Shown: piece by piece, positions 1-64,000 of the stretch
Numbering within the stretch: position 1 is the stretch's first letter
How the letters are laid out: each line of letters opens with the position of its first letter
From: Planctomycetota bacterium
GTDB lineage: Bacteria > Planctomycetota > UBA1135 > JADKAF01
Length of the DNA: 64,000 nt
Assembly: GCA_016793245.1 (NCBI GenBank)
Contig: JAEUHW010000012.1
Span: forward strand, 1 to 64,000
Direction of reading: 5' to 3'
Made by a program: the position numbers and the translations under genes
The notes under the pieces: model-generated
Seen by the model: the letters and a program-made list of their open reading frames with translations, nothing else
Databases searched by the model: none
What the model was told of the DNA's origin: nothing

Positions 1-1785
1 CCGCGCAAAGGCCCCGATCTCCTTCGCGACGTGCGCCTTCAAGGCCTCGCGCATGGAGTCGAGCTTCGGCTCCTTGCTGTGCAGCGTGACGAACGCGGTG
101 ATCGCCTGCCCGGTGAGCGCGTCCGGTCGACCGACGACGGCGGCCTCGGCGACGGCCTCGTGCGAGACGAGCGCGCTCTCGATCTCCATCGTGGAGAGGC
201 GATGACCGGAGACGTTCATCACGTCGTCGACGCGCCCCAGGATCCAGAAGTAGCCGTCCTTGTCGCGGCGCGCGCCATCCCCGGTGAAGTACATCGTCGG
301 GAAGCGGCCGAAGTAGGTGTCGCGGTAGCGCTGATCGTCGTTGTAGACGGTGCGCAGCATGCTCGGCCACGGGCGCTTGATGACGAGCAGCCCGCCTTGA
401 TCCGGCGCGCAGGCTTCGCCCTTCTCGTTCACGACCTCGGGCTCGATGCCGAAGAAGGGCTTCGTCGCCGAGCCTGGCTTCGTCGCGGTGACGCCGGGGA
501 GCGGCGAGATCAGGATGCCGCCCGTCTCGGTCTGCCACCACGTGTCGACGATCGGACAGCGCTCCTTCCCGATCAGGCGGTGGTACCAGATCCAGGCCTC
601 CGGATTGATCGGCTCGCCGACGGTGCCGAGCAGACGCAGCGAGGAGAGATCGAAGCGCAGCGGATGTTCGTCGCCCCACTTCACGAAGGTGCGAATCGCG
701 GTGGGCGCCGTGTAGAAGACCGTCACGCGATGGCGCTCGATCATCTCCCAGAAGCGCCCCGGGTGCGGCGTGTTCGGCGTGCCTTCGTAGAGCAGGATCG
801 TGGCGCCGCACTGCAGCGGGCCGTAGACGATGTAGGAGTGCCCGGTGATCCAGCCGCAGTCCGCGGTGCACCAGTAGACGTCTTCGTCCTTCAGATCGAA
901 GACGGTGCGCGCCGTCATCTGCGTGTAGAGCAGATAACCGGCCGTCGTGTGCACGATGCCCTTCGGCTTGCCGGTGGTGCCGGAGGTATAGAGCGTGAAG
1001 AGCAGGTGCTCGCTGTCGACCGGCGTCGCCGGGCGCATGGGGAGCGAGCGCTCGACGAGCTCTTGCCACCAGTGATCGCGACCCGCGACCCAGCCCACGG
1101 GGTTCCCGCAGCGGCGCACGACGAGCACGCTCTGCACGCAAGGCGCCTGCGCGCACGCGGCATCGACCGCGGGCTTCAGCGGCAGCGGCGCGCCGCGGCG
1201 GAAGCCGCCGTCGGCGGTGATCACGAGCTTCGCCTGCGCGTCGAGGATGCGATCGCGCAGCGCCTCCGCGGAGAAGCCACCGAAGACCACGGTGTGCGCA
1301 GCGCCGAGGCGCGCGCACGCGAGCATCGCCACGACGATCTCGGGGATCATCGGCAGGTAGATCGCGACGCGATCGCCCTTCTCCACGCCGAGGGCCGCGA
1401 GCGCGTTGGCCGCCTTGCAGACCTCGCGGTGGAGCTGGAGATAGGTGTAGGTCCGCACCTCCCCCGGCTCGCCTTCCCAGATCAGCGCGGCCTTGTTGCG
1501 GCGCGGTCCCGCGAGGTGCTTGTCCAAGCAGTTCGCCGAGGCGTTCAACTGCCCGCCGAGGAACCAGCGCGCGTGCGGCGGCTGCCAATCGAGGACCTGC
1601 TCGAAGGGCTTCGACCACAGGAGATCCGCGCGCGCGCGTTCGCCCCAGAAGCCCTCCGGGTCCTCCACCGAGCGGCGATAGAGGGCGTCGTAGGCGGCTT
1701 CGCCGCCGACGTGCGCGGCGGCGGCGAACGCCGCGCTGGGCTCGAAGCGGCGCTCTTCCTTCAGCAGGGACTCGATGGTCGTCAT
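1..1785 (-). CDS. acs: Acetyl-CoA synthetase, AMP-forming (3' end outside window)
   Basis: Converts acetate, ATP and CoA to acetyl-CoA through an acetyl-adenylate in the cytosol. The first 595 codons are present. The frame is open to the left edge, so roughly the last 55 residues of a usual ~650-residue enzyme, including the C-terminal acetylation-lysine region, lie outside. The P-loop-like motif [11 protein letters not shown] (about residues 266-276) and the later motif WWQTETGG are intact, as expected for an active ANL-family enzyme. The start ATG at 1785 is preceded by a GGAAGAAG stretch. It begins 33 bp after the upstream lipoprotein gene on the same strand and may be co-transcribed with it. 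Confidence 0.97.
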
Positions 1786-1818
1786 GGGTGGATGACTTCT
1801 TCCACAGGCAGCCAGGGA

Positions 1819-4668
1819 TCAATCGGCGTCGGGTGAGAACTCGCGCTCGAGCGCATTGCCCGCGCGATCGCAGAGGCGCAGCATGCCGCGCCGCGGCGCG
1901 CTCGCCGCGTCGAAGCGCGCGCGGGCCTTGCGGCCTTCGATGGCGAAGCGCACGACGCCTCCGGCGCCATCGCTCCACGTCGCTTCGCGCAGCTCTTCGC
2001 TGGCCTCGAGGAGGACCTCCTGCGCGCCGCCCTCCTGCTTCGCGCGCTCGGTGCTCGCGAGTGCGGGTGGCAAGCGATCGTAGACGACGCGCAGCGTGGC
2101 CTCGCGCCAGCGCTGGGTTCGATCTCGAATGCCGAGCGCGATGGTGCGTTCGCCATCCTCGCCGGGAGGCCACGGCCACGCGAAGCTCCGCTCCTCGCGC
2201 GCGAAGAGCTCGCCCGCGGGATCGCGTGCATCGATCGCCAAGAAGTCCGGCAGCTCGATCGCTCGTCCGTCGAGCACGAGATCGAGCGGATAGCGCTCGA
2301 AGATCCCGACGCCGAGCACCGCGGGTGGACGGCGGCGCGCGGGATCGGGGAGCGGGTTCACGCACGCGCCGGGCGTCGTGTCGAAGAGGATGGCGGGCAC
2401 GGCGTTGTCGCGCAGCAGCTCGATCTGCACGAGATCGAGGATGCGCGCCGAGAGGTCCTGCAGCGCTTCGCCCTTCGCGATCTTGCAGTCCGGCCGATCC
2501 TCCGCCTTGTAGAGCGCGAAGCGCACGAGCGTTCGTCCGAAGCTCGATTCGCGCGCGCCGAGCGAGCGCAGGTCCAGCGCGACCTGGACCACATCGCCTG
2601 CGCGCGCGGCGAACACGCCGTCGGAGTAGCCCTCCAGACGCTCGTACGCGCCGGAGAGCACGAGCATCTCCACGCGGTAATCGCCGGGCGGCGCGTCGAC
2701 GCGCACGCGCACGGACTCCGAGGGGAACACGGAGACGCGGCGGCGGAGCACCGCATCGACCTTGGCGTCGACCGCGCGGAGCACCTCCCATTCGAAGCGC
2801 GGCACGGCGAGGTCGCCGGCGCACGAGGTCTCGATCGCGAGGCGCGCGGGTTTCGGCGCCGCGGCGAGCTCCGCGCGCCGCAGCGGCCCGAGCGCGGGCA
2901 AGGGCGGCAGCGCCTCGTCCACGGTGAAGCCGAAGCGGCGCTCCGCGCGACGACCGAGGCGATCCTCGATCGACGCCGTGACCTGCGTCAGCAGAGCGCC
3001 ATCGGCTCCGCGCGGCCACGCGAGCGAGAAGCCGCGCACGAGACGGCCCTGATTCGAGAGGCGCTGCTTCCCGATGTAGGAGCAACCGCTGTCGACGTAC
3101 TCGTGGTCGTCGAAGGGCCCCTCGAGCGTGCGGCCCGCCACGACGATCTGCCGCGGGAAGCGGCACAGCGCGCCGAGCTCGAGCAGCGGATCACCTTGCG
3201 CAGGAAAGCGCAGCTTGGCGCCCTCGCCGAGGGCCGCGTCGAGGGCCGGTGAACGATCATCGCGGTAGATCAGCACGCGATAGGTCTCGACCTTCGCGCT
3301 CGCCGCGAGCGCCGCGCGCGGACCGCTGGCCTGAGGCACGGTCCCGTCGGCGAGCGCCGAGCGAGGCCATACGCGCAGCTCGCACCAGCTCGTCGCGCGA
3401 CAGCGCTGCTCGTCGTCGTCGGTATCGGCGAGCGGGACCTCGAAATGCGCGAGCCCGCCCTCACCCGAGACGCTCAGGAGCTGGCGTCGCGTGCTCGCTG
3501 CGCCGAGCAGCGGAATCACTCCGTTCGCGTGCAGGAGCTCGGCGATGCGCGCTTCGCCGCGGTCGAAGCGGAAGCTGAGCAGCGCCTTTCCGCCCGTCGC
3601 GACGAGGCGATGCTGCAGCCGCGGCGTGCCTTCTTCGTCTTGCCCATCGAAGGTCCAGCGCGTGGGATCGCCCTCGCGCATCCAGCCTTCGAGGCGACCG
3701 CCCGCGCCGGGGCGGACGTCGTCGCGCACGAAGGGCACGCGCGCGCCGCCTTCGATGAACTGATAGCCGATCTCCACGGCTTCTTCGCGCCCGAGGCGAT
3801 CGGTGGCCCGCACGGGTACGGCCGGCGCGAACACCTCTCCGCGCCGCGGCCAGGGCACGAGTACGAGGCGCTCGTTGGCTTCCTGGCCCGAGCCCGGTTC
3901 GGGAAAGGCGCCCCAGAGCTCGCTCGGCACGGCCTTCCCGTCGACCTCCAGCCGATCGAGGAACGGCGTGCGGATGCGGAGCGGCAGCACGGGCTCGAGT
4001 CCACCGCTGCCAGCGACGAGTCGACCGCTCTCGAGCACCTCCGCGACGAAGTCGATCTTCGGCTGCTGCGTCACGACGTAGATCTCGGCGTCGCGGCGGA
4101 GCAGCGCCGCGGCGGAGAGTGCACGCCAGCGAGCGCGAAGGTCGACGGCACTCAGCTTGTCGTCGAAGAGCGTCTTCAGGCTCTCGTACGCGCTAGGTGC
4201 AAAGGCCCCGATCTCCACGCGCAGCGGTCGCGTTCCGCCGACCTTGCTCCACGTGCCATCGCTCGCCGGCACCTCGAGCTTCAAGCCCTGACCGCGCGGG
4301 ACCTCCTTCAGCTTGACCCAGCTCTTCTCGACTTCGGCGCCCGCGCGATCGGCGGGGAACGCGAGCGCGGCGAAGACGGTGGTCGCGCTCCCCCCGCGAA
4401 CGTCCAGGGCGAGGACGAGCTCCTTCTTCTCCTGCACCGCGGAATGCAGTCCACCGGCGCCGAGCCAATGGGAGCGCTTCCCGGCTCCGGACCAATCGCT
4501 GAGCACGACCTCCAGCGGCTGATCGGGTGCGGAGGGCGCGGGCGCCGCTCGTTTCGGCTGCGGCTCGTCCGAGCAAGCGGCGAGGGTGAGGGCGAGCAAC
4601 GCCGAGAGCGCGCGCCGCGACGCGGTCGCGTGAGGACGGAGGAAGCGGGCGGATCGCGAGAGGATCAT
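1819..4668 (-). CDS. Large putative lipoprotein of unknown function
   Basis: Encodes 949 residues. The frame stays open far upstream, but only as a shadow of the neighbouring radical SAM gene. The ATG at 4668 gives a clean lipoprotein signal: basic N terminus, hydrophobic stretch LLALTLAAC, then C as the predicted lipidated residue (about residue 32). After a short Pro/Ala-rich linker the protein reads as repeated beta-rich segments with scattered Cys (for example CRATSWCEL), with no family I recognise. By location it should sit in the outer membrane or periplasm. It lies 62 bp after a B12-type radical SAM gene and 33 bp before acs, so a shared transcript is likely. The function is unknown. 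Confidence 0.8.
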   Translation of the reverse strand: MILSRSARFLRPHATASRRALSALLALTLAACSDEPQPKRAAPAPSAPDQPLEVVLSDWSGAGKRSHWLGAGGLHSAVQEKKELVLALDVRGGSATTVFAALAFPADRAGAEVEKSWVKLKEVPRGQGLKLEVPASDGTWSKVGGTRPLRVEIGAFAPSAYESLKTLFDDKLSAVDLRARWRALSAAALLRRDAEIYVVTQQPKIDFVAEVLESGRLVAGSGGLEPVLPLRIRTPFLDRLEVDGKAVPSELWGAFPEPGSGQEANERLVLVPWPRRGEVFAPAVPVRATDRLGREEAVEIGYQFIEGGARVPFVRDDVRPGAGGRLEGWMREGDPTRWTFDGQDEEGTPRLQHRLVATGGKALLSFRFDRGEARIAELLHANGVIPLLGAASTRRQLLSVSGEGGLAHFEVPLADTDDDEQRCRATSWCELRVWPRSALADGTVPQASGPRAALAASAKVETYRVLIYRDDRSPALDAALGEGAKLRFPAQGDPLLELGALCRFPRQIVVAGRTLEGPFDDHEYVDSGCSYIGKQRLSNQGRLVRGFSLAWPRGADGALLTQVTASIEDRLGRRAERRFGFTVDEALPPLPALGPLRRAELAAAPKPARLAIETSCAGDLAVPRFEWEVLRAVDAKVDAVLRRRVSVFPSESVRVRVDAPPGDYRVEMLVLSGAYERLEGYSDGVFAARAGDVVQVALDLRSLGARESSFGRTLVRFALYKAEDRPDCKIAKGEALQDLSARILDLVQIELLRDNAVPAILFDTTPGACVNPLPDPARRRPPAVLGVGIFERYPLDLVLDGRAIELPDFLAIDARDPAGELFAREERSFAWPWPPGEDGERTIALGIRDRTQRWREATLRVVYDRLPPALASTERAKQEGGAQEVLLEASEELREATWSDGAGGVVRFAIEGRKARARFDAASAPRRGMLRLCDRAGNALEREFSPDAD

Positions 4669-4730
4669 GGTGCGGATTGTAGGCAGCGCGCGCGCGGGTT
4701 CCGAGAGGCTGGCGCCGGAGGAGTTCGCGT

Positions 4731-6110
4731 TCAGCGGGCTTCGAGGGCGCGCCAGCGCGCGAAGCGGCGCAGGAGGCGCGCGGGACGGAGGAGCTCCCGC
4801 CACAGGCGGCCGGGCCGCGAGTAGAACCGCCGGTAGGCCCGGCGGATCTCCGCGTCGATCTCCGCGGCGGAGAGGACGCCGTTGCCGCGCGGCGCATGGC
4901 GCGCGTCGCGCGCGATCAGCGGCTCGTTCGATGCCAGGGCCGCGGCGAGCGAGGTCCCGGGATAGGGTGTCGCCGCGCAGAACTGGGCGCTCTGCAGGTC
5001 GAGCCCGCGCGCGAGCTCGGCCGTGGCGCGCATCTCCTCGCGCGTTTCGCCGGGGAAGCCGAGCTGGAAGAAGCCGCGCGTCGCGATGCCGTGCGCGCGA
5101 CACCAGCGCAGCGCGCTCCGCGCAAGCTCGGGATCGGGCAGCTTGTCGCCGCAGAAGGCCTTCTGCAGGCGCCGCGACGCGGTCTCGATCCCGAACGAGA
5201 TGTGCTCGCAGCCGGCGCGCGCCATCCACGCGACGCGCTCTTCGTCGAGCACCTTGGGCGCGGTCTCGCATTGCCAGCGCAGCGGCAGCCGCCGCTCGGC
5301 GAGCGCGCGGCAGAGCGCGAGCGTGCGCTCGCGCGGGGCGCCGAAGAGCGGATCGCGGAAGACGACGCGCGGGATGCCGAGGGCCGCGATCTGCTCGAGC
5401 TCGCGCAGCACGTGCGCGAGCTCGCGATGGCGGAGCTGCTTCCCCTCCATCGCGACGTAGGCGCAGAACGCGCAGTCGATCGGGCAACCGCGCGAGAGCG
5501 CCGTCGTGGCGACGGGGCCGGGGACATCGGGCAAGCGATAGGACGCGTTCGGCAGGAGATCGCGCGCGGGCAGCGGCAAGGTAGAGAGCTCTCGCCACGG
5601 TGGCAGCGCCGCTCCGCTCGCGAGCTCGCCGCGCGCGTCGAGGCGCGCGCAACCCGCCGGCGGAGGCGCATCGATCGGCGCGCGATCTCCGTCGGCGTCG
5701 AGCCAAGCGCAGAGCGCGCTCTCCTCCTCGTCGATCAGCAACACGGCGCGCGGTGCGGCGCGCGCGAGCTCGAGGGCGCGCGTCCGCGCGATGCCGCCCC
5801 AGAGCACGAGCGGAGCTTCACCGGCGAGCTCGCGGGCGCGCGCGACCTCGCGTTCCCAATCGACCCAGGCGATCTGCGCGATCACCGCATCCCAGGGAGC
5901 GCCCTGCGGATCTCGCGCCGGAGCCTCTCCCGAGACGGTCTCGTCCGCGATCTGCACGCTTCGACCGCGCTCGCGCGCCAGCGCCGCGAGGAGCGCCGTG
6001 CGCGTCGGCGGATAGCGCAGCGCGGGATCGACCTCCATGCCGAAGCCCCCCATCAAATCGCGCGCGACGGCCGGGCCTTCACGCGCGCGAGGGACGAGCA
6101 GCAGCAGCAT
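4731..6110 (-). CDS. B12-binding-type radical SAM protein
   Basis: Encodes 459 residues. The N-terminal ~130 residues have the layout of a cobalamin-binding domain of the radical SAM B12 class (PPTRTALLAALARERG, then a hydrophobic strand and ADETV). The radical SAM cluster motif C209-x3-C213-x2-C216 (GCPIDCAFC) follows, with downstream segments typical of the TIM barrel (ISFGIETASRRLQKAF, FFQLGFPGET). Such proteins use a [4Fe-4S] cluster and SAM, often for methylations or ring chemistry; the substrate cannot be read from sequence. It lies 47 bp after pheT and 62 bp before the lipoprotein gene. The partner genes do not reveal a pathway. Confidence 0.85.
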   Translation of the reverse strand: MLLLLVPRAREGPAVARDLMGGFGMEVDPALRYPPTRTALLAALARERGRSVQIADETVSGEAPARDPQGAPWDAVIAQIAWVDWEREVARARELAGEAPLVLWGGIARTRALELARAAPRAVLLIDEEESALCAWLDADGDRAPIDAPPPAGCARLDARGELASGAALPPWRELSTLPLPARDLLPNASYRLPDVPGPVATTALSRGCPIDCAFCAYVAMEGKQLRHRELAHVLRELEQIAALGIPRVVFRDPLFGAPRERTLALCRALAERRLPLRWQCETAPKVLDEERVAWMARAGCEHISFGIETASRRLQKAFCGDKLPDPELARSALRWCRAHGIATRGFFQLGFPGETREEMRATAELARGLDLQSAQFCAATPYPGTSLAAALASNEPLIARDARHAPRGNGVLSAAEIDAEIRRAYRRFYSRPGRLWRELLRPARLLRRFARWRALEAR

Positions 6111-6157
6111 GGAGCGAGCGTCAGCGAGGGAGCGGAGATCGAATCACGTTCCGACTC

Positions 6158-8575
6158 TCACTCGCGCCGCAGCTCGGCGCCACGAGCTTCCAGCCCGCGC
6201 GCCAGCCGCTCGAGGAAGCGCGCGAGGTCCTTATCGCCCAGCGTGCGATCGGGAGAGAGCAGCTCGACGTGGAACGCGAGGGAGCGCCGCCCCGCTCCGA
6301 CGCTGGCCCCCTCGTAGACATCGAAGGGCTCGATCGTCCCGACCTGCGCGGGCTCCGCGGCGCGGATCAACTCCGCGATCTCCGCCGCGAGCAGCTCGCG
6401 AGGCGCCGCGACCGCGACGTCGAGCCGCGTGGCGGGGAAACGGGGCAAGGGCACATAGGTTCGTACCGCGTCGCGCGCGCCGAGCAACGCGCGGAGATCC
6501 AGGTCGAATAGCGCGGTCCCGGCTTCGACGCCGAGGGCCTGCAGCACGCGCGGATGAGCCTCCGCGATCAGGCCGAGCTCGCGGCCGCCGCGCAGGACGC
6601 GCGCGCAGCGCGCCGGATGCGCCCACGACGGCGTCGGCCCCACGAGCTTCGCGAACTCTAGCCTCGGAGCGTCGAGCCTGAGGCAGAGCTCTTCCAAGAC
6701 GCCCTTCAAGGCGAAGAAGGGGCCCGCCACGAGCTGCTTCGCACCTTCGGCGTCGCGCGCGCTGGCGAGCAGTCCCGCGAGCCAATGCCGCTCGCGCGGC
6801 TCGGAGCGCTCGTTCAGGTGCTCGAGCGCGTAGCCCTTACCGACTTCGAAGAGCGCGACCCGCGACTCGCGCCGCAGATTGTCGAGGAGGTTCGAGAGCA
6901 GGCTCGGCGGTCCTTCGCGGCGGATCCGCGACGCGTTGACCGCGATCGGGTTCAGCACTTCGACGTAGCGCGCGGGGTCCTCGCCGAGCGCGGCGAGCAC
7001 CTCGTCCGGAACGAAGCTGTAGTTCAGCGCTTGGCTGAAGCCGAGTGAGGCCATCACGTCCTCGGCGCGGCGGCGGAGCAGACGCTCCTCGTCGCGGTGC
7101 GGCGGAACGAGAGGCATCGCGTGCGGCACGGGGGCGATGTTGTCGTAGCCCACCATGCGCCCGACCTCTTCGACGAGGTCCTCGGCGATCGAGATGTCCT
7201 TCGTCGCGCGCCACGTGGGCACATCGACGGCGAACGCTCCGTGCTCCTCGCACACTTGGAAGCCCAAGCGCTCGAGGATGTTCACGATGCGCTCGTCGCC
7301 GATCGCTCCGCCCAGGCGCTTCCGCACGAACTCGCCGGAGAGCCGCACCATCTTCCCGGGGCGCTTCCAAGCACCTTCATCGGCGATCGCGGCCGAGACG
7401 CGCGCGTTCGGGCAGAGCTCGCGCGCGAGCGCCGCGAAGCGGTAGGCGGCGTCGAGCGCCTGCGTGGGATCGAGGCTCTTCTCGAAACGCGCCGACGCCT
7501 CCGTGCGCAAGGCGAGGCGCTGCGCCGTGCGGCGCACGGAGACCGCATCGAAGCAGGCGCTCTCGAGCAGGACACGCGTGGTCTCGGGGCCGATCTCCGT
7601 CGCGCCGCCGCCCATCACTCCCGCGATCGCGACGGGGGCATCGCCATCGCAGATCAACAGGTCATCGCGCGTGAGCTGGCGCTCGACGCCATCGAGCGTC
7701 GCCAGCCGTTCGCCGTCCTTCGCGCGCCGCACCACGATCCCCGCGGGCGAGAGCTTCGCCGCGTCGAAGGTGTGATTCGGCTGCCCGAGATCGAGCATCA
7801 CGAAGTTCGAGAGGTCGACCAGGTTCGAGATCGAGCGCTGCCCCACGGCGGCGAGCAGATAGCGGAGCCAACGCGGGCTGCGCTCGACGTGCACGCCCTC
7901 GAGGCTCAGCGCGACGTAGCGCGAGCAGCCGCGCTCGTCCTCGATGCGCACGCGATGCGCGGGCAGCGCTCCGCACGCGGGCTCGGGCGCGGGATACGCG
8001 CGCAGCTCGCGGGCGTAGATCGCGGCGAGCTCGCGCGCGAAGCCGTAGTGGCCCCAGAGATCCGGGCGATGCGTCACCGACTTGTTGTCGATCTCGATCA
8101 CCCAGTCGCTCGCCTCGGGCACCGCGTCCAGGAACTTCGCGCCCGCGCGAAGGCCGTCCTCCAGCACGAGGATCCCCGCGTTCTCGTCGGAGAGCCCGAG
8201 CTCCTTCTCGGAGCAGATCATGCCGAAGGATTCCGCGCCGCGGATCTTCGCCTTCTTGATCTCCAAGTCTCCGGGGAGCTGCGTGCCGATCGGCGCGAAG
8301 GCCACCTTCTGGCCCGCGCGCACGTTGGGCGCGCCGCAGACGACCTGCACGGCTTCGCCGGCGCCGAAGTCGACCTTGGTGAGCGAGAGCTTGTCCGCTT
8401 CGGGGTGCTTCGCGCAGCTCACGACGTGACCGATCACGACGCCTTCGATGCCGGCGCCGAAGCGGTGCAGACCTTCGGTCTCCGCAGTGCCCATCGTGAG
8501 ATCGAGCGCGATGCGCCGCGGCTCGAGCCCGGAGAGGTCCACGTATCGTCCGAGCCAATTCAGAGAGATCTTCAT
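6158..8575 (-). CDS. pheT: Phenylalanyl-tRNA synthetase beta subunit
   Basis: Encodes 805 residues, the usual bacterial length. With PheS it forms the alpha2-beta2 enzyme that charges tRNA-Phe. The start ATG at 8575 gives the family N terminus MKISLNWLGRYVDL; the longer open frame upstream is a shadow of pheS. In order the protein shows the EMAP/tRNA-binding domain (about residues 40-150, GHVVSCAKHPEADKL), the B3/B4 editing region, B5, the core domain, and the C-terminal ferredoxin-fold anticodon-binding domain (PRFPATRLDVAV onward). It starts 17 bp after the pheS stop, so the two are certainly one operon. Confidence 0.97.
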   Translation of the reverse strand: MKISLNWLGRYVDLSGLEPRRIALDLTMGTAETEGLHRFGAGIEGVVIGHVVSCAKHPEADKLSLTKVDFGAGEAVQVVCGAPNVRAGQKVAFAPIGTQLPGDLEIKKAKIRGAESFGMICSEKELGLSDENAGILVLEDGLRAGAKFLDAVPEASDWVIEIDNKSVTHRPDLWGHYGFARELAAIYARELRAYPAPEPACGALPAHRVRIEDERGCSRYVALSLEGVHVERSPRWLRYLLAAVGQRSISNLVDLSNFVMLDLGQPNHTFDAAKLSPAGIVVRRAKDGERLATLDGVERQLTRDDLLICDGDAPVAIAGVMGGGATEIGPETTRVLLESACFDAVSVRRTAQRLALRTEASARFEKSLDPTQALDAAYRFAALARELCPNARVSAAIADEGAWKRPGKMVRLSGEFVRKRLGGAIGDERIVNILERLGFQVCEEHGAFAVDVPTWRATKDISIAEDLVEEVGRMVGYDNIAPVPHAMPLVPPHRDEERLLRRRAEDVMASLGFSQALNYSFVPDEVLAALGEDPARYVEVLNPIAVNASRIRREGPPSLLSNLLDNLRRESRVALFEVGKGYALEHLNERSEPRERHWLAGLLASARDAEGAKQLVAGPFFALKGVLEELCLRLDAPRLEFAKLVGPTPSWAHPARCARVLRGGRELGLIAEAHPRVLQALGVEAGTALFDLDLRALLGARDAVRTYVPLPRFPATRLDVAVAAPRELLAAEIAELIRAAEPAQVGTIEPFDVYEGASVGAGRRSLAFHVELLSPDRTLGDKDLARFLERLARGLEARGAELRRE

Positions 8576-8592
8576 CCTCAGTCCTCCTCGGC

Positions 8593-9681
8593 TCAGCGGA
8601 ACTGCTGCAGGAAGCGCAGATCGCCGCCGGTCATCAGCCGGATGTCGCGGATGCCGTAGCGCAGCATGACGAGTCGCGAGAGCCCCAGGCCGAACGCGAA
8701 GCCCGACCATTGCGCGGGATCGATGCCGCCCGACCGCAGGACTTCGGGATGCACCAGCCCGCACGGGAGGAGCTCGATCCATCCGGAGTGCTTGCACACC
8801 GGGCAGCCCACGCCGCCGCAGAAGAGACAGCGGGCGTCGAGCTCGAAGCCGGGCTCGACGAAGGGAAAGTAGCCCGGGCGCAGGCGCACCTCGACGTCGC
8901 GGCGGAAGATCTCCCGCAGCAGCGTCTTCATGGCGTGGATGAGATGCGCGACGGAGATCTCGCGGTCCACGACTAGACCTTCCATCTGATAGAAGGTGTG
9001 CTCGTGACTCGCGTCGACCTGCTCGCAGCGGAAGACGCGTCCCGGCGCCACGATGCGGAGCGGCGGACCGAAGCGCTCCATCGCGCGCACTTGCACCGGC
9101 GAGGTGTGCGTGCGCAGCACGAGATCGCTCGCTCCGTCGGCGATGCGACCCGAGGGGTGCGCCGCCCCCGCCCGCGGATGACGCACGAAGAACGTGTCCT
9201 GCGTATCGCGCGCCGGATGGTGCTGCGGGATGTTCAGCGCGTTGAAGTTGTAGTGCTCGAGCTCGACCTCGGGGCCGTCGCAGATCGTGTAGCCCATCGA
9301 GGAGAAGATGTCCTCGAGCTCGCGCACGACGAGCGTCATCGGATGGAGAGCACCCGAGCTCGGGATGCCCATACGCGGCGCGGGCCCCGGCAGCGTCGGA
9401 TCGAAGCCGTCGTCGGCCAGCTCGCGCGCGAGCGCGGCGGCCTGCAGGGCCGCTCGGCGCTCGGCGAGCGCGCTCTCCAAGCGGAGCTTCAGCTCATTCG
9501 CCGCGGCGCCGACGACCGGGCGCTCTTCCTTCGAGAGCCCGCCCATGCCGCGCAGCACGAGCTGCAGCTCGCCCTTCTTGCCGAGAAACCCCTGCTCGAG
9601 CGCGAGCAGGTCCTCGAGCGTCGCCGCGCGGGAGAGCTGCTCCAGCGCACGCCCTTCGATCTCTTTCAGTTGATCGAGCAC
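8593..9681 (-). CDS. pheS: Phenylalanyl-tRNA synthetase alpha subunit
   Basis: Encodes 362 residues. Catalytic subunit of the Phe-tRNA ligase. It has an N-terminal coiled coil (about 1-90), then the class II core with motif 2 (RVFRCEQVDASHEHTFYQ) and motif 3 (GFAFGLGLSRLVMLRYG). A CxxC-type knuckle (CLFCGGVGCPVC) precedes motif 3, as in many bacterial PheS. The start codon is GTG at 9681, with GAGGAG immediately upstream; no ATG gives a better N terminus. It is followed at 17 bp by pheT and preceded, across a 175-bp spacer with a hairpin, by rplT. Confidence 0.97.
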   Translation of the reverse strand: MLDQLKEIEGRALEQLSRAATLEDLLALEQGFLGKKGELQLVLRGMGGLSKEERPVVGAAANELKLRLESALAERRAALQAAALARELADDGFDPTLPGPAPRMGIPSSGALHPMTLVVRELEDIFSSMGYTICDGPEVELEHYNFNALNIPQHHPARDTQDTFFVRHPRAGAAHPSGRIADGASDLVLRTHTSPVQVRAMERFGPPLRIVAPGRVFRCEQVDASHEHTFYQMEGLVVDREISVAHLIHAMKTLLREIFRRDVEVRLRPGYFPFVEPGFELDARCLFCGGVGCPVCKHSGWIELLPCGLVHPEVLRSGGIDPAQWSGFAFGLGLSRLVMLRYGIRDIRLMTGGDLRFLQQFR

Positions 9682-9741
9682 GACTCCTCACCCTGTCCTT
9701 CGAACCTGGCCCCCACGTCGGGGAATGCGGCGAAACGCAGA

Positions 9742-9771
9742 ACGGGACGCCCTCCGTGAAGGACGTCCCGT
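9742..9771 (-). terminator. Hairpin between rplT and pheS (attenuator or partial terminator)
   Basis: A perfect 8-bp inverted repeat, ACGGGACG at 9742-9749 with CGTCCCGT at 9764-9771, encloses a 14-nt loop that can form three further pairs (TCC/GGA). It sits in the 175-bp rplT-pheS spacer. On the minus strand it is followed only by TCTGCGTTT, so there is no good U-tract. It could thin out transcription before pheST or stabilise the upstream message. I looked for a T-box consensus (TGGNACCGCG) and did not see one. Confidence 0.45.
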
Positions 9772-9856
9772 CGACTGGCTCCGCGCAAAGCTGGGCGCGC
9801 GCGAAGCGCAGATGATCTCGGTCTCCGGCGGCCGCCGCGCGACCGCGAACGAACTC

Positions 9857-10213
9857 TCAGGCCAAAGCCGCCTTCACGCGCTGGCAGATGGCGCCGAAAC
9901 CGTGCGGATCGTGGATCGCGATCTCGGAGAGCTGCTTGCGGTTCAGCTCGATGCCGGCCTTCTTCGCTCCGAAGACGAACCGGCTGTAGGAGAGCTGGTG
10001 CTCGCGGACCGCCGCGCTGAGGCGGATGATCCAGAGCTTGCGGAAGTCGCGCTTCCTGCGGCGACGGTCGTTGAAGGCGTAGCGCCAAGCGCGGAGCAGC
10101 GTCTCCATCGCCGTGCGGTAGCACTTGCTGCGGTTGCCGCGATAGCCCTTCGCGAGCTTCAGCGTCCGCTTAATTCGCCTGTGGCGGGCGACACCCATTC
10201 GTACGCGAACCAT
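9857..10213 (-). CDS. rplT: 50S ribosomal protein L20
   Basis: Encodes 118 residues, the exact usual length. It is a 23S rRNA-binding protein of the large subunit, needed early in assembly, and in other bacteria it represses its own operon. The family signature is clear (GVARHRRIKRTLKLAKGYRG at the N terminus, then SYSRFVFGAKKAGIELNRK). The start ATG at 10213 (MVRVRMG) follows GAGGA at about 7 nt; the longer open frame upstream is not real. It belongs to the rpmI-rplT-pheS-pheT order found widely in bacteria, but lies 299 bp from rpmI, which is unusually far. Confidence 0.97.
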   Translation of the reverse strand: MVRVRMGVARHRRIKRTLKLAKGYRGNRSKCYRTAMETLLRAWRYAFNDRRRRKRDFRKLWIIRLSAAVREHQLSYSRFVFGAKKAGIELNRKQLSEIAIHDPHGFGAICQRVKAALA

Positions 10214-10512
10214 CGTTCCATCCTCGAGGTTGAGGGCCCCGCGCGCTCGGGAGCTTCGTTCGACGAAGCTCGCCAAGCTATCGACTTGCGCGGTGTTCGG
10301 GAGCGCCTCGGACCAACGCGAGCTCGACCCACCTTGGATCGAGCACCTCTACCTTCCCGCTCGTCTCGCAACGCGCGGGAGAAACTCCGCCGGGGAGGAT
10401 CCGATCCTCCTCACGGCGCCGCTCGACGCCTCGGCGTCGAGCGCAGGGACTTCACGCACGGCTCTCGGCGCGGACGCGCCGAAGCGCCGCCGACGCTCGA
10501 GCCGCCGTTCTC
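10214..10512 (-). other. rpmI-rplT spacer with three strong hairpins
   Basis: 299 bp without a gene. It holds three near-perfect inverted repeats: GAGCTTCGT/ACGAAGCTC at 10251-10271 (9 bp, 3-nt loop); GGAGGATC/GATCCTCC at 10394-10410; and GCTCGACGCC/GGCGTCGAGC at 10421-10442 (10 bp). The rplT Shine-Dalgarno site lies at its rplT-proximal end. L20 autoregulates through RNA structure in other bacteria, so a control element is possible, but the known L20 leader folds could not be checked by eye. Confidence 0.5.
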
Positions 10513-10707
10513 CTAGCCACCCAGCAGCGTGCGGTAGCGGAAGCCGATGGCTCCCGTCACGACCGCCGACTGGCGCAGGGCCCGGCGCTGCTTCGCCGAC
10601 TTGGTGACGCGCATGTGGCCGCGCGAACTCTTCGTGCGCAGCACCTTGCCCGTCTTCGAGAGCCTCATCCGACCGATGATGCTCCGCTTCGTCTTCATCT
10701 TGGGCAT
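10513..10707 (-). CDS. rpmI: 50S ribosomal protein L35
   Basis: Encodes 64 residues. A small basic protein of the large ribosomal subunit. It starts at ATG 10707 with the family N terminus MPKMKTKRS and has the typical KRRF-like region replaced here by GKVLRTKSSRGHM. The much longer open frame upstream is non-coding. It is the first gene after its own predicted promoter at 10787-10814 and is followed, across 299 bp, by rplT. A hairpin (GGAGCC/GGCTCC, 10721-10736) lies 13 bp before the start codon and could affect translation. Confidence 0.95.
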   Translation of the reverse strand: MPKMKTKRSIIGRMRLSKTGKVLRTKSSRGHMRVTKSAKQRRALRQSAVVTGAIGFRYRTLLGG

Positions 10708-11180
10708 GGGATCCTCGAGCGGAGCCACCTGGCTCCATGCTCCGGCCAAGCTCGGGACGCACCACGCGCGCCGAGCGAGGCGGAGAAGAGTAATCGCCGA
10801 AAGCGATCCGTCAACCCCGCGCCGGAACTGCTGCCCGGCCGTCGCGCCGGAATCCCCGGCCCGAATCCCACGGCGAGAGCGGATCCCGAGCGTTCGCGCG
10901 AACGACGAGCGGCGCGCGGCGCCGCGCACAGCGGTTCCCTCCGAGGCTTCGAGAGCTCGGACCGTCACCCCTCGCGGCGCGGCTCCTCCCGTCTCCCGGG
11001 AGGCCGCGGATCGATCCGGACCGGCAGGCGTGAACGCGGCTCGATGCCGACGCTCCCCCTGCCGCGTCCTCGCGCCTCCGCGCTGCCCGAGTCCGCAGGC
11101 TTGCCGTGTTTGCAAGCTTGCCGTGTCCGCAGATTTCCGGCCCGCGAACACGCAGGCCTGCGCGGGCGAGCTCGCCGGGC
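10708..11180 (-). other. infC-rpmI spacer, no gene seen
   Basis: 473 bp between infC and rpmI, unusually long for this gene pair. Apart from the rpmI promoter and leader hairpin it holds inverted repeats (for example a CGTTCGCGCGAACG palindrome and a CCTCCCG/CGGGAGG hairpin) and a 17-bp tandem duplication at 11095-11128 (units beginning GCAGGCTTGCCGTG and GCAAGCTTGCCGTG). Open frames across it have no credible start or composition. I found no match to RNase P, tmRNA, SRP or 6S RNA signatures by eye. Confidence 0.5.
10787..10814 (-). promoter_or_regulatory. Predicted sigma70-type promoter of rpmI-rplT-pheST
   Basis: On the minus strand, -35 TTGACG (10814-10809), a 16-bp spacer and -10 TACTCT (10792-10787). 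Transcription would begin near 10780 and give a leader of about 70 nt before rpmI containing the GGAGCC/GGCTCC hairpin. This implies that rpmI-rplT-pheST can be expressed apart from infC. Confidence 0.55.
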
Positions 11181-11690
<510 letters not shown>

Positions 11691-11783
11691 GAGCGGAGCC
11701 CTCCAAGGGCGATCGAGAGAGAGGGAAACGGAGAACGGGTCGCGCCCGCGAGGAGCTCGCGACGCCCCGGCGGATGGCTGCGG

Positions 11784-11813
11784 ATTCTAGACCGGGCCTT
11801 TCCCAAACGACAA
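11784..11813 (-). promoter_or_regulatory. Predicted sigma70-type promoter of infC
   Basis: Minus strand: -35 TTGTCG (11813-11808), an 18-bp spacer and -10 TAGAAT (11789-11784). The -35 box starts at the base directly after the atp terminator stem (11814-11850), so terminator and promoter abut. The same -10 sequence, TAGAAT, is used by the predicted atp operon promoter. Confidence 0.6.
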
Positions 11814-11850
11814 GCAGGGCGCGCCCTCCTCCGCGGAAGACGCGCCCTGC
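11814..11850 (-). terminator. Terminator hairpin after atpC
   Basis: A 10-bp GC-rich stem, GCAGGGCGCG at 11814-11823 (plus-strand reading) pairing with CGCGCCCTGC at 11841-11850, with a short inner TCC/GGA pairing in the loop. In the minus-strand transcript it follows atpC by 23 bp and is trailed by TTGTCGTTT, a weak T-rich tail. It marks the end of the ATP synthase operon. Confidence 0.7.
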
Positions 11851-11873
11851 TCGCCGTCTGTCGAGCAGCCCGG

Positions 11874-12293
11874 CTACGAACCGCGCTCGACGAAGCGCTG
11901 CCGCGCGAGAGCGCGCGCCAACGCCGCCTGCGCGCGCGCGAGGTCGATCTCGGGATTCGCCTTCGCCTCGCGAATGCGGCCTCGGGCGCGTTCCTCGGCC
12001 CGCTTCGCTCGGGCGAGATCGATCGTTCCCTCGAGAGCCGCGGCATTGCAGACGAGGCTCACTTCTTCAGCGCTCACGCGCGCGAAGCCGTCAGCCACGA
12101 AGTAGCGCTTCTCGCCGCCGTCGGCGGCGGTGAAGCGCAGCGGTCCCGGGGCGATCGCCGCGACGAGCGGCGCGTGCCCCGGGAGCACCCCGACCAGGCC
12201 ATCCAGGCCGGGGAACTGCAGGCTCCTCGCCGGCCCGTCGAAGAGGACTTCCTCGGGCGAGATCAGGCGGAGATGGAAAGGCGGGCGGGTCAT
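11874..12293 (-). CDS. atpC: ATP synthase F1 epsilon subunit
   Basis: Encodes 139 residues. Part of the central stalk that couples proton flow to catalysis and restrains ATP hydrolysis. The N-terminal beta sandwich is clear (HLRLISPEEVLFDGPARSLQFPG, read in parts, and GVLPGHAPLVAAI), followed by a C-terminal helical hairpin rich in Arg and Ala (about residues 90-135). It starts at ATG 12293, 88 bp after the atpD stop, and is the last gene of the operon. Confidence 0.95.
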   Translation of the reverse strand: MTRPPFHLRLISPEEVLFDGPARSLQFPGLDGLVGVLPGHAPLVAAIAPGPLRFTAADGGEKRYFVADGFARVSAEEVSLVCNAAALEGTIDLARAKRAEERARGRIREAKANPEIDLARAQAALARALARQRFVERGS

Positions 12294-12381
12294 CGAGATG
12301 CTCGGCTGCGGCGCCAGGGGCGATGCGGGAACGGAACGAGCGATGCACTATCGCGGCGGCTTCGGCCGCTGCGGCCAAACC

Positions 12382-13989
<1,608 letters not shown>

Positions 13990-14907
13990 TCAGCCGCGCA
14001 GCGCTTCCGCGCCGCCGACGATCTCGAGGAGCTCCTTGGTGATGCGCTCCTGGCGCACGCGGTTGTACAAGCGCTGGAGCGTGCCGATCATCTCGTCGGC
14101 GGCCTCGGTCGCGTTCTTCATCGAGAAGCGTCGCGAGGCGAACTCGGAGGTCAGCGACTCCATGAGCGCGTTGAAGACGCGCGTCTCGAGGAAGCGCGGC
14201 AGCACGAGATTGAAGATCGTCGCCGGATCCGGCTCGAGCAGCATCGGGCCGCTCGCGCGGCGATCGGCGCTCGGTAAGGCTGCGGCCTTGCTCTTGATCG
14301 CTTCCGTGTCCAGAGGGAGAAGGCGCACCGCGTTCGGCACGTACTTCACCATCGACTCGAACGCCGTCGAGACCAAGTGGAGCTGGTCGCACTTGCCAGC
14401 GCGGAAGTACGCGAGCAGCTCGCGCGCCACGTTCGCGGTGTCGGCGTAGCTCATCTTCTCGAGCTGCACCGCGTCCAAGTTGCCGGCTCGCGTGTAGCCG
14501 CGCTTCCTGACGTAGTCCACGGCCTTGCGGCCGATCGGGAACACCGCGATCTCCTTAAGCGCGAAGCGCGCGCGCCACTTCTCGAAGCACGCGAAGAGGT
14601 TCGTGTTGTAGGCCCCGCAGAGCCCGCGGTCGGAAGCCACGAGCAGGACCGCGATGCGCGCGTCCCCGCGATCGGCGATCAGCGAGGCATCGATCGCGCC
14701 GCTCTCGACGATCGCGCTCTCGCGCGCGACGTAGGCCGCGAGCAGGAGCACCAGCTCCTCGATCTCGCGAGCATACGGCCGCGAGCGCACCGCGCGCTCC
14801 TGGAAGCGGCGGAGCTTGGTCGTCGCGACCATCTCCATCGCGCGGGTGATCTGGCGGATCCCCCGCACGCTGCGGATGCGTCCGCGCAGTTCTCGGATGT
14901 TAGCCAT
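13990..14907 (-). CDS. atpG: ATP synthase F1 gamma subunit
   Basis: Encodes 305 residues. The rotating central shaft of F1. Conserved terminal helices are present: MANIRELRGRIRSVRGIRQI at the N terminus and MIGTLQRLYNRVRQERITKE near the C terminus, with the family segment LVASDRGLCGAYNTNL at about 115-130. It starts at ATG 14907, where homology begins; the 25 codons of open frame before it are in the atpA-atpG spacer. Confidence 0.96.
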   Translation of the reverse strand: MANIRELRGRIRSVRGIRQITRAMEMVATTKLRRFQERAVRSRPYAREIEELVLLLAAYVARESAIVESGAIDASLIADRGDARIAVLLVASDRGLCGAYNTNLFACFEKWRARFALKEIAVFPIGRKAVDYVRKRGYTRAGNLDAVQLEKMSYADTANVARELLAYFRAGKCDQLHLVSTAFESMVKYVPNAVRLLPLDTEAIKSKAAALPSADRRASGPMLLEPDPATIFNLVLPRFLETRVFNALMESLTSEFASRRFSMKNATEAADEMIGTLQRLYNRVRQERITKELLEIVGGAEALRG

Positions 14908-14991
14908 GCTGGATTGCGGGCTGCTGGTACGCGGTCTCGAGAGCGCTCGCGGCGCGGGACAACGCGTGCCCCGCCGCCGCACCTTCCATCA

Positions 14992-15044
14992 GGGCGCCGG
15001 AAGGCGCCCCATGCGGCCGTGAGCCTGGCGGCTCCGGCCGCCAG
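14992..15044 (-). other. Two tandem hairpins between atpA and atpG
   Basis: Within the 156-bp atpA-atpG spacer, plus-strand GGGCGCC/GGCGCCC (14992-15009, 4-nt loop GGAA) is followed by CTGGCGGC/GCCGCCAG (15025-15044, 4-nt loop TCCG). The second is a perfect 8-bp stem 20 bp from the atpA stop. Neither has a T-tract, so they are more likely mRNA-processing or stability elements than terminators. Confidence 0.5.
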
Positions 15045-15063
15045 ATTGTCGGCCGTCAGATCG

Positions 15064-16722
15064 TCAGTGGGCCTTCGCGGCCTTCGCCGCGGGCTTGGCT
15101 TCGGCCTTCGCCGCGGCCGGCTTCGACGCCTTCGCAGCGGAGCCATCGTCGATCGACGCGAGGAACTCCTCGCGGCATTCGAGGGCCGCTGCCTCGAGGC
15201 CCTTCTCGATCTCCTCGGTCATCTTCTTGCCGGTGCGGATCGACTCGAGCAGCGCGGGCTTGCGCTCGCGCAGGTAGCCGAGGAACGCCGCTTCGAAGGC
15301 GCGGATCTTCGCCGTCGGGATCTTGTGCAGGATGAACTCGCGCTTCCCTTCCGGCGTCGTGCGCTCGCGCGTCGCCGCGAAGATGATCGCCACCTGCTCC
15401 TCGACCGCGACCGGCGCGTACTGGTTCTGCTTCAGGATCTCGACCAGGCGCTCGCCTTGGGCGAGCTGGCGCCGCGTCGCTTCATCCAGGTCCGAGCCGA
15501 ACTGCGCGAACGCCGCGAGCTCGCGGAACTGCGCGAGCTGGATGCGCAGACCACCCGCGACCTTCTTCATCGCCGGGATCTGCGCCGAGCCGCCGACGCG
15601 CGAGACCGAGATGCCGGCGTTCACCGCGGGGCGGACGCCTTGGTGGAAGAGCTCGCCCTCGAGGAAGATCTGGCCGTCCGTGATCGAGATCACGTTCGTC
15701 GGGATGTACGCCGACACGTCGCCTTCCTGCGTCTCGACGATCGGCAGCGCGGTCATGGATCCGCTGCCCTTCGCCTTCGAGAGCTTCGCCGCGCGCTCGA
15801 GCAAGCGGCTGTGCAGGTTGAAGATGTCGCCGGGGAACGCCTCGCGGCCCGGAGGGCGACGCAGCAGCAGCATCACCTGGCGGTACGCCATCGCCTGCTT
15901 GTAGAGGTCGTCGTAGATGATCAACACGTGGCGACCGTTGTCGCGCAGGTGCTCGCCCATGGCGGCGCCCGCGTACGGTGCCAGATACTGCATCGCGGCG
16001 TTCTCGGACGCGGACGCGTCGACGATGATCGTGTAGGCGAGGGCGCCTTCGGCCTCGAGGCGGCGCGTCACGTCGACGACGGTCGACTGCTTCTGGCCGA
16101 CCGCGACGTAGATGCAGATCACCTGCTCGGGGTTCTTGGGGTCCCCACCGCCGGTGGACTTCTGGTTCAGGATCGCGTCGACGCAGATGGCGGTCTTGCC
16201 GGTCTGGCGGTCGCCGATGATGAGCTCGCGCTGCCCGCGGCCGATCGGGATCATCGAGTCGATCGCCTTGATGCCGGTCTGGAGCGGCTCCTTCACCGGC
16301 TGGCGCTCGACGACGTTCGGCGCTTGCCCTTCGATCGGGCCGAAGCGGCCCTTCGTGTCGATCGGGCCTCGGCCATCCTTCGGGCGCCCGAGGGAGTCGA
16401 CCACGCGCCCGATCAGCTCGGGACCGACCGGCACCGAGATGATGCGGCCGCTGGTCTTCACCACGTCGCCTTCGCGAACCTGGCTCTCCGAGCCGAGGAG
16501 CACGCAGCCGACGTTGTCCTCCTCGAGGTTCAGGGCGACGCCCATCACACCGCCGGGGAACTCGAGCAGCTCGCTCATCATGCACTGATCGAGCCCAGCG
16601 ACACGGGCGACGCCGTCGCCGACCTGCAGCACGGTGCCGACGCTCTCGGTGTGGAGCTTCTCACCGTACTTCAGGATCTGTTCGCGCAGCAGGGACGTGA
16701 CGTCCGAAGGTCTGAGCTCCAT
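15064..16722 (-). CDS. atpA: ATP synthase F1 alpha subunit
   Basis: Encodes 552 residues, against the usual ~505. Non-catalytic nucleotide-binding subunit of F1. The Walker A motif GDRQTGKT is at 170-177, and the family signature [17 protein letters not shown] is intact. The extra length is a C-terminal low-complexity tail of Lys and Ala (about residues 525-552), which is solvent-exposed in known structures and probably dispensable. It starts at ATG 16722, 155 bp after atpH, with a GAGGCCG/CGGCCTC hairpin about 22 bp upstream. Confidence 0.96.
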
Positions 16723-16744
16723 GGCTTCTCGTGTGCTCCTCGAC

Positions 16745-16763
16745 GAGGCCGGTCTGCGGCCTC
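16745..16763 (-). other. Hairpin upstream of atpA
   Basis: A 7-bp perfect inverted repeat, GAGGCCG at 16745-16751 and CGGCCTC at 16757-16763, with a 5-nt loop. It lies 22 bp upstream of the atpA start in the atpH-atpA spacer and could influence processing or translation of the atpA message. Confidence 0.35.
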
Positions 16764-16877
16764 AGGGGTGCGAGCTCCGCGGCGGGAGCCGGTGTTCTGG
16801 GGTTCGGGGCGAGTTGCGCTTCGGCGGGGAAGCGCGGGGGATCTATCGGGCGACGGTGGTTCGACGGCGAGCTGGAC

Positions 16878-17411
16878 TCAGCCGGCGACCTGGGAGAGCG
16901 AGGTGCGTAGCTCGATCAAGCGCTTCTGCACGCTGGCATCGACTCGCTGATCCTCGACGGTGGCGCGGAATCCCCCGATCAGCTCGGGGCACTCCGTCAC
17001 GGTGACCTCGAGCTTCAGCCCGAAGTGCTGCTCGAGCTTCGCGCGGATCGCGTCCGTCTCCGCGGGGCCGAGCGCTCGCGCCGTCTCGAGCAAGCAGCGC
17101 GCCGTGCCGGTGCGCTGCCTCACGAGCTTCGCGAACTCCTCGCCCAGGGAGGGCAGGATGTGTTCCACCGCGCGATCCACGACGAGCTTCAGGAAGTTCT
17201 GAAAGGTCGTCGGGGCTCCGGCGAGAGCTTGCAGCAGCGCCGCGATCTTCGCGCGCTTGTCGATCTGACGGCTCCGCACGAACTCGCGTGCACTCTCGTC
17301 CGTCAACGCCTCGTGGAGGACGGCGACGGCCGAGCGTACCGCTTCCATCTCCCCCGCCGACTCGGCGGCTTGGAAGAGGGCTTTCGCGTAGCGACTGCTC
17401 AACACGCTCAT
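16878..17411 (-). CDS. atpH: ATP synthase F1 delta subunit
   Basis: Encodes 177 residues. Links the top of F1 to the peripheral stalk. The N-terminal helical domain (SSRYAKALFQAAE) and C-terminal domain (LIGGFRATVEDQRVDASVQ) match the OSCP/delta family. I chose the ATG at 17411 because GGAG lies 7 nt upstream and homology begins there; two earlier in-frame ATGs would add a non-conserved extension of up to 21 residues. It lies 98 bp after atpF. Confidence 0.94.
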   Translation of the reverse strand: MSVLSSRYAKALFQAAESAGEMEAVRSAVAVLHEALTDESAREFVRSRQIDKRAKIAALLQALAGAPTTFQNFLKLVVDRAVEHILPSLGEEFAKLVRQRTGTARCLLETARALGPAETDAIRAKLEQHFGLKLEVTVTECPELIGGFRATVEDQRVDASVQKRLIELRTSLSQVAG

Positions 17412-17509
17412 CGAAGGACTCCGCTCCGGATCGGCCATCGCGGCTGCGCCGTCCGGCGCTGCGCCAGAGAACATCTGAGAGGCTGTATCATCGGTTTCCG
17501 TTCAGCCTC

Positions 17510-18061
17510 TCAGCCGCGCGCGGCGAGCTCCTGCTGCACGAAGCTCTGCACTTCGCGCCTCTGGTTGTCGTCGTTGAAGCGCGCGCGCAGCGCGCGCTCC
17601 GCCAACGCCGTCGAGAGCTCGACCACTTGCCCGCGGATCTCGGAGATCGCGCGGGACTTCTCTTGCTCGATCGCGCGTCGGGCGCGCTCGAGCTCGGCAC
17701 GGGCCTCTTCCTCGGCCCGCTTCTGGCGTTCCTCGGCGAGCCCTTCGGCGCGCTCGCGCGCTTCCTTCAGCAAGGTCGCGGCCTGCGTGCGCGCCTTCTG
17801 CAGCTCCGCCTCGACGGCGTCGCGTGCAGATTCGGCGGCCTGCTGCGCGGATTCGGCCGCGCGAACGGCGTCACCAGCGCGCTGGTCGCGCTCCGCGAGC
17901 GCGCCGAGGATCGGTCCGAAGACGATCTTCCAGATCGGGTACAGCGCCCCGAGGAAGATGATCCACGTCCAGACGGCGCTGCTCCACGTGGAGATGTCGA
18001 GGGGGTTGAACGAACCACCCCCACCGGCGGCGAGCATCCAGCTCATGGCCAACGAGCTCAT
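17510..18061 (-). CDS. atpF: ATP synthase Fo b subunit
   Basis: Encodes 183 residues. Peripheral-stalk subunit. It has one N-terminal membrane helix (SAVWTWIIFLGALYPIW, about 27-43) followed by a long charged coiled coil (about 55-165) dominated by Glu, Arg and Ala, as expected. The ATG at 18061 or an in-frame ATG five codons later may be used; neither has a strong Shine-Dalgarno site. Only one b-type gene is present, so the stalk is probably a homodimer. Confidence 0.93.
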   Translation of the reverse strand: MSSLAMSWMLAAGGGGSFNPLDISTWSSAVWTWIIFLGALYPIWKIVFGPILGALAERDQRAGDAVRAAESAQQAAESARDAVEAELQKARTQAATLLKEARERAEGLAEERQKRAEEEARAELERARRAIEQEKSRAISEIRGQVVELSTALAERALRARFNDDNQRREVQSFVQQELAARG

Positions 18062-18232
18062 GGAGAAGGGTTAAGGGGAAACCACCGAGGCGCCGGAGCC
18101 GCGCGACGGAGCGCCGCCTCGATCAGGAGGTGGCGCGCCGCGTCGCGATCCCGGCGATGTCTCGGCGCGGAGGCGCGGCCTGAACCCGTGGTCCAGACCG
18201 ACGACATCTCGCGCCGCGGCGCCGGACGACGA

Positions 18233-18472
18233 TCAGCTCGAGAGAGCGAGCAGGAGGTTGATGACGAGGGCGAAGAGGGCCACCCCTTCGACCAGCGCCG
18301 CGAGGATGATCGAGTTGCCGCGGATGTCCGCGGTCGCTTCGGGCTGACGCGCGATGCCCTCGTTGGCCGCCGCCGCCACCATGCCGATGCCGAGGCCCGC
18401 GCCGATGACGGCGATGCCGGCGCCGATGCCAGCGCTGAGTTGAGCAGCCGAGAACGCGAGAAGGGAGAGCAT
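18233..18472 (-). CDS. atpE: ATP synthase Fo c subunit (proton type)
   Basis: Encodes 79 residues. Two membrane helices joined by the polar loop ARQPE (41-45). Rotor ring subunit. The ion-binding carboxylate is E62 in VEGVALF. The Na+-type signature (Gln in helix 1, then E-S/T in helix 2) is absent: helix 1 reads GLGIGMVAAAANE and E62 is followed by Gly. This argues for H+ coupling. AGGAG lies 8 nt before the start. Spacers of 180 bp (to atpB) and 171 bp (to atpF) flank it. Confidence 0.95.
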   Translation of the reverse strand: MLSLLAFSAAQLSAGIGAGIAVIGAGLGIGMVAAAANEGIARQPEATADIRGNSIILAALVEGVALFALVINLLLALSS

Positions 18473-18576
18473 TGCCGAGTCTCCTAGGAGTTGCTTGAGA
18501 AGAGTTCGAAGGGTCGGGAAGTCCGCCGGTCGAGGCTCGGCCGATGCAGCCGAGCCCAGAGCGCTTTCATCGCAAA

Positions 18577-18622
18577 CTCAGAGTCGCTTTCCTAGCGAGC
18601 TCAGAGCCGCTATCCCCGCGAG
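18577..18622. repeat. Imperfect 23-bp tandem repeat in the atpB-atpE spacer
   Basis: Two directly adjacent 23-bp units, 18577-18599 and 18600-18622, both beginning CTCAGAG and ending GCGAG, match at 19 of 23 positions. A more diverged third copy seems to precede them (CCCAGAGCGCTTTCATCGC at about 18554). The repeat is confined to non-coding sequence. Confidence 0.6.
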
Positions 18623-18652
18623 CTCATCCGAGCTCTTGGGTGACGGCGTGGA

Positions 18653-19765
18653 TCAGTGCTCCGGATGGATCGAGGCGGCGACGAAGAGGATGGTGAGCTG
18701 GGTGAAGAGGAACGCCTGCAGCAGCGCGACGAACGACTCCAGGATCATGATGAAGACCCCGAAGCCGACCCACACCGGCGAGAGCAGTCCACCGACGGTC
18801 GTACCGTATTGCTGCTGGAAGTAGAAGATCATGCCCAGGAAGGAGAGCACGACCAGGTGTCCCGCAGTCATGTTCGCGAAGAGACGAATCATGAGCGCGA
18901 AGGGCTTCAGCACGAGGCCGACCAGCTCGACGGGGATCATGATCGGCAGGATCGCCGGAGGCAGTCCGTGCGGCACGATGTGCTTCCAGTACGCGACGGG
19001 TCCCTGCTCGTACATGCCGAACAGCAGCATGCCGAGGAAGGTCATGCCGGCGAGCGAGGCCGTCACGAAGATCGACGCCGTCGGCGTCGAGGACTCCGGC
19101 AGCAGCCCGACCACGTTCTGGATGACGATGAAGAAGAACAGCGCTACGAACATCGGGGCGTAGCGCTTGCCGTTCTCCGGCCCCATCGCGGGGTAGACCA
19201 TCTCGTCGCGGATCCACTGCACGAAGGCGCCCGCGACCGTGGGGCGACCCGAGCGGATCTTGGCGGCGACTCCGGCGAAGCACGCGAAGATCAGCAGCAC
19301 CGCGAGGATCTGGTAGGCCTGGATGTCGTAGACCTTGAGACCGAAGAGCTCGACGGGCTCGGCCGGGGTCCAGACGGGGATCCCGAAGAGCATCAGCGGA
19401 TGATGCGGCCCGAGCTGGTGCGGCACCACGTGCTGATACAGCGTGATGAAGACGTTCCCTTCGGCCTTCGCAGCCTCGGACTTCGCGCCCTCGGCGGGCG
19501 CGTCCTCGAGCTTCGCATCAGCAGCAGCCGCGCTCGGAGCTTCCGCCCTCGCGGCCTTCGCGTCTCCGAGCTCGGGATCCGCTCCAGCGCCGGCGAGCGC
19601 GTGGCCTTCCGCGACGCGCTCCGCGGCGGGTTCGGCAGCGAGCTCGACGCGCGCGTCCGAGCTGCGCGGCCAGAGCGCCGCGAAGACGACGAGCGCCAAG
19701 GCGAAGATCAACCCAGCGCGGAGCGGCAGACGCCGCAGCGGTCGCACGAGGTGACTAGAGTCCAC
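18653..19765 (-). CDS. atpB: ATP synthase Fo a subunit with N-terminal extension
   Basis: Encodes 370 residues. Proton-channel subunit. The conserved channel Arg lies in ALMIRLFANMTAGH, followed by the C-terminal membrane helices (VGFGVFIMILESFVALLQAF region). Homology begins only at about residue 105 (VFITLYQHVVPH). Before it lie a hydrophobic segment (LRAGLIFALALVVFAALW, about 15-32) and an Ala/Glu-rich linker of some 60 residues. The chosen start is GTG at 19765 with GGGAG 5 nt upstream, overlapping the upstream gene's stop by 11 bp (translational coupling). The first ATG, at 19825, would lie deep inside that gene. Confidence 0.93.
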   Translation of the reverse strand: MDSSHLVRPLRRLPLRAGLIFALALVVFAALWPRSSDARVELAAEPAAERVAEGHALAGAGADPELGDAKAARAEAPSAAAADAKLEDAPAEGAKSEAAKAEGNVFITLYQHVVPHQLGPHHPLMLFGIPVWTPAEPVELFGLKVYDIQAYQILAVLLIFACFAGVAAKIRSGRPTVAGAFVQWIRDEMVYPAMGPENGKRYAPMFVALFFFIVIQNVVGLLPESSTPTASIFVTASLAGMTFLGMLLFGMYEQGPVAYWKHIVPHGLPPAILPIMIPVELVGLVLKPFALMIRLFANMTAGHLVVLSFLGMIFYFQQQYGTTVGGLLSPVWVGFGVFIMILESFVALLQAFLFTQLTILFVAASIHPEH

Positions 19766-20216
19766 GGGGGCTCCCGAGCTGACGATGGAGGAAGGGAACA
19801 CCGAGCACACCGACCCACAGCGCACTACCGGCGAACGCGACGGCGAAGCCCGCAGGGGTCAGATCCGGAAGGAAGAAGCGCACGAGGACCGTGCCGGCGA
19901 CCAGGACCACGGCCTTCAGCGCGAAGCCGCGACCGAAGCTGCGCCAGACGCGCCGACCGTCCTCGGGGCCGCGTGCGCGCAAGAGCGCGGCGACCCACGA
20001 GCAGAACACGAACGCGCCGAGCACCAAGCCGACGCTGCCACCCAAGGCGGCTCCCGCGGCGTCGCGCGATCGGCCGAGCGGCCCCGCGAGGACGAACACC
20101 ACGATGGCCAGCACCGCGGCGCCGAAGAACACGGCCGAACCCGCAACGAGCGCGGCCCTCCGCAGCGGCGAGAGCCGCTGGAGGTCCAGCACGCGGGAGA
20201 CCGGTTCGCTGCTCAT
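19755..20216 (-). CDS. AtpI-like membrane protein
   Basis: Encodes 153 residues. The hydrophobicity pattern predicts four membrane helices (about 25-50, 60-85, 100-120, 125-145). Position between atpZ and atpB, with an 11-bp overlap into atpB, is that of the AtpI/ATP synthase I assembly factor, which helps c-ring assembly or Mg2+ supply in other bacteria. The sequence itself is weakly conserved, so the call rests on place and topology. The start is ATG 20216 (MSSEPVSR); the open frame before it is basic non-coding sequence. Confidence 0.65.
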   Translation of the reverse strand: MSSEPVSRVLDLQRLSPLRRAALVAGSAVFFGAAVLAIVVFVLAGPLGRSRDAAGAALGGSVGLVLGAFVFCSWVAALLRARGPEDGRRVWRSFGRGFALKAVVLVAGTVLVRFFLPDLTPAGFAVAFAGSALWVGVLGVPFLHRQLGSPRGL

Positions 20217-20435
20217 CACTGCGGAGTTGCGGGGCTCGTGGAGTTGCGGGGCGCGGGAAAACAACGCCGGGCGGCGCTCACTTCGAGGAGCCGTCCGGGG
20301 CCGTAAAGGGCGGAAGATGCTCGCAGACCGGAGCCTCGCGCGCCGTGCGGTCCTGCGTCGCATCACGCGAGCAGCGAGCGAGTGAGGTGCGAACGAGCGG
20401 CGAGCGAAGACACGTGAGCGGCGAGGCCGCGCGCA

Positions 20436-20825
20436 TCAGCTCTCCTCCGTTCGTCTCTCCTCTGTTCGTCGATCGCGAGCAGGCCCGTCGCTCGCGCTCG
20501 GCTCTCGTGCGGGAGAAGAGCCCAGCGGGCCCCTCGACGAAGGAGAACTTGCGGAGGAAGGGCCGGCGGAGCTCGGACCTGGCGGGGTCGAGTTTCGAAC
20601 CGAGCGGCGAGAAGGATCGTTGCGCGGAGAGAACTGGAAGACGAGGTGAATGAACCCACCCACCGCGCCGACGACGAGACCGACCAGCAGCAACCAGGGC
20701 TGCGTGCCGATCGCGCGGTCGACCAGATATCCCACGCCGCCGAGCACCAGCATCGTCCCCGCGAAGGTGAAGCCCGCGGTGGCGTAGTTCGCCGCGTCCC
20801 GGGTCTCCGTCCTGTTCGAGGCCAT
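20436..20825 (-). CDS. atpZ: AtpZ/AtpI family ATP synthase accessory protein
   Basis: Encodes 129 residues. The hydrophobic half matches the AtpZ family pattern: GGVGYLVDRAIG followed by a second helix with GLVVGAVGGFIHLVF. Two membrane helices are predicted (about 15-37 and 43-65). The C-terminal half is Ser/Pro/Arg-rich and probably disordered; its last residues come from a 15-bp tandem repeat (RRTEERRTEE). It is the first gene of the operon, about 55 nt after the predicted transcription start. In relatives such genes aid Fo assembly or Mg2+/Ca2+ handling. Confidence 0.75.
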   Translation of the reverse strand: MASNRTETRDAANYATAGFTFAGTMLVLGGVGYLVDRAIGTQPWLLLVGLVVGAVGGFIHLVFQFSPRNDPSRRSVRNSTPPGPSSAGPSSASSPSSRGPLGSSPAREPSASDGPARDRRTEERRTEES

Positions 20826-20886
20826 CGCTGCACTCGCCGACGCTCCCGTGATCGCGAGGATCCCGGACGCGATTTGGAAGGCCGGG

Positions 20887-20914
20887 ATTCTAGGGAAGGC
20901 ATCGCGCCCTGCAA
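20887..20914 (-). promoter_or_regulatory. Predicted sigma70-type promoter of the atp operon
   Basis: Minus strand: -35 TTGCAG (20914-20909), a 16-bp spacer and -10 TAGAAT (20892-20887). It lies in the 209-bp divergent region between atpZ and hslU, with a leader of about 55 nt before atpZ. The -10 box matches the consensus at five of six positions. Confidence 0.6.
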
Positions 20915-21034
20915 TGCCGCCCGGGATTATTTTGAGCCTCCGCCGCCGCCGCGACGATGATGCGCCGACGGCGTCGCGAACGCGCGTCCAGCCCTCCTCC
21001 CTCTCCGTCCCGCAGCCCTTCCGCACGAGAGCGC

Positions 21035-22435
21035 ATGACCTCTCCCGCCGACCTGTCCGAGCTCACCCCACCCCAGATCGTCGCCTATCTCGATCGCTTC
21101 ATCGTCGGCCAGGCGCGCGCAAAGCGCGCGGTGGCCGTCGCGATGCGCAATCGCTGGCGCCGCCAGCGCTTGGCGAAGGAAGCGCAGAAGGAGATCTATC
21201 CCAAGAACATCATCCTGATCGGCCCCACGGGCGTCGGTAAGACCGAGATCGCACGCCGCATGGCGAGCCTGCAGAAGGCCCCGTTCCTGAAGGTCGAAGC
21301 CTCGAAGTACTCGCAGGTCGGCTATCACGGACGCGACGTCGAGACGATGGTGCGCGACCTGCTCGAGGTCGGGATCGACATCGTGCGCCAAGAGAAGATG
21401 CTGGAGGTCGAGACCGCCGCGCGCGATCACGCGCATGCGCAGATCGCGGAGGCGCTGCTGCGCAAGATGGGGCCGACCGCCGAAGAAGACCTGCCCGCGT
21501 TCACGCCGTTCGGCACCGCCGGCATCCTCGCGCCGAGCGCCGCTCGTCCTCCGGCAGGCGATACGCGGCGCCAGGAGATCCGCGCGCGCCTCGACAAAGG
21601 CGAGCTCGAAGAAGAGATGGTGTCGATCCGCGTCACCGACAACGTCGGCCCCGGTATGGAGATGTTCAGCGGACAGGGGCCCGAGTACGTCGGCTTCGAC
21701 GCGAACTTCCTCGCCAAGCTGCGCGGCATGCCGACGCCGATGCGCGACGCGAACGTGACCGTGAGCTCCGCGCGGAAGCTCTTGATGCGCGAAGAGGCCG
21801 AGAAGCTCTTCGACCGCGAAGCGATGATCCGCGACGCGATCGAGCGCACCGAGCAGCGCGGCATCCTCTTCATCGACGAGATCGACAAGATCGCGGGTCG
21901 CTCGCGCGACGGCGGACCGGACGTCTCGCGCGAAGGCGTGCAGCGCGACCTCCTGCCCGTCGTCGAGGGCTGCTCGGTCTACACGCGGCACGGCAACGTG
22001 AACACCGACCACGTGCTCTTCATCGCCGCCGGAGCCTTCCACATCAGCTCCCCCGACGACCTGATCCCCGAGATCCAGGGCCGCTTCCCGATCCGGGTAC
22101 AGCTCGATTCCCTCGGGCGCGATGAGTTCGTCCGCATCCTCACGGAGCCGCGCGACTCGCTGACCAAGCAGTACCAGCGGCTGCTCTCCACCGACGGCGT
22201 GGAGCTCGATTTCCGCCTGGACGGATTGGAGGAGGTGGCCCTCCTGGCCGATCGCGCGAACGTCGTCCTCGGGGACATCGGCGCCCGGCGCCTGCATGGG
22301 GTCCTCGAGCGCTTGCTGGAAGGGATTTCCTACGAAGCCCCGGAGCAGAAGCGCGGGCGCATCGCGATCGACAAGGCCTATGTGCGACAGGCGCTCGCCG
22401 ACTTCGTGCAGGAGCTCGACGTGACCAAGCGCTGA
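21035..22435 (+). CDS. hslU: HslU-type AAA+ ATPase (no hslV nearby, C-terminal tail differs)
   Basis: Encodes 466 residues. HslU normally unfolds proteins and feeds them to the HslV peptidase. Walker A GPTGVGKT is at 63-70, Walker B ILFIDEIDKI at about 277-286, and the inserted I-domain lies between. Two oddities stand out. The pore loop, usually GYVG, reads GYHG (96-99). The C terminus ends ELDVTKR, whereas HslU usually ends in residues like DLSRFIL that dock into HslV. No hslV lies beside it, although the two are normally adjacent. The start ATG 21035 was chosen at the onset of homology (LTPPQIVAYLDRFIVGQ). Confidence 0.92.
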   Translation: MTSPADLSELTPPQIVAYLDRFIVGQARAKRAVAVAMRNRWRRQRLAKEAQKEIYPKNIILIGPTGVGKTEIARRMASLQKAPFLKVEASKYSQVGYHGRDVETMVRDLLEVGIDIVRQEKMLEVETAARDHAHAQIAEALLRKMGPTAEEDLPAFTPFGTAGILAPSAARPPAGDTRRQEIRARLDKGELEEEMVSIRVTDNVGPGMEMFSGQGPEYVGFDANFLAKLRGMPTPMRDANVTVSSARKLLMREEAEKLFDREAMIRDAIERTEQRGILFIDEIDKIAGRSRDGGPDVSREGVQRDLLPVVEGCSVYTRHGNVNTDHVLFIAAGAFHISSPDDLIPEIQGRFPIRVQLDSLGRDEFVRILTEPRDSLTKQYQRLLSTDGVELDFRLDGLEEVALLADRANVVLGDIGARRLHGVLERLLEGISYEAPEQKRGRIAIDKAYVRQALADFVQELDVTKR

Positions 22436-22445
22436 GAGGGGCGAG

Positions 22446-22469
22446 GACCGCGGGCTCCCGCCCGCGGTC
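22446..22469 (+). terminator. Hairpin after hslU
   Basis: A perfect 9-bp GC stem, GACCGCGGG at 22446-22454 and CCCGCGGTC at 22461-22469, with a 6-nt loop, 10 bp after the hslU stop. No T-tract follows. It is probably a terminator or a 3'-end stabiliser. Confidence 0.55.
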
Positions 22470-22650
22470 GCCTCCGCCTGCGCACCGGAATGCAGGAAAG
22501 GCGGAACCGGAAGGGCGAGCGCGACTATCACTGGCCATCCCGCCGGAGACGCGCCGCGCGGCGCAGGCTCGGTTTGCGGAGTTCCCGCACCGTTGCCTCG
22601 CAGCGCCGCGCGGTTCATCCTCTATCCGGGATCCAGGAACCCCCTACCGG

Positions 22651-23454
22651 ATGAGCACCCCTTCCCGTTTCTTCGCGCGCTTCTCCCCCGAGGAGCGCGG
22701 GCGCATGTCGCGCGAAGAGATTCGCGCGATCCGCCGCGCCCAGAAGGGCGACCGGGAGGCCGTGCAGTTCCTGATCGAGACCCACCAGCGGCAGATCCTC
22801 GGAACGCTGTACCGCTTGCTCGGCCCGCGCTTCGCCGACGAGCTCGAGGACTACGCGCAAGACCTCTATCTGCGGATCTTCCGCGCGCTGGCGCGCTTCG
22901 ACTTCGATCGCCGCACGCGCTTCAGCACCTGGATCTACACCTTCACGAAGAACTACTGCTTCGATGTGCTGAAGAAGCGCCGGCTCGACGTGGTCTCGCT
23001 CTCCGCTCCCACCGGAGGGGATCGCGAGACCTCGCCGCTCGACCTCCCCGCGCCGACCGCGGGCCCGGGAGCGGGCCTGGACCGCAGCGAGCTCGCCGCC
23101 TGTCTCGCCCACGCCGTGGAGCAGCTCCCCGAAGAGCAGCGCGTGGTCTTCGTGCTGCGCGAATACGAGGAGCTCAACTATCCCGACATCGCCGCGGTGC
23201 TCGACGTCTCGGAGGGCACGGTGAAGTCCCGCCTCTATCGCGCGAAGGAGACCCTGCGCGTGCGCTTGGGGCCGTATCTCCGCGAAGGTTCGACCACGGG
23301 CCTCGATGGATGGGACGGCGGAGCCGCCGCGAGCGCTCCGCGTGCTCCCTCGGCGGACCCGCGCGACGCGGAGGGGCCGCGTTCCTCGCGGACGAAGTCC
23401 TCCGACGACGATTCCCTCTTCGGTTGGGCTCTGCGAAAGGTGCTGGCGTCATGA
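22651..23454 (+). CDS. ECF-type RNA polymerase sigma factor
   Basis: Encodes 267 residues. Region 2 (about 45-110: YAQDLYLRIFRALARF, TRFSTWIYTFTKNY) and region 4 (about 160-205: LPEEQRVVFVLREYEELNYP, SEGTVKSRLYRAKETL) are clear. A Ser/Asp-rich tail of about 55 residues follows region 4, longer than usual. The stop overlaps the next gene's start (ATGA, 23451-23454), coupling it to the putative anti-sigma factor. Together with the third gene it forms a tightly packed regulatory unit. The target regulon is unknown. Confidence 0.93.
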   Translation: MSTPSRFFARFSPEERGRMSREEIRAIRRAQKGDREAVQFLIETHQRQILGTLYRLLGPRFADELEDYAQDLYLRIFRALARFDFDRRTRFSTWIYTFTKNYCFDVLKKRRLDVVSLSAPTGGDRETSPLDLPAPTAGPGAGLDRSELAACLAHAVEQLPEEQRVVFVLREYEELNYPDIAAVLDVSEGTVKSRLYRAKETLRVRLGPYLREGSTTGLDGWDGGAAASAPRAPSADPRDAEGPRSSRTKSSDDDSLFGWALRKVLAS

Positions 23455-24290
23455 CGATCGACGACGGCACGCCCGCCGACGACACCCCCGTCGAGACCAG
23501 CGCCGGCGACGCCGTTCGCGGCGCAGCGCCCTCGGCCAGCGAGGTCGGCACGAGCTCGCCTCGCGACGAGGCGCAGTTCGGAGAGCCGCCGGCGCCATCC
23601 GAGGCGGCGGCGCGCATCGAGCTCCGCGCGCTCGACGAGGCCGATCGCATGTGGTCGGCACTCGAAGGCGACCTCGCAGCGGACGAGCTCGCGCGCTTCG
23701 AGGACCGCGTCGCGCGCGACGCGGCCTTGCGTCGCCGCGTTCGCGAAGCACGGGCGCTGGACCGCATCCTCCCGCTCTACGCAGCTCCGGACGTGCGTCC
23801 GGACTTCGCCCGGCGAACGCTCGCGCACCTGGAAGCCGAAGGTGTCCTCCAGTCCGCTTGGTACGCGCGACGCATTAGCCTGCCGCTGCCCCTCGCCGCA
23901 GCCTTGCTGCTCGCGGCGAGTCTGCTCGCGGCTTGGTTCCTCACGCGCGGGGACCGCGGCGAGGCTCGGGCGAGAACCGAGCTCTCGCTCGACGCGGGCA
24001 CACCCGAGCGCCGCATCGATCCCGCGCCGGAGGAGAAGCCCTCTCGTCGAAGCTTCGGCCCCCGCATCGTGATCGGCGCCGCCGGCAGTGCGGCGGCCTT
24101 CTTCGACATCGAGGCCGAGGACGAGCTCTTCCCGATCGAGGCCTCGCCGATCGATGCACCTTCGACCGGAGCCGCGTCGGAGACGAGCGAGACGATCGGC
24201 AGCGGTTCGGGCGAGAACGCTCCGCAGGCTGGTCGAGACGCGCGCGAAAGCGCACCCGCGAAGACGAGCGACGGAGAGCGCGATCGATGA
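23451..24290 (+). CDS. Putative membrane anti-sigma factor
   Basis: Encodes 279 residues. The N-terminal half is cytosolic and acidic, with a helical segment resembling anti-sigma domains (EADRMWSALEGDLAADELAR, then FEDRVARDAALRRRVREA). One membrane helix follows (LPLPLAAALLLAASLLAAWF, about 142-161), then an extracytoplasmic tail rich in Glu, Ser and Thr. No zinc-binding HxxxCxxC motif is present. The role is inferred from overlap with the upstream ECF sigma gene and from topology. Its stop overlaps the next start (ATGA, 24287-24290). Confidence 0.75.
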   Translation: MTIDDGTPADDTPVETSAGDAVRGAAPSASEVGTSSPRDEAQFGEPPAPSEAAARIELRALDEADRMWSALEGDLAADELARFEDRVARDAALRRRVREARALDRILPLYAAPDVRPDFARRTLAHLEAEGVLQSAWYARRISLPLPLAAALLLAASLLAAWFLTRGDRGEARARTELSLDAGTPERRIDPAPEEKPSRRSFGPRIVIGAAGSAAAFFDIEAEDELFPIEASPIDAPSTGAASETSETIGSGSGENAPQAGRDARESAPAKTSDGERDR

Positions 24291-25939
24291 GGATCCCGCG
24301 CTCCGTATCCCGCGTCCGGCTCGCGTGGGTCGCCGCCGCCGTCCTGCACTCCGCGAGCGCGCTCCCCGCACTGGCGGACGATCGCGGCGGCCTGCGGCAG
24401 CGCGCGCTCTCCCCCGCCGAGCTCGCGCGCGTCACCGAGTTCCTCGCGGAACACGACCGCTCGCTCGTCGGCGACGACGTCCAGGCGCTGCTCGAACGCT
24501 ACGACCTCGGCGCGCACGAGAGCGCGAGGGCCTGGAGGGATCAGGTGAGCGGTCGCGCCACCGGCGCGCGCTCGAGCGTGGCGCAAGGATGGCGCATCCG
24601 CGATCGCATCTGCGTCGTCGCGCGCACGGCCTACGAAGTCGCGGCCTCGCGAGCGACGCAGGGCCTGCGCCAAGAGCGCATCGACCACCGCATCCTGCTC
24701 CTGCGCGACGAGGGCCAGAGCTTCCGCGTCGTCAAGCTCTCGAACGTGCGCGTCTCGGCGGGCGCGAGCGAGACGGAGGATCCGCGCGAGCTCTCCTGCG
24801 AAGCCTGCAACTTCCACGTCGAGGCCGCGCCCGACTGGTTCGTGATCCACCATCACGCCGTCGGCGGTGCGCTGACGGAGAAGGCGAGTCTCCATCACGC
24901 CTCGGGTCAGGCCACGCTGGAGATCGAGATCCTGGAGCTCCCGGAAGGCGCGGATCCCCGCGAGAGCCTGGAGCTCGATCACGAGCTCTCGCTCGCGCTG
25001 GCCGGGGTCTCCGAGCAGCGCGTGAAGCGCATCGACGCCTCGGCGATCCCGCCCGATCTCGGCGGGCTCCCGGGTTATCGCCTCCAAGTGACGATGCCTC
25101 GCGCGGGCGGCGGTGAAGAGTACGTCGCGCGCTGCTATCGCGCGCGCGGCGACGTGCTGTACACGATGACCGCCTACGGCGATGCCGCGGCCTGGGACCG
25201 CGAGCCAGGGCTGCTCGAGGACGTCGAAGCGATGTTCGATTCCTTCGAGCTCCTCCAGCAAGACCTCGGGCCGGAGGAACAGCGTCGGCGCATGCTCGCG
25301 CGGCATCAGCCCGGCTTCGCGATGGACGGGAACCGCTTCCGCGACACGTCCACGGGGCTCTCCTTCGTTGGTCCTGAGGGTTGGTCCCTGCGGCCGCTCG
25401 CGTGCGGGCGCGTGCGCTGGGCGCCTCACGATGGCGAGCACGGTCGCGACCGCGAGGGCCGGCCCCCGCACCGAGACGGGAAGCCGCCCCACGGCGAGCC
25501 GCCGCACCCGAATCCGCGACCAAACGCCCCGCTTCACGGCGCTCCCCATCACGGCGCGTCGCGCGACGCCGAAGCTCCCTGGGTGGAAGTGACCTGGCTC
25601 TCCTCCGAGAACGGCTGGAACGACCGCGTGCCGGGGTTGATGCGCAGCTTCGAGAAGACCTTCGACAGCTTCCCCGAGGTGCGCCGCGGTTCCGTGCGCC
25701 TCTTGGATCGCGCCCACAAGCGCCCCGCGCAAGTCGCCGACCAGATCCTCGTCACCGAGCTCTTCACCGCGGATTACGCCTACGCCAACCCGAAGGGCTC
25801 GAAGCGCCGCACGAGGATGGCCTACATCCCCTGCGGCAAGCTGATGTTCGTGGTTCGCGCGGACGCCGGCGAAGAGGACTTCCTGCGGCTCGAGTCGTCG
25901 TTCGAGAAGGCCCTGGCCAGCTTCTCGCTGCGCGGTTGA
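24287..25939 (+). CDS. Secreted protein of unknown function with His-rich segment
   Basis: Encodes 550 residues. A Sec-type signal peptide ends about residue 28 (AVLHSASALPALA). Two regions of similar flavour, about 150-330 and 370-545, are separated by a linker of about 45 residues very rich in His, Pro and Gly (HHGAS, PPHGEPPHP), suggesting metal binding or a flexible spacer. I recognise no family. ATGA overlap with the anti-sigma gene makes it the third gene of the sigma operon, so it is probably the sensor, the effector or a regulated partner in the envelope. Confidence 0.75.
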   Translation: MRIPRSVSRVRLAWVAAAVLHSASALPALADDRGGLRQRALSPAELARVTEFLAEHDRSLVGDDVQALLERYDLGAHESARAWRDQVSGRATGARSSVAQGWRIRDRICVVARTAYEVAASRATQGLRQERIDHRILLLRDEGQSFRVVKLSNVRVSAGASETEDPRELSCEACNFHVEAAPDWFVIHHHAVGGALTEKASLHHASGQATLEIEILELPEGADPRESLELDHELSLALAGVSEQRVKRIDASAIPPDLGGLPGYRLQVTMPRAGGGEEYVARCYRARGDVLYTMTAYGDAAAWDREPGLLEDVEAMFDSFELLQQDLGPEEQRRRMLARHQPGFAMDGNRFRDTSTGLSFVGPEGWSLRPLACGRVRWAPHDGEHGRDREGRPPHRDGKPPHGEPPHPNPRPNAPLHGAPHHGASRDAEAPWVEVTWLSSENGWNDRVPGLMRSFEKTFDSFPEVRRGSVRLLDRAHKRPAQVADQILVTELFTADYAYANPKGSKRRTRMAYIPCGKLMFVVRADAGEEDFLRLESSFEKALASFSLRG

Positions 25940-26084
25940 GACCCGCACGGGCGCTCCTTCCGCCACCGCGCGACTCGCGCGCGAACCGGTCTCCCGCTAT
26001 CCTCTCCGCCTCGTTTCGCGGCGGCACGGGCACGACGCCCGGCGTGCGCCGCGGCGATGCAACCGAGAACGCGAGCACCCCGCC

Positions 26085-26555
26085 ATGGCCATGGAACGTA
26101 CTCTGATCCTGCTCAAACCCGACGCCGTGCAGCGCTTCCTCGTCGGCGCGCTGATCTCGCGCTTCGAGACGAAGGGCCTGAAGCTCGTCGGCATGAAGTT
26201 CATGCGCATGAGCCCCGAGCTCGCCGACAAGCACTACGAGGCGCACCGCGCGAAGCCCTTCTTCGCGGGCCTGAAGCGCTTCATGACCTCGTCGCCCATC
26301 GTCGCGATGGTGCTCGAAGGCCGCAGCGCGATCGCCGTCTGCCGCAAGATGATGGGCGCCACCTTCGGCAGCAACGCCGAGCCCGGCACGCTGCGCGGCG
26401 ACTACGGCATCTCGAACTCCTACAACCTCGTGCACGGCTCCGACAGCCCCGAGGCCGCGCAGAAGGAGATCGCGCTCTACTTCCGCACCGAGGAGCTCCT
26501 CGAGTGGAAGCCGGCGAACTTGGAGTGGATCTACGACGCCGGGGAAGAACTCTGA
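26085..26555 (+). CDS. ndk: Nucleoside diphosphate kinase
   Basis: Encodes 156 residues. Balances NTP pools by transferring the gamma phosphate through a phospho-histidine. The catalytic His is H117 in NLVHGSD, and the N terminus (ERTLILLKPDAVQR) is canonical. The protein is slightly longer than the common ~140 residues. A TATCCT box at 25998-26003 upstream could be a -10 element, but no -35 is clear. The last bases overlap the likely start of the following NFACT gene. Confidence 0.97.
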   Translation: MAMERTLILLKPDAVQRFLVGALISRFETKGLKLVGMKFMRMSPELADKHYEAHRAKPFFAGLKRFMTSSPIVAMVLEGRSAIAVCRKMMGATFGSNAEPGTLRGDYGISNSYNLVHGSDSPEAAQKEIALYFRTEELLEWKPANLEWIYDAGEEL

Positions 26556-28081
26556 GCCGGAGCGCGGCAGCTCGGCTCTCGCCCGCGCGACTCGAGGCGC
26601 TGGTAGCGGCTTGCAAGCCGCTCTTCCTCGGTCGTGCGGTGCGCGACGTGGCCGGAGTTCCCGACCACGATCTCGTGCTCTTCTTCGAGCGCCAGCGGGG
26701 CGAGGACATCCCCGCGGCGCTCTTGTTGTCTCTGCATCCGCGCTACGCGCGGATATTGCCCGTCGCGCGGCGCTATCGCGCGCTCGAGTTCCGCGAGTCG
26801 TCTTTCGTCGGCGTGCTGCGGCGCGCCCTGGTCGGCGCGCGACTCGAGCATCTGGAAGCCCGGCGCGGCGACCGCGCGGTCGATCTGCGCTTCGCGGGCT
26901 GCTGCGGTCCCGAAGCCCTCGTGCTCGACTTGCACCTCGAGCTCTACGGCGCGCACGCCAACGCCTTCTTGTGCTCGCGCCCGGGCACGGTGCGGAACCT
27001 GCTCCATCCCGATCGCCGCCGCGGCCGCGCGCTGCCGCCCGGGACGCGCTACGAGCCCGAGGCGAGCACGGCCTTCGACGATCCGGCGGCGTTCGACGAG
27101 CCTCTCTCGCCCGCGCTCGATATCTTCGCTTGGGCGCGCGAGGCCTTGGAGACGCCCGCGGAGATCGAGCGCACGGAGCTCCTGCGCGGGCGCATCGCGC
27201 GCGAGCTCGGTCGTCGTCTGCAACGCGCGGAGCGGCGCCTCGCCGGCCTCGAGCTGCAAGCGCGCGCGGCCGAGCGCGCGGGCGAGCTCGCGCAACGCGC
27301 GGACTTGCTGAAGGCCGGGGCCCACGAGATCTCTCGCGGGGCGCGCGAGGCCTTCGTCACCGATTGGTATGGCGACCCCACGCAGAAGGTGCGGATCGAG
27401 CTCGATCCGCGCCTCGGACCGCACGAGAACGCGGAGCAGCTCTACAAGAAGAGCCGCCGCCTCCTCGACGCGCGCGCCGTGGCCGAGTCGGAGCGCGCGC
27501 GCGGAGAGCGCGAGCGGGACGCCCTGCGCTCGGCGCTCGCCGGCCTGGCGCTCCTCGAGGACCCCGGCGATGTGCTCGAGCGCGCCGAAGAGCTCCGTCG
27601 CGAGGGCTGGCTCAGCGCTCCACCTGCGCCTCCGCGGCGGCGCTCCGAGCCCACCGAGAGCCTGCCCTACCGCCGCTTCCAGTCCTTCGATGGCCGCGAG
27701 ATCCGCGTGGGCAGGAACGCGCGCGCCAACGATCGCCTCACCTTCGGCCTCTCGAGGGGCAATGACCTCTGGCTCCACGCCGCCAACTCCTCGGGCAGCC
27801 ACGTCGTGGTGCCCCTGGGCCGCGCCGAGGAAGTGCCGATGGAGACCCTGCACGATGCGGCCTGTCTCGCGCTGCACTTCTCGTCGTCGAAGGCCCTCGG
27901 CGGCGAGGTCCACGTCGCGCCGGTGAAGCACCTGCGGCGCTTGCGCGGCGGTTCCCCCGGGCAGGTCTCCATGCAGTCGCCCCGGACCCTCCATCTGCGC
28001 GCCGATCCCGAGCGTCTGAAGCGCCTGCTCCGCGGCGCGCGGGACAACGAGGACGAGGCCGCGGCGGTCGGCGACGCGTAG
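26552..28081 (+). CDS. NFACT family protein (RqcH/Tae2-like), start uncertain
   Basis: About 509 residues. NFACT proteins of the RqcH type bind stalled 50S subunits with peptidyl-tRNA and add Ala tails for rescue. The N-terminal NFACT-N domain (LLLSLHPRYARILP), central coiled coil (about 215-310) and C-terminal NFACT-R domain (GREIRVGRNARANDRLTF, DLWLHAANSSGSHVVV) are all visible. No ATG lies near the onset of homology. The best fit is CTG at 26552, with GGGGA 6 nt upstream, overlapping the ndk stop as CTGA; GTG at 26525 is an alternative. The frame stays open through ndk, so the start needs proof. Confidence 0.85.
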   Translation: MSRSAAARLSPARLEALVAACKPLFLGRAVRDVAGVPDHDLVLFFERQRGEDIPAALLLSLHPRYARILPVARRYRALEFRESSFVGVLRRALVGARLEHLEARRGDRAVDLRFAGCCGPEALVLDLHLELYGAHANAFLCSRPGTVRNLLHPDRRRGRALPPGTRYEPEASTAFDDPAAFDEPLSPALDIFAWAREALETPAEIERTELLRGRIARELGRRLQRAERRLAGLELQARAAERAGELAQRADLLKAGAHEISRGAREAFVTDWYGDPTQKVRIELDPRLGPHENAEQLYKKSRRLLDARAVAESERARGERERDALRSALAGLALLEDPGDVLERAEELRREGWLSAPPAPPRRRSEPTESLPYRRFQSFDGREIRVGRNARANDRLTFGLSRGNDLWLHAANSSGSHVVVPLGRAEEVPMETLHDAACLALHFSSSKALGGEVHVAPVKHLRRLRGGSPGQVSMQSPRTLHLRADPERLKRLLRGARDNEDEAAAVGDA

Positions 28082-28169
28082 GCGTTTCGACAAAGGCAGT
28101 AGCCGCGCTCCCGACTAGGGTTAGGATCCCCGCCCCCGCGGATCCGCTGCACCGAACCCGCCCGAGCTC

Positions 28170-29267
28170 ATGCGCCCGAACTCCATCCCTCCGCGCAACG
28201 CGATCTTCCTGCTGGCCGCGAGCTTCCTCTGCTCGCTCACGCCGAGCTGCCTGTGGGGCCTCAGCGACGAGGAGGAGAAGGCCCTCACCTTCTACCGCAG
28301 CCAAGCGATCTACTGGGTCGGCAAGCAGCGCTACCGCGAAGCGCGCCAACAGGCGCAGCGCGGGCTCGAGATCGACGCCGACGACTACGAGCTGAACCGG
28401 CTGATGGGCTATTCGATGGTGATGATCGGCGAGCCGGAGCTCTTCTTCGGCGCGACCGACTACCTCGACAAGTGCGCGTCGCAGAACTGGTTCTCGTCGG
28501 ACTGGAAGCTCGATCTGGTCTACGGCCTCGCCTACCACCGGCAGGCGAAGTACTACCAGGTCGCGATCTTCGACCTGCGGCAGAAGATCGAGAAGACCTC
28601 CGATCCGGTGCAGAAGGCCGAGTACGGCGCGAAGGCGAAGGACTTCGAAGCCAAGATGACGGAGCGCTACGACAACGCGATCCGCCTCTTCTCCGGCATC
28701 GCCGGCGAGATGGACGACTACGACGTCGCCGTCGACAACCTGGCGCAGATCTACGCCAACCTGCGCCGCTGGGACGAAGCGCTCGCGCAGAGCGACATCT
28801 TCATCCGCAACGCCACGCAGGCGTTGAAGGACGAAGAGGCGATCCTGCTGAACGGCGACCTCTCCGCGGCGCAGGAAGAAGGCCATCTCGACTTGATCCG
28901 CCGCCATAAGGTGCGCATGGCGGAGATGCGCGGTCTCCGCGCCAGCATCTACTTCGAGGTCGGCCGCTTCGCCGACTCCGTCGCCGAGTTGGACGAGGTC
29001 CTGCAGCGCCTCGATACGAGCCGCGTCACCGAGTACTTCAATCGCGCCGAGGCGAAAGCAGCGCTGCTGGATCTGGATGGAGCGCGCTCCGACTACCTGA
29101 CCTTCCTGCGCCGCGCGGCAGCCAAGGCCGAGGACGCGCGCATCGCGGAGGCCCGCACGCGCTTGCAGGAGCTCGGTGTCGATCTGGAGAAGCTGCTCGA
29201 GCTCGATCTGGAACGTCTGCGCGCGCGCTCGATCCCCGACGTGCCGTCGCCGACGGACCGCGGCTGA
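28170..29267 (+). CDS. TPR-repeat lipoprotein
   Basis: Encodes 365 residues. A signal peptide with a possible lipobox (LTPSC, C at about residue 27) is followed by TPR-like helical repeats: AIYWVGKQRYREARQQAQRG at about 45-65, a block around DYDVAVDNLAQIYANLRRWDEA, and a third around GLRASIYFEVGRFADSVAEL. It probably acts as a periplasmic scaffold. It lies 42 bp before mgtE on the same strand; nothing links the two functionally. Confidence 0.85.
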   Translation: MRPNSIPPRNAIFLLAASFLCSLTPSCLWGLSDEEEKALTFYRSQAIYWVGKQRYREARQQAQRGLEIDADDYELNRLMGYSMVMIGEPELFFGATDYLDKCASQNWFSSDWKLDLVYGLAYHRQAKYYQVAIFDLRQKIEKTSDPVQKAEYGAKAKDFEAKMTERYDNAIRLFSGIAGEMDDYDVAVDNLAQIYANLRRWDEALAQSDIFIRNATQALKDEEAILLNGDLSAAQEEGHLDLIRRHKVRMAEMRGLRASIYFEVGRFADSVAELDEVLQRLDTSRVTEYFNRAEAKAALLDLDGARSDYLTFLRRAAAKAEDARIAEARTRLQELGVDLEKLLELDLERLRARSIPDVPSPTDRG

Positions 29268-29309
29268 TTCGGGCACCAGCTCCGAGCAACGAATCCGGAT
29301 CGCGCGCCC

Positions 29310-30734
29310 ATGACCGAGACGACGCGCCTCTTCTTGCCCGAGATCCGCGAGATGCTCGCGGACGGACAAGCCGGTGAGGTCGTGCAGGTCCTGCGCGACG
29401 TGCACCCGTCGGACTGGGCCGAGCTGCTCACCGATCTCGAGGGCTCCGAGCGCGAGCAGCTCTTCCGCGCGCTGCACGAGGATCTCGACCTCCAGCTCGG
29501 CGTCTTCCGGCAGCTCGAAGCCGAAGCGCAAGTCGAGCTCCTGCGCGCCGTCGGTCACGAGGCGCTGGCTCCGCTCTTGCCGCGCCTGCCGTCGGACGAG
29601 CAGACCGACTTCGTCGCCGCGCTCGCCGAGGATGAGCAGCGGCAGATCCTCTCCGGGCTCCCGCCCGCCGATCGAGCCGACGTCACGCGCCTGCTGCGCT
29701 ACACCGACGGCACGATCGGCTCCTGCATGCAGACCGAGTTCGTCGCGGTCGATCAGGCGGACACGGCGGAGCTGGCCCTCCAACGCGTGCGACGCGCGCC
29801 GCGCGAAGCGCCGGTGTCGGTGCTCTACGTCCTCGACGACCAGCGCCGCCTGCTCGGCCGCGTTTCGCTGACGAAGCTCGTGCGCGCCGAGTCCGACACG
29901 CGGCTCGAAGAGCTCTTCGAGCCCCAGGTGCAGGCCTTGCAGGCCGATGCCCCGCGCGAAGACGCGGTGCGCGCGCTGCAGAAGTACGACGTCGTCGCGC
30001 TGCCGGTGATCAATCCCTTCGAGCAGCTGATCGGGATCATCACCTACGACGACGTGATGGACGTGATGGAAGAGGAAGCGACGGAGGACGCCCAGATGAT
30101 GGGCGCCGTCTCGCCTCTCGAATCGAGCTATCTGCAGACCAGCATCTGGACCTTCGCCAACAAGCGCGGCGGCTGGCTCACGGTGCTCTTCTTCGGCCAG
30201 TTCCTCACCCTCGCGGTGATGAGCCTCTTCCCCGATGCGCGCGTCGCGGCGGCGACGGCGCATCCCGAGCACTTGCTCGCCACGGTGACCGCGCTGCTCA
30301 TGTTCATCCCGCTCGTCGTCTCGGCCGGAGGCAATTGCGGTTCGCAATCGGCGACGCTGATCTGCCGCGCGCTCGCCACCGATGACATCACGCTGCGAGA
30401 CTGGTGGCGCGTCGCCTTGCGCGAGCTCGCGATGGGCATGCTCCTCGGCACCTTCGTCGCGGGCCTCGGCTACTTCTATGCCCGCTACCTCTTCCACCAG
30501 CCGGAGTTCCGCGCACAGGACTACGCGCTGGTGGTGGCGCTCTCGCTCGTCGGCATCATGACCTTCGCCAACCTGCTCGGAGGGCTGCTGCCGTTCGTGC
30601 TGAAGCGGATCGGCCTCGATCCGGCGATCGCCTCGACCCCGCTCGTCGCCTCGCTCTCCGACGCGACCGGCACCTTGATCTTCTACACCGTGTCCTGGTT
30701 CGTGATCTTGGAGCCCTTGCTCTCGGGCTCGTGA
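29310..30734 (+). CDS. mgtE: MgtE-type magnesium transporter
   Basis: Encodes 474 residues. Mg2+-gated Mg2+ channel of the inner membrane. It has the usual order: N-terminal superhelical MgtE_N domain (about 20-130), two CBS domains (about 140-260), a plug helix, and five membrane helices from about residue 285. The selectivity region is present as FIPLVVSAGGNCGSQSAT, with further segments in LLPFVLKRIGLDPAIASTPLV (split here). The gene is complete and ends at a strong hairpin shared with the opposing PDZ gene. Confidence 0.96.
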   Translation: MTETTRLFLPEIREMLADGQAGEVVQVLRDVHPSDWAELLTDLEGSEREQLFRALHEDLDLQLGVFRQLEAEAQVELLRAVGHEALAPLLPRLPSDEQTDFVAALAEDEQRQILSGLPPADRADVTRLLRYTDGTIGSCMQTEFVAVDQADTAELALQRVRRAPREAPVSVLYVLDDQRRLLGRVSLTKLVRAESDTRLEELFEPQVQALQADAPREDAVRALQKYDVVALPVINPFEQLIGIITYDDVMDVMEEEATEDAQMMGAVSPLESSYLQTSIWTFANKRGGWLTVLFFGQFLTLAVMSLFPDARVAAATAHPEHLLATVTALLMFIPLVVSAGGNCGSQSATLICRALATDDITLRDWWRVALRELAMGMLLGTFVAGLGYFYARYLFHQPEFRAQDYALVVALSLVGIMTFANLLGGLLPFVLKRIGLDPAIASTPLVASLSDATGTLIFYTVSWFVILEPLLSGS

Positions 30735-30740
30735 ACGAGA

Positions 30741-30773
30741 GCGGGCGCGCGGGCTCGTGCCACGCGCGCCCGC
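30741..30773. terminator. Bidirectional terminator hairpin between mgtE and PDZ gene
   Basis: An 11-bp perfect GC stem, GCGGGCGCGCG at 30741-30751 and CGCGCGCCCGC at 30763-30773, in the 64 bp between two convergent genes. No T-tract is evident on either side, but place and stability suggest it ends both transcripts. Confidence 0.6.
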
Positions 30774-30798
30774 CTCGAAGACCTGCGCCGACGCCGCT

Positions 30799-32079
30799 CT
30801 ACTTGCCGCCGGCGGGCCCCTCGAGCTTCTTCGGAGCGAGCGGTGCCGCAGGCAGCTCCGCCGAGCCGCTGGCGGGCTTCTCGTTCCTCGACGTCGGCGG
30901 CCGCTGCGCTTCCATCGTGACGCGACCGCTCGAGAAGCGCAGCACCTCGACGCGCACCTTGGCGTCGAGCGGCGTGCGCGCGAGCGCCGCGCGGATCGAC
31001 TCGGGCGTGCGCACCGCTTCGCCCTGGATGCTCAGGATCACGTCCTTCGCGCGCAGACCGAGGCGCTGCGCGAGCGAGCCATCGATCACTTCCTGGACGA
31101 GCAAGCCGGTGGACTGGGGCAGCTCCAGGAAGCTCGCGACCTCGGGATGCAGCGGCTCGATCTTCACGCCGAGGCGCTCGTGCGGAGCGGGCTCCGTCGC
31201 CGGAGGGAGCTCATCGACGCCGGGCAGATCGCGGAAGCCCTCGAGCAACTTCATGCGTTCCCGCAGCGGCTGCAGCGCTTCATCCTGCAGGCGCGGTAGA
31301 CGCTGGAAGGCGTCGGGGATCTCGCGCTCGAGCTGTTTTCGCAGCTCCTCGAAGCCCTCGAAGGCCTGCCCATCGAGATCGGTGTGCAAACGCTCGATCT
31401 GCTTCTTCAGGTCTTCGATGCCGGGGAGCTCCCGGCCTCGACCGATGCGGATGCCGGGGAGCAGATCGGGGTGCTGCCGCTGCAGCTCCTCCATCGACTC
31501 CGCCTCGTAGGTCTTCGTCTCGCGCTGACCATCGACCTCTTCGGTGACCGTCACCTTCACGCGACCGTCGGGGCCGATCTGCACGGATTGCGAGCTGCCG
31601 CGTCCGAAGCGCCCGACTCCGGGCTGCGGTGCGGGTTCCTGTCCGTCGACTTCGCGCGGCTTCTCCGCGCTACCCGCGTCGTGGCGCTCGAGGCGCGAGC
31701 TCGGCGAGGGCGTCGCCTGCGCTTCTTCGAGGCGCCGAAGGAGCTTCCGCGCGTTCCAACGGACCTCGGGATCCTTCGATTCCTGCGCGGCGCGATCGAG
31801 CGCCGCGCGCGCTTCTTCGCCCCGGGCGGCGAGCGCTTCCCGGGCGCGCGAGCGAACGGCATCGTCGGGCGAGCCGAGCTGCTCGATCAGTTCGGAGAAC
31901 GCGTTCGAGCTCGGTGTTCCGCTCTTCGCTCGATCGCGCGGCTCTTGGCTCGGCGTGGCCGAGCTCTCGGTGGTCCGCGGAGAGGGATCCTGCAGTAACG
32001 CGAAGCCGGCCGGCATGGCGGGACCGTTCGTCCAGGCCAGGGCGGGCAGCGCCAGCAAGGCGATCACGGGCGTGCGCAT
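30799..32079 (-). CDS. Secreted PDZ-domain protein with HEAT-like segment
   Basis: Encodes 426 residues. A signal peptide-like N terminus (VIALLALPALAWTNGPAM) is followed by a short HEAT/ARM-like stretch (about 60-115: SPDDAVRSRAREALAARG, DPEVRWNARKLLRRLEE), a charged middle, and one PDZ domain (about 303-385: RLGVKIEPLHPEVASFLEL, VIDGSLAQRLGLRAKDVILS). No protease domain is present. It starts 3 bp after the stop of the pseudo-HtrA gene, as the fourth gene of the sigma/anti-sigma operon, and probably works with it in the envelope. Confidence 0.85.
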   Translation of the reverse strand: MRTPVIALLALPALAWTNGPAMPAGFALLQDPSPRTTESSATPSQEPRDRAKSGTPSSNAFSELIEQLGSPDDAVRSRAREALAARGEEARAALDRAAQESKDPEVRWNARKLLRRLEEAQATPSPSSRLERHDAGSAEKPREVDGQEPAPQPGVGRFGRGSSQSVQIGPDGRVKVTVTEEVDGQRETKTYEAESMEELQRQHPDLLPGIRIGRGRELPGIEDLKKQIERLHTDLDGQAFEGFEELRKQLEREIPDAFQRLPRLQDEALQPLRERMKLLEGFRDLPGVDELPPATEPAPHERLGVKIEPLHPEVASFLELPQSTGLLVQEVIDGSLAQRLGLRAKDVILSIQGEAVRTPESIRAALARTPLDAKVRVEVLRFSSGRVTMEAQRPPTSRNEKPASGSAELPAAPLAPKKLEGPAGGK

Positions 32080-32082
32080 GAC

Positions 32083-33303
32083 TCACTCACCTTCTTTCTT
32101 CTTCGGGTTCGGCGATTCGGCCGAGCCGGGAGCGTCGGTAGCGACCTCCGGATTCAACTCCGCGGTCAGCCCCAGCGTCCTCCCGGATCGACGCACCGAC
32201 ATACGCAGCAGATGCGGCGGCTGTGAAGGCAGCTTGCGCAGCCCCGCCATGAAGTCCGCCGAGTTCCGCAGCGGGATGTCATCGAGCGCGGTGAGCACAT
32301 CGCCTTCGCGGAGCCCCGCGCGCTGCGCCGGCGAGCTCTCGAACACCGCCAGGATCTGGAACGGCTCGAAGGCCGAGGGCCCGCCCGAGGCGCCGAGCTC
32401 CGGTCTCCACACGTAGATGCCGATCCAGGGCTGCGATGGCCACGCCGGAGGCTGACCGTGCGTGCGCGAGAACTCGCGTTGGGCTTCGAGGGCCTCGGCG
32501 CGCAAGCGCGCGAGCGGGATCGCACAAGTGATCGCGGGCTCTCTCGAGTTCATCCCGCGCATGCGCTCTTCGCTGGCTCGCTCGCCGCCGTCCTGCGCTT
32601 CTTCGCCTTCGCCGACGACTTCGAGGTCGGGCAGGAACGCGATCGCTCTCCCGCGCGGATCGACGAGCACTCCGCCATGAGCGGCCGGCCCGAGATCCTG
32701 CTGCAGCACGATGAGCCCCGTACGTCCGCGGCGCGTCTGCCCGACCGCGCTCAAGTTGACCGTCCAGCGCGCGAGCTCGGGCTGACCGCGCACGTCCAGC
32801 GCCGAGGTCGGCGCGACCGCGATCGCGAAGCTGCCCGAGCTCGAGCTCTCCTCGGGGGCGAGGTCGAGCGGTGCCAACGCGAGCTGCGAGTCGGCGTCGA
32901 TCTGCAGACGCACGAAGACCGCCGTGCGCGACTCGTTCGCTCCGATCACATACGCGAGGCACGCGCGGCGCGTCCCGAGCAGGCGCACATACGCGCGATC
33001 GCGCGAGCGGAACGCGGGGTGGAACGGCAGAGCGACGAGGCGCTCCGCGGGCTCCACGACGACGCCCGCGGTATGGAGGTTGGTCTCGGCATCGAGCTTG
33101 AGCTCGACGTGGGCCAACACCTCCTTCGCGCGCTCCGCCGCCGAGCGAACCTCGGAGCCGAGACGCTCGAGAACCGGGATCACCGCTTCGGGCGCCTCGG
33201 CACCCTGGAAGCAGGTGGGCGGTCCTCCTGCACTCGCGGCGCCGGCCGCGACCGAGAGGGCGATCAGCGCGCCGAGCAGGCCATGCAGCGTCTCGCGGAG
33301 CAT
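32083..33303 (-). CDS. HtrA-like protein without catalytic residues, PDZ domain
   Basis: Encodes 406 residues. A signal peptide (about 1-25, ALIALSVAAGAASA) precedes a region (about 75-225) that aligns with the trypsin-like core of HtrA/DegS: GVVVEP, then a His (H95), a strand where the catalytic Asp should be (SRTAVFVRL has Ala there), and AAHGGVLVDPRGRAIAF in place of GNSGGP, with His for the nucleophile Ser. A PDZ domain lies at about 295-385 (PAQRAGLREGDVLTALDDI). It is thus a probable pseudo-protease. It lies 10 bp after the anti-sigma gene and 3 bp before another PDZ gene. The alignment is by eye. Confidence 0.7.
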   Translation of the reverse strand: MLRETLHGLLGALIALSVAAGAASAGGPPTCFQGAEAPEAVIPVLERLGSEVRSAAERAKEVLAHVELKLDAETNLHTAGVVVEPAERLVALPFHPAFRSRDRAYVRLLGTRRACLAYVIGANESRTAVFVRLQIDADSQLALAPLDLAPEESSSSGSFAIAVAPTSALDVRGQPELARWTVNLSAVGQTRRGRTGLIVLQQDLGPAAHGGVLVDPRGRAIAFLPDLEVVGEGEEAQDGGERASEERMRGMNSREPAITCAIPLARLRAEALEAQREFSRTHGQPPAWPSQPWIGIYVWRPELGASGGPSAFEPFQILAVFESSPAQRAGLREGDVLTALDDIPLRNSADFMAGLRKLPSQPPHLLRMSVRRSGRTLGLTAELNPEVATDAPGSAESPNPKKKEGE

Positions 33304-33313
33304 GCGGCCTCGC

Positions 33314-33970
33314 TCAGTAATTCGAGTTCGGCCCGGAGCGGCCGACGAAGTGGGTCTGGCTTCCGCGGGGCGCGCGATCGATCTCCGGAGTTCGCGGCGC
33401 GCCGGAACGCGCAGGATCGAGCACGCCGGCATCGAAGAGATCGCGCACCTCGGAGCGGACCTGCTGCAGCGACGAGGCCGGACGCAGGCCCCCCGCATCG
33501 CCCTCGAGATGAGAGGCGAGCTTCAGGCCCAGCGCGAGAAGGCTCGCACCGAGCAGTCCCGCGGCGAGTGCGATGCGCCAACCCGCAGGAAGGCGTGCCC
33601 CAATATCGAGGAGCCGCCGCGACCGGCTCTTCGGCAGCAACGGCGACGCGAGGGCTTCGTGCATCTGCACGCGCAGTCGCTCCCACAGCACGCTGCCGCC
33701 GCCGCTCGCGGGCGACTGACCAGCGGCGTTTCCGTTTCCCGGCGCCGACTCCAGCTCGCGCAGCGTGCGGAACGCGCTCAGCGCCTGTTGATGAGCGCGC
33801 AGCGCGCGCGCACATCCGAGGCAGGAGCGCAGGTGCTCCGCGACGGTCGCGCCGAGCTCCGGCTCCAAGTCCCCTCCCACGTGGAGAGGCAGCAGGTCTT
33901 CGACTCTTCGACAACGCATCAGGGGGATCTCGGAGAGAGCCGCGGGAAGCTGGCGGCCCAGGGGACTCAT
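33314..33970 (-). CDS. Zinc-finger anti-sigma factor (zf-HC2 type)
   Basis: Encodes 218 residues from ATG 33970. An anti-sigma zinc-binding motif is clear: MRC followed by EHLRSCLGC (H-x3-C-x2-C). A single membrane helix (WRIALAAGLLGASLLALGLKL, shown as one segment around residues 135-155) is followed by a short extracytoplasmic domain. It begins 20 bp after the ECF sigma gene and should hold that sigma factor at the membrane. An in-frame ATG at 33919 (MRCRR) is another possible start. Confidence 0.85.
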   Translation of the reverse strand: MSPLGRQLPAALSEIPLMRCRRVEDLLPLHVGGDLEPELGATVAEHLRSCLGCARALRAHQQALSAFRTLRELESAPGNGNAAGQSPASGGGSVLWERLRVQMHEALASPLLPKSRSRRLLDIGARLPAGWRIALAAGLLGASLLALGLKLASHLEGDAGGLRPASSLQQVRSEVRDLFDAGVLDPARSGAPRTPEIDRAPRGSQTHFVGRSGPNSNY

Positions 33971-33990
33971 CGCATTTCGAGGCGCCGGAC

Positions 33991-34629
33991 TCAAGAGGAG
34001 GCGGGGTGCTCCTTCACCAAGCGTTCCCAGTGCTCCTTGAAGAGCTTGCGCGCGCGGTGGAGGCGCCAACGCACGGTGGCATGGCTGGCGCCGACCACCG
34101 GGGCGATCTCCTTGCAGCTCAGCCCCTCCAGATCGCGCAGCACGAGGACCGCGCGAAACGAAGAGGGCAGCTTCTCGATCACCCGCCGCACGAGCTGGCG
34201 CGTCTCCTCGCTCTCGGCCGGCGAATCGTCGCCGCGCTTCGCCGCCAGGCGCTCTTCGAGGCCGTCGAGCGGAACGGCCTTCTGCACGGCGATCTTGCGC
34301 AGCCGGTCGATGGCCAGGTTCTGCACGATGCGGAAGAACCAGGTGTAGAACGAGCGCGAGAAGTCGAAGCGATCGAGGGAGCGGTAGACCCGCAGGAAGG
34401 CCTCCTGGGCGACATCCCAGGCCTCTTCCTCGCGGTTCAGCAGCCCGAAGGCGATGAAGAACGCGCGCTTCTCGTAGCGCTCGACGAGCTCGCGGAACGC
34501 CTCCTCTTCCCCGCGCTGGGAGCGCAGGAGGAGGTCGGCGTCGCGGGCATCCCGCAGCGGATCGGGGCCCTGGGCCGCGCTCGGGCGGGGGTCGTTCGTG
34601 CGTTGGCTCACGAGGCGCAAGGCGTGCAT
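33991..34629 (-). CDS. ECF-type RNA polymerase sigma factor (RpoE-like)
   Basis: Encodes 212 residues. Region 2 (about 40-110: AFRELVERYEKRAFFIAFGL, SFYTWFFRIVQNLAIDRLRK) and region 4 (about 150-200: LPSSFRAVLVLRDLEGLSCK, SHATVRWRLHRARK) are intact. ATG 34629 is preceded by GGAG at 5 nt. The operon continues with a zinc-finger anti-sigma factor, a pseudo-HtrA and a PDZ protein, an arrangement that suggests an envelope-stress response. Confidence 0.94.
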   Translation of the reverse strand: MHALRLVSQRTNDPRPSAAQGPDPLRDARDADLLLRSQRGEEEAFRELVERYEKRAFFIAFGLLNREEEAWDVAQEAFLRVYRSLDRFDFSRSFYTWFFRIVQNLAIDRLRKIAVQKAVPLDGLEERLAAKRGDDSPAESEETRQLVRRVIEKLPSSFRAVLVLRDLEGLSCKEIAPVVGASHATVRWRLHRARKLFKEHWERLVKEHPASS

Positions 34630-34765
34630 GCCAGCTCCACGGGTTGCGGGTCCCCCCCGTTACGCGGGCCGGGTGCTCGATGTTGGAGCCGGTTCGAATT
34701 GCCCGGGGGTCGCCGGGGCCCGGGACCTTCTTCGATCCGCTTCGAGCCCTTCGCGCCGCCGGCGT

Positions 34766-35764
<999 letters not shown>

Positions 35765-35859
35765 GGCGCTCTCCGTGTCGGTCTGCCGAGCCGCGCGGTG
35801 GCGCGGTCGTCTCCTGGCATCGTGTTCGGCGAGGCTCCGCGTCGCAAGCCATTTTCGAG

Positions 35860-35888
35860 TGGCTGCTCTCTCTCGCGCTCCTTATCCT
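35860..35888 (+). promoter_or_regulatory. Possible purL promoter
   Basis: Plus strand: TGGCTG (35860-35865), a 17-bp spacer rich in CT, and TATCCT (35883-35888). The -35 box is poor. A TATCCT box also lies before ndk. The gap to the purL start is about 70 nt. Confidence 0.3.
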
Positions 35889-35967
35889 CTTCGCCTCCTC
35901 GCGGGGCCGGGGCCTTCGCACGCCGCGGTGGATCCCACCCGCTCTCCGCCCTTCGCGTCGAGCTCCC

Positions 35968-38946
35968 ATGGCTCAAATCCTCGCCTGGCGGATCGAAGTG
36001 GCGCCGAAGAGCGGCGCTGCGGATCCCGGCGCCCAGAGCCTGCTGCGCGCGGCCCGCTCCTCCGAGCTGGCGCCCCTGCGCTCCCTGCGTTCCCTCGTGC
36101 TGCGCCGCGGCTTCCTCCTGCCGCCGCAGCTCTCGCGCGCGGAGGTCGACCGGACGGTCGCGGCGTTGCTGCGCGACGACATCGTCGAGGACGTCGCGAT
36201 CGAAGCGCCGAGCGCCTCCGCCGCGGCGGCGCCCTCCGAGCGCGAGACGCTGACGTTCTACGTCCGGCGCCGGAACGGCGTGATGGATCCGGTGGCGAAC
36301 AGCCTGACGCGGGCCCTCCGCGTCCTGCACGCGAGCGGAGGCAAGGACCTCGGCGGCGTGCAGACCTACCAGCGCTACGACCTCCGCTTCGAGGCTCCGC
36401 CCGAACGAGCCGAGGTCGAAGCGGCGCGCGAATTCGCCCGCCGCGGACTCGCGAACGAGACGATCGAGGAATTGCTCCTCGGTCCGAAGCGCCCCGAGCC
36501 TCACCCGCCGGCGCCGCCGTTCTCGTTCCAACGCGTCGACGTGCCGATCCGCGGCCTCGACGAAGCGGGGCTCTCCGCGCTGAGCTCGCGCTTGTCCCTC
36601 GCTCTCGACGTCGCGGAGATGCGCACCGTGCAAGCGCACTTCGCCGAGGTCGAGCGCCGCGAGCCGACGGATTGCGAGCTCTTGACCATCGCCCAGACCT
36701 GGTCGGAGCACTGCAAGCACAAGACGCTCACGGGGCGCATCGAGTACCGCGAGAACGGCGGCGCGGTGCAGCACTTCGAGAACATGCTGAAGGAAACGAT
36801 CTTCGCGGCGACGCAGGAGATCGACGCGCCTTGGTGCCTCTCGGTGTTCGCCGACAACGCGGGCGTGATCGAGCTCGACGAGCGCTACGGCGTGACCTTC
36901 AAGGTCGAGACGCACAATCACCCCTCCGCGATCGAGCCCTACGGCGGCGCCGGCACCGGCATCGGCGGCGTGCTCCGCGACACGCTCGGCACGGGCCTCG
37001 GCGCGCGCCCGATCGCCTCGACCGACGTCTTCTGCGTCGGGCCGCTCGACCTGCCGCGCGAGCAGCTTCCGCCCGGAACGCTGCACCCGCGCCGCATCTT
37101 GGAAGGCGTCGTCGCCGGCGTCCGCGACTACGGGAACCGCATGGGCGTCCCCACGGTGAACGGCGCGGTCTACGTCGATCCCGCCTACGTCGGGAACCCG
37201 CTCGTCTACTGCGGCAATATCGGGCTCATCCCGCGCGACAAGATCCGCAAGCAACCCCAGCGCGGCGACCTCGTCGTGGCGCTCGGCGGGCGCACGGGCC
37301 GCGATGGCATCGGCGGCGCCACCTTCTCCTCCGTCGAGCTCCACGAAGAGAGCGAGGTCGTCTCGGCCACGGCCGTACAGATCGGCGATCCGATCACGGA
37401 GAAGAAGGTCGCCGACCTCATCGTGCGCGCGCGCGATCGCGAGCTCTTCCACGCGCTCACCGACTGCGGCGCCGGAGGCTTCTCCTCCGCGGTCGGCGAG
37501 ATGGGCGAAGAGCTCGGCGCCGACATCGAGCTGCAGCGCGCGCCATTGAAGTACCAAGGGCTCTCCTACGCCGAGATCTGGATCTCGGAGGCGCAGGAGC
37601 GCATGGTCGCCGCGGTGCCGCCGGAGAAGCTCGCGGAGCTGCTCGAGCTCTGCCGCGAGGAAGAGGTCGAGGCCACCGTCATCGGCACCTTCACCGGCAC
37701 GGGGCGCCTGCGCTTGAGCTACGACGGCCAGCGCGTCGCGGACCTCGCGATGGCGTTCCTGCACAAGGGCCTGCCGAAGCGCACGATGCAGGCGACCTGG
37801 AGCGCACCCGCGCTGCAGGATCCCGAGCACGCGCCGCCGAGCGACTACGGCAGCTTGCTGCACGCGCTGCTGCGCGCGCCGAACATCTGCTCCAAGGAGT
37901 GGATCATCCGCGGCTACGACCACGAGGTACAGGGCGCCAGCGTCGTGAAGCCGCTCGTCGGTCCGTGCGTGGACGGCCCTTCCGACGCCGCCGTGATCGC
38001 GCCGCTCGCCGACTCGCGCCGCGGCGTCGCCGTGGGCTGCGGCATGAACCCGCGCTACGGCGCGATCGACCCCGCCGCGATGGCCGGCGCCGCGATCGAC
38101 GAAGCGCTGCGGAACGTCGTCTGCGTCGGCGGCGATCCCGAGCGCACGGCGATCCTCGACAACTTCTCCTGGGGCTCGTGCAAGCGACCCGAGCGCCTCG
38201 GGGCGCTGGTGCGCACCGCGATCGCCTGCCGCGAGATCGCAGTCGCGCTCGGCACGCCGTTCATCTCCGGCAAGGACTCGCTGAACAACGAGTACCGCGT
38301 CGGCGATCGCACCATCGTGATCCCGGACACGCTGCTCATCTCGGCGATCAGCGTGATGAGCGACGTCGGCCGCGCCGTGACGATGGATTGGAAGCGCCCC
38401 GGCAACGCGCTCTACCTCGTCGGCGAGACCAAGCGCGAGCTCGGCGGTTCGCATCTCTTCCTCGTCCGCGAGCTCGGCACGGGCGCCAGCGTTCCGCGCC
38501 TCGATCCCGTGCGCAGCCGCGCCGTGCTGCGCGCGCTGCACGGCGCGATCACCCAGCGCCTCGTGCTCTCCGCTCACGATCTCTCCGAAGGCGGACTGCT
38601 CGTCGCCGCCTCGGAGATGGCCTTCGGAGGTCGCATCGGCGGCAGCCTCGATCTGCGGCGCGTGATGCGCTCCGCCGATTGTGAACGCGACGACTGGATC
38701 CTCGGATCCGAGTCGCTGACGCGCGTGCTGGTCGAGGTCGCGCCGGAGCAAGCCGCGGCGTTCGAACGCTCGATGGCCGGTTGCGCGTTCGCGCGCATCG
38801 GCTCCACCGATACGAGCGGGCGCTTCGTCGTGCGCGGCCTCTCCGGAGCGACGATCGTCGATGAATCGCTCGACGCCCTGCAGGCCTCCCACGCCGCGGG
38901 CATGGAACCCAATCTGCCACTGCAAGCAGGGAAGCGCCGCGCATGA
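35968..38946 (+). CDS. purL: Phosphoribosylformylglycinamidine synthase PurL with two N-terminal PurS-like repeats
   Basis: Encodes 992 residues. ATP-dependent amidation step of purine synthesis, with PurQ supplying ammonia. The N terminus holds two PurS-like repeats: about 5-80 (AWRIEVAPKSGAADPGAQ ... DDIVEDVAIE) and about 94-172 (LTFYVRRRNGVMDPVANSL ... LANETIEELL), which would mimic the PurS dimer of split systems. The PurL core follows, with TWSEHCKHKTLTG, THNHPSAIEPYGGAGTGIGG and LSAHDLSEGGLLVAASEM. The glutaminase domain is absent and is encoded by the next gene, which it overlaps by 4 bp (ATGA). Confidence 0.96.
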   Translation: MAQILAWRIEVAPKSGAADPGAQSLLRAARSSELAPLRSLRSLVLRRGFLLPPQLSRAEVDRTVAALLRDDIVEDVAIEAPSASAAAAPSERETLTFYVRRRNGVMDPVANSLTRALRVLHASGGKDLGGVQTYQRYDLRFEAPPERAEVEAAREFARRGLANETIEELLLGPKRPEPHPPAPPFSFQRVDVPIRGLDEAGLSALSSRLSLALDVAEMRTVQAHFAEVERREPTDCELLTIAQTWSEHCKHKTLTGRIEYRENGGAVQHFENMLKETIFAATQEIDAPWCLSVFADNAGVIELDERYGVTFKVETHNHPSAIEPYGGAGTGIGGVLRDTLGTGLGARPIASTDVFCVGPLDLPREQLPPGTLHPRRILEGVVAGVRDYGNRMGVPTVNGAVYVDPAYVGNPLVYCGNIGLIPRDKIRKQPQRGDLVVALGGRTGRDGIGGATFSSVELHEESEVVSATAVQIGDPITEKKVADLIVRARDRELFHALTDCGAGGFSSAVGEMGEELGADIELQRAPLKYQGLSYAEIWISEAQERMVAAVPPEKLAELLELCREEEVEATVIGTFTGTGRLRLSYDGQRVADLAMAFLHKGLPKRTMQATWSAPALQDPEHAPPSDYGSLLHALLRAPNICSKEWIIRGYDHEVQGASVVKPLVGPCVDGPSDAAVIAPLADSRRGVAVGCGMNPRYGAIDPAAMAGAAIDEALRNVVCVGGDPERTAILDNFSWGSCKRPERLGALVRTAIACREIAVALGTPFISGKDSLNNEYRVGDRTIVIPDTLLISAISVMSDVGRAVTMDWKRPGNALYLVGETKRELGGSHLFLVRELGTGASVPRLDPVRSRAVLRALHGAITQRLVLSAHDLSEGGLLVAASEMAFGGRIGGSLDLRRVMRSADCERDDWILGSESLTRVLVEVAPEQAAAFERSMAGCAFARIGSTDTSGRFVVRGLSGATIVDESLDALQASHAAGMEPNLPLQAGKRRA

Positions 38947-39737
38947 GCTCCGGCATGAAGGTCCTCTGTCTGCGCACTGCGGGCACCAACTGCGACCGCG
39001 AGCTCGTCGAAGCCTTCGAACGAGCCGGGGCCGCCGTCGAGCTCTGGCCGGCGAAGCGGCTCTTCGAGCATCCCGAAGAGCTGCGGCGCTTCCGCATCCT
39101 CGGCCTCCCCGGGGGCTTCACCTACGGCGACGACCTCGGCGCGGGCCGCATCTTCGCCCTCGAGCTCCGCGCGTTCCTCGGCGAGCACCTGCGGCGCTTC
39201 GTGGATGACGGCGGCTACGTCCTGGGCGTGTGCAACGGCTTCCAGATCCTGGTCCAGACCGGCCTCCTGCCTGCCCTGCCGGCGAGCCAGATCGAGAACG
39301 AGGCCGAGCGCGCGGTGAGCCTCGTTCCCAACGACTCGCGGCGCTTCGAGTGCCGCTGGGTGCACCTCCGCGCGGAGAAGTCGCGCTGCCGCTTCCTGCG
39401 GCACGGCACGGTGATCCCGATGCCGGTCGCGCACGCCGAGGGCAAGTTCGTGGTGCGCGACGCCGCGACCTTGGAAGCGCTGCGTCGGAACGGCCAGATC
39501 GCGTTCCGCTACTGCACCGCCAGCGGCGAGAGCCCGAGCTATCCCGAGGATCCGAACGGCTCCGTCGAGCAGATCGCCGGCATCTGCGACCCCTCGGGGC
39601 GCGTGCTGGGGCTGATGCCCCATCCCGAACGCAACGTGACGCCGTTCCAGCACCCCTGGTGGACCCGACTCGGACCGCGCCAGGAAGGCGAAGGGCTGGC
39701 GCTCTTCCGCGACCTCGTCGACGCGGCCAAGGGCTGA
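38943..39737 (+). CDS. purQ: FGAM synthase glutaminase subunit PurQ
   Basis: Encodes 264 residues. Class I glutamine amidotransferase that makes ammonia for PurL. Nucleophile C97 lies in GVCNGFQIL; the partners H227 and E229 are in HPER near the C terminus. The oxyanion-strand segment LPGGFTYGDDLGAG is intact. It overlaps the purL stop (ATGA), so synthesis is coupled one to one. Confidence 0.97.
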   Translation: MSSGMKVLCLRTAGTNCDRELVEAFERAGAAVELWPAKRLFEHPEELRRFRILGLPGGFTYGDDLGAGRIFALELRAFLGEHLRRFVDDGGYVLGVCNGFQILVQTGLLPALPASQIENEAERAVSLVPNDSRRFECRWVHLRAEKSRCRFLRHGTVIPMPVAHAEGKFVVRDAATLEALRRNGQIAFRYCTASGESPSYPEDPNGSVEQIAGICDPSGRVLGLMPHPERNVTPFQHPWWTRLGPRQEGEGLALFRDLVDAAKG

Positions 39738-40590
39738 GCGAGCGGCTCGACGAGAGGCGGCGAGAAAAAGCGGCGCCCGAACGGAACCCGTGAGTTCCCC
39801 GCGCGCGTCGTAGCCGCGCCCACCACGGGCCAGAGCTCGTCGCTCTCGCGACCGCCTCGGGCGGCGGGGTTCCTGCGAAGTCCCCCGCGCACAACTGCCC
39901 GAAGCGCTCGCGCCGAAGCCTGGCGAGCTCTGCCGCTCTTTGGATCCCCTGATCCGTCGTTCCAACGCATCGAGGGGCGCGCGCCGCTGCCGCGGTGATG
40001 CGCCTTCTCGGGCGCCGAGCGCCCTACCGAAACCGGCCTCCTCTTTCCCGGGGCTGGTTCCTCGCCCGCGCGCTCGGTGCGTCCCCACTCCTTCTTCGGC
40101 GCCCCTCCGTCTGCGAGCCGGCGCCGAGAACGAGCGAGCCTTCCTGATGCGTTGGGACCGCTGCCCGGGTCCGCCGGTCGATGCTCGTGCGTTCGCTCTG
40201 CACTCCCCAGAGCCCCGTGAGATGTCCTTCACGTTCGCACGTGCGGTCACCGCGTTCCCTCGATGAGCGCCGAGTTCCTGATGCTCGGCGCAGATCTGCT
40301 CGGTCCTGCGAGCGCCTACGCGCTCGCTCGCTCGGTGTCGCTGGCGCGCTCGCTCGTGCCGGGCACCTTGGATTCTCCGCGCAGGAATCATTGCCCCCTG
40401 GAGCCCTTGGCCCCGGCGGACCCGTGCGCAGCCCTTCTTTGGTGCGCCTCTCTCGTTTCCGGCCCTTCAGCCCGAGACGGCGAGCTTTCGAGAAGCTCTC
40501 GGAAGCTCTGTGCGTGCCTCGCGGATCGGCGCGGCACGCCGAACGACTCGCGCCCGCATTGCGTCGGGCCGAGCCACGACCGGGGATGGG
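39738..40590. other. 853-bp region without a recognisable gene
   Basis: Between purQ and the next gene. Open frames exist on both strands, for example 40263-40682 plus, but they lack signal, homology or plausible composition, and several overlap real genes. A small hairpin (GGAAC/GTTCC, 39783-39798) follows purQ. I searched by eye for tmRNA, RNase P, SRP and 6S signatures and for tRNAs and found none. It may hold regulatory sequence, a decayed gene or an unknown RNA. Confidence 0.5.
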
Positions 40591-42132
40591 ATGATCCAGG
40601 GAAGCACCACCACCGCGGCCCCCACGCTCGAGGATGCGCTCTATCGGCACCTCTGCGAGGGTTCCCCGCGGCCGCAAGATGACGCGGAGGCGCTCGTGGA
40701 GAAGGAGTGCGCGGCACTCTTCTCCTCGGGCTCCACCGAGCTCGACGTCGAGGACCTGCTGCCGCACTACGATGGCGCGCGCTTGCTCCTCTTCTCGGAC
40801 GACGAGAACCTCGCCGCGGATCGCGAGTACGTCGCCGCCTATCTCTCCTCGGCGAGGCCGGGCGCGGCCCCTTCTCTCGCGCTGCCCTACTTCAGCGCCG
40901 GCGCCCTGCAACGCGCGCTGCGCGCGCGGGACGAAGCGCCGCTCGAGCAATCGATGCGCGTCTTCCTCGCCAGCTTGGTCGGAGAGATGGGGCGCGCGTT
41001 GCCGCCCGGGCTCTCCGATCTGCTGCAGATCGCCCTCGACCGCGGCGTCGCCCTCCTCGGGCTCGGAGGCAGCGAAGCCGGCGCGAGCTCGACCGAAGCC
41101 TGGACCGAGCGCCTGCATGCCGCAGCGCTGCGCGGCCCCGTGATCGCTCTCATCCCCGAACAGCGCATGCGCCCGAGCTGGATCGAGCGCAACTTCGTGC
41201 GCCGGGGCGCCTACGAGACCGTGGCGGTGTGGCAGAGCCCGCCCGCGCTCTACTGGAACCTGCGCGCGGAGCAGCCGGGCGCCGAGCTCCCCCATGCCGT
41301 GCATCTGCAGAGCACGTGGGCGTTCGCGACCTTGGCCACGCACCCGGTGTTCCGCGCGGCCGCGCGCTGCGCGCGCGCCGAGGACGACGTCCTGCTCCCG
41401 CCGCGCCCCGCTCACAGCGCGCGCCGCGCGGACGCGCCGATGATCGAGATGCTCCTCGGCGCCGCGGAGCTCGTGCGCACGATGGTGCAGCCCGAGCTGC
41501 CGGCCCCCGAGACGATTCGCGTGGTGACCTTCCTCGAGCCCGAGCTCGAGACGCGCCTCCTCTCTTGCGGCTTGAGCTACGAGAGCACGCAGGCGGTCCT
41601 CTCCGCGGCGGAGCGTGGTGAGTGCCTCGCCTTCCCGGAGCACGCGTTGGTCTACCTCGGACAGCCGCGCCTGGCGCTCGGCCTCCAGGCGCTGATCCGC
41701 GTGCTCGTACAGCCGCAGAACGGCGCCGATCCAGCCACCGCGGTCGGCGCGCGCGAGGCGCGCTACGCGCGGATCGCGCGCGGCGAAGCGCTCGCATTCT
41801 TCTCGTCCGGTCTCATCGCCGGCAAGCGCCTCTGGCCCGAAGAGGAGAGCCCCGCGGATCCGCTGGCGCCGCGCATGCTGTCCGGGCTCGATCGCATCGA
41901 GCACGCGCTCGAAGGGCGCACGCGCGCCTCGCTCGTCCCGACCGGCGAACGCGCCGAGGACGATGCCTGCGCCGCGCGCGTCGGGCGCTTCCTCGGCGCG
42001 CGCCTGCTCGTCGCGGTCGATGCGCGCTCGGTCGAGTTCGAAGAGGCCTGCGCGCTCTTCGATCCGCGCGGGAACGGCGGCGCGGGCGACCGCGCGCGCC
42101 TGATCGAGCTCGCCCGCCTCGCGCTGCGCTGA
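40591..42132 (+). CDS. Conserved-looking protein of unknown function
   Basis: Encodes 513 residues from ATG 40591, just after a GGGGATGGG stretch. There is no signal peptide or membrane helix. The protein is soluble, acidic and helical in look, with well-kept reading frame and codon use like its neighbours (PTLEDALYRHLCEG at the N terminus; IRVVTFLEPELETRLLSCGL in the middle). The frame upstream of this ATG is open but within the gene-poor region. I recognise no family. It is convergent with ileS. Confidence 0.7.
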   Translation: MIQGSTTTAAPTLEDALYRHLCEGSPRPQDDAEALVEKECAALFSSGSTELDVEDLLPHYDGARLLLFSDDENLAADREYVAAYLSSARPGAAPSLALPYFSAGALQRALRARDEAPLEQSMRVFLASLVGEMGRALPPGLSDLLQIALDRGVALLGLGGSEAGASSTEAWTERLHAAALRGPVIALIPEQRMRPSWIERNFVRRGAYETVAVWQSPPALYWNLRAEQPGAELPHAVHLQSTWAFATLATHPVFRAAARCARAEDDVLLPPRPAHSARRADAPMIEMLLGAAELVRTMVQPELPAPETIRVVTFLEPELETRLLSCGLSYESTQAVLSAAERGECLAFPEHALVYLGQPRLALGLQALIRVLVQPQNGADPATAVGAREARYARIARGEALAFFSSGLIAGKRLWPEEESPADPLAPRMLSGLDRIEHALEGRTRASLVPTGERAEDDACAARVGRFLGARLLVAVDARSVEFEEACALFDPRGNGGAGDRARLIELARLALR

Positions 42133-42210
42133 CCTCGCCGAGCGCGAGCGCGAACGGCTCGACGCGACTCACTGCAGGGACGTCAGGAGCTGCAGCAGCT
42201 CACATCGCTA

Positions 42211-42228
42211 CCGCGCCGTCAGGCGCGG
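42211..42228. terminator. Hairpin between convergent genes (unknown gene and ileS)
   Basis: A 7-bp perfect stem, CCGCGCC at 42211-42217 and GGCGCGG at 42222-42228, with the 4-nt loop GTCA (TGAC on the minus strand). It lies 19 bp from the ileS stop in the 114-bp convergent gap. A second hairpin (GAGCTGC/GCAGCTC) precedes it. No T-tract follows. Confidence 0.5.
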
Positions 42229-42246
42229 CAGCAGAAGCAGCCACAC

Positions 42247-45200
42247 TCAGGTCGCGATCGAGACCGCGAGACGAATCGTCTCGCCTTCGATCGCGACCTC
42301 GCGAGCGCCCGCGCCGGGATCGGCCACCACGTCCAAGCGCCGCGACAGCGTCTCCGCGGCGATGAGCTCGCGGTGCGCAGCGATCGCCGCGGCGAGCTTC
42401 TCGCTGGCCGTGAGCGCTACCTCGATGCGCGCGACGTAGTCGAGGCGGAGGTCCTTCCGCACCGCCTGGATGCGGTTCACGAGCTCGCGCGCGAGCATCT
42501 CGGCGATGAGCGCTTCATCGACCTCGGTCTCCAGCAGCACCACGGCCTGCGTCCCCGACGCCGCGGCGAAGCCCGGCTTCGCCTCCAGCGCGACCTCGAT
42601 CTCCGCGGGGGTCAGCTCGACGCGCTCCCCGCTCGCGACGAGGATCTCGCACGCGCCGCGGCGCGTGAGCTCCTCGCGCAAGCGCGCCGGGTCCGCTTTC
42701 ATCACCGCGTCCTTCACGAGCGGCATCAGCTTGCCGACCTTCGGCCCGAGCGCTTTGAAGTTCGGCTTGCAGGTGTAGCTCACCCAGGTCGACGCATCCG
42801 CGACCAGATCGACCAGCTTCACGTTGAGCTCGTCGGCGATGACACCGCAGAGACCTGCCAGCGCGGCGCGCAGCTCGGCGTCCGCGACGGCGACGCGCGC
42901 GGAGCGCAGCGGCTGACGCACCTTCAAGCGCGCGTCCGAGCGGACGCTGAGCCCGAGGGAGACGATCTCGCGAGCGGCGGCCATGCGCCGCGAGAGCCCT
43001 TCGTCGATGAAGCGCGCATCGACCTCGGGATAGCTCGAGAGATGCACCGAGCTCGGTGCGCGGGCGCCGAGCGGTCGCACGACGAGGTTCTGGTGGAGCT
43101 CCTCGGCGAAGAACGGCGTGAACGGCGCGATCGCGCGCGCGAAGGTCGCGAGGCAGGTGTGCAGCGTATCGAACGCCGCGAGCTTGTCCGCGGACTGGCC
43201 CTCCGACCAGAAGCGCGCGCGCGAGCGCCGCACGTACCAGTTGGAGAGCGAATCCACGAAGCGCCCGAGGCGCTGCGCCGCCTCGTAGAGCCGCCAGCCG
43301 TCCATGTGCGCGCGCACGTCGCGCACGGTCAGATGCAGCTCCGAGAGGATCCAACGATCCATCTCGCCGCGCTCCGCGAGGGGCTCCAAGGCGCTGCGCC
43401 GCGCGGGGTCGTAGCCGTCGATGTTCGCGTAGATCACGAAGAACGAGTAGACGTTCTGCAGCGTGATCAGGAAGTCCTTCTGCGCCTGGCGCACGCCGGC
43501 CAGCGAGTGACGCGTGTTGTTCCACGGCGGGTTCGACGCGTAGAAGAACCAGCGGAACGCGTCACCGCCGGGTGCCGGCGTCGGATCGACGAAGGTCGCG
43601 ACATCGCCGCTCTTCGCACCCAGCTCCGCGGCCTGCTCCGAGGAGAGCACGGCGATGTGGCGATGATCGTTCCCCCCGCCGGCCGCGACCCAACGCTCGG
43701 CCTTGTCCAAGTCGAGCGGCTGCAGCTCGCGCAGCACTTTGCCGCCGAGCTCGAGCTGCACGCGGCAGTCCTTGCGCTGCAAGTCGAGGCCCTCGAGATC
43801 GTCGCGCGTGAGCCCGAGCTGGCCCCGCTGCGGCGCCTTCTTCGCGAGCAGCTCCTGGAAGCGCGCATCGCCCGCGACGACGATCGTCATCGGCATGCGC
43901 ACGGCCGAGAGGATGACACTGGGCGGCGTGTAGTTCTTCTTGCTCTTCGACTCCTTGATCCCGTCGCGGTCGCAGACGTGCCCGAGCACGATGCAGCGCT
44001 TGTAGGGATGGGGATAGCTCTCGCCGCGGAGCCCGTAGCGCTCGCGCGTCTCGCGATCGAAGACCAGCGTCGAGACCGCCAGCATGGAGTAGAACCAGCC
44101 GCGCGTCTGGTCGACGGCCTCGGAGATGAAGTCCGCGGGGAACGCCTCGCGGAACGCCTCGACGCCGCTGTGCGGGAAGCCGAACTGCGCGAACGGCACG
44201 CAGCCGGAGTCGAACCAGCAGTCGATGACTTCGGGCACGCGCCGATAGGTGCCGCGTTCCCCGGGCTTCGTCCAGGTGATCTCGTCGATCCACGGCTTGT
44301 GGACCTTCAGGTGCTCGTTCAGCGCGGGATCGGCCGCGCGCGCCGCTTCGAACTTGTCGAAGGCGCGCGGGTTCCGCTGCAGGATCTCGGCGACCGAGGT
44401 CGGGCAGTCCATCGCCCCCGTCTCGTCGTTCACCCAGATGTTGAGCGGCGTCCCCCAGAAGCGCTCGCGCGAGAGCGCCCAATCGACGTTGTTCGCGAGG
44501 AAGTCGCCGAAGCGCCCTTCCTTGATGTGCTCGGGGAACCACTCGATCGCGCGGTTGTTCGCGACGAGCTCTTCCTTGAACTGCCGCGTGCGGATGAACC
44601 AGCTCTCGCGCGCGTACTGGATCAGCGGGTCCTTATCGGCGCGCGGGCAGAACGGATAGTCGTGCGCGATGATCTCCTTCGCGAAGAGGAGACCGCGCTG
44701 CTCCAGGTCCTTCAGGATCTGCGGATCGGCCTCCTTGAAGCCGAGGCCCGCGAAGGGCTCCGCCACCGGCGGGAAGACGCCGCTCGGGGTGAGGTGCTGT
44801 ACGAAGCCGAGGTCCGCTTCCTTCGCCGTGCGATAGTCGTCCTCGCCGAAGCCGGGTGCGATGTGCACGATGCCCGTGCCGGTGCCGGTGGTCACGAAGT
44901 CGCCGGCGACGACGCGCCAGGGATCTCCGGAGGCGGGCTTCTCGAACGCGTAGGGCGGCGTGTAGCGGAGCCCCACGAGCTCCGCGCCGCGGCGCTGCTC
45001 CACGACGCGATGCGCGCGCTTGCCGAAGAGGCGCTCCACGCTCTCGGCGGCGACGACGTAGCGCCGGCCGGGTTCCTCCTCGAGCTCGACCAGCGCGTAC
45101 GCGATGTCCGCGCCCACCGCGAGCCCCAGGTTCGACGGCAGCGTCCACGGCGTCGTCGTCCAGGCGAGGAAGACGAGGCCGTCCTTCTCCGCCGGGAAGC

Positions 45201-45837
45201 GCACCGTCGCAGCCGGATCGTTCACCTTCTTGTAGCCCTCGCCGACCTCGCCGGCGGAGAGCGCGGTGCCGCCCTTCGTCCACCACCACACGACCTTGTG
45301 GCCGCGGTAGAGCAGGCCCTTCGCGAAGAGCCGCGAGAGCGCCCACCACACCGATTCGATGTACGGCGTGTGATAGGTGACGTAGGCCTGCGGGAGATCG
45401 ATCCAGAACGCGATGCGCTCGGTCAGCCGCTCCCACTCGCTGGTGTAGCGGAAGACGTTCTCGATGCAGCGCCGCGTGAACGGCTCGACGCCGTACTCGA
45501 GGATCGCCTCGCGGCCGCGGATGCCGAGCTCCTTCTCGACCTCGATCTCGACCGGCAAGCCGTGCGTGTCCCAGCCGGCCTTCCGCGGCACGTAGTCGCC
45601 GCACATCGTGCGATAGCGAGGGAAGAGATCCTTGATCGCGCGCGTGAGCACGTGCCCGTTGTGGGGCATGCCGTTCGCGGTCGGCGGGCCTTCGTAGAAG
45701 ACGAAGCGCTGTCCACCTCGGGTGCGCCCCTGCTCCAAGCTCTGCTCGAAGATGCGCTCGCGCTTCCAGAAGGCGAGGACCTTCTCCTCCAGAGCGGGGA
45801 AGTCGTAAGTGGTGTCGACCGGCTCGAAGACGCCCAT
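42247..45837 (-). CDS. ileS: Isoleucyl-tRNA synthetase with a large insertion
   Basis: Encodes 1196 residues. Charges tRNA-Ile and edits valine. The HIGH motif reads HNGH (59-62). The CP1 editing domain is present (LAWTTTPWTLPSNLGLAVG; GIVHIAPGFGEDDY). The KMSKS loop reads KESKS (628-632) in DGIKESKSKKNYTPP. Between this loop and the usual GADAxR segment (here GGDAFRWFFY, 757-766) there are about 120 residues where most IleS have about 10, an insertion of some 110 residues. The C-terminal anticodon-binding region is complete, in the long eukaryote-like layout. Starts at ATG 45837 with GAGG 4 nt upstream. Confidence 0.95.
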   Translation of the reverse strand: MGVFEPVDTTYDFPALEEKVLAFWKRERIFEQSLEQGRTRGGQRFVFYEGPPTANGMPHNGHVLTRAIKDLFPRYRTMCGDYVPRKAGWDTHGLPVEIEVEKELGIRGREAILEYGVEPFTRRCIENVFRYTSEWERLTERIAFWIDLPQAYVTYHTPYIESVWWALSRLFAKGLLYRGHKVVWWWTKGGTALSAGEVGEGYKKVNDPAATVRFPAEKDGLVFLAWTTTPWTLPSNLGLAVGADIAYALVELEEEPGRRYVVAAESVERLFGKRAHRVVEQRRGAELVGLRYTPPYAFEKPASGDPWRVVAGDFVTTGTGTGIVHIAPGFGEDDYRTAKEADLGFVQHLTPSGVFPPVAEPFAGLGFKEADPQILKDLEQRGLLFAKEIIAHDYPFCPRADKDPLIQYARESWFIRTRQFKEELVANNRAIEWFPEHIKEGRFGDFLANNVDWALSRERFWGTPLNIWVNDETGAMDCPTSVAEILQRNPRAFDKFEAARAADPALNEHLKVHKPWIDEITWTKPGERGTYRRVPEVIDCWFDSGCVPFAQFGFPHSGVEAFREAFPADFISEAVDQTRGWFYSMLAVSTLVFDRETRERYGLRGESYPHPYKRCIVLGHVCDRDGIKESKSKKNYTPPSVILSAVRMPMTIVVAGDARFQELLAKKAPQRGQLGLTRDDLEGLDLQRKDCRVQLELGGKVLRELQPLDLDKAERWVAAGGGNDHRHIAVLSSEQAAELGAKSGDVATFVDPTPAPGGDAFRWFFYASNPPWNNTRHSLAGVRQAQKDFLITLQNVYSFFVIYANIDGYDPARRSALEPLAERGEMDRWILSELHLTVRDVRAHMDGWRLYEAAQRLGRFVDSLSNWYVRRSRARFWSEGQSADKLAAFDTLHTCLATFARAIAPFTPFFAEELHQNLVVRPLGARAPSSVHLSSYPEVDARFIDEGLSRRMAAAREIVSLGLSVRSDARLKVRQPLRSARVAVADAELRAALAGLCGVIADELNVKLVDLVADASTWVSYTCKPNFKALGPKVGKLMPLVKDAVMKADPARLREELTRRGACEILVASGERVELTPAEIEVALEAKPGFAAASGTQAVVLLETEVDEALIAEMLARELVNRIQAVRKDLRLDYVARIEVALTASEKLAAAIAAHRELIAAETLSRRLDVVADPGAGAREVAIEGETIRLAVSIAT

Positions 45838-45971
45838 GGAACCTCAGCGGGGAACGCGCGACGACGGGGGTTGGCCCCGGCGCGAAGCGCGGGATTCTAT
45901 GCGGCGCGGACGCTCGTCGCGAGCCGCGAGACCGCGCTCGGAGAGCGCGCTCGGCGCCAGGCGCCGCGCTC

Positions 45972-46460
45972 TCAGCCGCGCGGTGCCGCGGCGATCTTCG
46001 GGCCGCTCGCGCGCACTTCGCGGCGCCCGCTCCGCGCGCATTCCCGACAGCGCCCGAAGATGCGCAGCGAGTGATGCGTCATCTCGAAGCCGCGCGCGCT
46101 CGCCTGCTGCTCCTGCAAGCGCTCGATCTCGTCGCAGCGGAACTCCTCGATCGAGCCGCAGACGATGCACACGAGATGATCGTGGTGCTCTTCGCGCCCG
46201 TCGACGCGCTCGTAGAGCATCTGGCCCCCACCGACGTCGAGGGCCTCCAGGAAGCCGCCCTCCACGAGCACGTTCACGCTGCGATAGACCGTGGCCAGCG
46301 AGACGCGGTGCCCTTCGTCGAGGAGCCGGCGATGGAGCTGCTCGGCCGAGAAGTGCTCCCGCGAGCCGAAGACGGTCTCCAGGATCGTCATCCGCTGCCG
46401 CGTGACCTTGAAGCCGCGCTGCTTCAGGTACTCGACGAAGTTGGACTCGCTGAGGGGCAC
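45972..46460 (-). CDS. Fur family metal-responsive repressor
   Basis: Encodes 162 residues from GTG 46460. The winged helix (about 15-85: KVTRQRMTILETVFGSREHF, VSLATVYRSVNVL) and dimerisation domain are clear. Metal ligands are visible: HHDH (92-95) and two CxxC pairs, C98/C101 and C138/C141, for structural zinc. The only in-frame ATG upstream (46550) would place the predicted promoter inside the gene, so GTG is preferred. It could be Fur, PerR or Zur; sequence alone does not decide. Confidence 0.9.
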   Translation of the reverse strand: MPLSESNFVEYLKQRGFKVTRQRMTILETVFGSREHFSAEQLHRRLLDEGHRVSLATVYRSVNVLVEGGFLEALDVGGGQMLYERVDGREEHHDHLVCIVCGSIEEFRCDEIERLQEQQASARGFEMTHHSLRIFGRCRECARSGRREVRASGPKIAAAPRG

Positions 46461-46525
46461 GGCGATGGGCCGAAGATGGAGAAGAGCGATGGCGACGCCG
46501 CGGCATCGGCGTCGACCCGCGCCGG

Positions 46526-46531
46526 AGTATA
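46526..46531 (-). promoter_or_regulatory. Possible -10 box of the fur-family gene
   Basis: Minus strand TATACT at 46531-46526, about 65 nt upstream of the GTG start, in the 134-bp spacer after purD. The matching -35 position (TTCCAT, 46554-46549, 17-bp spacer) is poor. Whether purD and the regulator share a transcript is open. Confidence 0.35.
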
Positions 46532-46594
46532 GGTCGCCCCTCTGCCGCATGGAACCCGTCGAGCGAGACGCCTCGCGCGATGGAGCCGCCCCGC

Positions 46595-47872
46595 TCAGCT
46601 CACGGGCCGGCGATTCCCGATGTCACGGCGGTAGTGCATGCCTTCGAAGGAGAGCCGCTCCAGCGCGTCGTAGGCCTTCCGCTGCGCCGCGGCCTTGTCC
46701 GCGCCCAGCGCGCAGACGGAGAAGACGCGCCCTCCCGCGGTGATCCAGTCGTTGCCGGCTCGCGCCGTACCCGAATGGAACACCTCGAGCTGCTCGTCGC
46801 GCTGGAGGAAATCCAAGCCGCGGATCGTGCGCCCCTTCTCGAACGCGCCGGGATAGCCCGCCGCGGTCGCCACCACGCAGACCGCGGTGTCGGTGCGCCA
46901 AGTGATCCCCTCGATCTTCGAGAGCTCGCCTCCCGCGGCGTAGAGCAGGAACGGCACGAGGTCGCTCTTCAGCCGCATCAGCAGCGGCTGGGTCTCGGGA
47001 TCGCCGAAGCGCGCGTTGAACTCGAGCACGCGCGGCCCCTGCTCGGTGATCATGAGCCCGGCGTAGAGCACGCCGCGGAAGCGCCGCCCTTCGCGGTTCA
47101 GCGCATGGATCGTCGGCACGAGGACCGTGCTCTCGATCTGCCGGAGCAAGCGCACGCCGACGCCCGGGACGGGCGAGAAGGCGCCCATGCCGCCCGTGTT
47201 GGGGCCCTGGTCGCCGTCGTTCACGGCTTTGTGATCCTGAGCGGCCTCGAGCAGCACGATCGTCTCGCCGTCGGTGATCGCGAGCACCGAGAGCTCCTCG
47301 CCGTGCAGGAAGTCCTCGATCACGATGCGCTCGCCGGCCTTGCCGAACGCGCGCTCCTCCATGCACTCGCGGACCGCCGCGCGCGCCGCGACGACGTCCT
47401 TGCAGATCCGCACCCCCTTCCCGGACGCGAGCCCCGCGGCCTTGATCACGACGGGGAACTCGCGCAACCCCTCGACATAGCCGAGCGCCGCCGAGCTGCT
47501 CTCGAAGGCGCGGAAGTTGGCCGTCGGGATGCGGTAGCGGAACAGCAGGTCCTTGCAGAAGACCTTGTTGCCCTCGATCTCGGCCGCGGCCTTGCTGGGC
47601 CCGAAGATCTTCAGGCCCGCCGCCTCGAAGCGATCGACGATGCCGGCGACCAGCGGGCCCTCCGGTCCGACGACGGTGAGCTCGATCTCCTCGCGCTTCG
47701 CGAACGCGAGCAGGCGCTCGATGTCGTCGGCCGCGATGTCGACGCAGGTCGCGACGCTCGCGATGCCGGGATTGCCCGGCGCGCACCAGACCTTCTTCAC
47801 CAGCGGCGACGCCGCGATCTTCCAGCACAGCGCGTGCTCGCGGCCGCCGCCGCCGATCACCAAGACCTGCAT
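46595..47872 (-). CDS. purD: Phosphoribosylamine-glycine ligase
   Basis: Encodes 425 residues. ATP-dependent joining of glycine to phosphoribosylamine (GAR synthetase), the second committed step of purine synthesis. The ATP-grasp fold is clear: MQVLVIGGGGREHALCWK at the N terminus, FPVVIKAAGLASGKGV in the lid domain, and VLEFNARFGDPETQPLL at the metal site. ATG 47872 has GGAGG 7 nt upstream; the long open frame before it runs through the tRNA genes and is not coding. Confidence 0.97.
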   Translation of the reverse strand: MQVLVIGGGGREHALCWKIAASPLVKKVWCAPGNPGIASVATCVDIAADDIERLLAFAKREEIELTVVGPEGPLVAGIVDRFEAAGLKIFGPSKAAAEIEGNKVFCKDLLFRYRIPTANFRAFESSSAALGYVEGLREFPVVIKAAGLASGKGVRICKDVVAARAAVRECMEERAFGKAGERIVIEDFLHGEELSVLAITDGETIVLLEAAQDHKAVNDGDQGPNTGGMGAFSPVPGVGVRLLRQIESTVLVPTIHALNREGRRFRGVLYAGLMITEQGPRVLEFNARFGDPETQPLLMRLKSDLVPFLLYAAGGELSKIEGITWRTDTAVCVVATAAGYPGAFEKGRTIRGLDFLQRDEQLEVFHSGTARAGNDWITAGGRVFSVCALGADKAAAQRKAYDALERLSFEGMHYRRDIGNRRPVS

Positions 47873-47885
47873 CGAAGCCCCTCCA

Positions 47886-47930
47886 GGGCATGCGGAATCG
47901 CGCACGCCGGGGCATGCGGAACCGCGCACG
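47886..47930. repeat. Tandem 24-bp repeat upstream of purD
   Basis: Two copies, 47886-47906 and 47910-47930, differ by one base in 21 (core GGGCATGCGGAA, then T or C, then CGCGCACG), with a 24-bp period. They lie 14-58 bp upstream of the purD start codon and could be an operator or a simple duplication. Confidence 0.6.
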
Positions 47931-48032
47931 ATAGCGCACCGATGCGGAGCCTTTCCATCGGCGCGGGCTTTCCGCTCTCGCTCCCGATGCGAGCGCGGCC
48001 GGGTCGAGGCCCGGCCGCGCGAGGATCTTCGT

Positions 48033-48105
48033 TCGGGGAAGCGGGATTCGAACCCGCGACGCTCAGCTCCCAAAGCTGAGGCTCTACCAACTGAGCTACT
48101 CCCCG
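48033..48105 (-). tRNA. tRNA-Pro (anticodon TGG)
   Basis: Read on the minus strand, it folds as a 73-nt cloverleaf: acceptor CGGGGAG with TTCCCCG (last pair G-U), D arm GCTC/GAGC, anticodon stem TCAGC/GCTGA with loop TTTGGGA (anticodon TGG, reading CCA), T arm GCGGG/CCCGC with TTCGAAT. C1-G72 and A73 fit proline identity. CCA is not encoded. Divergent from tRNA-Arg. Confidence 0.95.
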
Positions 48106-48118
48106 GGATCAGCCGCTC

Positions 48119-48146
48119 AGTGTAGGCGCCGCCGCGGCGGCGGCAA
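48119..48146 (-). promoter_or_regulatory. Predicted tRNA-Pro promoter
   Basis: Minus strand: -35 TTGCCG (48146-48141), a 16-bp spacer and -10 TACACT (48124-48119), about 14 bp from the tRNA 5' end. The same -10 sequence serves the divergent tRNA-Arg gene. Confidence 0.5.
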
Positions 48147-48175
48147 GCACCGAGAACGAGGAGCCCTCCGGCGCC

Positions 48176-48205
48176 TTGGCTCGACGACCGGCGCGAGCGT
48201 ACACT
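48176..48205 (+). promoter_or_regulatory. Predicted tRNA-Arg promoter
   Basis: Plus strand: -35 TTGGCT (48176-48181), an 18-bp spacer and -10 TACACT (48200-48205), 11 bp before the tRNA 5' end. Confidence 0.55.
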
Positions 48206-48216
48206 CCGCGCCTCGC

Positions 48217-48290
48217 GCGCCCGTAGCTCAGCCGGATAGAGCATCGGATTTCTAATCCGACGGTCGCTGGTTCGAATCCAGCCGGGCGTA
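48217..48290 (+). tRNA. tRNA-Arg (anticodon TCT)
   Basis: A 74-nt cloverleaf: acceptor GCGCCCG with CGGGCGT (first pair G-U), D arm GCTC/GAGC, anticodon stem TCGGA/TCCGA with loop TTTCTAA (anticodon TCT, reading AGA), T arm GCTGG/CCAGC with TTCGAAT, discriminator A. CCA is not encoded. Confidence 0.95.
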
Positions 48291-48448
48291 TCGGCCCCGC
48301 GTCGCGCGCCAAACTTCGGTCCACTTCCGACCGCTCGGACAAGACTGGGATAGCTTCTTCGAGGACCCATCCTCCTTCTCGGCTCCGCGGCGTGGCCTTC
48401 CTCTCCTGCGCCTCGAGAGTCTTCCCTCTACGTCCTCCGAGTGCACCC

Positions 48449-49699
48449 ATGTCCGCCTTCACCCGCTTCGCCGGAACGGCGGCTCTGTCCCTCCTCGGCT
48501 TCGCAGCGGCCGCGTCCGCTGACGTCGTCACCGACTGGAACGGGGCCGCTCTCCAGGCCATCCGCGCAGGCAATACGCCGCCGCCGGCCGCCTCCCGCAA
48601 CCTCGCGATCCTGCACTGCTCCGTCTACGACGCGGTGAACGGCATCGAGCGCCTACACGCGCCCTACCTCGTGAACCAGCGAGGTCCGCGCCGCGCTTCG
48701 CGCGAAGCCGCTGCTTCGAGCGCCGCTCGCGATGTCCTCGCCGCGCTGTATCCGGCCCAGCTCGCGAGCTTCGATGCCCTGAACGGAACGATCCTGGGCG
48801 GCATCCCCGCGGGATCTGCGAAAGACGAAGGCGTGGCCTGGGGACAGGAGGTCGCCGCGGCGATGTTGGCCGCGCGCGCCAATGACGGATCGAGCCCCCA
48901 GCCCGCTTACCCGGGCTCCACCGATCCCGGCAAGTGGCGTCCGACCGTTTCGTTCGGCGGCGTCGTGCGCCCTGCCCTGCTTCCCGGCTGGGGCAACGTG
49001 GCGCCGTTCGGCGTGCGCAGCGGATCCCAGTTCCGTCCGCCGGCGCCTCCGCGCCTGCGCTCGTTCAACTACGTGCTCGATTGGTTGGAGGTCGAAGCTC
49101 TCGGCGAGGCGAACAGCAGCGCGCGCACCGCGGATCAGACCGAGATCGCGCGCTTCTGGGGCTACGGCCCCGGTACCGCGACGCCACCCGGACACTGGAA
49201 TCAGATCGCCCTCAACGTCTCCGACGATCAGGGCCTCTCGCTCTCCGAGAACGCGCGGCTCTTCGCGCTGATCAACATCGCGATGGCCGACGCCGCGATC
49301 GTGTCCTGGGACTGCAAGTACGTGTATGGCCTCTGGCGCCCGATCACGGCGGTCCAACTCGCCGACACCGACGGCAATCCCTTCACGGCGGCGGATCCCA
49401 ACTGGACGCCGCTCCTCGCGACGCCGCCGTTCCCCGAATACACCTCGGGGCACAGCACGTTCAGCGCCGCGGCCGCCGGCGTCCTGCGGCGCTTCTTCGG
49501 CACGGACCGCATCGCCTTCCGCGTCGGCTCCGATGACCTTCCGGGCGTCGAGCGCAGCTACGACAGCTTCTCGCACGCGGCGTTCGAGAGCGGGAAGAGC
49601 CGCATCTACGGCGGCATCCACTTTCAGTCGGCGAACTTCTGGGGTCTGCACACCGGCCGCCTGGTGTCCCTCTACGTCATGAACCGGCTCTTGCGCTGA
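48449..49699 (+). CDS. Secreted vanadium-haloperoxidase/PAP2 superfamily protein
   Basis: Encodes 416 residues from ATG 48449. Signal peptide about 1-24 (ALSLLGFAAAASA). The three phosphate/vanadate-binding motifs of the superfamily are present: K290-x6-R297-P298 (KYVYGLWRP), SGH at 333-335 (YTSGHSTFS, usually PSGH), and S384-R385-x5-H391 (SRIYGGIHF). It could be a vanadium haloperoxidase or an acid phosphatase; layout and length suit the haloperoxidase-like group. It is followed by a 16-bp-stem terminator and then by a secreted kelch protein. Confidence 0.88.
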   Translation: MSAFTRFAGTAALSLLGFAAAASADVVTDWNGAALQAIRAGNTPPPAASRNLAILHCSVYDAVNGIERLHAPYLVNQRGPRRASREAAASSAARDVLAALYPAQLASFDALNGTILGGIPAGSAKDEGVAWGQEVAAAMLAARANDGSSPQPAYPGSTDPGKWRPTVSFGGVVRPALLPGWGNVAPFGVRSGSQFRPPAPPRLRSFNYVLDWLEVEALGEANSSARTADQTEIARFWGYGPGTATPPGHWNQIALNVSDDQGLSLSENARLFALINIAMADAAIVSWDCKYVYGLWRPITAVQLADTDGNPFTAADPNWTPLLATPPFPEYTSGHSTFSAAAAGVLRRFFGTDRIAFRVGSDDLPGVERSYDSFSHAAFESGKSRIYGGIHFQSANFWGLHTGRLVSLYVMNRLLR

Positions 49700-49720
49700 G
49701 CCCCTCTCTCCGCGCAACGA

Positions 49721-49758
49721 CCGCCCGCAGCGCGCGCGATCCCGCGCGCTGCGGGCGG
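49721..49758 (+). terminator. Strong terminator hairpin after the haloperoxidase-like gene
   Basis: A perfect 16-bp stem, 49721-49736 (CCGCCCGCAGCGCGCG) with 49743-49758, and a 6-nt loop. It lies 21 bp after the stop and is trailed by CTCCGTTTCG. The strongest inverted repeat noticed in the window. Confidence 0.8.
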
Positions 49759-49839
49759 CTCCGTTTCGCGCGTGCGCGAAACCCTCGACGCCCATGCTCG
49801 CGCGGCTAGAGTGAGCACCGTCCCCACCGAGGTCCGTCC

Positions 49840-51390
49840 ATGGTTTCTGCGTTCGCCACCGCTTCGTCCCTCGCCGTGCTTGCGCTGCTCGCGGCCACAC
49901 CGCCCTCGGCTCGCGCAGCCGACCTCCTCGAGATCGACGGCGGGATCCTCGGCCAGACGACGAACCTCCAGGTGAGCGGCCCCCCCGGCTCCTTCCACCT
50001 CACCTTCTTCTCGACCAACGAAGGCCCCCTGCCGCTCGGGCTCTTCGACCCGAGCGATGCGCGCCTCCTCGAGGTCGGTCTCGACCTCTTCAGCGTCGGC
50101 GTGTACTTGAGCGGGCCGACGCCGGCGTCGTACGCGATCCCGGTGCCGAACGACCCCACGCTCTTTCGCGCGATCCTCTACGCGCAGAGCGTCACGCTGC
50201 CGGGTACGAGCGGCCTCTTCGATCAGGTCTCGCCGCCCTCCGCGGTGTTCCTGACGCGGAGCAATTCGACCTGGGATGGACCCGAGGATCTCCCGCTCCC
50301 CGGCCGCGGCGTGCATTCGATGTCGCGCTTGCCGAACGGCGACTTCCTCGTCGCTGGCGGGACCTACTCGATCGACTTGATGCCGATCGGCTTCCAGGAC
50401 GCGTACGTCCTCGATCATCACCGCCGCCGCGTGCGCCGCACCGCGAACGACATGTCGGCGGGCCACGTGTTCCATCAGAGCGCCGTGCTGAATGACGGCC
50501 GCGTGGTGCTCTTCGGCGGCGCCGATCAGAACAAGATCGTGACGCGCGCCGTGGATGCCTACGATCCCGCGACCGGCAACTTCTCGCTCGCGGGGAACCT
50601 CCTCGACCAGCGCGCGATCTTCGCCGCGGCGAAGCTGCCGAACGGGCGCGTCTTCGCGTGCGGCGGCTCCACCGACTTCGATCTCACCGGCCAGAACGAC
50701 TTCCTCTTCATCCTCTCGCGCTCGCAGAGCTCGGCCGAGATCTGGAACCCCGCCACCGGACAGTCGACGCGCGCGCGCGCGATGACGCGGCGCTTGATGG
50801 GCCACACGGCGACGACGCTGCCGAATGGCAAGGTGCTGATCTACGGCGGCGTCGCCTACACCACCTTCCTCGGCATCCCGCTGCCGTCGTTCCCCGCGGA
50901 AGGACAGCTCTACGATCCGGCGACCGACACCTACGCGGCGACGCCGGCGTCGAGCGCCGGGCGCGCGTGGCACACCGCGCTGCTGCTCTCCGACGGCCGC
51001 GTCCTGATGGTCGGCGGCTTCAACGGCAGCTTCATCCCGCTCGCGTTGAACGCGATCCCCGATTGCATCGTCTACGACCCGGCGCAGAACTCCTGGAGCT
51101 CCTTCGCGCCGCTGCAGCACGGACGCGCGAACGCCTCGGTGATGCAGCTCCCCGACGGCTCGCTCGTCGCCGTCGGCGGTGCCGATGGCGCCGCCCTCGG
51201 GCCGCAGCCGGTGCTCTTCGTCGAGCGCTGGGACGCCGCGAGCGGGCAATGGAACCTGCTCACGAACCTCAACACGCCGCGCGCCTGGCAGACCGCGGCG
51301 CTCCTGCCCGGCTCGAAGCACATCGCCGTCGTCGGCGGCGGTGACCAGGCGACCTACGGCATCCCGCGCATCGAGTTCTACACGCCGTAG
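49840..51390 (+). CDS. Secreted kelch-repeat protein
   Basis: Encodes 516 residues from ATG 49840, with GAGG 7 nt upstream. Signal peptide about 1-26 (LAVLALLAATPPSARA). After a domain of about 120 residues there are five or six kelch-type repeats: blocks of LPNGDFLVAGG, LNDGRVVLFGG, LPNGRVFACGG, LPNGKVLIYGG, LSDGRVLMVGG and LPDGSLVAVGG, spaced by about 50-70 residues, each with a following YDPAT-like segment. A beta-propeller is expected. Copper-oxidase residues of galactose oxidase are not evident, so a binding role is as likely as an enzyme. Confidence 0.88.
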   Translation: MVSAFATASSLAVLALLAATPPSARAADLLEIDGGILGQTTNLQVSGPPGSFHLTFFSTNEGPLPLGLFDPSDARLLEVGLDLFSVGVYLSGPTPASYAIPVPNDPTLFRAILYAQSVTLPGTSGLFDQVSPPSAVFLTRSNSTWDGPEDLPLPGRGVHSMSRLPNGDFLVAGGTYSIDLMPIGFQDAYVLDHHRRRVRRTANDMSAGHVFHQSAVLNDGRVVLFGGADQNKIVTRAVDAYDPATGNFSLAGNLLDQRAIFAAAKLPNGRVFACGGSTDFDLTGQNDFLFILSRSQSSAEIWNPATGQSTRARAMTRRLMGHTATTLPNGKVLIYGGVAYTTFLGIPLPSFPAEGQLYDPATDTYAATPASSAGRAWHTALLLSDGRVLMVGGFNGSFIPLALNAIPDCIVYDPAQNSWSSFAPLQHGRANASVMQLPDGSLVAVGGADGAALGPQPVLFVERWDAASGQWNLLTNLNTPRAWQTAALLPGSKHIAVVGGGDQATYGIPRIEFYTP

Positions 51391-51397
51391 GGCTAGC

Positions 51398-51410
51398 GGG
51401 GCTTCGCCCC
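51398..51410 (+). terminator. Small hairpin after the kelch gene
   Basis: GGGGC (51398-51402) and GCCCC (51406-51410) with loop TTC, 8 bp after the stop. The stem is short; termination is plausible together with the following hairpin array. Confidence 0.35.
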
Positions 51411-51423
51411 AGCGAGCATGTTT

Positions 51424-51560
51424 GCTGGCTCAACGGCTGACGCCGTTGAAGCGCGTTCGCTGGCTCAATGGCTGACGCCGTTGAAGCGCGTTCGCTGGCT
51501 CAACGGCTGACGCCGTTGAAGCGCGTTGGCTGGCTCAACGGCTGACGCCGTTGAAGCGCG
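51424..51560. repeat. Four tandem 35-bp units, each with a hairpin
   Basis: Units begin at 51424, 51459, 51494 and 51529 with an exact 35-bp period (core GCTGGCTCAACGG); the fourth is cut short at about 51560. Each carries CAACGGC-TGAC-GCCGTTG, a 7-bp stem with the loop TGAC. Unit 2 has CAATGGC, which keeps pairing through a G-U. There are no unique spacers, so it is not CRISPR. Confidence 0.9.
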
Positions 51561-51581
51561 AGTCTCTCGGACTCGCGTGCA

Positions 51582-51741
51582 GCGCATCGACACCGGGCCG
51601 CGCATCAACACCCGGCCGCGCGCAGCGCATCAGCACCGCGGAGCGCACCGCTCGAAGCGCATCAACACCGCGGAGCGCTTCGCGCGCCGCGCATCAACAC
51701 CGCGGAGCGCTCGGCGCGCAGCGCAATCAGCACAGCGGGAT
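51582..51741. repeat. Degenerate GCGCATCAACACC repeat array reaching the panD stop
   Basis: Copies of GCGCATC(A/G)(A/G)CACC start at 51582, 51600, 51625, 51657 and 51689; the last three share a 32-bp period and the continuation GCGGAGCGC. A sixth, GCGCAATCAGCACAGCGG at 51721, falls on the same 32-bp phase and contains the panD stop codon (51727-51729). The 336 bp between the kelch gene and panD hold only this and the 35-bp array. Confidence 0.8.
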
Positions 51742-52122
51742 CGGCAGATCCGGGCCCGGGATCTCCGCGACACACGAGGTGATGCGGTTCTTCGCGTCGA
51801 CGCGCACCACGCGCGGGACGTGGTAGCGGGCCTCGTGGTCCTCGAACTCGGCGAAGGCCGCGATGATCACGAGATCGCCGGGGTGCGTGAGGTGCGCCGC
51901 CGCTCCGTTCAAGCAGATGACGCCCGAGCCGCGCGCGCCCGAGAGCGCATAGGTCGTGAGCCGGCTGCCGTTCGTCACGTTCCAGACGTGGACCTGCTCG
52001 TTCTGCAGGATGCCGGAGGCGTCCAGCAAGTCTTGATCGATCGTGACGCTCCCCTCGTAGTGGAGATCGGCGTGCGTCACGAGGGCGCGGTGGATCTTGC
52101 CGAGCAAGAGCGTTCGCCGCAT
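51727..52122 (-). CDS. panD: Aspartate 1-decarboxylase
   Basis: Encodes 131 residues from ATG 52122, with GAGG 5-6 nt upstream; a GTG two codons earlier is less likely. Makes beta-alanine for pantothenate and CoA. The proenzyme self-cleaves at G24-S25 in HYEGSVTID to form the pyruvoyl group, and [14 protein letters not shown] and [11 protein letters not shown] are typical. The last codons (PIPLC) and the stop lie in a unit of the adjoining repeat array. It is 117 bp after the HEAT gene; no other pan gene is nearby. Confidence 0.96.
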
Positions 52123-52245
52123 GGGCACCTCAGCGGTCCCGGCGACCGGCCGCTCGATGCGAGCGGGAGGGGTCCGGCCGGGAATGGAGCGCGAAGACTC
52201 TAGCCCTGCTCCCGGCCGCTGTCGAGCGCCCGCCGGCCGACCAGG

Positions 52246-53703
52246 TCAGCCCCGGAGCGAGGGGTTCAGCATCTCGAGCTCGACCCGACTCTGGTCCACC
52301 TCGATCTTGCGCTCGGCCTTGCGCACGCGCTCGAGCTCCTCCAGGAAGGGCTGCCCGGCGGCGCCGGCGGCCTTCAGGACGAGGGCCGCCTTCTCGCGCA
52401 CGGCGAGCTCCGCGTCGCCTCTCGCGCAGAGGAAGACGATCTGCAGCGCGTCGGCCTCGAGCGCGCCTTCTAGTCCATCGAGCGCGGCCATGCGGATGCA
52501 GCGCTGCGGGTCGGTGAGGCACTCCAGAAGATAGGTGGAGATCCCAGGCTGCTTCCAACGGCCGAGGACCGACACGACGGTGTAGCGGAGCTCCGGGCTC
52601 TCGATCTGCGCGAGGAGCGAGTTCACCACCTCGGGCTGCGGGAAGCCCGCGAGCACCTCGGCGGCCATCGACCGCACCCACCAGTCGTGATCGCCGTTGA
52701 ACACGGCGAGCGCGTGCGGCACGACGCGATCGTCCTTGCAGGACGCGGCCATCAGCATCGCACCGACGCGGATGTCCTCCTCGGGATCCTCCATCAGGTC
52801 GCCGAGCGACTCCACGATGTCGGAGGAGAACTTCATCATCGACTGGATCGTGCGCTCGCGCAGCCAGGTCGCAATGCCGCGGCAGTGCACGAGGAAGGAG
52901 CGCAGGATGCGCGTGCGGTTCGGCATCTGCGCGAGCAGCCGCAGGGCCGCTTCGCGCACGTTCGCGCTCTCGTCGCCGAGCAGCGGCATCAGGCGCTCCT
53001 CGAGCCGGATCCGCGGGTCGCGCGCGAGCTGCCCGAGCGCTTGCACCATCAGCGTCTGCTCGTAGCTGTCCGCCTGCGGCAGGCGCTCGAAGAAGGGCTC
53101 GACGATGTCGGGCGTCGGATGCGAAGCGAGCGCTTCGATCGCCACGCGGCGCACCGCCGGATCGTCATCGGAGACGAGCGCGCGCAAGAGGAAGAAGACC
53201 GCCGCCACCTTCACCTTGCGGGCGAGCAGCTTCGCGGCTTCGACGCGGATCCCGCTCACCGGATCGTTCAGCGCCTCCTTCAGGAGGCCCAGGTGATTCG
53301 ACCAGTCGGGCAGCGCCGCGAGCAGGGCGAGCCCGCCTTCGCGCAGCTCCTTCTTCTGCGAGCGGAGCATCGCCCCGATCCGCTGGGAGAGTCCCTCCGC
53401 ATCGCCGCTGCGCTGCAGCAAGCCCGCGATCTCCTCGCGCACCTGCGGCGACTTCCCCTGCAGCTCGCGCAGCAGCAGATCGAGGACGCTCGGGTCGCGC
53501 CGCTGCAGCATCCAGTCGCCGACGAAGCCGCGGACCTTGGGATCCGAGTGCGCGAGGCCCCAGGTCATCTTGGCGGGCGACGCCTCCTCGTGCTCCACGA
53601 TGCGCAGCAGGAGCTCGCGCAGATCGGACGCGGATTGATAGCCGTAGCCCTGCACGCGCTTGCACGCGGCGGCGAAGCCCTCGGACTTCCCGAAGAGCGC
53701 CAT
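52246..53703 (-). CDS. HEAT-repeat protein
   Basis: Encodes 485 residues. No signal peptide, so probably cytosolic. Tandem HEAT-like helix pairs run from about residue 45 to 455, for example DPKVRGFVGDWMLQ, DPVSGIRVEAAKLLAR, DPAVRRVAIEALAS, SANVREAALRLLAQM, DIRVGAMLMAASC and DPQRCIRMAALDGLEG. Such solenoids bind proteins. ATG 53703 has GGAGG 6 nt upstream and shares a base with the stop of the PilT-type gene (TGATG), so it is translationally coupled to it. A role in regulating or anchoring the pilus motor is an inference. Confidence 0.9.
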   Translation of the reverse strand: MALFGKSEGFAAACKRVQGYGYQSASDLRELLLRIVEHEEASPAKMTWGLAHSDPKVRGFVGDWMLQRRDPSVLDLLLRELQGKSPQVREEIAGLLQRSGDAEGLSQRIGAMLRSQKKELREGGLALLAALPDWSNHLGLLKEALNDPVSGIRVEAAKLLARKVKVAAVFFLLRALVSDDDPAVRRVAIEALASHPTPDIVEPFFERLPQADSYEQTLMVQALGQLARDPRIRLEERLMPLLGDESANVREAALRLLAQMPNRTRILRSFLVHCRGIATWLRERTIQSMMKFSSDIVESLGDLMEDPEEDIRVGAMLMAASCKDDRVVPHALAVFNGDHDWWVRSMAAEVLAGFPQPEVVNSLLAQIESPELRYTVVSVLGRWKQPGISTYLLECLTDPQRCIRMAALDGLEGALEADALQIVFLCARGDAELAVREKAALVLKAAGAAGQPFLEELERVRKAERKIEVDQSRVELEMLNPSLRG

Positions 53704-54911
53704 CACTTCCCTCCCTTGGCGAAGGCCTTCTTCCAGTCCTCGGTCTCGCTCGCCGGCTTCTTCGCGCGCGCCATCTCCAGGCTGCCGAGGCTCGAGGTGT
53801 CGAGCCCGCGCTTCGCCTTGATCGAGTCGAGGGCGCGTCCGACGATGCCGCGGTCGGAGGCGTACGCCAGCGCCGTCTCGAGATCGACGCGATCGGCCTC
53901 GAAGTGCTCGACGATGTGCTGATCGAAGGTCTGCCAGCCGTAGCCGCGCCCCTCCGCGATCGCCGCGTAGAAGTTGTCGTCCGCGGTCTCGCCTTGCTGC
54001 ACGAGCTCGCGGATGCGGAGCGAGGTGCCCATGACCTCAAGCGCCGCGACGCGCCCGCCGCCGACCTTCGGCAGCAGGCGCTGCCCCACCACGAAGCGCA
54101 GCGTCTCCGCGAGGCGCGCGCGCACGAGGTGCTCGACCTTGGCGTCGAACATCCCGGCGATGCGCTGGATCGTCTGGCCCGCGTCGATGGTGTGCAAGGT
54201 GCTGAGCACGAGGTGGCCCGTCTCCGCGGCCTTCAGCGCGATCTCGACGGTCTCGGCATCGCGCATCTCGCCGACCAGGATCACCTTCGGCGCCTGGCGC
54301 AGCGCCGCGCGCAGGCCTTGCGCGAAGGTGCCGAAGTCCTCGCCCTGCTCGCGCTGGTTCATCGTGGCGCGCTTGTGCGGATGCACGAACTCGATCGGAT
54401 CCTCGAGGGTCACGACGTGCACGTCGCGCGTGTCGTTGATGGAGTCCAAGACGGCGGCGAGCGTCGTCGACTTGCCCGAGCCCGTGGCCCCGGTGACGAG
54501 CACGAGGCCGTTCTTCAGCGGCGCGATCTGGCTCAGCACCGGCGGCAAGCCCAGCTTCGCGATGGTCGGGATCTCGGTCGGTAGCGCGCGCAACACGATC
54601 GAGAGCTTGCCGCGCGCCGAGAAGATGTTCACGCGGAAGCGGCGGCCGTCCGAGAGCGCGTAGGCGCAGTCGCACGAGCCTTGCTCTTCGAGCGCCTTCT
54701 CGAGATCGGCACGAGCGCCCATCAGGACCTTCGCGATCCGCTCGGTGAGCTCGGCGGTCAGGTTCCCCGCTCGGCCCTTCAGCTCGACCGGCTTCATCTT
54801 GCCGCTGGCCTCGACCTGCGGCGGGCGACCGGGCGTGAAGTTGAGGTCCGAGACGCCGGGCTCGGCGTCGAGCATGGCGATCAACGCCTGGTCCAGCTCC
54901 GCGTTCGACAT
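53703..54911 (-). CDS. PilT/PilU-type twitching motility ATPase
   Basis: Encodes 402 residues. Secretion-ATPase superfamily. Walker A GATGSGKS is at 141-148, the Asp box VVTLEDPIEF at about 167-176, Walker B-like KVILVGEMRDAE, and the His box ETGHLVLSTLHT. The N-terminal PAS-like domain (about 1-110) is present. The C terminus carries an extra 50-60 residues beyond the usual end, rich in Lys. It lies 15 bp after the first pilT gene and is coupled to the HEAT gene. Probably the PilU-like partner. Confidence 0.93.
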   Translation of the reverse strand: MSNAELDQALIAMLDAEPGVSDLNFTPGRPPQVEASGKMKPVELKGRAGNLTAELTERIAKVLMGARADLEKALEEQGSCDCAYALSDGRRFRVNIFSARGKLSIVLRALPTEIPTIAKLGLPPVLSQIAPLKNGLVLVTGATGSGKSTTLAAVLDSINDTRDVHVVTLEDPIEFVHPHKRATMNQREQGEDFGTFAQGLRAALRQAPKVILVGEMRDAETVEIALKAAETGHLVLSTLHTIDAGQTIQRIAGMFDAKVEHLVRARLAETLRFVVGQRLLPKVGGGRVAALEVMGTSLRIRELVQQGETADDNFYAAIAEGRGYGWQTFDQHIVEHFEADRVDLETALAYASDRGIVGRALDSIKAKRGLDTSSLGSLEMARAKKPASETEDWKKAFAKGGK

Positions 54912-54926
54912 GGGTTCCCTCGGCTC

Positions 54927-56090
54927 TCAGCTCTTCGCACCCGGAGCGCTGCCCGCCATCGGGCGTTTGCCGGTCGATGCCGCGAGCTTCGCTTGCGCGT
55001 CCTCGCTCAACATCTCGCGGTACTCCTCCGGCACCGACTTCAGATACGGGACGAAGCGCTCCTTCTGGATCGCGCGCTCGAAGGCCTCTTCGGGCGCGAT
55101 GACCTTCTTCTGCACGAGGTCTTCGATCGCGTCGTCGAGCGTCTGCATGCCGAGCTTGCGCCCGGTCTGCAGCACGTTCACGAGCTGATGCGTCTTGCCC
55201 TCGCGGATCAGGTTCGCGCACGCGGGCGTCGAGATCATGATCTCGAGCGCGGCCACGCGCCCGCGCGCGCCCGCGCGCTTGAAGAGCGTCTGCGAGACGA
55301 CGCCCTTCAAGGTATCGGCGAGCGTCGCCCGCACCTGCTCCTGCGCGTCGGTCGGGAAGACGTCGATGATGCGGTCGACGGTCTTCATAGCGCTCTGCGT
55401 GTGCAGGGTCGCGAGCACGAGGTGCCCGGTGGACGCGGCCTCGAGAGCGAGCGAGATCGTCTCCAGGTCGCGCATCTCGCCGACCAGGATGATATCGGGA
55501 TCCTCGCGGAGCGCACCGCGCAGCGCGGCCGAGAAGCCCTGCGTGTGGATGCCGACCTCGCGGTGGTTCACGACGCAGTTGATCCCCTCGTGCTTGAACT
55601 CGATGGGATCCTCGATCGTGATGATGTGGTCGCGGCGGTTCTTGTTCGCGTAGTCGACCATCGCGGCGAGCGTCGTGGACTTCCCGCTGCCGGTGGGCCC
55701 CGTCACGAGCACGAGCCCTTTCTCCAGCATCGCCATGCGCCGCGTCACCTGCGGCAGGCCGAGCTGCTCGGTGGTCAAGATCTTGGTCGGGATCTGCCGG
55801 AACACCGCCGCGCAGCCGTTCACCTGGCGGAAGTAGTTCGCGCGGAAGCGCCCGACGCCGCCGAGCTCGTAGGCGAAGTCGACGTCGCCCGTCTGCTCGT
55901 ACTGCTTCATCTTCGGGCCGGGCGCGATCTCGGCGAGCATCTCCAAGAGCTCCACCTCGTCGAGCTCCTTGAACTTCACCGGCTCCAGGTCGCCTTGGAT
56001 GCGCAGGCGCGGCGTGCATCTCGCGGCGAGATGGAGGTCGGAGGCGCCTTGCGCGTTCATGAGCCGGAAGAAGGCGTCGATCTTGGCCAT
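54927..56090 (-). CDS. pilT: PilT-type twitching motility ATPase
   Basis: Encodes 387 residues. Powers type IV pilus retraction at the cytoplasmic face of the inner membrane. Walker A GPTGSGKS is at 131-138, followed by HIITIEDPIEF, DPDIILVGEMRDLE and STGHLVLATLHT. The retraction-associated AIRNLIRE motif is recognisable as ACANLIREGK. The N-terminal region begins KIDAFFRLMNAQGASDLHL, as in true PilT. No pilin or assembly genes are in the window, so other pil genes must lie elsewhere. Confidence 0.94.
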   Translation of the reverse strand: MAKIDAFFRLMNAQGASDLHLAARCTPRLRIQGDLEPVKFKELDEVELLEMLAEIAPGPKMKQYEQTGDVDFAYELGGVGRFRANYFRQVNGCAAVFRQIPTKILTTEQLGLPQVTRRMAMLEKGLVLVTGPTGSGKSTTLAAMVDYANKNRRDHIITIEDPIEFKHEGINCVVNHREVGIHTQGFSAALRGALREDPDIILVGEMRDLETISLALEAASTGHLVLATLHTQSAMKTVDRIIDVFPTDAQEQVRATLADTLKGVVSQTLFKRAGARGRVAALEIMISTPACANLIREGKTHQLVNVLQTGRKLGMQTLDDAIEDLVQKKVIAPEEAFERAIQKERFVPYLKSVPEEYREMLSEDAQAKLAASTGKRPMAGSAPGAKS

Positions 56091-56334
56091 GAGCTAGCTC
56101 TCGCGGGAGGACGACTCGCAGCGAAGCGGCGCCTGCAGCGCGCCGATCGATCGAGTCCTCGCGCTGCATCGACCCGAGCGAGACGCGAGATTGAGGCGCG
56201 AGGCGCGCTTCCACGCATCGAGGCACCTGCACGCCCCCGGAAGAGGCGGACTCTTGGCTCCCGCATCAAGAGCCCTCGTCGCGCGAGTCGAAAGGCCCAC
56301 CGTCCGCCTGAACTCGCGCCTCGGAGCCTGCGTG

Positions 56335-58023
56335 ATGCCGCGCTCGATTCCTGCCTCGCTCTTCTCCACCTGCTCGGCGCTGCTGCTCGCGCTGCCCGCC
56401 GCAGCCCAGGTCGGTCCCGACACCTTCGGCTACTACGCCTTCTCGTCGCTCGACCTCGGAGGGCCGACCTTCCAGTGGATCGAGATCGGCACGAGCGGGA
56501 CGCTGGTCGCGAGCGGCGACGACGAGTCCTCGACGAGCTACGCGCCGTACGGCACCCCCGTTCCGCTCGGTGCACCGTTCTCGCTCTACGGCGCCACGTA
56601 TACCGAGCTCGTCCCGACGACGAACGGCTACATCTCCACGGATCCGGCAGACCTCGGTCCGGATCTCTCGAACGACTGCCCGCTCCCGCGCCTGCCCTCG
56701 AGCGGCACGGGTGCCCGCATCTATCCGCTGCACGACGACTTCGTCGGCGACGTGCGCTACCAGTACTTCGCTTCCTCGCCCGCGCCGCATTGGAGCGGAC
56801 AGGACTACGGCGTCAGCGTGTTCCAGTGGAACGTCGAGCACTACCCGGCCGGCAACACGACGCTCTTCAAGTTCCAAGCGCTGCTCTTCGACAACGGCGA
56901 TCTGCTCTACCAGTACGACACCGGGAACCCCGAGCAGGGCTCTGGCTCGACCACCGGTCTGCAGGACCTCCCGGCGCAGATCGGCCTCACCTACGCTTGC
57001 AACGAGCCGAGCTCCATCCCCGAGAACTTCGCCGTGCTCATCACGCGGACGCCGCCGCCGGTGAACGGCGACGCCCAGCTCGCGGTGCGGAAAGCCGCCT
57101 TCGCGATCGACTGGGCCGCGCACGATCTCTCCTCGGCCGAGGACTCGTTCAGCGTGCAAGCGCTGTTCAATCCCGCCGGCCTCGTCCCCGATCTGACGGG
57201 GGCGACGCTCAGAATCGAACTGCGCGGCGAAGAGCTGCTCGCCGCGACCGCGCTCGATGATCGTGGCGAGTTCCGCACGCCGCCCCGCACGCTGCCGAGC
57301 GTCTTCGCGCGCATCGATGCGCGCGGCGCCCTGCGGCTCGAGTTCTTCGGGCTCGATCTCCGCGGCGCGACCGGGCTCTTCAACACCAACGGCACCGGGC
57401 TCGTCGATCTCCCCTTGCTCGTGACGCTGACCGGCGGCGGTCTCCTCGAGCCCGAGCTCCGCTCCACGATCACCTTCGCGTACTCCACGCAGGAGAACCT
57501 GCGCAGCACCGGCAGCGCCTCGCTCGCGAAGGCGGGCAATCTGACGCCGATCTTCCTGCCGCTGAAGGTGAAGGTCACCGAGGTGCCCGGCGAAGGTCAC
57601 GTCGTGCAGGTCTCGAAGGCGCTGCTGCAATTCTCGGCCTCGGCGCCGGCGCTGCCGATCGACCGCGTCGGCGTCGCCGCCGACGTGCGCGTCGAGGTCG
57701 GCACGGCCGACGCCATCGAGGTCCCGTTCCAATCGCTTCGCATCCGCGGCGACGGCGGCGCGAGTGCGATCGACTACGTCGCGGCGCTCCTCGACGTGGT
57801 CGGCCTCGCGCGCCTGCGGGTGCAGAACGCGTCGCGCTCGATCGCGTTCACGACCGGCATCCTCCCGAACACCGGCATCCCGTCGGCGCAGCTCGAGACG
57901 AAATCTCTCGAGCACGATCTGCGACTCGGTCTCCTCTTCCACACGGAGATCGGAGCGGTGCGCGCATTCGCGACGGTGCGTATCCGGCGCAGCGCGATGT
58001 CCAGCGGCTCCTGGTCCAACTGA
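56335..58023 (+). CDS. Secreted protein of unknown function
   Basis: Encodes 562 residues from ATG 56335, with GGAG 8 nt upstream. Signal peptide about 1-25 (STCSALLLALPAAAQ). The N-terminal ~250 residues (FGYYAFSSLDLGGPTFQWIE; TTNGYISTDPADLGPDLSND) resemble the beta-sandwich domain of secreted proteins with nidogen-like character (LFKFQALLFDNGDLLYQYD); the nidogen link is tentative. The second half is beta-rich and unidentified. It is divergent from pilT across 244 bp. Confidence 0.75.
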   Translation: MPRSIPASLFSTCSALLLALPAAAQVGPDTFGYYAFSSLDLGGPTFQWIEIGTSGTLVASGDDESSTSYAPYGTPVPLGAPFSLYGATYTELVPTTNGYISTDPADLGPDLSNDCPLPRLPSSGTGARIYPLHDDFVGDVRYQYFASSPAPHWSGQDYGVSVFQWNVEHYPAGNTTLFKFQALLFDNGDLLYQYDTGNPEQGSGSTTGLQDLPAQIGLTYACNEPSSIPENFAVLITRTPPPVNGDAQLAVRKAAFAIDWAAHDLSSAEDSFSVQALFNPAGLVPDLTGATLRIELRGEELLAATALDDRGEFRTPPRTLPSVFARIDARGALRLEFFGLDLRGATGLFNTNGTGLVDLPLLVTLTGGGLLEPELRSTITFAYSTQENLRSTGSASLAKAGNLTPIFLPLKVKVTEVPGEGHVVQVSKALLQFSASAPALPIDRVGVAADVRVEVGTADAIEVPFQSLRIRGDGGASAIDYVAALLDVVGLARLRVQNASRSIAFTTGILPNTGIPSAQLETKSLEHDLRLGLLFHTEIGAVRAFATVRIRRSAMSSGSWSN

Positions 58024-58062
58024 CCTACGCGGATCCTCGCCGAGCCGTTGCGGCGCAGCGGC

Positions 58063-60867
58063 TCAGCGCCGCCCGCCGCCGTCGTTGCCCGGCGTTCCGC
58101 CTTCCTTCGCCGGCTCCGCGTTCTCCTCGGCGGGCGTTTCGTTCGCCGTCTCGAACGCGACCTTGTCGGGGTTCGGACCGGAAGAGCCCCACTCCACGCG
58201 CACACCGGTGGAGTCGATGATGCGCTGGAATTCCCCGCCGCCACCCGGTCGACGGCGCCGACGGAAGCCGCCTTCGTCGATCGGCACGAGCTCGTAGCTC
58301 CCGGGGGCGAGCTCGATCTTGATCTTACCCTCGGCATTCGTGCGCAACGGCCGATCGGCCATCCCGCCTCCGGGCTCGCGCAGGAAGAAGCTCCGCTCGG
58401 GCAGAGGAGCGCCGCCCTTCTTGTCGACGACGCTCAGCGTGCCTTCGTAGAGCACGACGTTCAGATCGACGTCGGCGGAACCACCCGGGGCGAGGAACAC
58501 CGTGCTCGGGTGCCGGATGGTCCACGAGTCCTTGCTGACACTCACCTCGAGCGCGCCCGCGAAGACTTGCTCGTAGTCGACGATGCCTTCCTTGTTGGTG
58601 CGCTCGCCCGAGAAGCGCTGGAACCCGCGGCGCTCACCGCCGACGGCCTGCAAGGTGACGCGCGCCCCCTCGATGGGCTTCTGATCTCGCAGCACGCGCA
58701 CGCGCACCTTGCCGGGCCAGATGTCGCGCACGTCGATCTCGCGCTCGCCGCTGTCGCCCGCGCTCAGCACGTACTCCCCGAGGTCGCGCTGCTGGATGCG
58801 ACCGAAGCTGGTCATGTCCTCTTCATCGAAGAGCAGGACGGTCAGCTTCGCCGGTCCGGGCCGCAGCGGTCCGACCTCGAAGCGCCCTTCCTCGTCCACG
58901 CGGAACGAGACCGACATCTCCGAGTTGAACTCTTCGCTCCCCGCGCTGCGGAGGCGCAGGTTCACGTCCTTGAAATCGACCTTCGGCGGCGCGAGCAACT
59001 TGCCGCGGAAGAAGGCACCGGCCGGGAGCGTGAGCAACACGTCCTCGATGCGCTCCTTGTTGCCGGCATTGATCCCTTCCTTCACCGCGACGAGGCCGGC
59101 CCCGCCCGAGTTGAAGAAGTCCATCATGCCCAGCATGTTGTCGAGCTTCAGCTCGTACTTCGCGCGCACCGTGTAGGTGCCGGGCTCCAGGTTGTCGAAC
59201 GCGAAGTGCCCGCGCTCGTCGGTGGACGTCGTCGCGTGGCGCGAGTCCTTCTTGAGCGAGCGGAAGCGCGAGGCCATGCGCGCCATGGGATCCTCGCCAT
59301 CGGCGGCTTCGCCGTAGGGCTCGATCAGCACGCTCGCGCTCTGGATCGGCGTCTTGCCATCGCTGCCGACGACCGTGCCGGCGATATAGGTGCCTTGCGA
59401 GAGCAGCACCTCGACTTCGCGCGTCTCGCCGGGCGCCAGCCCGCGCACTTCGACTTCGCCGCGCGTGAACTGCTTGGAATCGGCGATCAGCACCCAGTCG
59501 CCGGCAACGAGGCCCTCCAGCTCGCAGACGCCGCCGGGTTGTTCCTTGTCGCGGCTGAGATTCGTGAGGTTCTCGAGACCAAGGCCCGCGACGCGACGGC
59601 GCATCTCGGCTTCGGGGCCCTCGCCTTCGACCTCTTGCGCGAGCGGCTTGATCTTCACGCCGTAGAAGGTCACGGGCTTCGCGTCGCGCGCGCGCAGCGC
59701 CTTCAGCTTGATCTTGGAGCTCCCGACGACCTTCGCCTCCACCGGCGAGGGGCTGGGCTTGATCCCCTCCTTGCGCCAAGGCAGGAAGCGCGGGTCGTTG
59801 ATCTCCAGCGTGTAGGTCGTGAACGAGAGGTCGTTCCACGTGAAGCTGCTGACCGGCTTCCCCGACTCGCCCGCGATCTGCACGCCGGCGTTGCCGCCGA
59901 TCAAGCGCACGTGCTCGGCGAGCGGCTGCTCGCCGGTCTTCGCCCCGCGGATGTCGAGCGTGATCGAGGTGCGGAGCGGCGGACCGGCGTAGGTGAAGTT
60001 CACCTCTTTCGCCTCGCCTTCCTTCACGTCGAGCGGGCCTTCAGGACTCGCGAGCACGCTCCCGCCTTCGGGCAGCCCGCGGCGGAAGCGGATGCTCGGC
60101 TCCCACTTCCCCTGCGCCACGTTCTCGACCAGGAAGCTGCCGGGCGGCTTCGAAGAGGGGTCGCGGCGGATCCGATCGGCGTCATTGCCCTCGACGGGCT
60201 GGAGCTCGATCTCCCAGCCCCCCGCGATGGCCTCGCCGGTCTGATCGGTGAGTCGGCCTTTCACGCTGCCGCCGCGCGACAGCACGATGTCGCCCAAGTC
60301 CTCGCTCTTGCCGGGCTCGAACTGCTTCCAATTCTTGCGAAAGGTGAGGAAGCGCGGATCGCGCGTCTCGAGCGTGAACTCGAGCGGCGGCAGCGGGCGG
60401 AACGCGAACGCGAAGCGCCCCTGCGCATCGGTGCGGCGCTCCAGGTGCTTCCAGACGGAGAGATCGCCCTTCCACTCTTCCTTACGGCGCAGGTTCGCGA
60501 CCTTGCCGAGGAGGCGGAGGTCCATGCCGCCGATCGGCTTCCCGGCCCGATCGACGATGCGGCCCTTCAAGTAGCCGCGCGCGACATAGGTGCTCGGGGA
60601 AACGCCCTTCGGCACGTCGTCCAGGATCTCGCCGGTCACGGGATCGGGCTCGAGCACGGCCGCGCTCTCGCTGCGCGCGCTCGAGCTCTCCGGGGCGCTG
60701 AGGGCGGAACTCTCGCCATCCCGCGCGGGCCCGGCGGGAGCGAGCTCCAAGCGCGATGAAGACGAAGAGTCCCCGCCGGCGTCCTCCGCACCGAAGGCGA
60801 GCCAGACGGTGAGCCCCGCTGCCCCGACGAGGACGAGGCAGAGCAAGGCGAGCAGCAGTCGATTCAT
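58063..60867 (-). CDS. Membrane-anchored protein with carboxypeptidase-regulatory-like repeats
   Basis: Encodes 934 residues. An N-terminal membrane anchor (LLLALLCLVLVGAAGLTVWL, about 4-23) is followed by a Ser/Ala-rich linker and several beta-sandwich units of the CarboxypepD_reg type: GYLKGRIVDRAGKPIGGMDL, GSVKGRLTDQTGEAIAGGWE, YIAGTVVGSDGKTPIQSASV and others, with the usual FDNLEPGTYTVRAKYEL-type ends. The C terminus is Arg/Gly-rich. It is probably an extracytoplasmic surface or scaffold protein. It ends 39 bp from the opposing secreted-protein gene. Confidence 0.85.
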   Translation of the reverse strand: MNRLLLALLCLVLVGAAGLTVWLAFGAEDAGGDSSSSSRLELAPAGPARDGESSALSAPESSSARSESAAVLEPDPVTGEILDDVPKGVSPSTYVARGYLKGRIVDRAGKPIGGMDLRLLGKVANLRRKEEWKGDLSVWKHLERRTDAQGRFAFAFRPLPPLEFTLETRDPRFLTFRKNWKQFEPGKSEDLGDIVLSRGGSVKGRLTDQTGEAIAGGWEIELQPVEGNDADRIRRDPSSKPPGSFLVENVAQGKWEPSIRFRRGLPEGGSVLASPEGPLDVKEGEAKEVNFTYAGPPLRTSITLDIRGAKTGEQPLAEHVRLIGGNAGVQIAGESGKPVSSFTWNDLSFTTYTLEINDPRFLPWRKEGIKPSPSPVEAKVVGSSKIKLKALRARDAKPVTFYGVKIKPLAQEVEGEGPEAEMRRRVAGLGLENLTNLSRDKEQPGGVCELEGLVAGDWVLIADSKQFTRGEVEVRGLAPGETREVEVLLSQGTYIAGTVVGSDGKTPIQSASVLIEPYGEAADGEDPMARMASRFRSLKKDSRHATTSTDERGHFAFDNLEPGTYTVRAKYELKLDNMLGMMDFFNSGGAGLVAVKEGINAGNKERIEDVLLTLPAGAFFRGKLLAPPKVDFKDVNLRLRSAGSEEFNSEMSVSFRVDEEGRFEVGPLRPGPAKLTVLLFDEEDMTSFGRIQQRDLGEYVLSAGDSGEREIDVRDIWPGKVRVRVLRDQKPIEGARVTLQAVGGERRGFQRFSGERTNKEGIVDYEQVFAGALEVSVSKDSWTIRHPSTVFLAPGGSADVDLNVVLYEGTLSVVDKKGGAPLPERSFFLREPGGGMADRPLRTNAEGKIKIELAPGSYELVPIDEGGFRRRRRPGGGGEFQRIIDSTGVRVEWGSSGPNPDKVAFETANETPAEENAEPAKEGGTPGNDGGGRR

Positions 60868-61026
60868 GCGCGGGAGGGGCGTGCGCCGCAGAGCGATCGG
60901 GTAGGGCTCGGGGGCGACACGCGGCGGATCGGGCTCGCCGAGCTTAGTCGGCGCGGCACATCTACGCCAAGCCCGCGCGCCTTTCGCTGCGCTCGTCCTC
61001 GCGAGAGGCGGCGCCGGGGAGTTTTC

Positions 61027-62031
61027 TCAGAGCCCCTGCGAGCGATAGAGCGCGTCGAGGATCTCGACCAGGCGCAAGGCGTGCTGGATGTCGGCGCCCG
61101 AAGGCGTCTGCCCCGCCACGATGCGCCGCCGCGCTTCGCGGAGCTCGGCGGCGTAGTTGGCCTCGAACGGATGGCCGGCATCCACGCTGCGCGTCCAGCC
61201 CGCGGGATACGGCGCGCGCGCCTGGCGCAGATAGAGATCGACCGCCGGAGGATGGATGCCGACGCGCAAGGTCCCCTGCGTTCCGTAGAGCTCGATCGAC
61301 CAGGAGTGCAGCCAGTCCTCGGCCTCCCAACCGCAGCAATCGCCCGCCGCGAGCACATCGCCGAAGCGGAACACGAACGCTGCCGAGTCCTCGAAGGGAT
61401 GCTCGGGGACGCCCTCTAGCTTCCGGAAGCGCACCAGCGCCTCCGCCGGCATGCCGAGGAGCATCGTCAGCAGGTCCAGCATGTGGCAGAAGTCGAGGTA
61501 GACCAGGCCACCGCGATCCTGCGGGTCGCAGAACCACGGGTTGGTGAGCCCCGGCGTCTTTACCGCGCTGTGGAAACGCGCGGTGGTGATGCGCCCGAGA
61601 TAGCCCTGCTCGACGAGCTCTCGTGCGCGCAGCACGGAGGGCGCGTAGCGCAGGTGATAGCCGACCTGGCAGAAGACGCGGGAACGCTCCGCGGCTTCGG
61701 CGACCTTCCGCAGGGCCTCGAGGTTCGGAGCGCCGGGCTTCTCGAGCAGCATGGGCACCTTCGCCTTCGCGGCCTCGAGCGCAAACGCGGCGCCTTGCGT
61801 GTTCGTGCCCTCGATCACGACGAAGTCGAGCCCGGACTTCAGCAGGTCCTTCGGCTTCTCGAAGGTCTTCGCGCCGGTGCGCGCACCGACGGCGGCCGCG
61901 AGCTCCGCGTTCGGATCGTGGAGTGCCGCGATCTCGATGCCGTCCTCGCGCGCGAGGACGGCGACGCGAGCGGCGCAATGCGGGTGGCTCACGCCGAGGA
62001 AGCCGACGCGGACCTTCATCGTGGAGGACAT
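61027..62031 (-). CDS. Gfo/Idh/MocA family oxidoreductase
   Basis: Encodes 334 residues. NAD(P)-dependent dehydrogenase family acting mostly on sugars. The N-terminal Rossmann fold begins VRVGFLGVSHPHCAARV, with the usual GxGxxG altered to GVSHPH. The EKP motif lies at 97-99 (LLEKPGAPNLEAL), and a catalytic-type His region follows (LDFCHMLDLLTMLLG). The substrate cannot be told. An ATG four codons later (62019) is an alternative start. It stands alone between unrelated genes. Confidence 0.9.
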   Translation of the reverse strand: MSSTMKVRVGFLGVSHPHCAARVAVLAREDGIEIAALHDPNAELAAAVGARTGAKTFEKPKDLLKSGLDFVVIEGTNTQGAAFALEAAKAKVPMLLEKPGAPNLEALRKVAEAAERSRVFCQVGYHLRYAPSVLRARELVEQGYLGRITTARFHSAVKTPGLTNPWFCDPQDRGGLVYLDFCHMLDLLTMLLGMPAEALVRFRKLEGVPEHPFEDSAAFVFRFGDVLAAGDCCGWEAEDWLHSWSIELYGTQGTLRVGIHPPAVDLYLRQARAPYPAGWTRSVDAGHPFEANYAAELREARRRIVAGQTPSGADIQHALRLVEILDALYRSQGL

Positions 62032-62141
62032 GGCGGTGTTCCCTGCGAGGGAGGTGGACTCACCTAGTTCAGCACGGCACCACGCGCGCTTCCAGAGCGC
62101 GACCTGGCCCTGCTGCGCTCCCTCCGCTACGCTCCCGCGCG

Positions 62142-64000
62142 ATGTCCCTCCTGCGCGCGCACTCCCTCACTCGGCTCCAAGGTTCCCGCACCCTGCTCGA
62201 CGCCGTCGACTTCTCGATCGAAGCCGATCAGAAGGTCGGCCTGATCGGCGCGAACGGCACCGGCAAGTCGACGCTCCTCCATCTCCTGGTCGGCCTCGAC
62301 GCCCCGGACGACGGGCGCATCGAAATCGCGCGCGGCGCTCTCGTGCGACTCCTCCCGCAAGAGCCGCGCCTCGATCCGCAGGCCACCGTAGGGGAGCTGC
62401 TCCGCGCGGGCCAAGTGCGCCGCCAAGCGCTGGACCGCGAGCTGGAAGAACTTCACGAAGCCCTCTCGATCACGCGCGACGAAGCCGAGATCCAGGCCCT
62501 ACTCGAAGCGCAGGGTCGCATGGAGGAGCACCTGCGCAGCCTGGGCGGCAGCGGCCTCGAGAACGACTTGGATCGCCTGCGCACCTTGCTCCGGCTTCCG
62601 CCGCTGGAAGCGCGCGCGGGCTCGCTCTCCGGGGGCGAAGCGCGCCGCACGGCGCTCGCGCGCGCGCTGATCGAGCAGCCCGATCTCCTGCTCCTCGACG
62701 AGCCGACGAACCACTTGGACCAAGAGGGCATCGAGTGGGTCGAGGAGACGCTGCAGAGCTGGAGCGGCGCCTTCGTCCTCGTGACGCATGACCGGGCCCT
62801 CCTCGACGCCTGCGTCGAGCACGTCTTCGAGCTCGACCGCGGGAAGCTCTACGAGTCCTTCGGCAACTACACCGACTACTTGGAGCAGCGCGCAGAGCGC
62901 CTGGAGCGCGAGGCGAAGGCCGAGGACAAGCGCCGCGCCTTCCTGCGCCGCGAGCTCGACTGGATCCGCCGCGGACCGAAGGCGCGCACGACGAAGGCGA
63001 AGGCGCGAGTCGATCGCTTCCGCAGCGCGGAGAACGACGTCCCCATCTCCTTGCCGGGCGACTTGAAGCTCGAGTTCCCGCCCGGGCCGCGGCTCGGGAC
63101 GCGCGGCATCGTGGCGAAGAAGGTCGGCCACGGTTTCGGCGAGCGCCGCCTCTTCCGGAACGTCGAGCTCGAGCTCGGCGCCGGTGAGCGCTTGGGGCTC
63201 ATCGGACCGAACGGCAGCGGCAAGACGACCTTGCTGCGCATCCTGATCGGCGAGCTCGCCCCCGAGGAAGGCGCGGTCGAGATCGGCGCCTCCGTGCGCT
63301 TCTCGCGCTTGCCGCAGGACCTGGTCGGCATCGACCCGCGCGTGAAGCTGATCGACTTCGTCGCGCACGCGAACGACCGCGGCCCCGACGCGCCGCCGGC
63401 GCACACGCTGCGCTCGTTCCTGGAGCGCCTGCTCTTCCGCCCCGACCAGCACGAGACCGAGCTCGGCAAGCTCTCCGGCGGCGAGCGCCGCCGCGCGCAG
63501 ATCGCGCGCCTGCTGCGCGAGCGCGGCAACGTCCTCGTGCTCGACGAGCCCACGAACGATCTCGACTTGCCGACGCTGCGCGTGCTCGAAGAAGCGCTGC
63601 TCAGCTTCCCCGGCACGGTGCTGCTGATCTCGCACGACCGCTGGTTCCTGGAGCGCGTCGCGACGCGCATCCTCGCGATCGAGCCGGGCGGACTCGTCGT
63701 CGATTACCCCGGAGGCTACGCGCCGTACATCGAGCGCCGCGCCGCGCGCGCCGCCGAAGCTGCCGCGGCCGCGAAGCAGGCCGCCGAGCGCGCCGCGCGC
63801 GCCGCCGCCGCGGAGAAGACCGCCGCGAGCGCGCCGAAGAAGTCGAAGCTCTCCTGGGCCGAGCAGAAGGAGCTCGACGCGCTGCCCGCGCGCTTGGAGC
63901 AGCTCGAGACGCGCCAGACGAACCTCGAAGCCTCGCTCGCCGCCCCCGAGCTCTATCGCAGCATCGAAGGGAACACGAAGGCGAAGGAGCTCACGGCCGA
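62142..64000 (+). CDS. ABC-F family ATPase, Uup-like (3' end outside window)
   Basis: The first 619 codons are present; the frame is open at the right edge. Two ABC domains: Walker A GANGTGKS (36-43) with signature LSGGEARRTALARAL and LLLLDEPTNHLD, then a second Walker A GPNGSGKT with KLSGGERRRAQIARLL and VLVLDEPTNDLD. A charged linker lies between them, and an Ala/Lys coiled-coil tail follows domain 2, as in Uup. No membrane domain is present, so it acts in the cytosol, probably on ribosomes or DNA branch structures. Confidence 0.94.
   Translation, partial: MSLLRAHSLTRLQGSRTLLDAVDFSIEADQKVGLIGANGTGKSTLLHLLVGLDAPDDGRIEIARGALVRLLPQEPRLDPQATVGELLRAGQVRRQALDRELEELHEALSITRDEAEIQALLEAQGRMEEHLRSLGGSGLENDLDRLRTLLRLPPLEARAGSLSGGEARRTALARALIEQPDLLLLDEPTNHLDQEGIEWVEETLQSWSGAFVLVTHDRALLDACVEHVFELDRGKLYESFGNYTDYLEQRAERLEREAKAEDKRRAFLRRELDWIRRGPKARTTKAKARVDRFRSAENDVPISLPGDLKLEFPPGPRLGTRGIVAKKVGHGFGERRLFRNVELELGAGERLGLIGPNGSGKTTLLRILIGELAPEEGAVEIGASVRFSRLPQDLVGIDPRVKLIDFVAHANDRGPDAPPAHTLRSFLERLLFRPDQHETELGKLSGGERRRAQIARLLRERGNVLVLDEPTNDLDLPTLRVLEEALLSFPGTVLLISHDRWFLERVATRILAIEPGGLVVDYPGGYAPYIERRAARAAEAAAAAKQAAERAARAAAAEKTAASAPKKSKLSWAEQKELDALPARLEQLETRQTNLEASLAAPELYRSIEGNTKAKELTA

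Follow-up and report, generated by a model that had tools for sequence, protein, structure and literature searches.

What does a protein with the architecture of a periplasmic protease do in the operon of a sigma factor if it cannot cut? How envelope stress is sensed by many ECF systems outside the Proteobacteria is largely open, and an operon in the window analysed here—a stretch of 64,000 nucleotides from a Planctomycetota metagenome-assembled genome—raises the question in a concrete form, since it places an HtrA-like protein without the catalytic Asp and Ser next to an ECF sigma factor and its anti-sigma factor.

A sigma factor operon with two PDZ proteins

The operon comprises four genes on the minus strand, in the order ECF sigma factor, zf-HC2 anti-sigma factor, HtrA-like protein and HEAT-PDZ protein (Table 1). 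From the sigma gene to the HEAT-PDZ gene, the intergenic gaps are 20, 10 and 3 bp. Coordinates, Pfam matches and spacing all agree with the first-pass annotation of this DNA, which had described these same four genes as lying 3–20 bp apart. The sigma factor matches Sigma70_r2 (E 2e-17) and Sigma70_r4_2 (E 6e-12), both above the Pfam cut-off. The anti-sigma factor, whose start codon is uncertain with no effect on the C terminus, matches zf-HC2 in Pfam with an E value of 3.9e-5 and 24.1 bits against a cut-off of 22.2. Hydropathy gives it a single transmembrane helix (residues 133–151), and the segment of about 67 residues that follows this helix is taken to be periplasmic. In Pfam, PDZ_6 scores above cut-off in both PDZ proteins and HEAT_2 does so in the fourth protein, and the PDZ is the only domain found in the C-terminal part of the HtrA-like protein. 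A MucB/RseB domain is absent from the Pfam and NCBIfam matches of the four operon proteins.

Table 1. Genes, domains and residues of the operon and its conserved neighbour (positions in the window).
Feature	Position	Strand	Basis or remark
ECF (RpoE/SigW-like) sigma factor, 212 aa	33991..34629	-	Sigma70_r2, Sigma70_r4_2; many sigma-70 ECF NCBIfam models
zf-HC2 (ZAS-type) anti-sigma factor, 218 aa from annotated start	33314..33970	-	zf-HC2 and hydropathy
Anti-sigma C-terminal tail -Asn-Ser-Asn-Tyr-COOH, proposed PDZ ligand	33317..33328	-	Aromatic end conserved in operon-linked orthologues
Pseudo-HtrA, 406 aa: signal peptide/anchor, triad-less trypsin-like domain, C-terminal PDZ	32083..33303	-	Pfam, AlphaFold2 and Foldseek, alignments
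PDZ of pseudo-HtrA, about residues 289–385, carboxylate-binding-type loop WIGI	32149..32439	-	PDZ_6
Codon of His95, possibly catalytic-His position	33019..33021	-	Alignment ambiguous
Codon of Thr127, catalytic-Asp position	32923..32925	-	Alignment
Codon of His209, nucleophile-Ser position (GPAA[H]GG vs GNSGG)	32677..32679	-	Alignment
Signal-peptide protein with HEAT-like segment and C-terminal PDZ, 426 aa	30799..32079	-	HEAT_2, PDZ_6; orthologues adjoin accA
accA (acetyl-CoA carboxylase carboxyltransferase alpha), directly upstream of the sigma gene	34766..35764	-	Recurrent synteny

An HtrA fold without the catalytic triad

In the HtrA-like protein, Trypsin_2 is matched below threshold (E 0.013, Pfam). 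Structure prediction, which the first-pass annotation had proposed as the check on a trypsin-like fold, supports that fold. For the window protein, AlphaFold2 gave a low-confidence model (mean pLDDT 64), whose top Foldseek matches in the PDB are nonetheless HtrA proteases without exception (E 2.6e-14); the model of an orthologue from Planctomycetes bacterium UBA7888 (L100) reaches a pLDDT of 77.5, with DegP, DegQ, DegS and AlgW as its top matches (E down to 2e-22). Global TM-scores are modest—0.34 for the window protein and about 0.5 for L100—because the relative orientation of the two domains differs, and the models therefore support the fold, not a quaternary state. As modelled, then, the HtrA-like protein is of the trypsin-like plus PDZ architecture of the HtrA/Do family. 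The His-Asp-Ser triad of that family is missing, with Thr127 in place of the Asp and His209 in place of the Ser, while His95 falls in the catalytic His column by one alignment and is shifted off it by another. The absence of the catalytic Asp and Ser was as the first-pass annotation had claimed, and an intact triad, which it had named among the findings that would overturn its reading, does not appear in the alignment.

Triad loss is widespread and the block recurs in the phylum

Comparison of homologues indicates that triad loss is not decay confined to one genome. Aligned with intact HtrAs, about 60 operon-linked homologues all lack a complete triad, each retaining at most one of the three catalytic residues. 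The nucleophile position is occupied by A, G, S, P, C, Q, H, D, N, R, T, I or V; at the Asp position G or N predominates, and the His position is filled by nearly any residue. One apparent full-triad copy (L313) was rejected, the automatic pick being an intact HtrA that lies alongside in an overlapping frame; the gene that adjoins the anti-sigma gene there, the true operon pseudo-HtrA, reads GDCGG. The PDZ, by contrast, is kept. Many homologues also have the motif NPGDxGG in common, a new signature, and V-x-P replaces TNxH in family f4. The shared signature and the f4 replacement therefore mark a maintained family rather than a collection of recently decayed genes.

A survey of synteny, also proposed in the first-pass annotation, found the block accA–sigma–anti-sigma, followed by pseudo-HtrA, HEAT-PDZ or both, throughout the window's order and in many other families of Planctomycetota. 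In all 22 loci first found in the order, purL is divergent from accA, after which come the sigma, anti-sigma and pseudo-HtrA genes (partial at contig ends); a TPR gene and genes for ATP synthase lie close to the block. In the accA neighbourhoods, pseudo-HtrA and HEAT-PDZ are both present in families f1 (that of the window), f3, f6 and f7, pseudo-HtrA only in f4, and HEAT-PDZ only in f2, f5 and f8, a pattern with which a HEAT-PDZ profile search across the order agrees. A score gap had suggested that the pseudo-HtrA is confined to f1 and f4, which is wrong, divergent copies being identified by synteny in f3, f6 and f7. Nor is the HEAT-PDZ gene special to the window: it has orthologues across the order and much of the phylum, where it adjoins accA with or without sigma genes. 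The pseudo-HtrA profile further revealed families elsewhere in the phylum in which sigma, anti-sigma and pseudo-HtrA genes occur together.

The anti-sigma factor ends in an aromatic residue where a pseudo-HtrA is present

Across the 31 operons of the order that carry a pseudo-HtrA, the anti-sigma factor terminates in F (18 cases), Y (5), W (1), H (4) or L (3), which makes 24 of 31 ends aromatic and leaves seven with H or L. This constraint is limited to the terminus: positions -2 to -20 of the same tails are 0–6% aromatic and the tail is otherwise fast-changing, with mostly D, S or E at position -2 (23/31) and often basic residues at -3 and -4. By comparison, F, Y or W ends 3.5% of 202 called genes at the same loci, none of 20 other zf-HC2 proteins in the same genomes, and only two of 57 accA-linked anti-sigma factors of the same order that have no pseudo-HtrA, 41 of which end in Arg. 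A constraint from gene overlap was considered as a cause of the terminal Phe and ruled out, since stop codons (TGA, TAA, TAG) and the spacers to the next gene vary.

Inside the order, the co-occurrence of pseudo-HtrA and aromatic tail depends on about two independent losses of the pseudo-HtrA, and an independent-pairs test is not significant, and the prediction was therefore tested on new loci. Forty further loci across the phylum were picked by pseudo-HtrA score, not by tail, and an F/Y/W end was predicted beforehand. Among the 27 that have sigma, anti-sigma and pseudo-HtrA genes, 25 anti-sigma factors end in F or Y and the other two in I and L; counted by family, the end is aromatic in 17 of 19. 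Binomial p values against the background of 3.5%, uncorrected for shared ancestry, are about 1e-34 for loci and 2e-23 for families. Five phylum loci that preceded this sample gave four aromatic ends (-SENY, -RNDF, -RDDF and -WDEF) and one -GFYR, the latter with a decayed HtrA. Taken together, these comparisons show an association between presence of the pseudo-HtrA and an anti-sigma end that resembles a PDZ ligand.

Candidate partner proteases

Within the window operon, neither Pfam nor alignment reveals an active HtrA that could serve as site-1 protease. Elsewhere, the window genome has 21 Trypsin_2 matches, with intact HtrAs among the proteins encoded outside the operon, and HtrA homologues abound across the order. 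In other families, the operon itself contains an intact HtrA gene farther downstream (L290, L291, L292, L294, L297, L298, L299, L303, L306 and others), and these are the nearest thing to a candidate for the missing partner. Peptidase_M50 (RseP-like) was present in 11 of 11 genomes tested, the window genome and 10 others. As possible site-2 proteases, the PDZ-rich genes that other families have upstream of sigma were dismissed, their products being PDZ/coiled-coil proteins with no plausibly placed metalloprotease motif. The first-pass annotation had supposed that the PDZ proteins sense peptides without being able to cut, a partner protease acting from elsewhere. With triads absent from all operon-linked homologues examined, intact HtrAs encoded elsewhere or in the operon, and M50 present, this idea fits. 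The annotation assumed peptides from outside (porin-like) and raised binding of the anti-sigma tail as a test; the comparison points to the anti-sigma factor's own C terminus as a candidate PDZ ligand.

A proposed mechanism and its alternatives

Judging from sequence comparison, we think it rather probable that the operon encodes an ECF sigma/anti-sigma envelope-stress module in which the pseudo-HtrA is a non-proteolytic PDZ adaptor or guard on the anti-sigma tail and partner proteases do the cutting. The anti-sigma factor would cross the inner membrane once and end in an aromatic C terminus resembling YxF-type peptides, which the PDZ of the pseudo-HtrA would hold, the triad-less trypsin-like domain serving as a scaffold and not as an enzyme. 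Sequence signatures of such a ligand (the tail) and of the PDZ loop were both observed. Holding the tail would most likely either shield the anti-sigma factor from separate active proteases or present it to them, and the dead domain might accordingly work like RseB, as a guard, or like MamO, as a non-catalytic activator of an active HtrA. Cleavage would presumably proceed by an intact HtrA and then by the RseP-like M50 protease. Misfolded envelope proteins with similar C termini could compete for the PDZ and so bring about release of the sigma factor. Other PDZ proteins could also be readers of the anti-sigma tail.

Several observations count against a model in which the pseudo-HtrA holds the tail. 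In f2, the anti-sigma factor of L156 ends in -GRF though it has no pseudo-HtrA, and that of L187 ends in Trp, again with no pseudo-HtrA; the anti-sigma factor of f7 ends in His; in L281, the pseudo-HtrA is decayed and the anti-sigma end is -FYR. The tail of the window (-NSNY) and its pseudo-HtrA are among the most divergent, and the losses within the order number only about two. A more ambitious version of the model, which we hold tentatively and regard as somewhat short of an even chance, extends it to the phylum as a tethered-ligand form of sigma-E signalling: the anti-sigma factor's own PDZ-ligand end would be docked on an ancient pseudo-HtrA and displaced by misfolded envelope proteins, whereupon cutting would fall to a second, intact HtrA, which some families encode in the operon. 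If this were true, the logic of DegS would be shared out between a sensor unable to cut and a cutter elsewhere.

The strongest alternative, which we regard as unlikely, is that an active PDZ protease (an intact HtrA or one of Ctp/Prc type) reads the aromatic tail as a degradation tag, while the pseudo-HtrA has other envelope ligands or does no more than stabilize the active HtrA in the manner of MamO. The intact HtrAs in the same operon in several families and the many Trypsin_2 matches of the window genome would suit it, as would the tail that L156 keeps with no pseudo-HtrA and the precedent of MamO, a non-catalytic activator of the active HtrA MamE (PMC4794232). However, the tail tracks the pseudo-HtrA—the two aromatic ends in 57 anti-sigma factors that have none—despite the occurrence of HtrA homologues across the order.

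It is less probable still that the pseudo-HtrA and the HEAT-PDZ protein are periplasmic chaperones of the regulon with no part in signalling, the tail being inherited or serving membrane or oligomer contacts. Stress-regulon genes are often located with their sigma factor and members of the HtrA family can act as chaperones, and the HEAT-PDZ gene adjoins accA also where there is no sigma factor, all of which is in keeping with this reading. Yet a constraint on the terminus alone in a fast-changing tail, together with its recurrence in the further families of the phylum-wide sample, is hard to explain without a reader of the C terminus. Finally, that the HtrA-like protein still cuts, through another nucleophile or in a mixed trimer where it completes the site of another subunit, is very improbable: a few homologues do retain a lone catalytic residue (Ser in L276, L289 and L294; Asp in L035 and L309), but no homologue has two of the three and the nucleophile position is highly variable.

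Comparison with known systems

The proposed adaptor module has its closest parallels in RpoE-RseA-DegS-RseB-RseP of E. coli and AlgU-MucA-AlgW-MucB-MucP of P. aeruginosa, with which it shares an ECF sigma factor beside a single-pass anti-sigma factor, periplasmic HtrA-type and PDZ proteins, and an RseP-like M50 protease in the genome. The module would work like RpoE-RseA-DegS-RseB signalling and probably goes back to the same logic. In those systems, the PDZ of DegS reads YxF ends and that of AlgW reads the tail of MucE, which ends in WVF (PMC8545111). There are several differences. First, the operon-linked HtrA here has no triad. Second, the aromatic end resembling a PDZ ligand is on the anti-sigma factor itself, and not (only) on outer-membrane proteins. 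Third, there is no RseB/MucB domain here and a second PDZ protein carries a HEAT segment. The likeness to RseB/MucB is one of proposed role—a non-proteolytic periplasmic protein that would bind the anti-sigma factor and control its cleavage—whereas the fold is trypsin-like plus PDZ and not that of RseB.

In the open literature searched, no account of a pseudo-HtrA within an anti-sigma operon came to light. For much of the Planctomycetota, the module offers a concrete and testable answer to how an ECF system may sense envelope stress, and its candidate ligand, the anti-sigma C terminus, lends itself to testing with short peptides. More generally, the module suggests how a protease-sensor may come apart into a sensor that does not cut and a protease of its own, for which MamO/MamE is the nearest precedent. 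Like the pseudo-HtrA, the magnetosome pseudoprotease MamO is derived from HtrA and has an incomplete triad, and in both cases an active partner HtrA exists, which in several families here is in the operon. Unlike the pseudo-HtrA, MamO binds metal by a di-histidine motif, carries a TauE-like domain and has no sigma/anti-sigma partner (PMC4794232).

Anti-sigma factors without a pseudo-HtrA partner

In operons of the order that have no pseudo-HtrA, as in families f5 and f8 (loci L167-L235), Arg is the last residue in 41 of the 57 anti-sigma factors, often preceded in f8 by a hydrophobic residue. This terminal Arg is, at the level of sequence, a second conserved C-terminal signature beside the aromatic one found where pseudo-HtrA is present, and the HEAT-PDZ protein is perhaps a candidate reader of these Arg-ending tails.

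Related gene arrangements

At five loci (L272, L275, L278, L282 and L285), accA adjoins the HEAT-PDZ gene directly or closely, and no sigma or anti-sigma match lies between the two, which argues that the association with accA predates the sigma module or is of a more general kind.

In L286, from a distant planctomycete (G165), a PDZ-like domain is apparently fused to the C-terminal end of the anti-sigma factor, and the HtrA downstream of this protein and the HEAT-PDZ protein has its triad intact. These are the same parts as in the module, wired differently.

In other families, a gene directly upstream of the sigma gene or nearby encodes a PDZ/coiled-coil protein of the periplasm, in which the PDZ domain is often present twice; identification of four such proteins (L297, L306, L308 and L324) as RseP was rejected. 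The window genome also encodes three consecutive Trypsin_2 matches within a single long open frame (1345 aa).

Coordinates of features at related loci and around the module
Feature	Location	Position	Remark
Anti-sigma, apparent fused PDZ	L286 (G165)	5076-5765	
HEAT-PDZ	L286 (G165)	5768-6847	follows anti-sigma
HtrA	L286 (G165)	7004-8001	follows HEAT-PDZ
PDZ/coiled-coil protein	L297	350-2830	near sigma gene
PDZ/coiled-coil protein	L306	6497-7714	near sigma gene
PDZ/coiled-coil protein	L308	1584-2957	near sigma gene
PDZ/coiled-coil protein	L324	4883-6811	near sigma gene
Three Trypsin_2 matches in one open frame	G000:C86	5777-7660	L142, L238, L245, L246
TPR protein gene	window	28170-29267	convergent to module; neighbour conserved across order
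MgtE-like transporter gene	window	29310-30734	between TPR gene and module in window

Follow-up and report, generated by a model that had tools for sequence, protein, structure and literature searches.

What is a stretch of about 110 residues doing beside the catalytic loop of an isoleucyl-tRNA synthetase (IleRS) in a planctomycete? The gene, ileS, lies in a window of 64,000 nucleotides, by which we mean the whole stretch of DNA that was analysed (contig JAEUHW010000012.1 of assembly GCA_016793245.1, Planctomycetota bacterium, positions 1 to 64,000 of the forward strand). The main features of the gene are as follows.

42247-45837, minus strand: ileS, isoleucine--tRNA ligase of the IleRS2 type, 1196 residues (TIGR00392, Pfam, tree, fold match)
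43573-43905, minus strand: inserted domain, predicted double-psi beta-barrel (DPBB), residues 645-755, about 111 residues (predicted fold; profiles of relatives)
45130-45162, minus strand: WTTTPWTLPSN, residues 226-236, an intact Thr-rich stretch that we take to be part of the editing domain of IleS (sequence)
42259-42843, minus strand: C-terminal DUF5915 domain, residues 999-1193 (Pfam)

An IleRS2-type synthetase with an insertion

The window IleS scored 786.1 bits with TIGR00392 (785 on repeat) against a cut-off of 621.4, and it is the sole gene over the IleS cut-off in its own genome, which is 89.6% complete. Pfam ends the class I catalytic domain at residue 644 and starts the anticodon domain at residue 827, and the insert falls within the unassigned stretch that separates the two. 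In a placement tree built with few references and no archaeal or eukaryotic rows, the protein grouped with IleRS2 (L140-L143 and members of its own order) and apart from the IleRS1 of E. coli and Myxococcus (SH-aLRT 100). A full-length AlphaFold2 model (mean pLDDT 93.6, pTM 0.89) had as its nearest solved fold the IleRS2 of P. megaterium (8c8u, Z 44.5, 1026 aligned, rmsd 7.3; 8c8v, Z 42.2, 963 aligned, rmsd 4.8). The two share the overall fold and the HXGH type (PMC10485003 for the P. megaterium enzyme), but the window protein has HNGH where the P. megaterium enzyme has a hydrophobic second residue, KESKS rather than KMSKS, and the 111-residue DPBB. The window enzyme is an otherwise complete IleRS2-type synthetase with a DPBB plugged into its catalytic body.

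The first-pass annotation had reported an insertion at 43560-43960, between the catalytic loop and the GADAxR segment, and this is borne out: the noted span fits 43573-43905, and an ordinary IleRS aligns on both sides without it, the phmmer alignment to P. megaterium IleRS2 passing directly from residue 640 to residue 755 of the window protein. The site lies between the KESKS loop and GGDAFRW, the next element being a helix, and the bounds of 645-755 were set by comparison with insert-less members of the same clade (L177: NYTPPDAILESDGADAMRW). Among members of the window's order the loop runs straight into the G-x-D-x-x-R segment in 29 of the 29 read. The G+C content and GC3 of the insert are similar to those of the rest of ileS, its frame is open, and all 80 loci kept from the genome scan (the best 80 of 215 confirmed) show KESK together with an insert at the same point beside the loop; chance, an intein and a frameshift were ruled out on these grounds.

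The inserts fall into a long set (105-127 residues) and a short set (80-92 residues), which are homologous (hhalign probability 95.8, E value 7.5e-9) and whose alignments show few near-invariant positions. Long inserts are acidic, with a median net charge of -3 and a net charge of zero or below in 58 of 59 (positive in one), while the short ones have a median net charge of 0 and are positive in 10 of 24. No PDB sequence matched the insert, whether it was searched by itself or within a profile that included its flanks, and no relative was confirmed in viral contigs.

Predicted fold of the insert

Structure prediction, which had been proposed earlier as a check on the insertion, returned a confident DPBB model with matches to solved DPBBs at Z scores up to 10.8, and we consider it very probable indeed that the insert is a DPBB domain. 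The window stretch was aligned with 74 relatives before a 141-residue stretch was predicted with AlphaFold2; the mean pLDDT was 87.5, with the ten-residue blocks from 21 to 120 at 88-98 and two edge blocks at 78 and 84. In the full-length model the blocks covering residues 641-760 had pLDDT values of 88-97, and the order of elements in the insert was E-H-E-H-E, twice, corresponding to the two halves listed here.

43747-43905, minus strand: first beta-(alpha)-beta-alpha-beta half of the predicted barrel, residues 645-697 (secondary structure; alignment of halves in relatives)
43576-43740, minus strand: second half of the predicted barrel, residues 700-754 (secondary structure; alignment of halves in relatives)

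A two-fold repeat of beta-beta-alpha-beta units was thus seen both in the secondary structure of the window protein and in the profiles of short-form relatives. The half-to-half profile test, which like the Pfam matches below owes nothing to structure prediction, was made on relatives' inserts, the halves of the window copy being assigned from secondary structure: the two halves of 30 short-form inserts aligned with each other over 41 columns (probability 89.3, E value 2.1e-6), and 0 of 60 column-shuffled controls reached the real score (best 13.2 against 27.5).

A Foldseek search of the PDB with the insert placed Ufd1 at the top (E value 1.8e-4), followed by designed DPBBs, a VCP-like DPBB and aspartate decarboxylase. 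With VIA-align the p97 N domain 5epp_A gave Z 10.8 (rmsd 2.2, 86 aligned) and the designed DPBB 7di0_A gave Z 10.7 (rmsd 2.5, 88 of 88 residues), so that the N domains of PEX1, p97/CDC48 and Ufd1, together with the designed DPBBs, are the closest solved folds. Weak sequence matches in relatives point the same way. Molydop_binding (Pfam, E value of 1 or below) matched 14 of 59 long inserts (best 2.1e-6) and 8 of 24 short ones (best 4.2e-6), the single rows printed being weak (0.0095-0.17), and CDC48_N matched 6 of 59 long inserts (best 0.036) and also L202, at 8.7e-5 and 23.1 bits against a cut-off of 35.1; we take both to be DPBB families. MazE_antitoxin, presumably a related barrel type, was weakly matched by 4 of 6 inserts of the L202 type (0.014-0.099). 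Unrelated Pfam families were also weakly matched by one or two members each (Tudor_KDM3B in 2 of 59, best 0.0012; DUF7407 in 1 of 24, 0.003). The insert thus shares its predicted fold with the DPBBs of CDC48/p97 N, Ufd1, aspartate decarboxylase and Molydop_binding, with the two-fold repeat and weak sequence matches seen in relatives; it differs from these known barrels in sitting inside a tRNA synthetase and in that the window's own copy matched no Pfam family.

Since the nearest solved folds besides designed DPBBs are the N domains of p97/CDC48, PEX1 and Ufd1, the barrel might be a docking module that binds a partner protein, as the CDC48/p97 N and Ufd1 barrels do, and the acidity of the long form would suit such a role. 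A fold shows no function, however, and likeness to p97 is likeness to other DPBBs too, and we hold this explanation to be rather improbable.

Altered signature motifs

43942-43956, minus strand: KESKS, residues 628-632, altered KMSKS loop with Glu in place of Met (sequence; clade alignment)
45652-45663, minus strand: HNGH, residues 59-62, the clade's variant of the class I motif HIGH (sequence; clade alignment)
43927-43929, minus strand: Thr637, eight residues past Glu629 (Thr is found here in 110 of the 112 rows of the clade and in 1 of the other 36)

Neither motif of the window IleS has the hydrophobic second residue of canonical HIGH and KMSKS; the His and Lys of the motifs are retained. 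In a 148-row alignment all 112 clade rows, and none of the 36 others, had Glu in place of the Met of KMSKS, so that the loop reading KESKS, as given in the first-pass annotation, is both real and fixed in the clade. HNG was found at HIGH in all 110 readable clade rows, three of them having HNGS instead of HNGH. In the 36 non-clade rows the loop residue was Met in 28 and Leu in 8, Asn was never found at the second position of HIGH, and Thr at +8 was found in L143 only. Sixteen rows had been dropped to reach the 148-row set, namely repeats (L010, L040, L041, L058, L059, L193, L194), one frame-broken row (L064), one over-long row (L126) and fragments (L095, L109, L135, L176, L180, L195, L198); six of the rows kept are partial, and L202-L207 lie outside the count.

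The 112 clade rows comprise 79 with a long insert, 28 with a short one (107 with an insert in all) and 5 with none. The five insert-less members, L177-179 and L196-197, keep HNGH and KESK, which shows that the altered loop can do without the insert and that the altered motifs and the insert are separable. An initial expectation of perfect coupling between KESKS and insert was broken by a motif search for HNGH, which turned up L177-179 and later L196-197. This pattern, which is blind to the loop, matched 80 genomes, and all 50 that were read as far as the loop had KESK (45 with and 5 without an insert); of the remaining genomes 25 were unread, 4 were unreadable to the loop and 1 was not IleS. 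Four loci (L176, L180, L195 and L198) run off the contig end or are unreadable to the loop, and one HNGH-pattern place each in G390 and G625 proved not to be IleS. Clade rows were gathered by patterns or profiles holding HNGH, KESKS, PG[AG]DAFRW or the insert, and the co-occurrence of these characters is therefore partly conditioned.

Phylogeny of the clade

In each of two quick trees, of 44 and 47 rows, the HNG/KESK rows came out as a single clade (SH-aLRT 100). The trees were made under one protein model from hand-chosen rows plus those passing a 62% identity filter, with the insert columns omitted. A tree holding all 28 insert-bearing rows as one clade was not rejected (p-AU 0.49), and the first-branching insert-less lineage changed once L202, L204 and L206 were added. 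From these trees, a single gain of the insert after the motif change and an early gain followed by losses are both possible.

Distribution across genomes

The genome scan confirmed 215 relatives. Of the best 80, which were kept, most come from records named as Myxococcota (Myxococcales, Polyangiaceae and related groups) or Deltaproteobacteria, and a few from records named as Planctomycetota, Acidobacteria, Bryobacterales, Gammaproteobacteria or Geobacter. The phylum of Sorangium (G418) is the richest of the four sampled: of its 235 genomes sampled, 61 were matched by the HNGH pattern, 46 by the insert profile and 62 by one or the other. Nineteen of the 46 profile matches were read, giving 17 short and 2 long inserts, and the 16 genomes added by the pattern, all of which were fetched, gave 11 short inserts, 3 with none and 2 cut. 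In the window's own phylum the pattern matched 11 of 392 genomes (6 with a long insert, the window included, 2 with none, 2 unreadable to the loop and 1 not IleS), and in that of G435, a Bryobacterales MAG, 7 of 247, G435 itself having a long insert and the six others KESKS with a short one. In the phylum of G432 the single match of 249 was G432 itself, which has two further IleS genes and is possibly a bin of mixed origin. The pattern allowed no mismatches, so that forms with another residue are missed, and a reversed control pattern matched 2 of 235, 4 of 392, 1 of 247 and 1 of 249 genomes in the phyla of Sorangium, the window, G435 and G432, respectively.

When the insert was used as a single query sequence against the window's phylum, 18 of 392 genomes matched at an E value of 0.01 or below, IleS being involved only in G000, G085 and G109; G173, G216 and G241 were missed by this query and found by motif. 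The other loci from that search, L042-L057, had no IleS loop in any frame of more than 300 residues, and the matched frames printed look unrelated or spurious. Among plasmids, 200 records matched the whole protein, and the 40 listed all did so in two pieces covering 87-93%; the insert is absent from L140-L143, the plasmid relatives read among the matches listed.

The insertion had been put forward as a possible lineage marker, with the proviso that it should not prove common in many phyla without a change of function. It does mark most of the HNGH/KESKS clade but not the window's own order, in which the insert found a match in 0 of 20 members searched; and although it occurs in several phyla, only one of the four sampled has it with any frequency.

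Probable transfer, and the assembly

A wider search that covered 60 members of the window's order gave KMSK or KLSK and no insert in 29 of the 29 read. The window IleS is 60% identical to L060 and L061 of the same phylum and 36-42% identical to 12 aligned members of its order. An assembly error, or a contig from another organism placed in this bin, would also fit the absence of such an IleS from the members of the order that were read, and the genome is a draft in 458 pieces. However, PurL, encoded 3.3 kb from ileS, matched 23 genomes and had as its top five by score only members of the same order (54-56% identity), from which we conclude that the contig belongs to its genome, and homologous genes occur in many independent assemblies, complete chromosomes among them. 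An artefact is thus extremely improbable. Judging from these identities, the window synthetase was most likely acquired by transfer from outside the order, and transfer probably also explains the scattered occurrence of the clade across the window's phylum and that of G435.

Relation to described IleRS forms

We searched the literature for descriptions of this clade. No description of KESKS or HNGH with a tRNA synthetase, and nothing on isoleucyl-tRNA synthetase with Sorangium, was found in the searchable literature (which held no subscription papers or preprints), nor was the HNGH/KESKS clade or the DPBB insert found among the matches listed under IleRS, mupirocin, IleRS2, double-psi or LS-domain. 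In the available text of a survey of 379 IleRS sequences the second residue of HXGH is hydrophobic and no word begins with 'Myxo' (PMC10485003). Within the literature searched, and to that limited extent, the HNGH/KESKS clade with its DPBB is undescribed. The portion of AARS Online available to us does not place the DPBB among the aaRS domain superfamilies common to two or more families (its table 2); it splits aaRS families by indels of at least 50 residues and lists one IleRS family (PMC11580382), and by this rule, as far as that portion states it, the clade is a candidate for a family of its own. Few enzymes are as well studied as the aaRSs, whose HIGH and KMSKS motifs have long been textbook matter. 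A housekeeping clade with both motifs altered and a DPBB added is a test case, provided by nature, for the working of the catalytic loop, and it may also bear on IleRS-targeting antibiotics in myxobacteria.

Does the enzyme work, and what might the barrel do?

Twenty-five bearers, hand-picked from the 80 loci, were tested. In 20 of them, three complete Sorangium chromosomes included, no gene but the clade IleS passes the IleS cut-off. As the sole copy it must be what charges tRNA(Ile) in those bearers, and from gene content it reads as a working housekeeping enzyme in most of the bearers tested. Four Myxococcaceae have an IleRS1-like ordinary gene alongside, and G432 has three IleS genes. The single ileS of Minicystis appears in two frames in its record.

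In class I synthetases the catalytic loop opens and closes in catalysis, and its Met makes hydrophobic contacts. The barrel would pack beside this mobile loop and restrain or support its open-closed movement, like the unrelated LS domain of bacterial LeuRS. In the available text that domain is likewise accessory, lies next to the class Ia KMSKS loop and is absent in some members (PMC6588880, PMC5059758), and it is described as buttressing the loop (PMC5059758). The likeness is one of position, since the LS domain precedes the loop and is judged to be a deteriorated zinc ribbon (PMC6588880, as available), whereas the window insert follows the loop and is predicted to be a DPBB; it neither lies before KMSKS nor has a zinc-ribbon-like fold.

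The altered loop itself has a parallel in AgnB2, a LeuRS immune to TM84, in which Gln573 replaces the Met and is bonded to Thr581, at +8, a position that is hydrophobic in other LeuRSs, and the loop is shifted; the clade shares with it a polar residue for the KMSKS Met and a Thr at +8 (PMC5059758, available text). By analogy, Glu629 and Thr637 could make a polar contact inside the loop that shifts its resting position. AgnB2 differs in having Gln, in being a LeuRS without an LS domain and in serving antibiotic self-immunity, as far as the same text goes, whereas the clade IleS has Glu and is mostly the sole housekeeping enzyme. Reverting Gln573 alone left sensitivity unraised, according to that source (PMC5059758).

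Taken whole, our best explanation is a DPBB in an IleRS2-type enzyme of an altered-motif clade, with loop support by the barrel and a Glu629-Thr637 contact, and we give it a probability of about one half. Support of the catalytic loop by the barrel is the likeliest mechanism that this analogy suggests, tentative as it is, and its main rival is that the barrel is a structural ornament, which landed in a surface loop able to tolerate it and has persisted through drift without catalytic effect. The latter would agree with the five clade members that have the same motifs and no insert, with the spread of insert lengths in both sets and with the few near-invariant positions, but the insert is kept in 107 of 112 clade rows across several phyla and long branches, and the inserts read share one point beside the catalytic loop; we regard it as somewhat unlikely. 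The same five members also count against a buttress, as does the purely positional nature of the LS parallel, and the wide variation in insert length and sequence would suit an ornament equally well.

The loop and the SC-fold of class Ia enzymes face the tRNA, and the barrel adjoins both, so that it could instead be a platform in direct contact with tRNA(Ile) that adjusts charging or editing; in LeuRS, by the text available, the LS domain is important in tRNA binding (PMC5059758). Against this, only a single long insert has a net positive charge and the short ones centre on zero, and a tRNA platform seems to us as doubtful as a docking module. The lack of basic character in the long inserts mildly favours the enzyme body over the tRNA backbone as the surface that the barrel touches, which accords with loop support.

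The HNGH/KESKS loop, perhaps with the barrel, might also have been driven by antibiotics, protecting against an IleRS inhibitor. The polar residue at the same loop place and the Thr at the same offset in AgnB2 would fit, as would the four Myxococcaceae that pair the clade gene with an IleRS1-like gene, a pairing of IleRS1 with IleRS2 being known elsewhere (PMC10485003, available text), but the bearers in which the clade gene is the sole IleS have no spare, and we think protection of this kind unlikely, if less so than either binding role. The first-pass annotation had raised the possibility of an effect of the insertion on tRNA handling or on mupirocin sensitivity. The available texts describe IleRS2 as already only weakly sensitive to mupirocin (PMC10485003, PMC4861432), and the insert is therefore not needed to explain low mupirocin sensitivity. 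The mupirocin tail in IleRS2 sits in the cleft between the two motifs, according to one of them (PMC10485003), and by analogy an acidic residue in the HIGH/KMSKS cleft could weaken binding further. It is a long shot that the clade represents a distinct IleRS form in which a Glu629-Thr637 latch holds the loop in another resting state and the barrel supports it, conferring intrinsic immunity to natural products directed at IleRS in predatory, antibiotic-rich myxobacteria and convergent with AgnB2. MupA and MupB are themselves of the IleRS2 type, and their NCBIfam models matched the window protein at 791.5 and 743.6 bits, far below the 1900 bits that mark membership; the models have 1024 and 1033 positions, against the 1196 residues of the window IleS.

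Sequence motifs within the clade

The IleS proteins of the clade, which have HNG(H) in place of HIGH and KESK in place of KMSK, have a characteristic stretch that in the window reads:

IleS residues 184-189, WWWTKG

Across the clade rows, Trp occupies position 184 in 97%, and Trp at 186 and Gly at 189 are each present in 100%, whereas in 12 insert-less IleS sequences from the window's own order the residue at 184 is Pro and that at 186 is Cys or Ser. In the alignment, three clade members (loci L081, L096 and L103) read HNGS at the N-terminal motif, with Ser replacing the second His of HIGH, an unexpected change at a catalytic residue. HNGH and KESKR without the insert were found in a same-phylum family (L196 in genome G375 and L197 in genome G322), which may lie near the state that preceded the arrival of the barrel.

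Unusual IleS copies

The complete chromosome of Minicystis rosea (L064) has a single IleS above the TIGR00392 cut-off, split across two different frames; the break falls after the insert and is perhaps a sequencing error. Three IleS genes exceeded the cut-off in G432 (locus L080), a 2.8 Mb MAG labelled Gammaproteobacteria that is possibly a mixed bin, and two of the three aligned as one unbroken match over the full length of the family model.

tRNA genes

Two tRNA genes of the window lie on opposite strands, separated by 111 bases:

48033-48105, minus strand, tRNA-Pro(TGG)
48217-48290, plus strand, tRNA-Arg(TCT)
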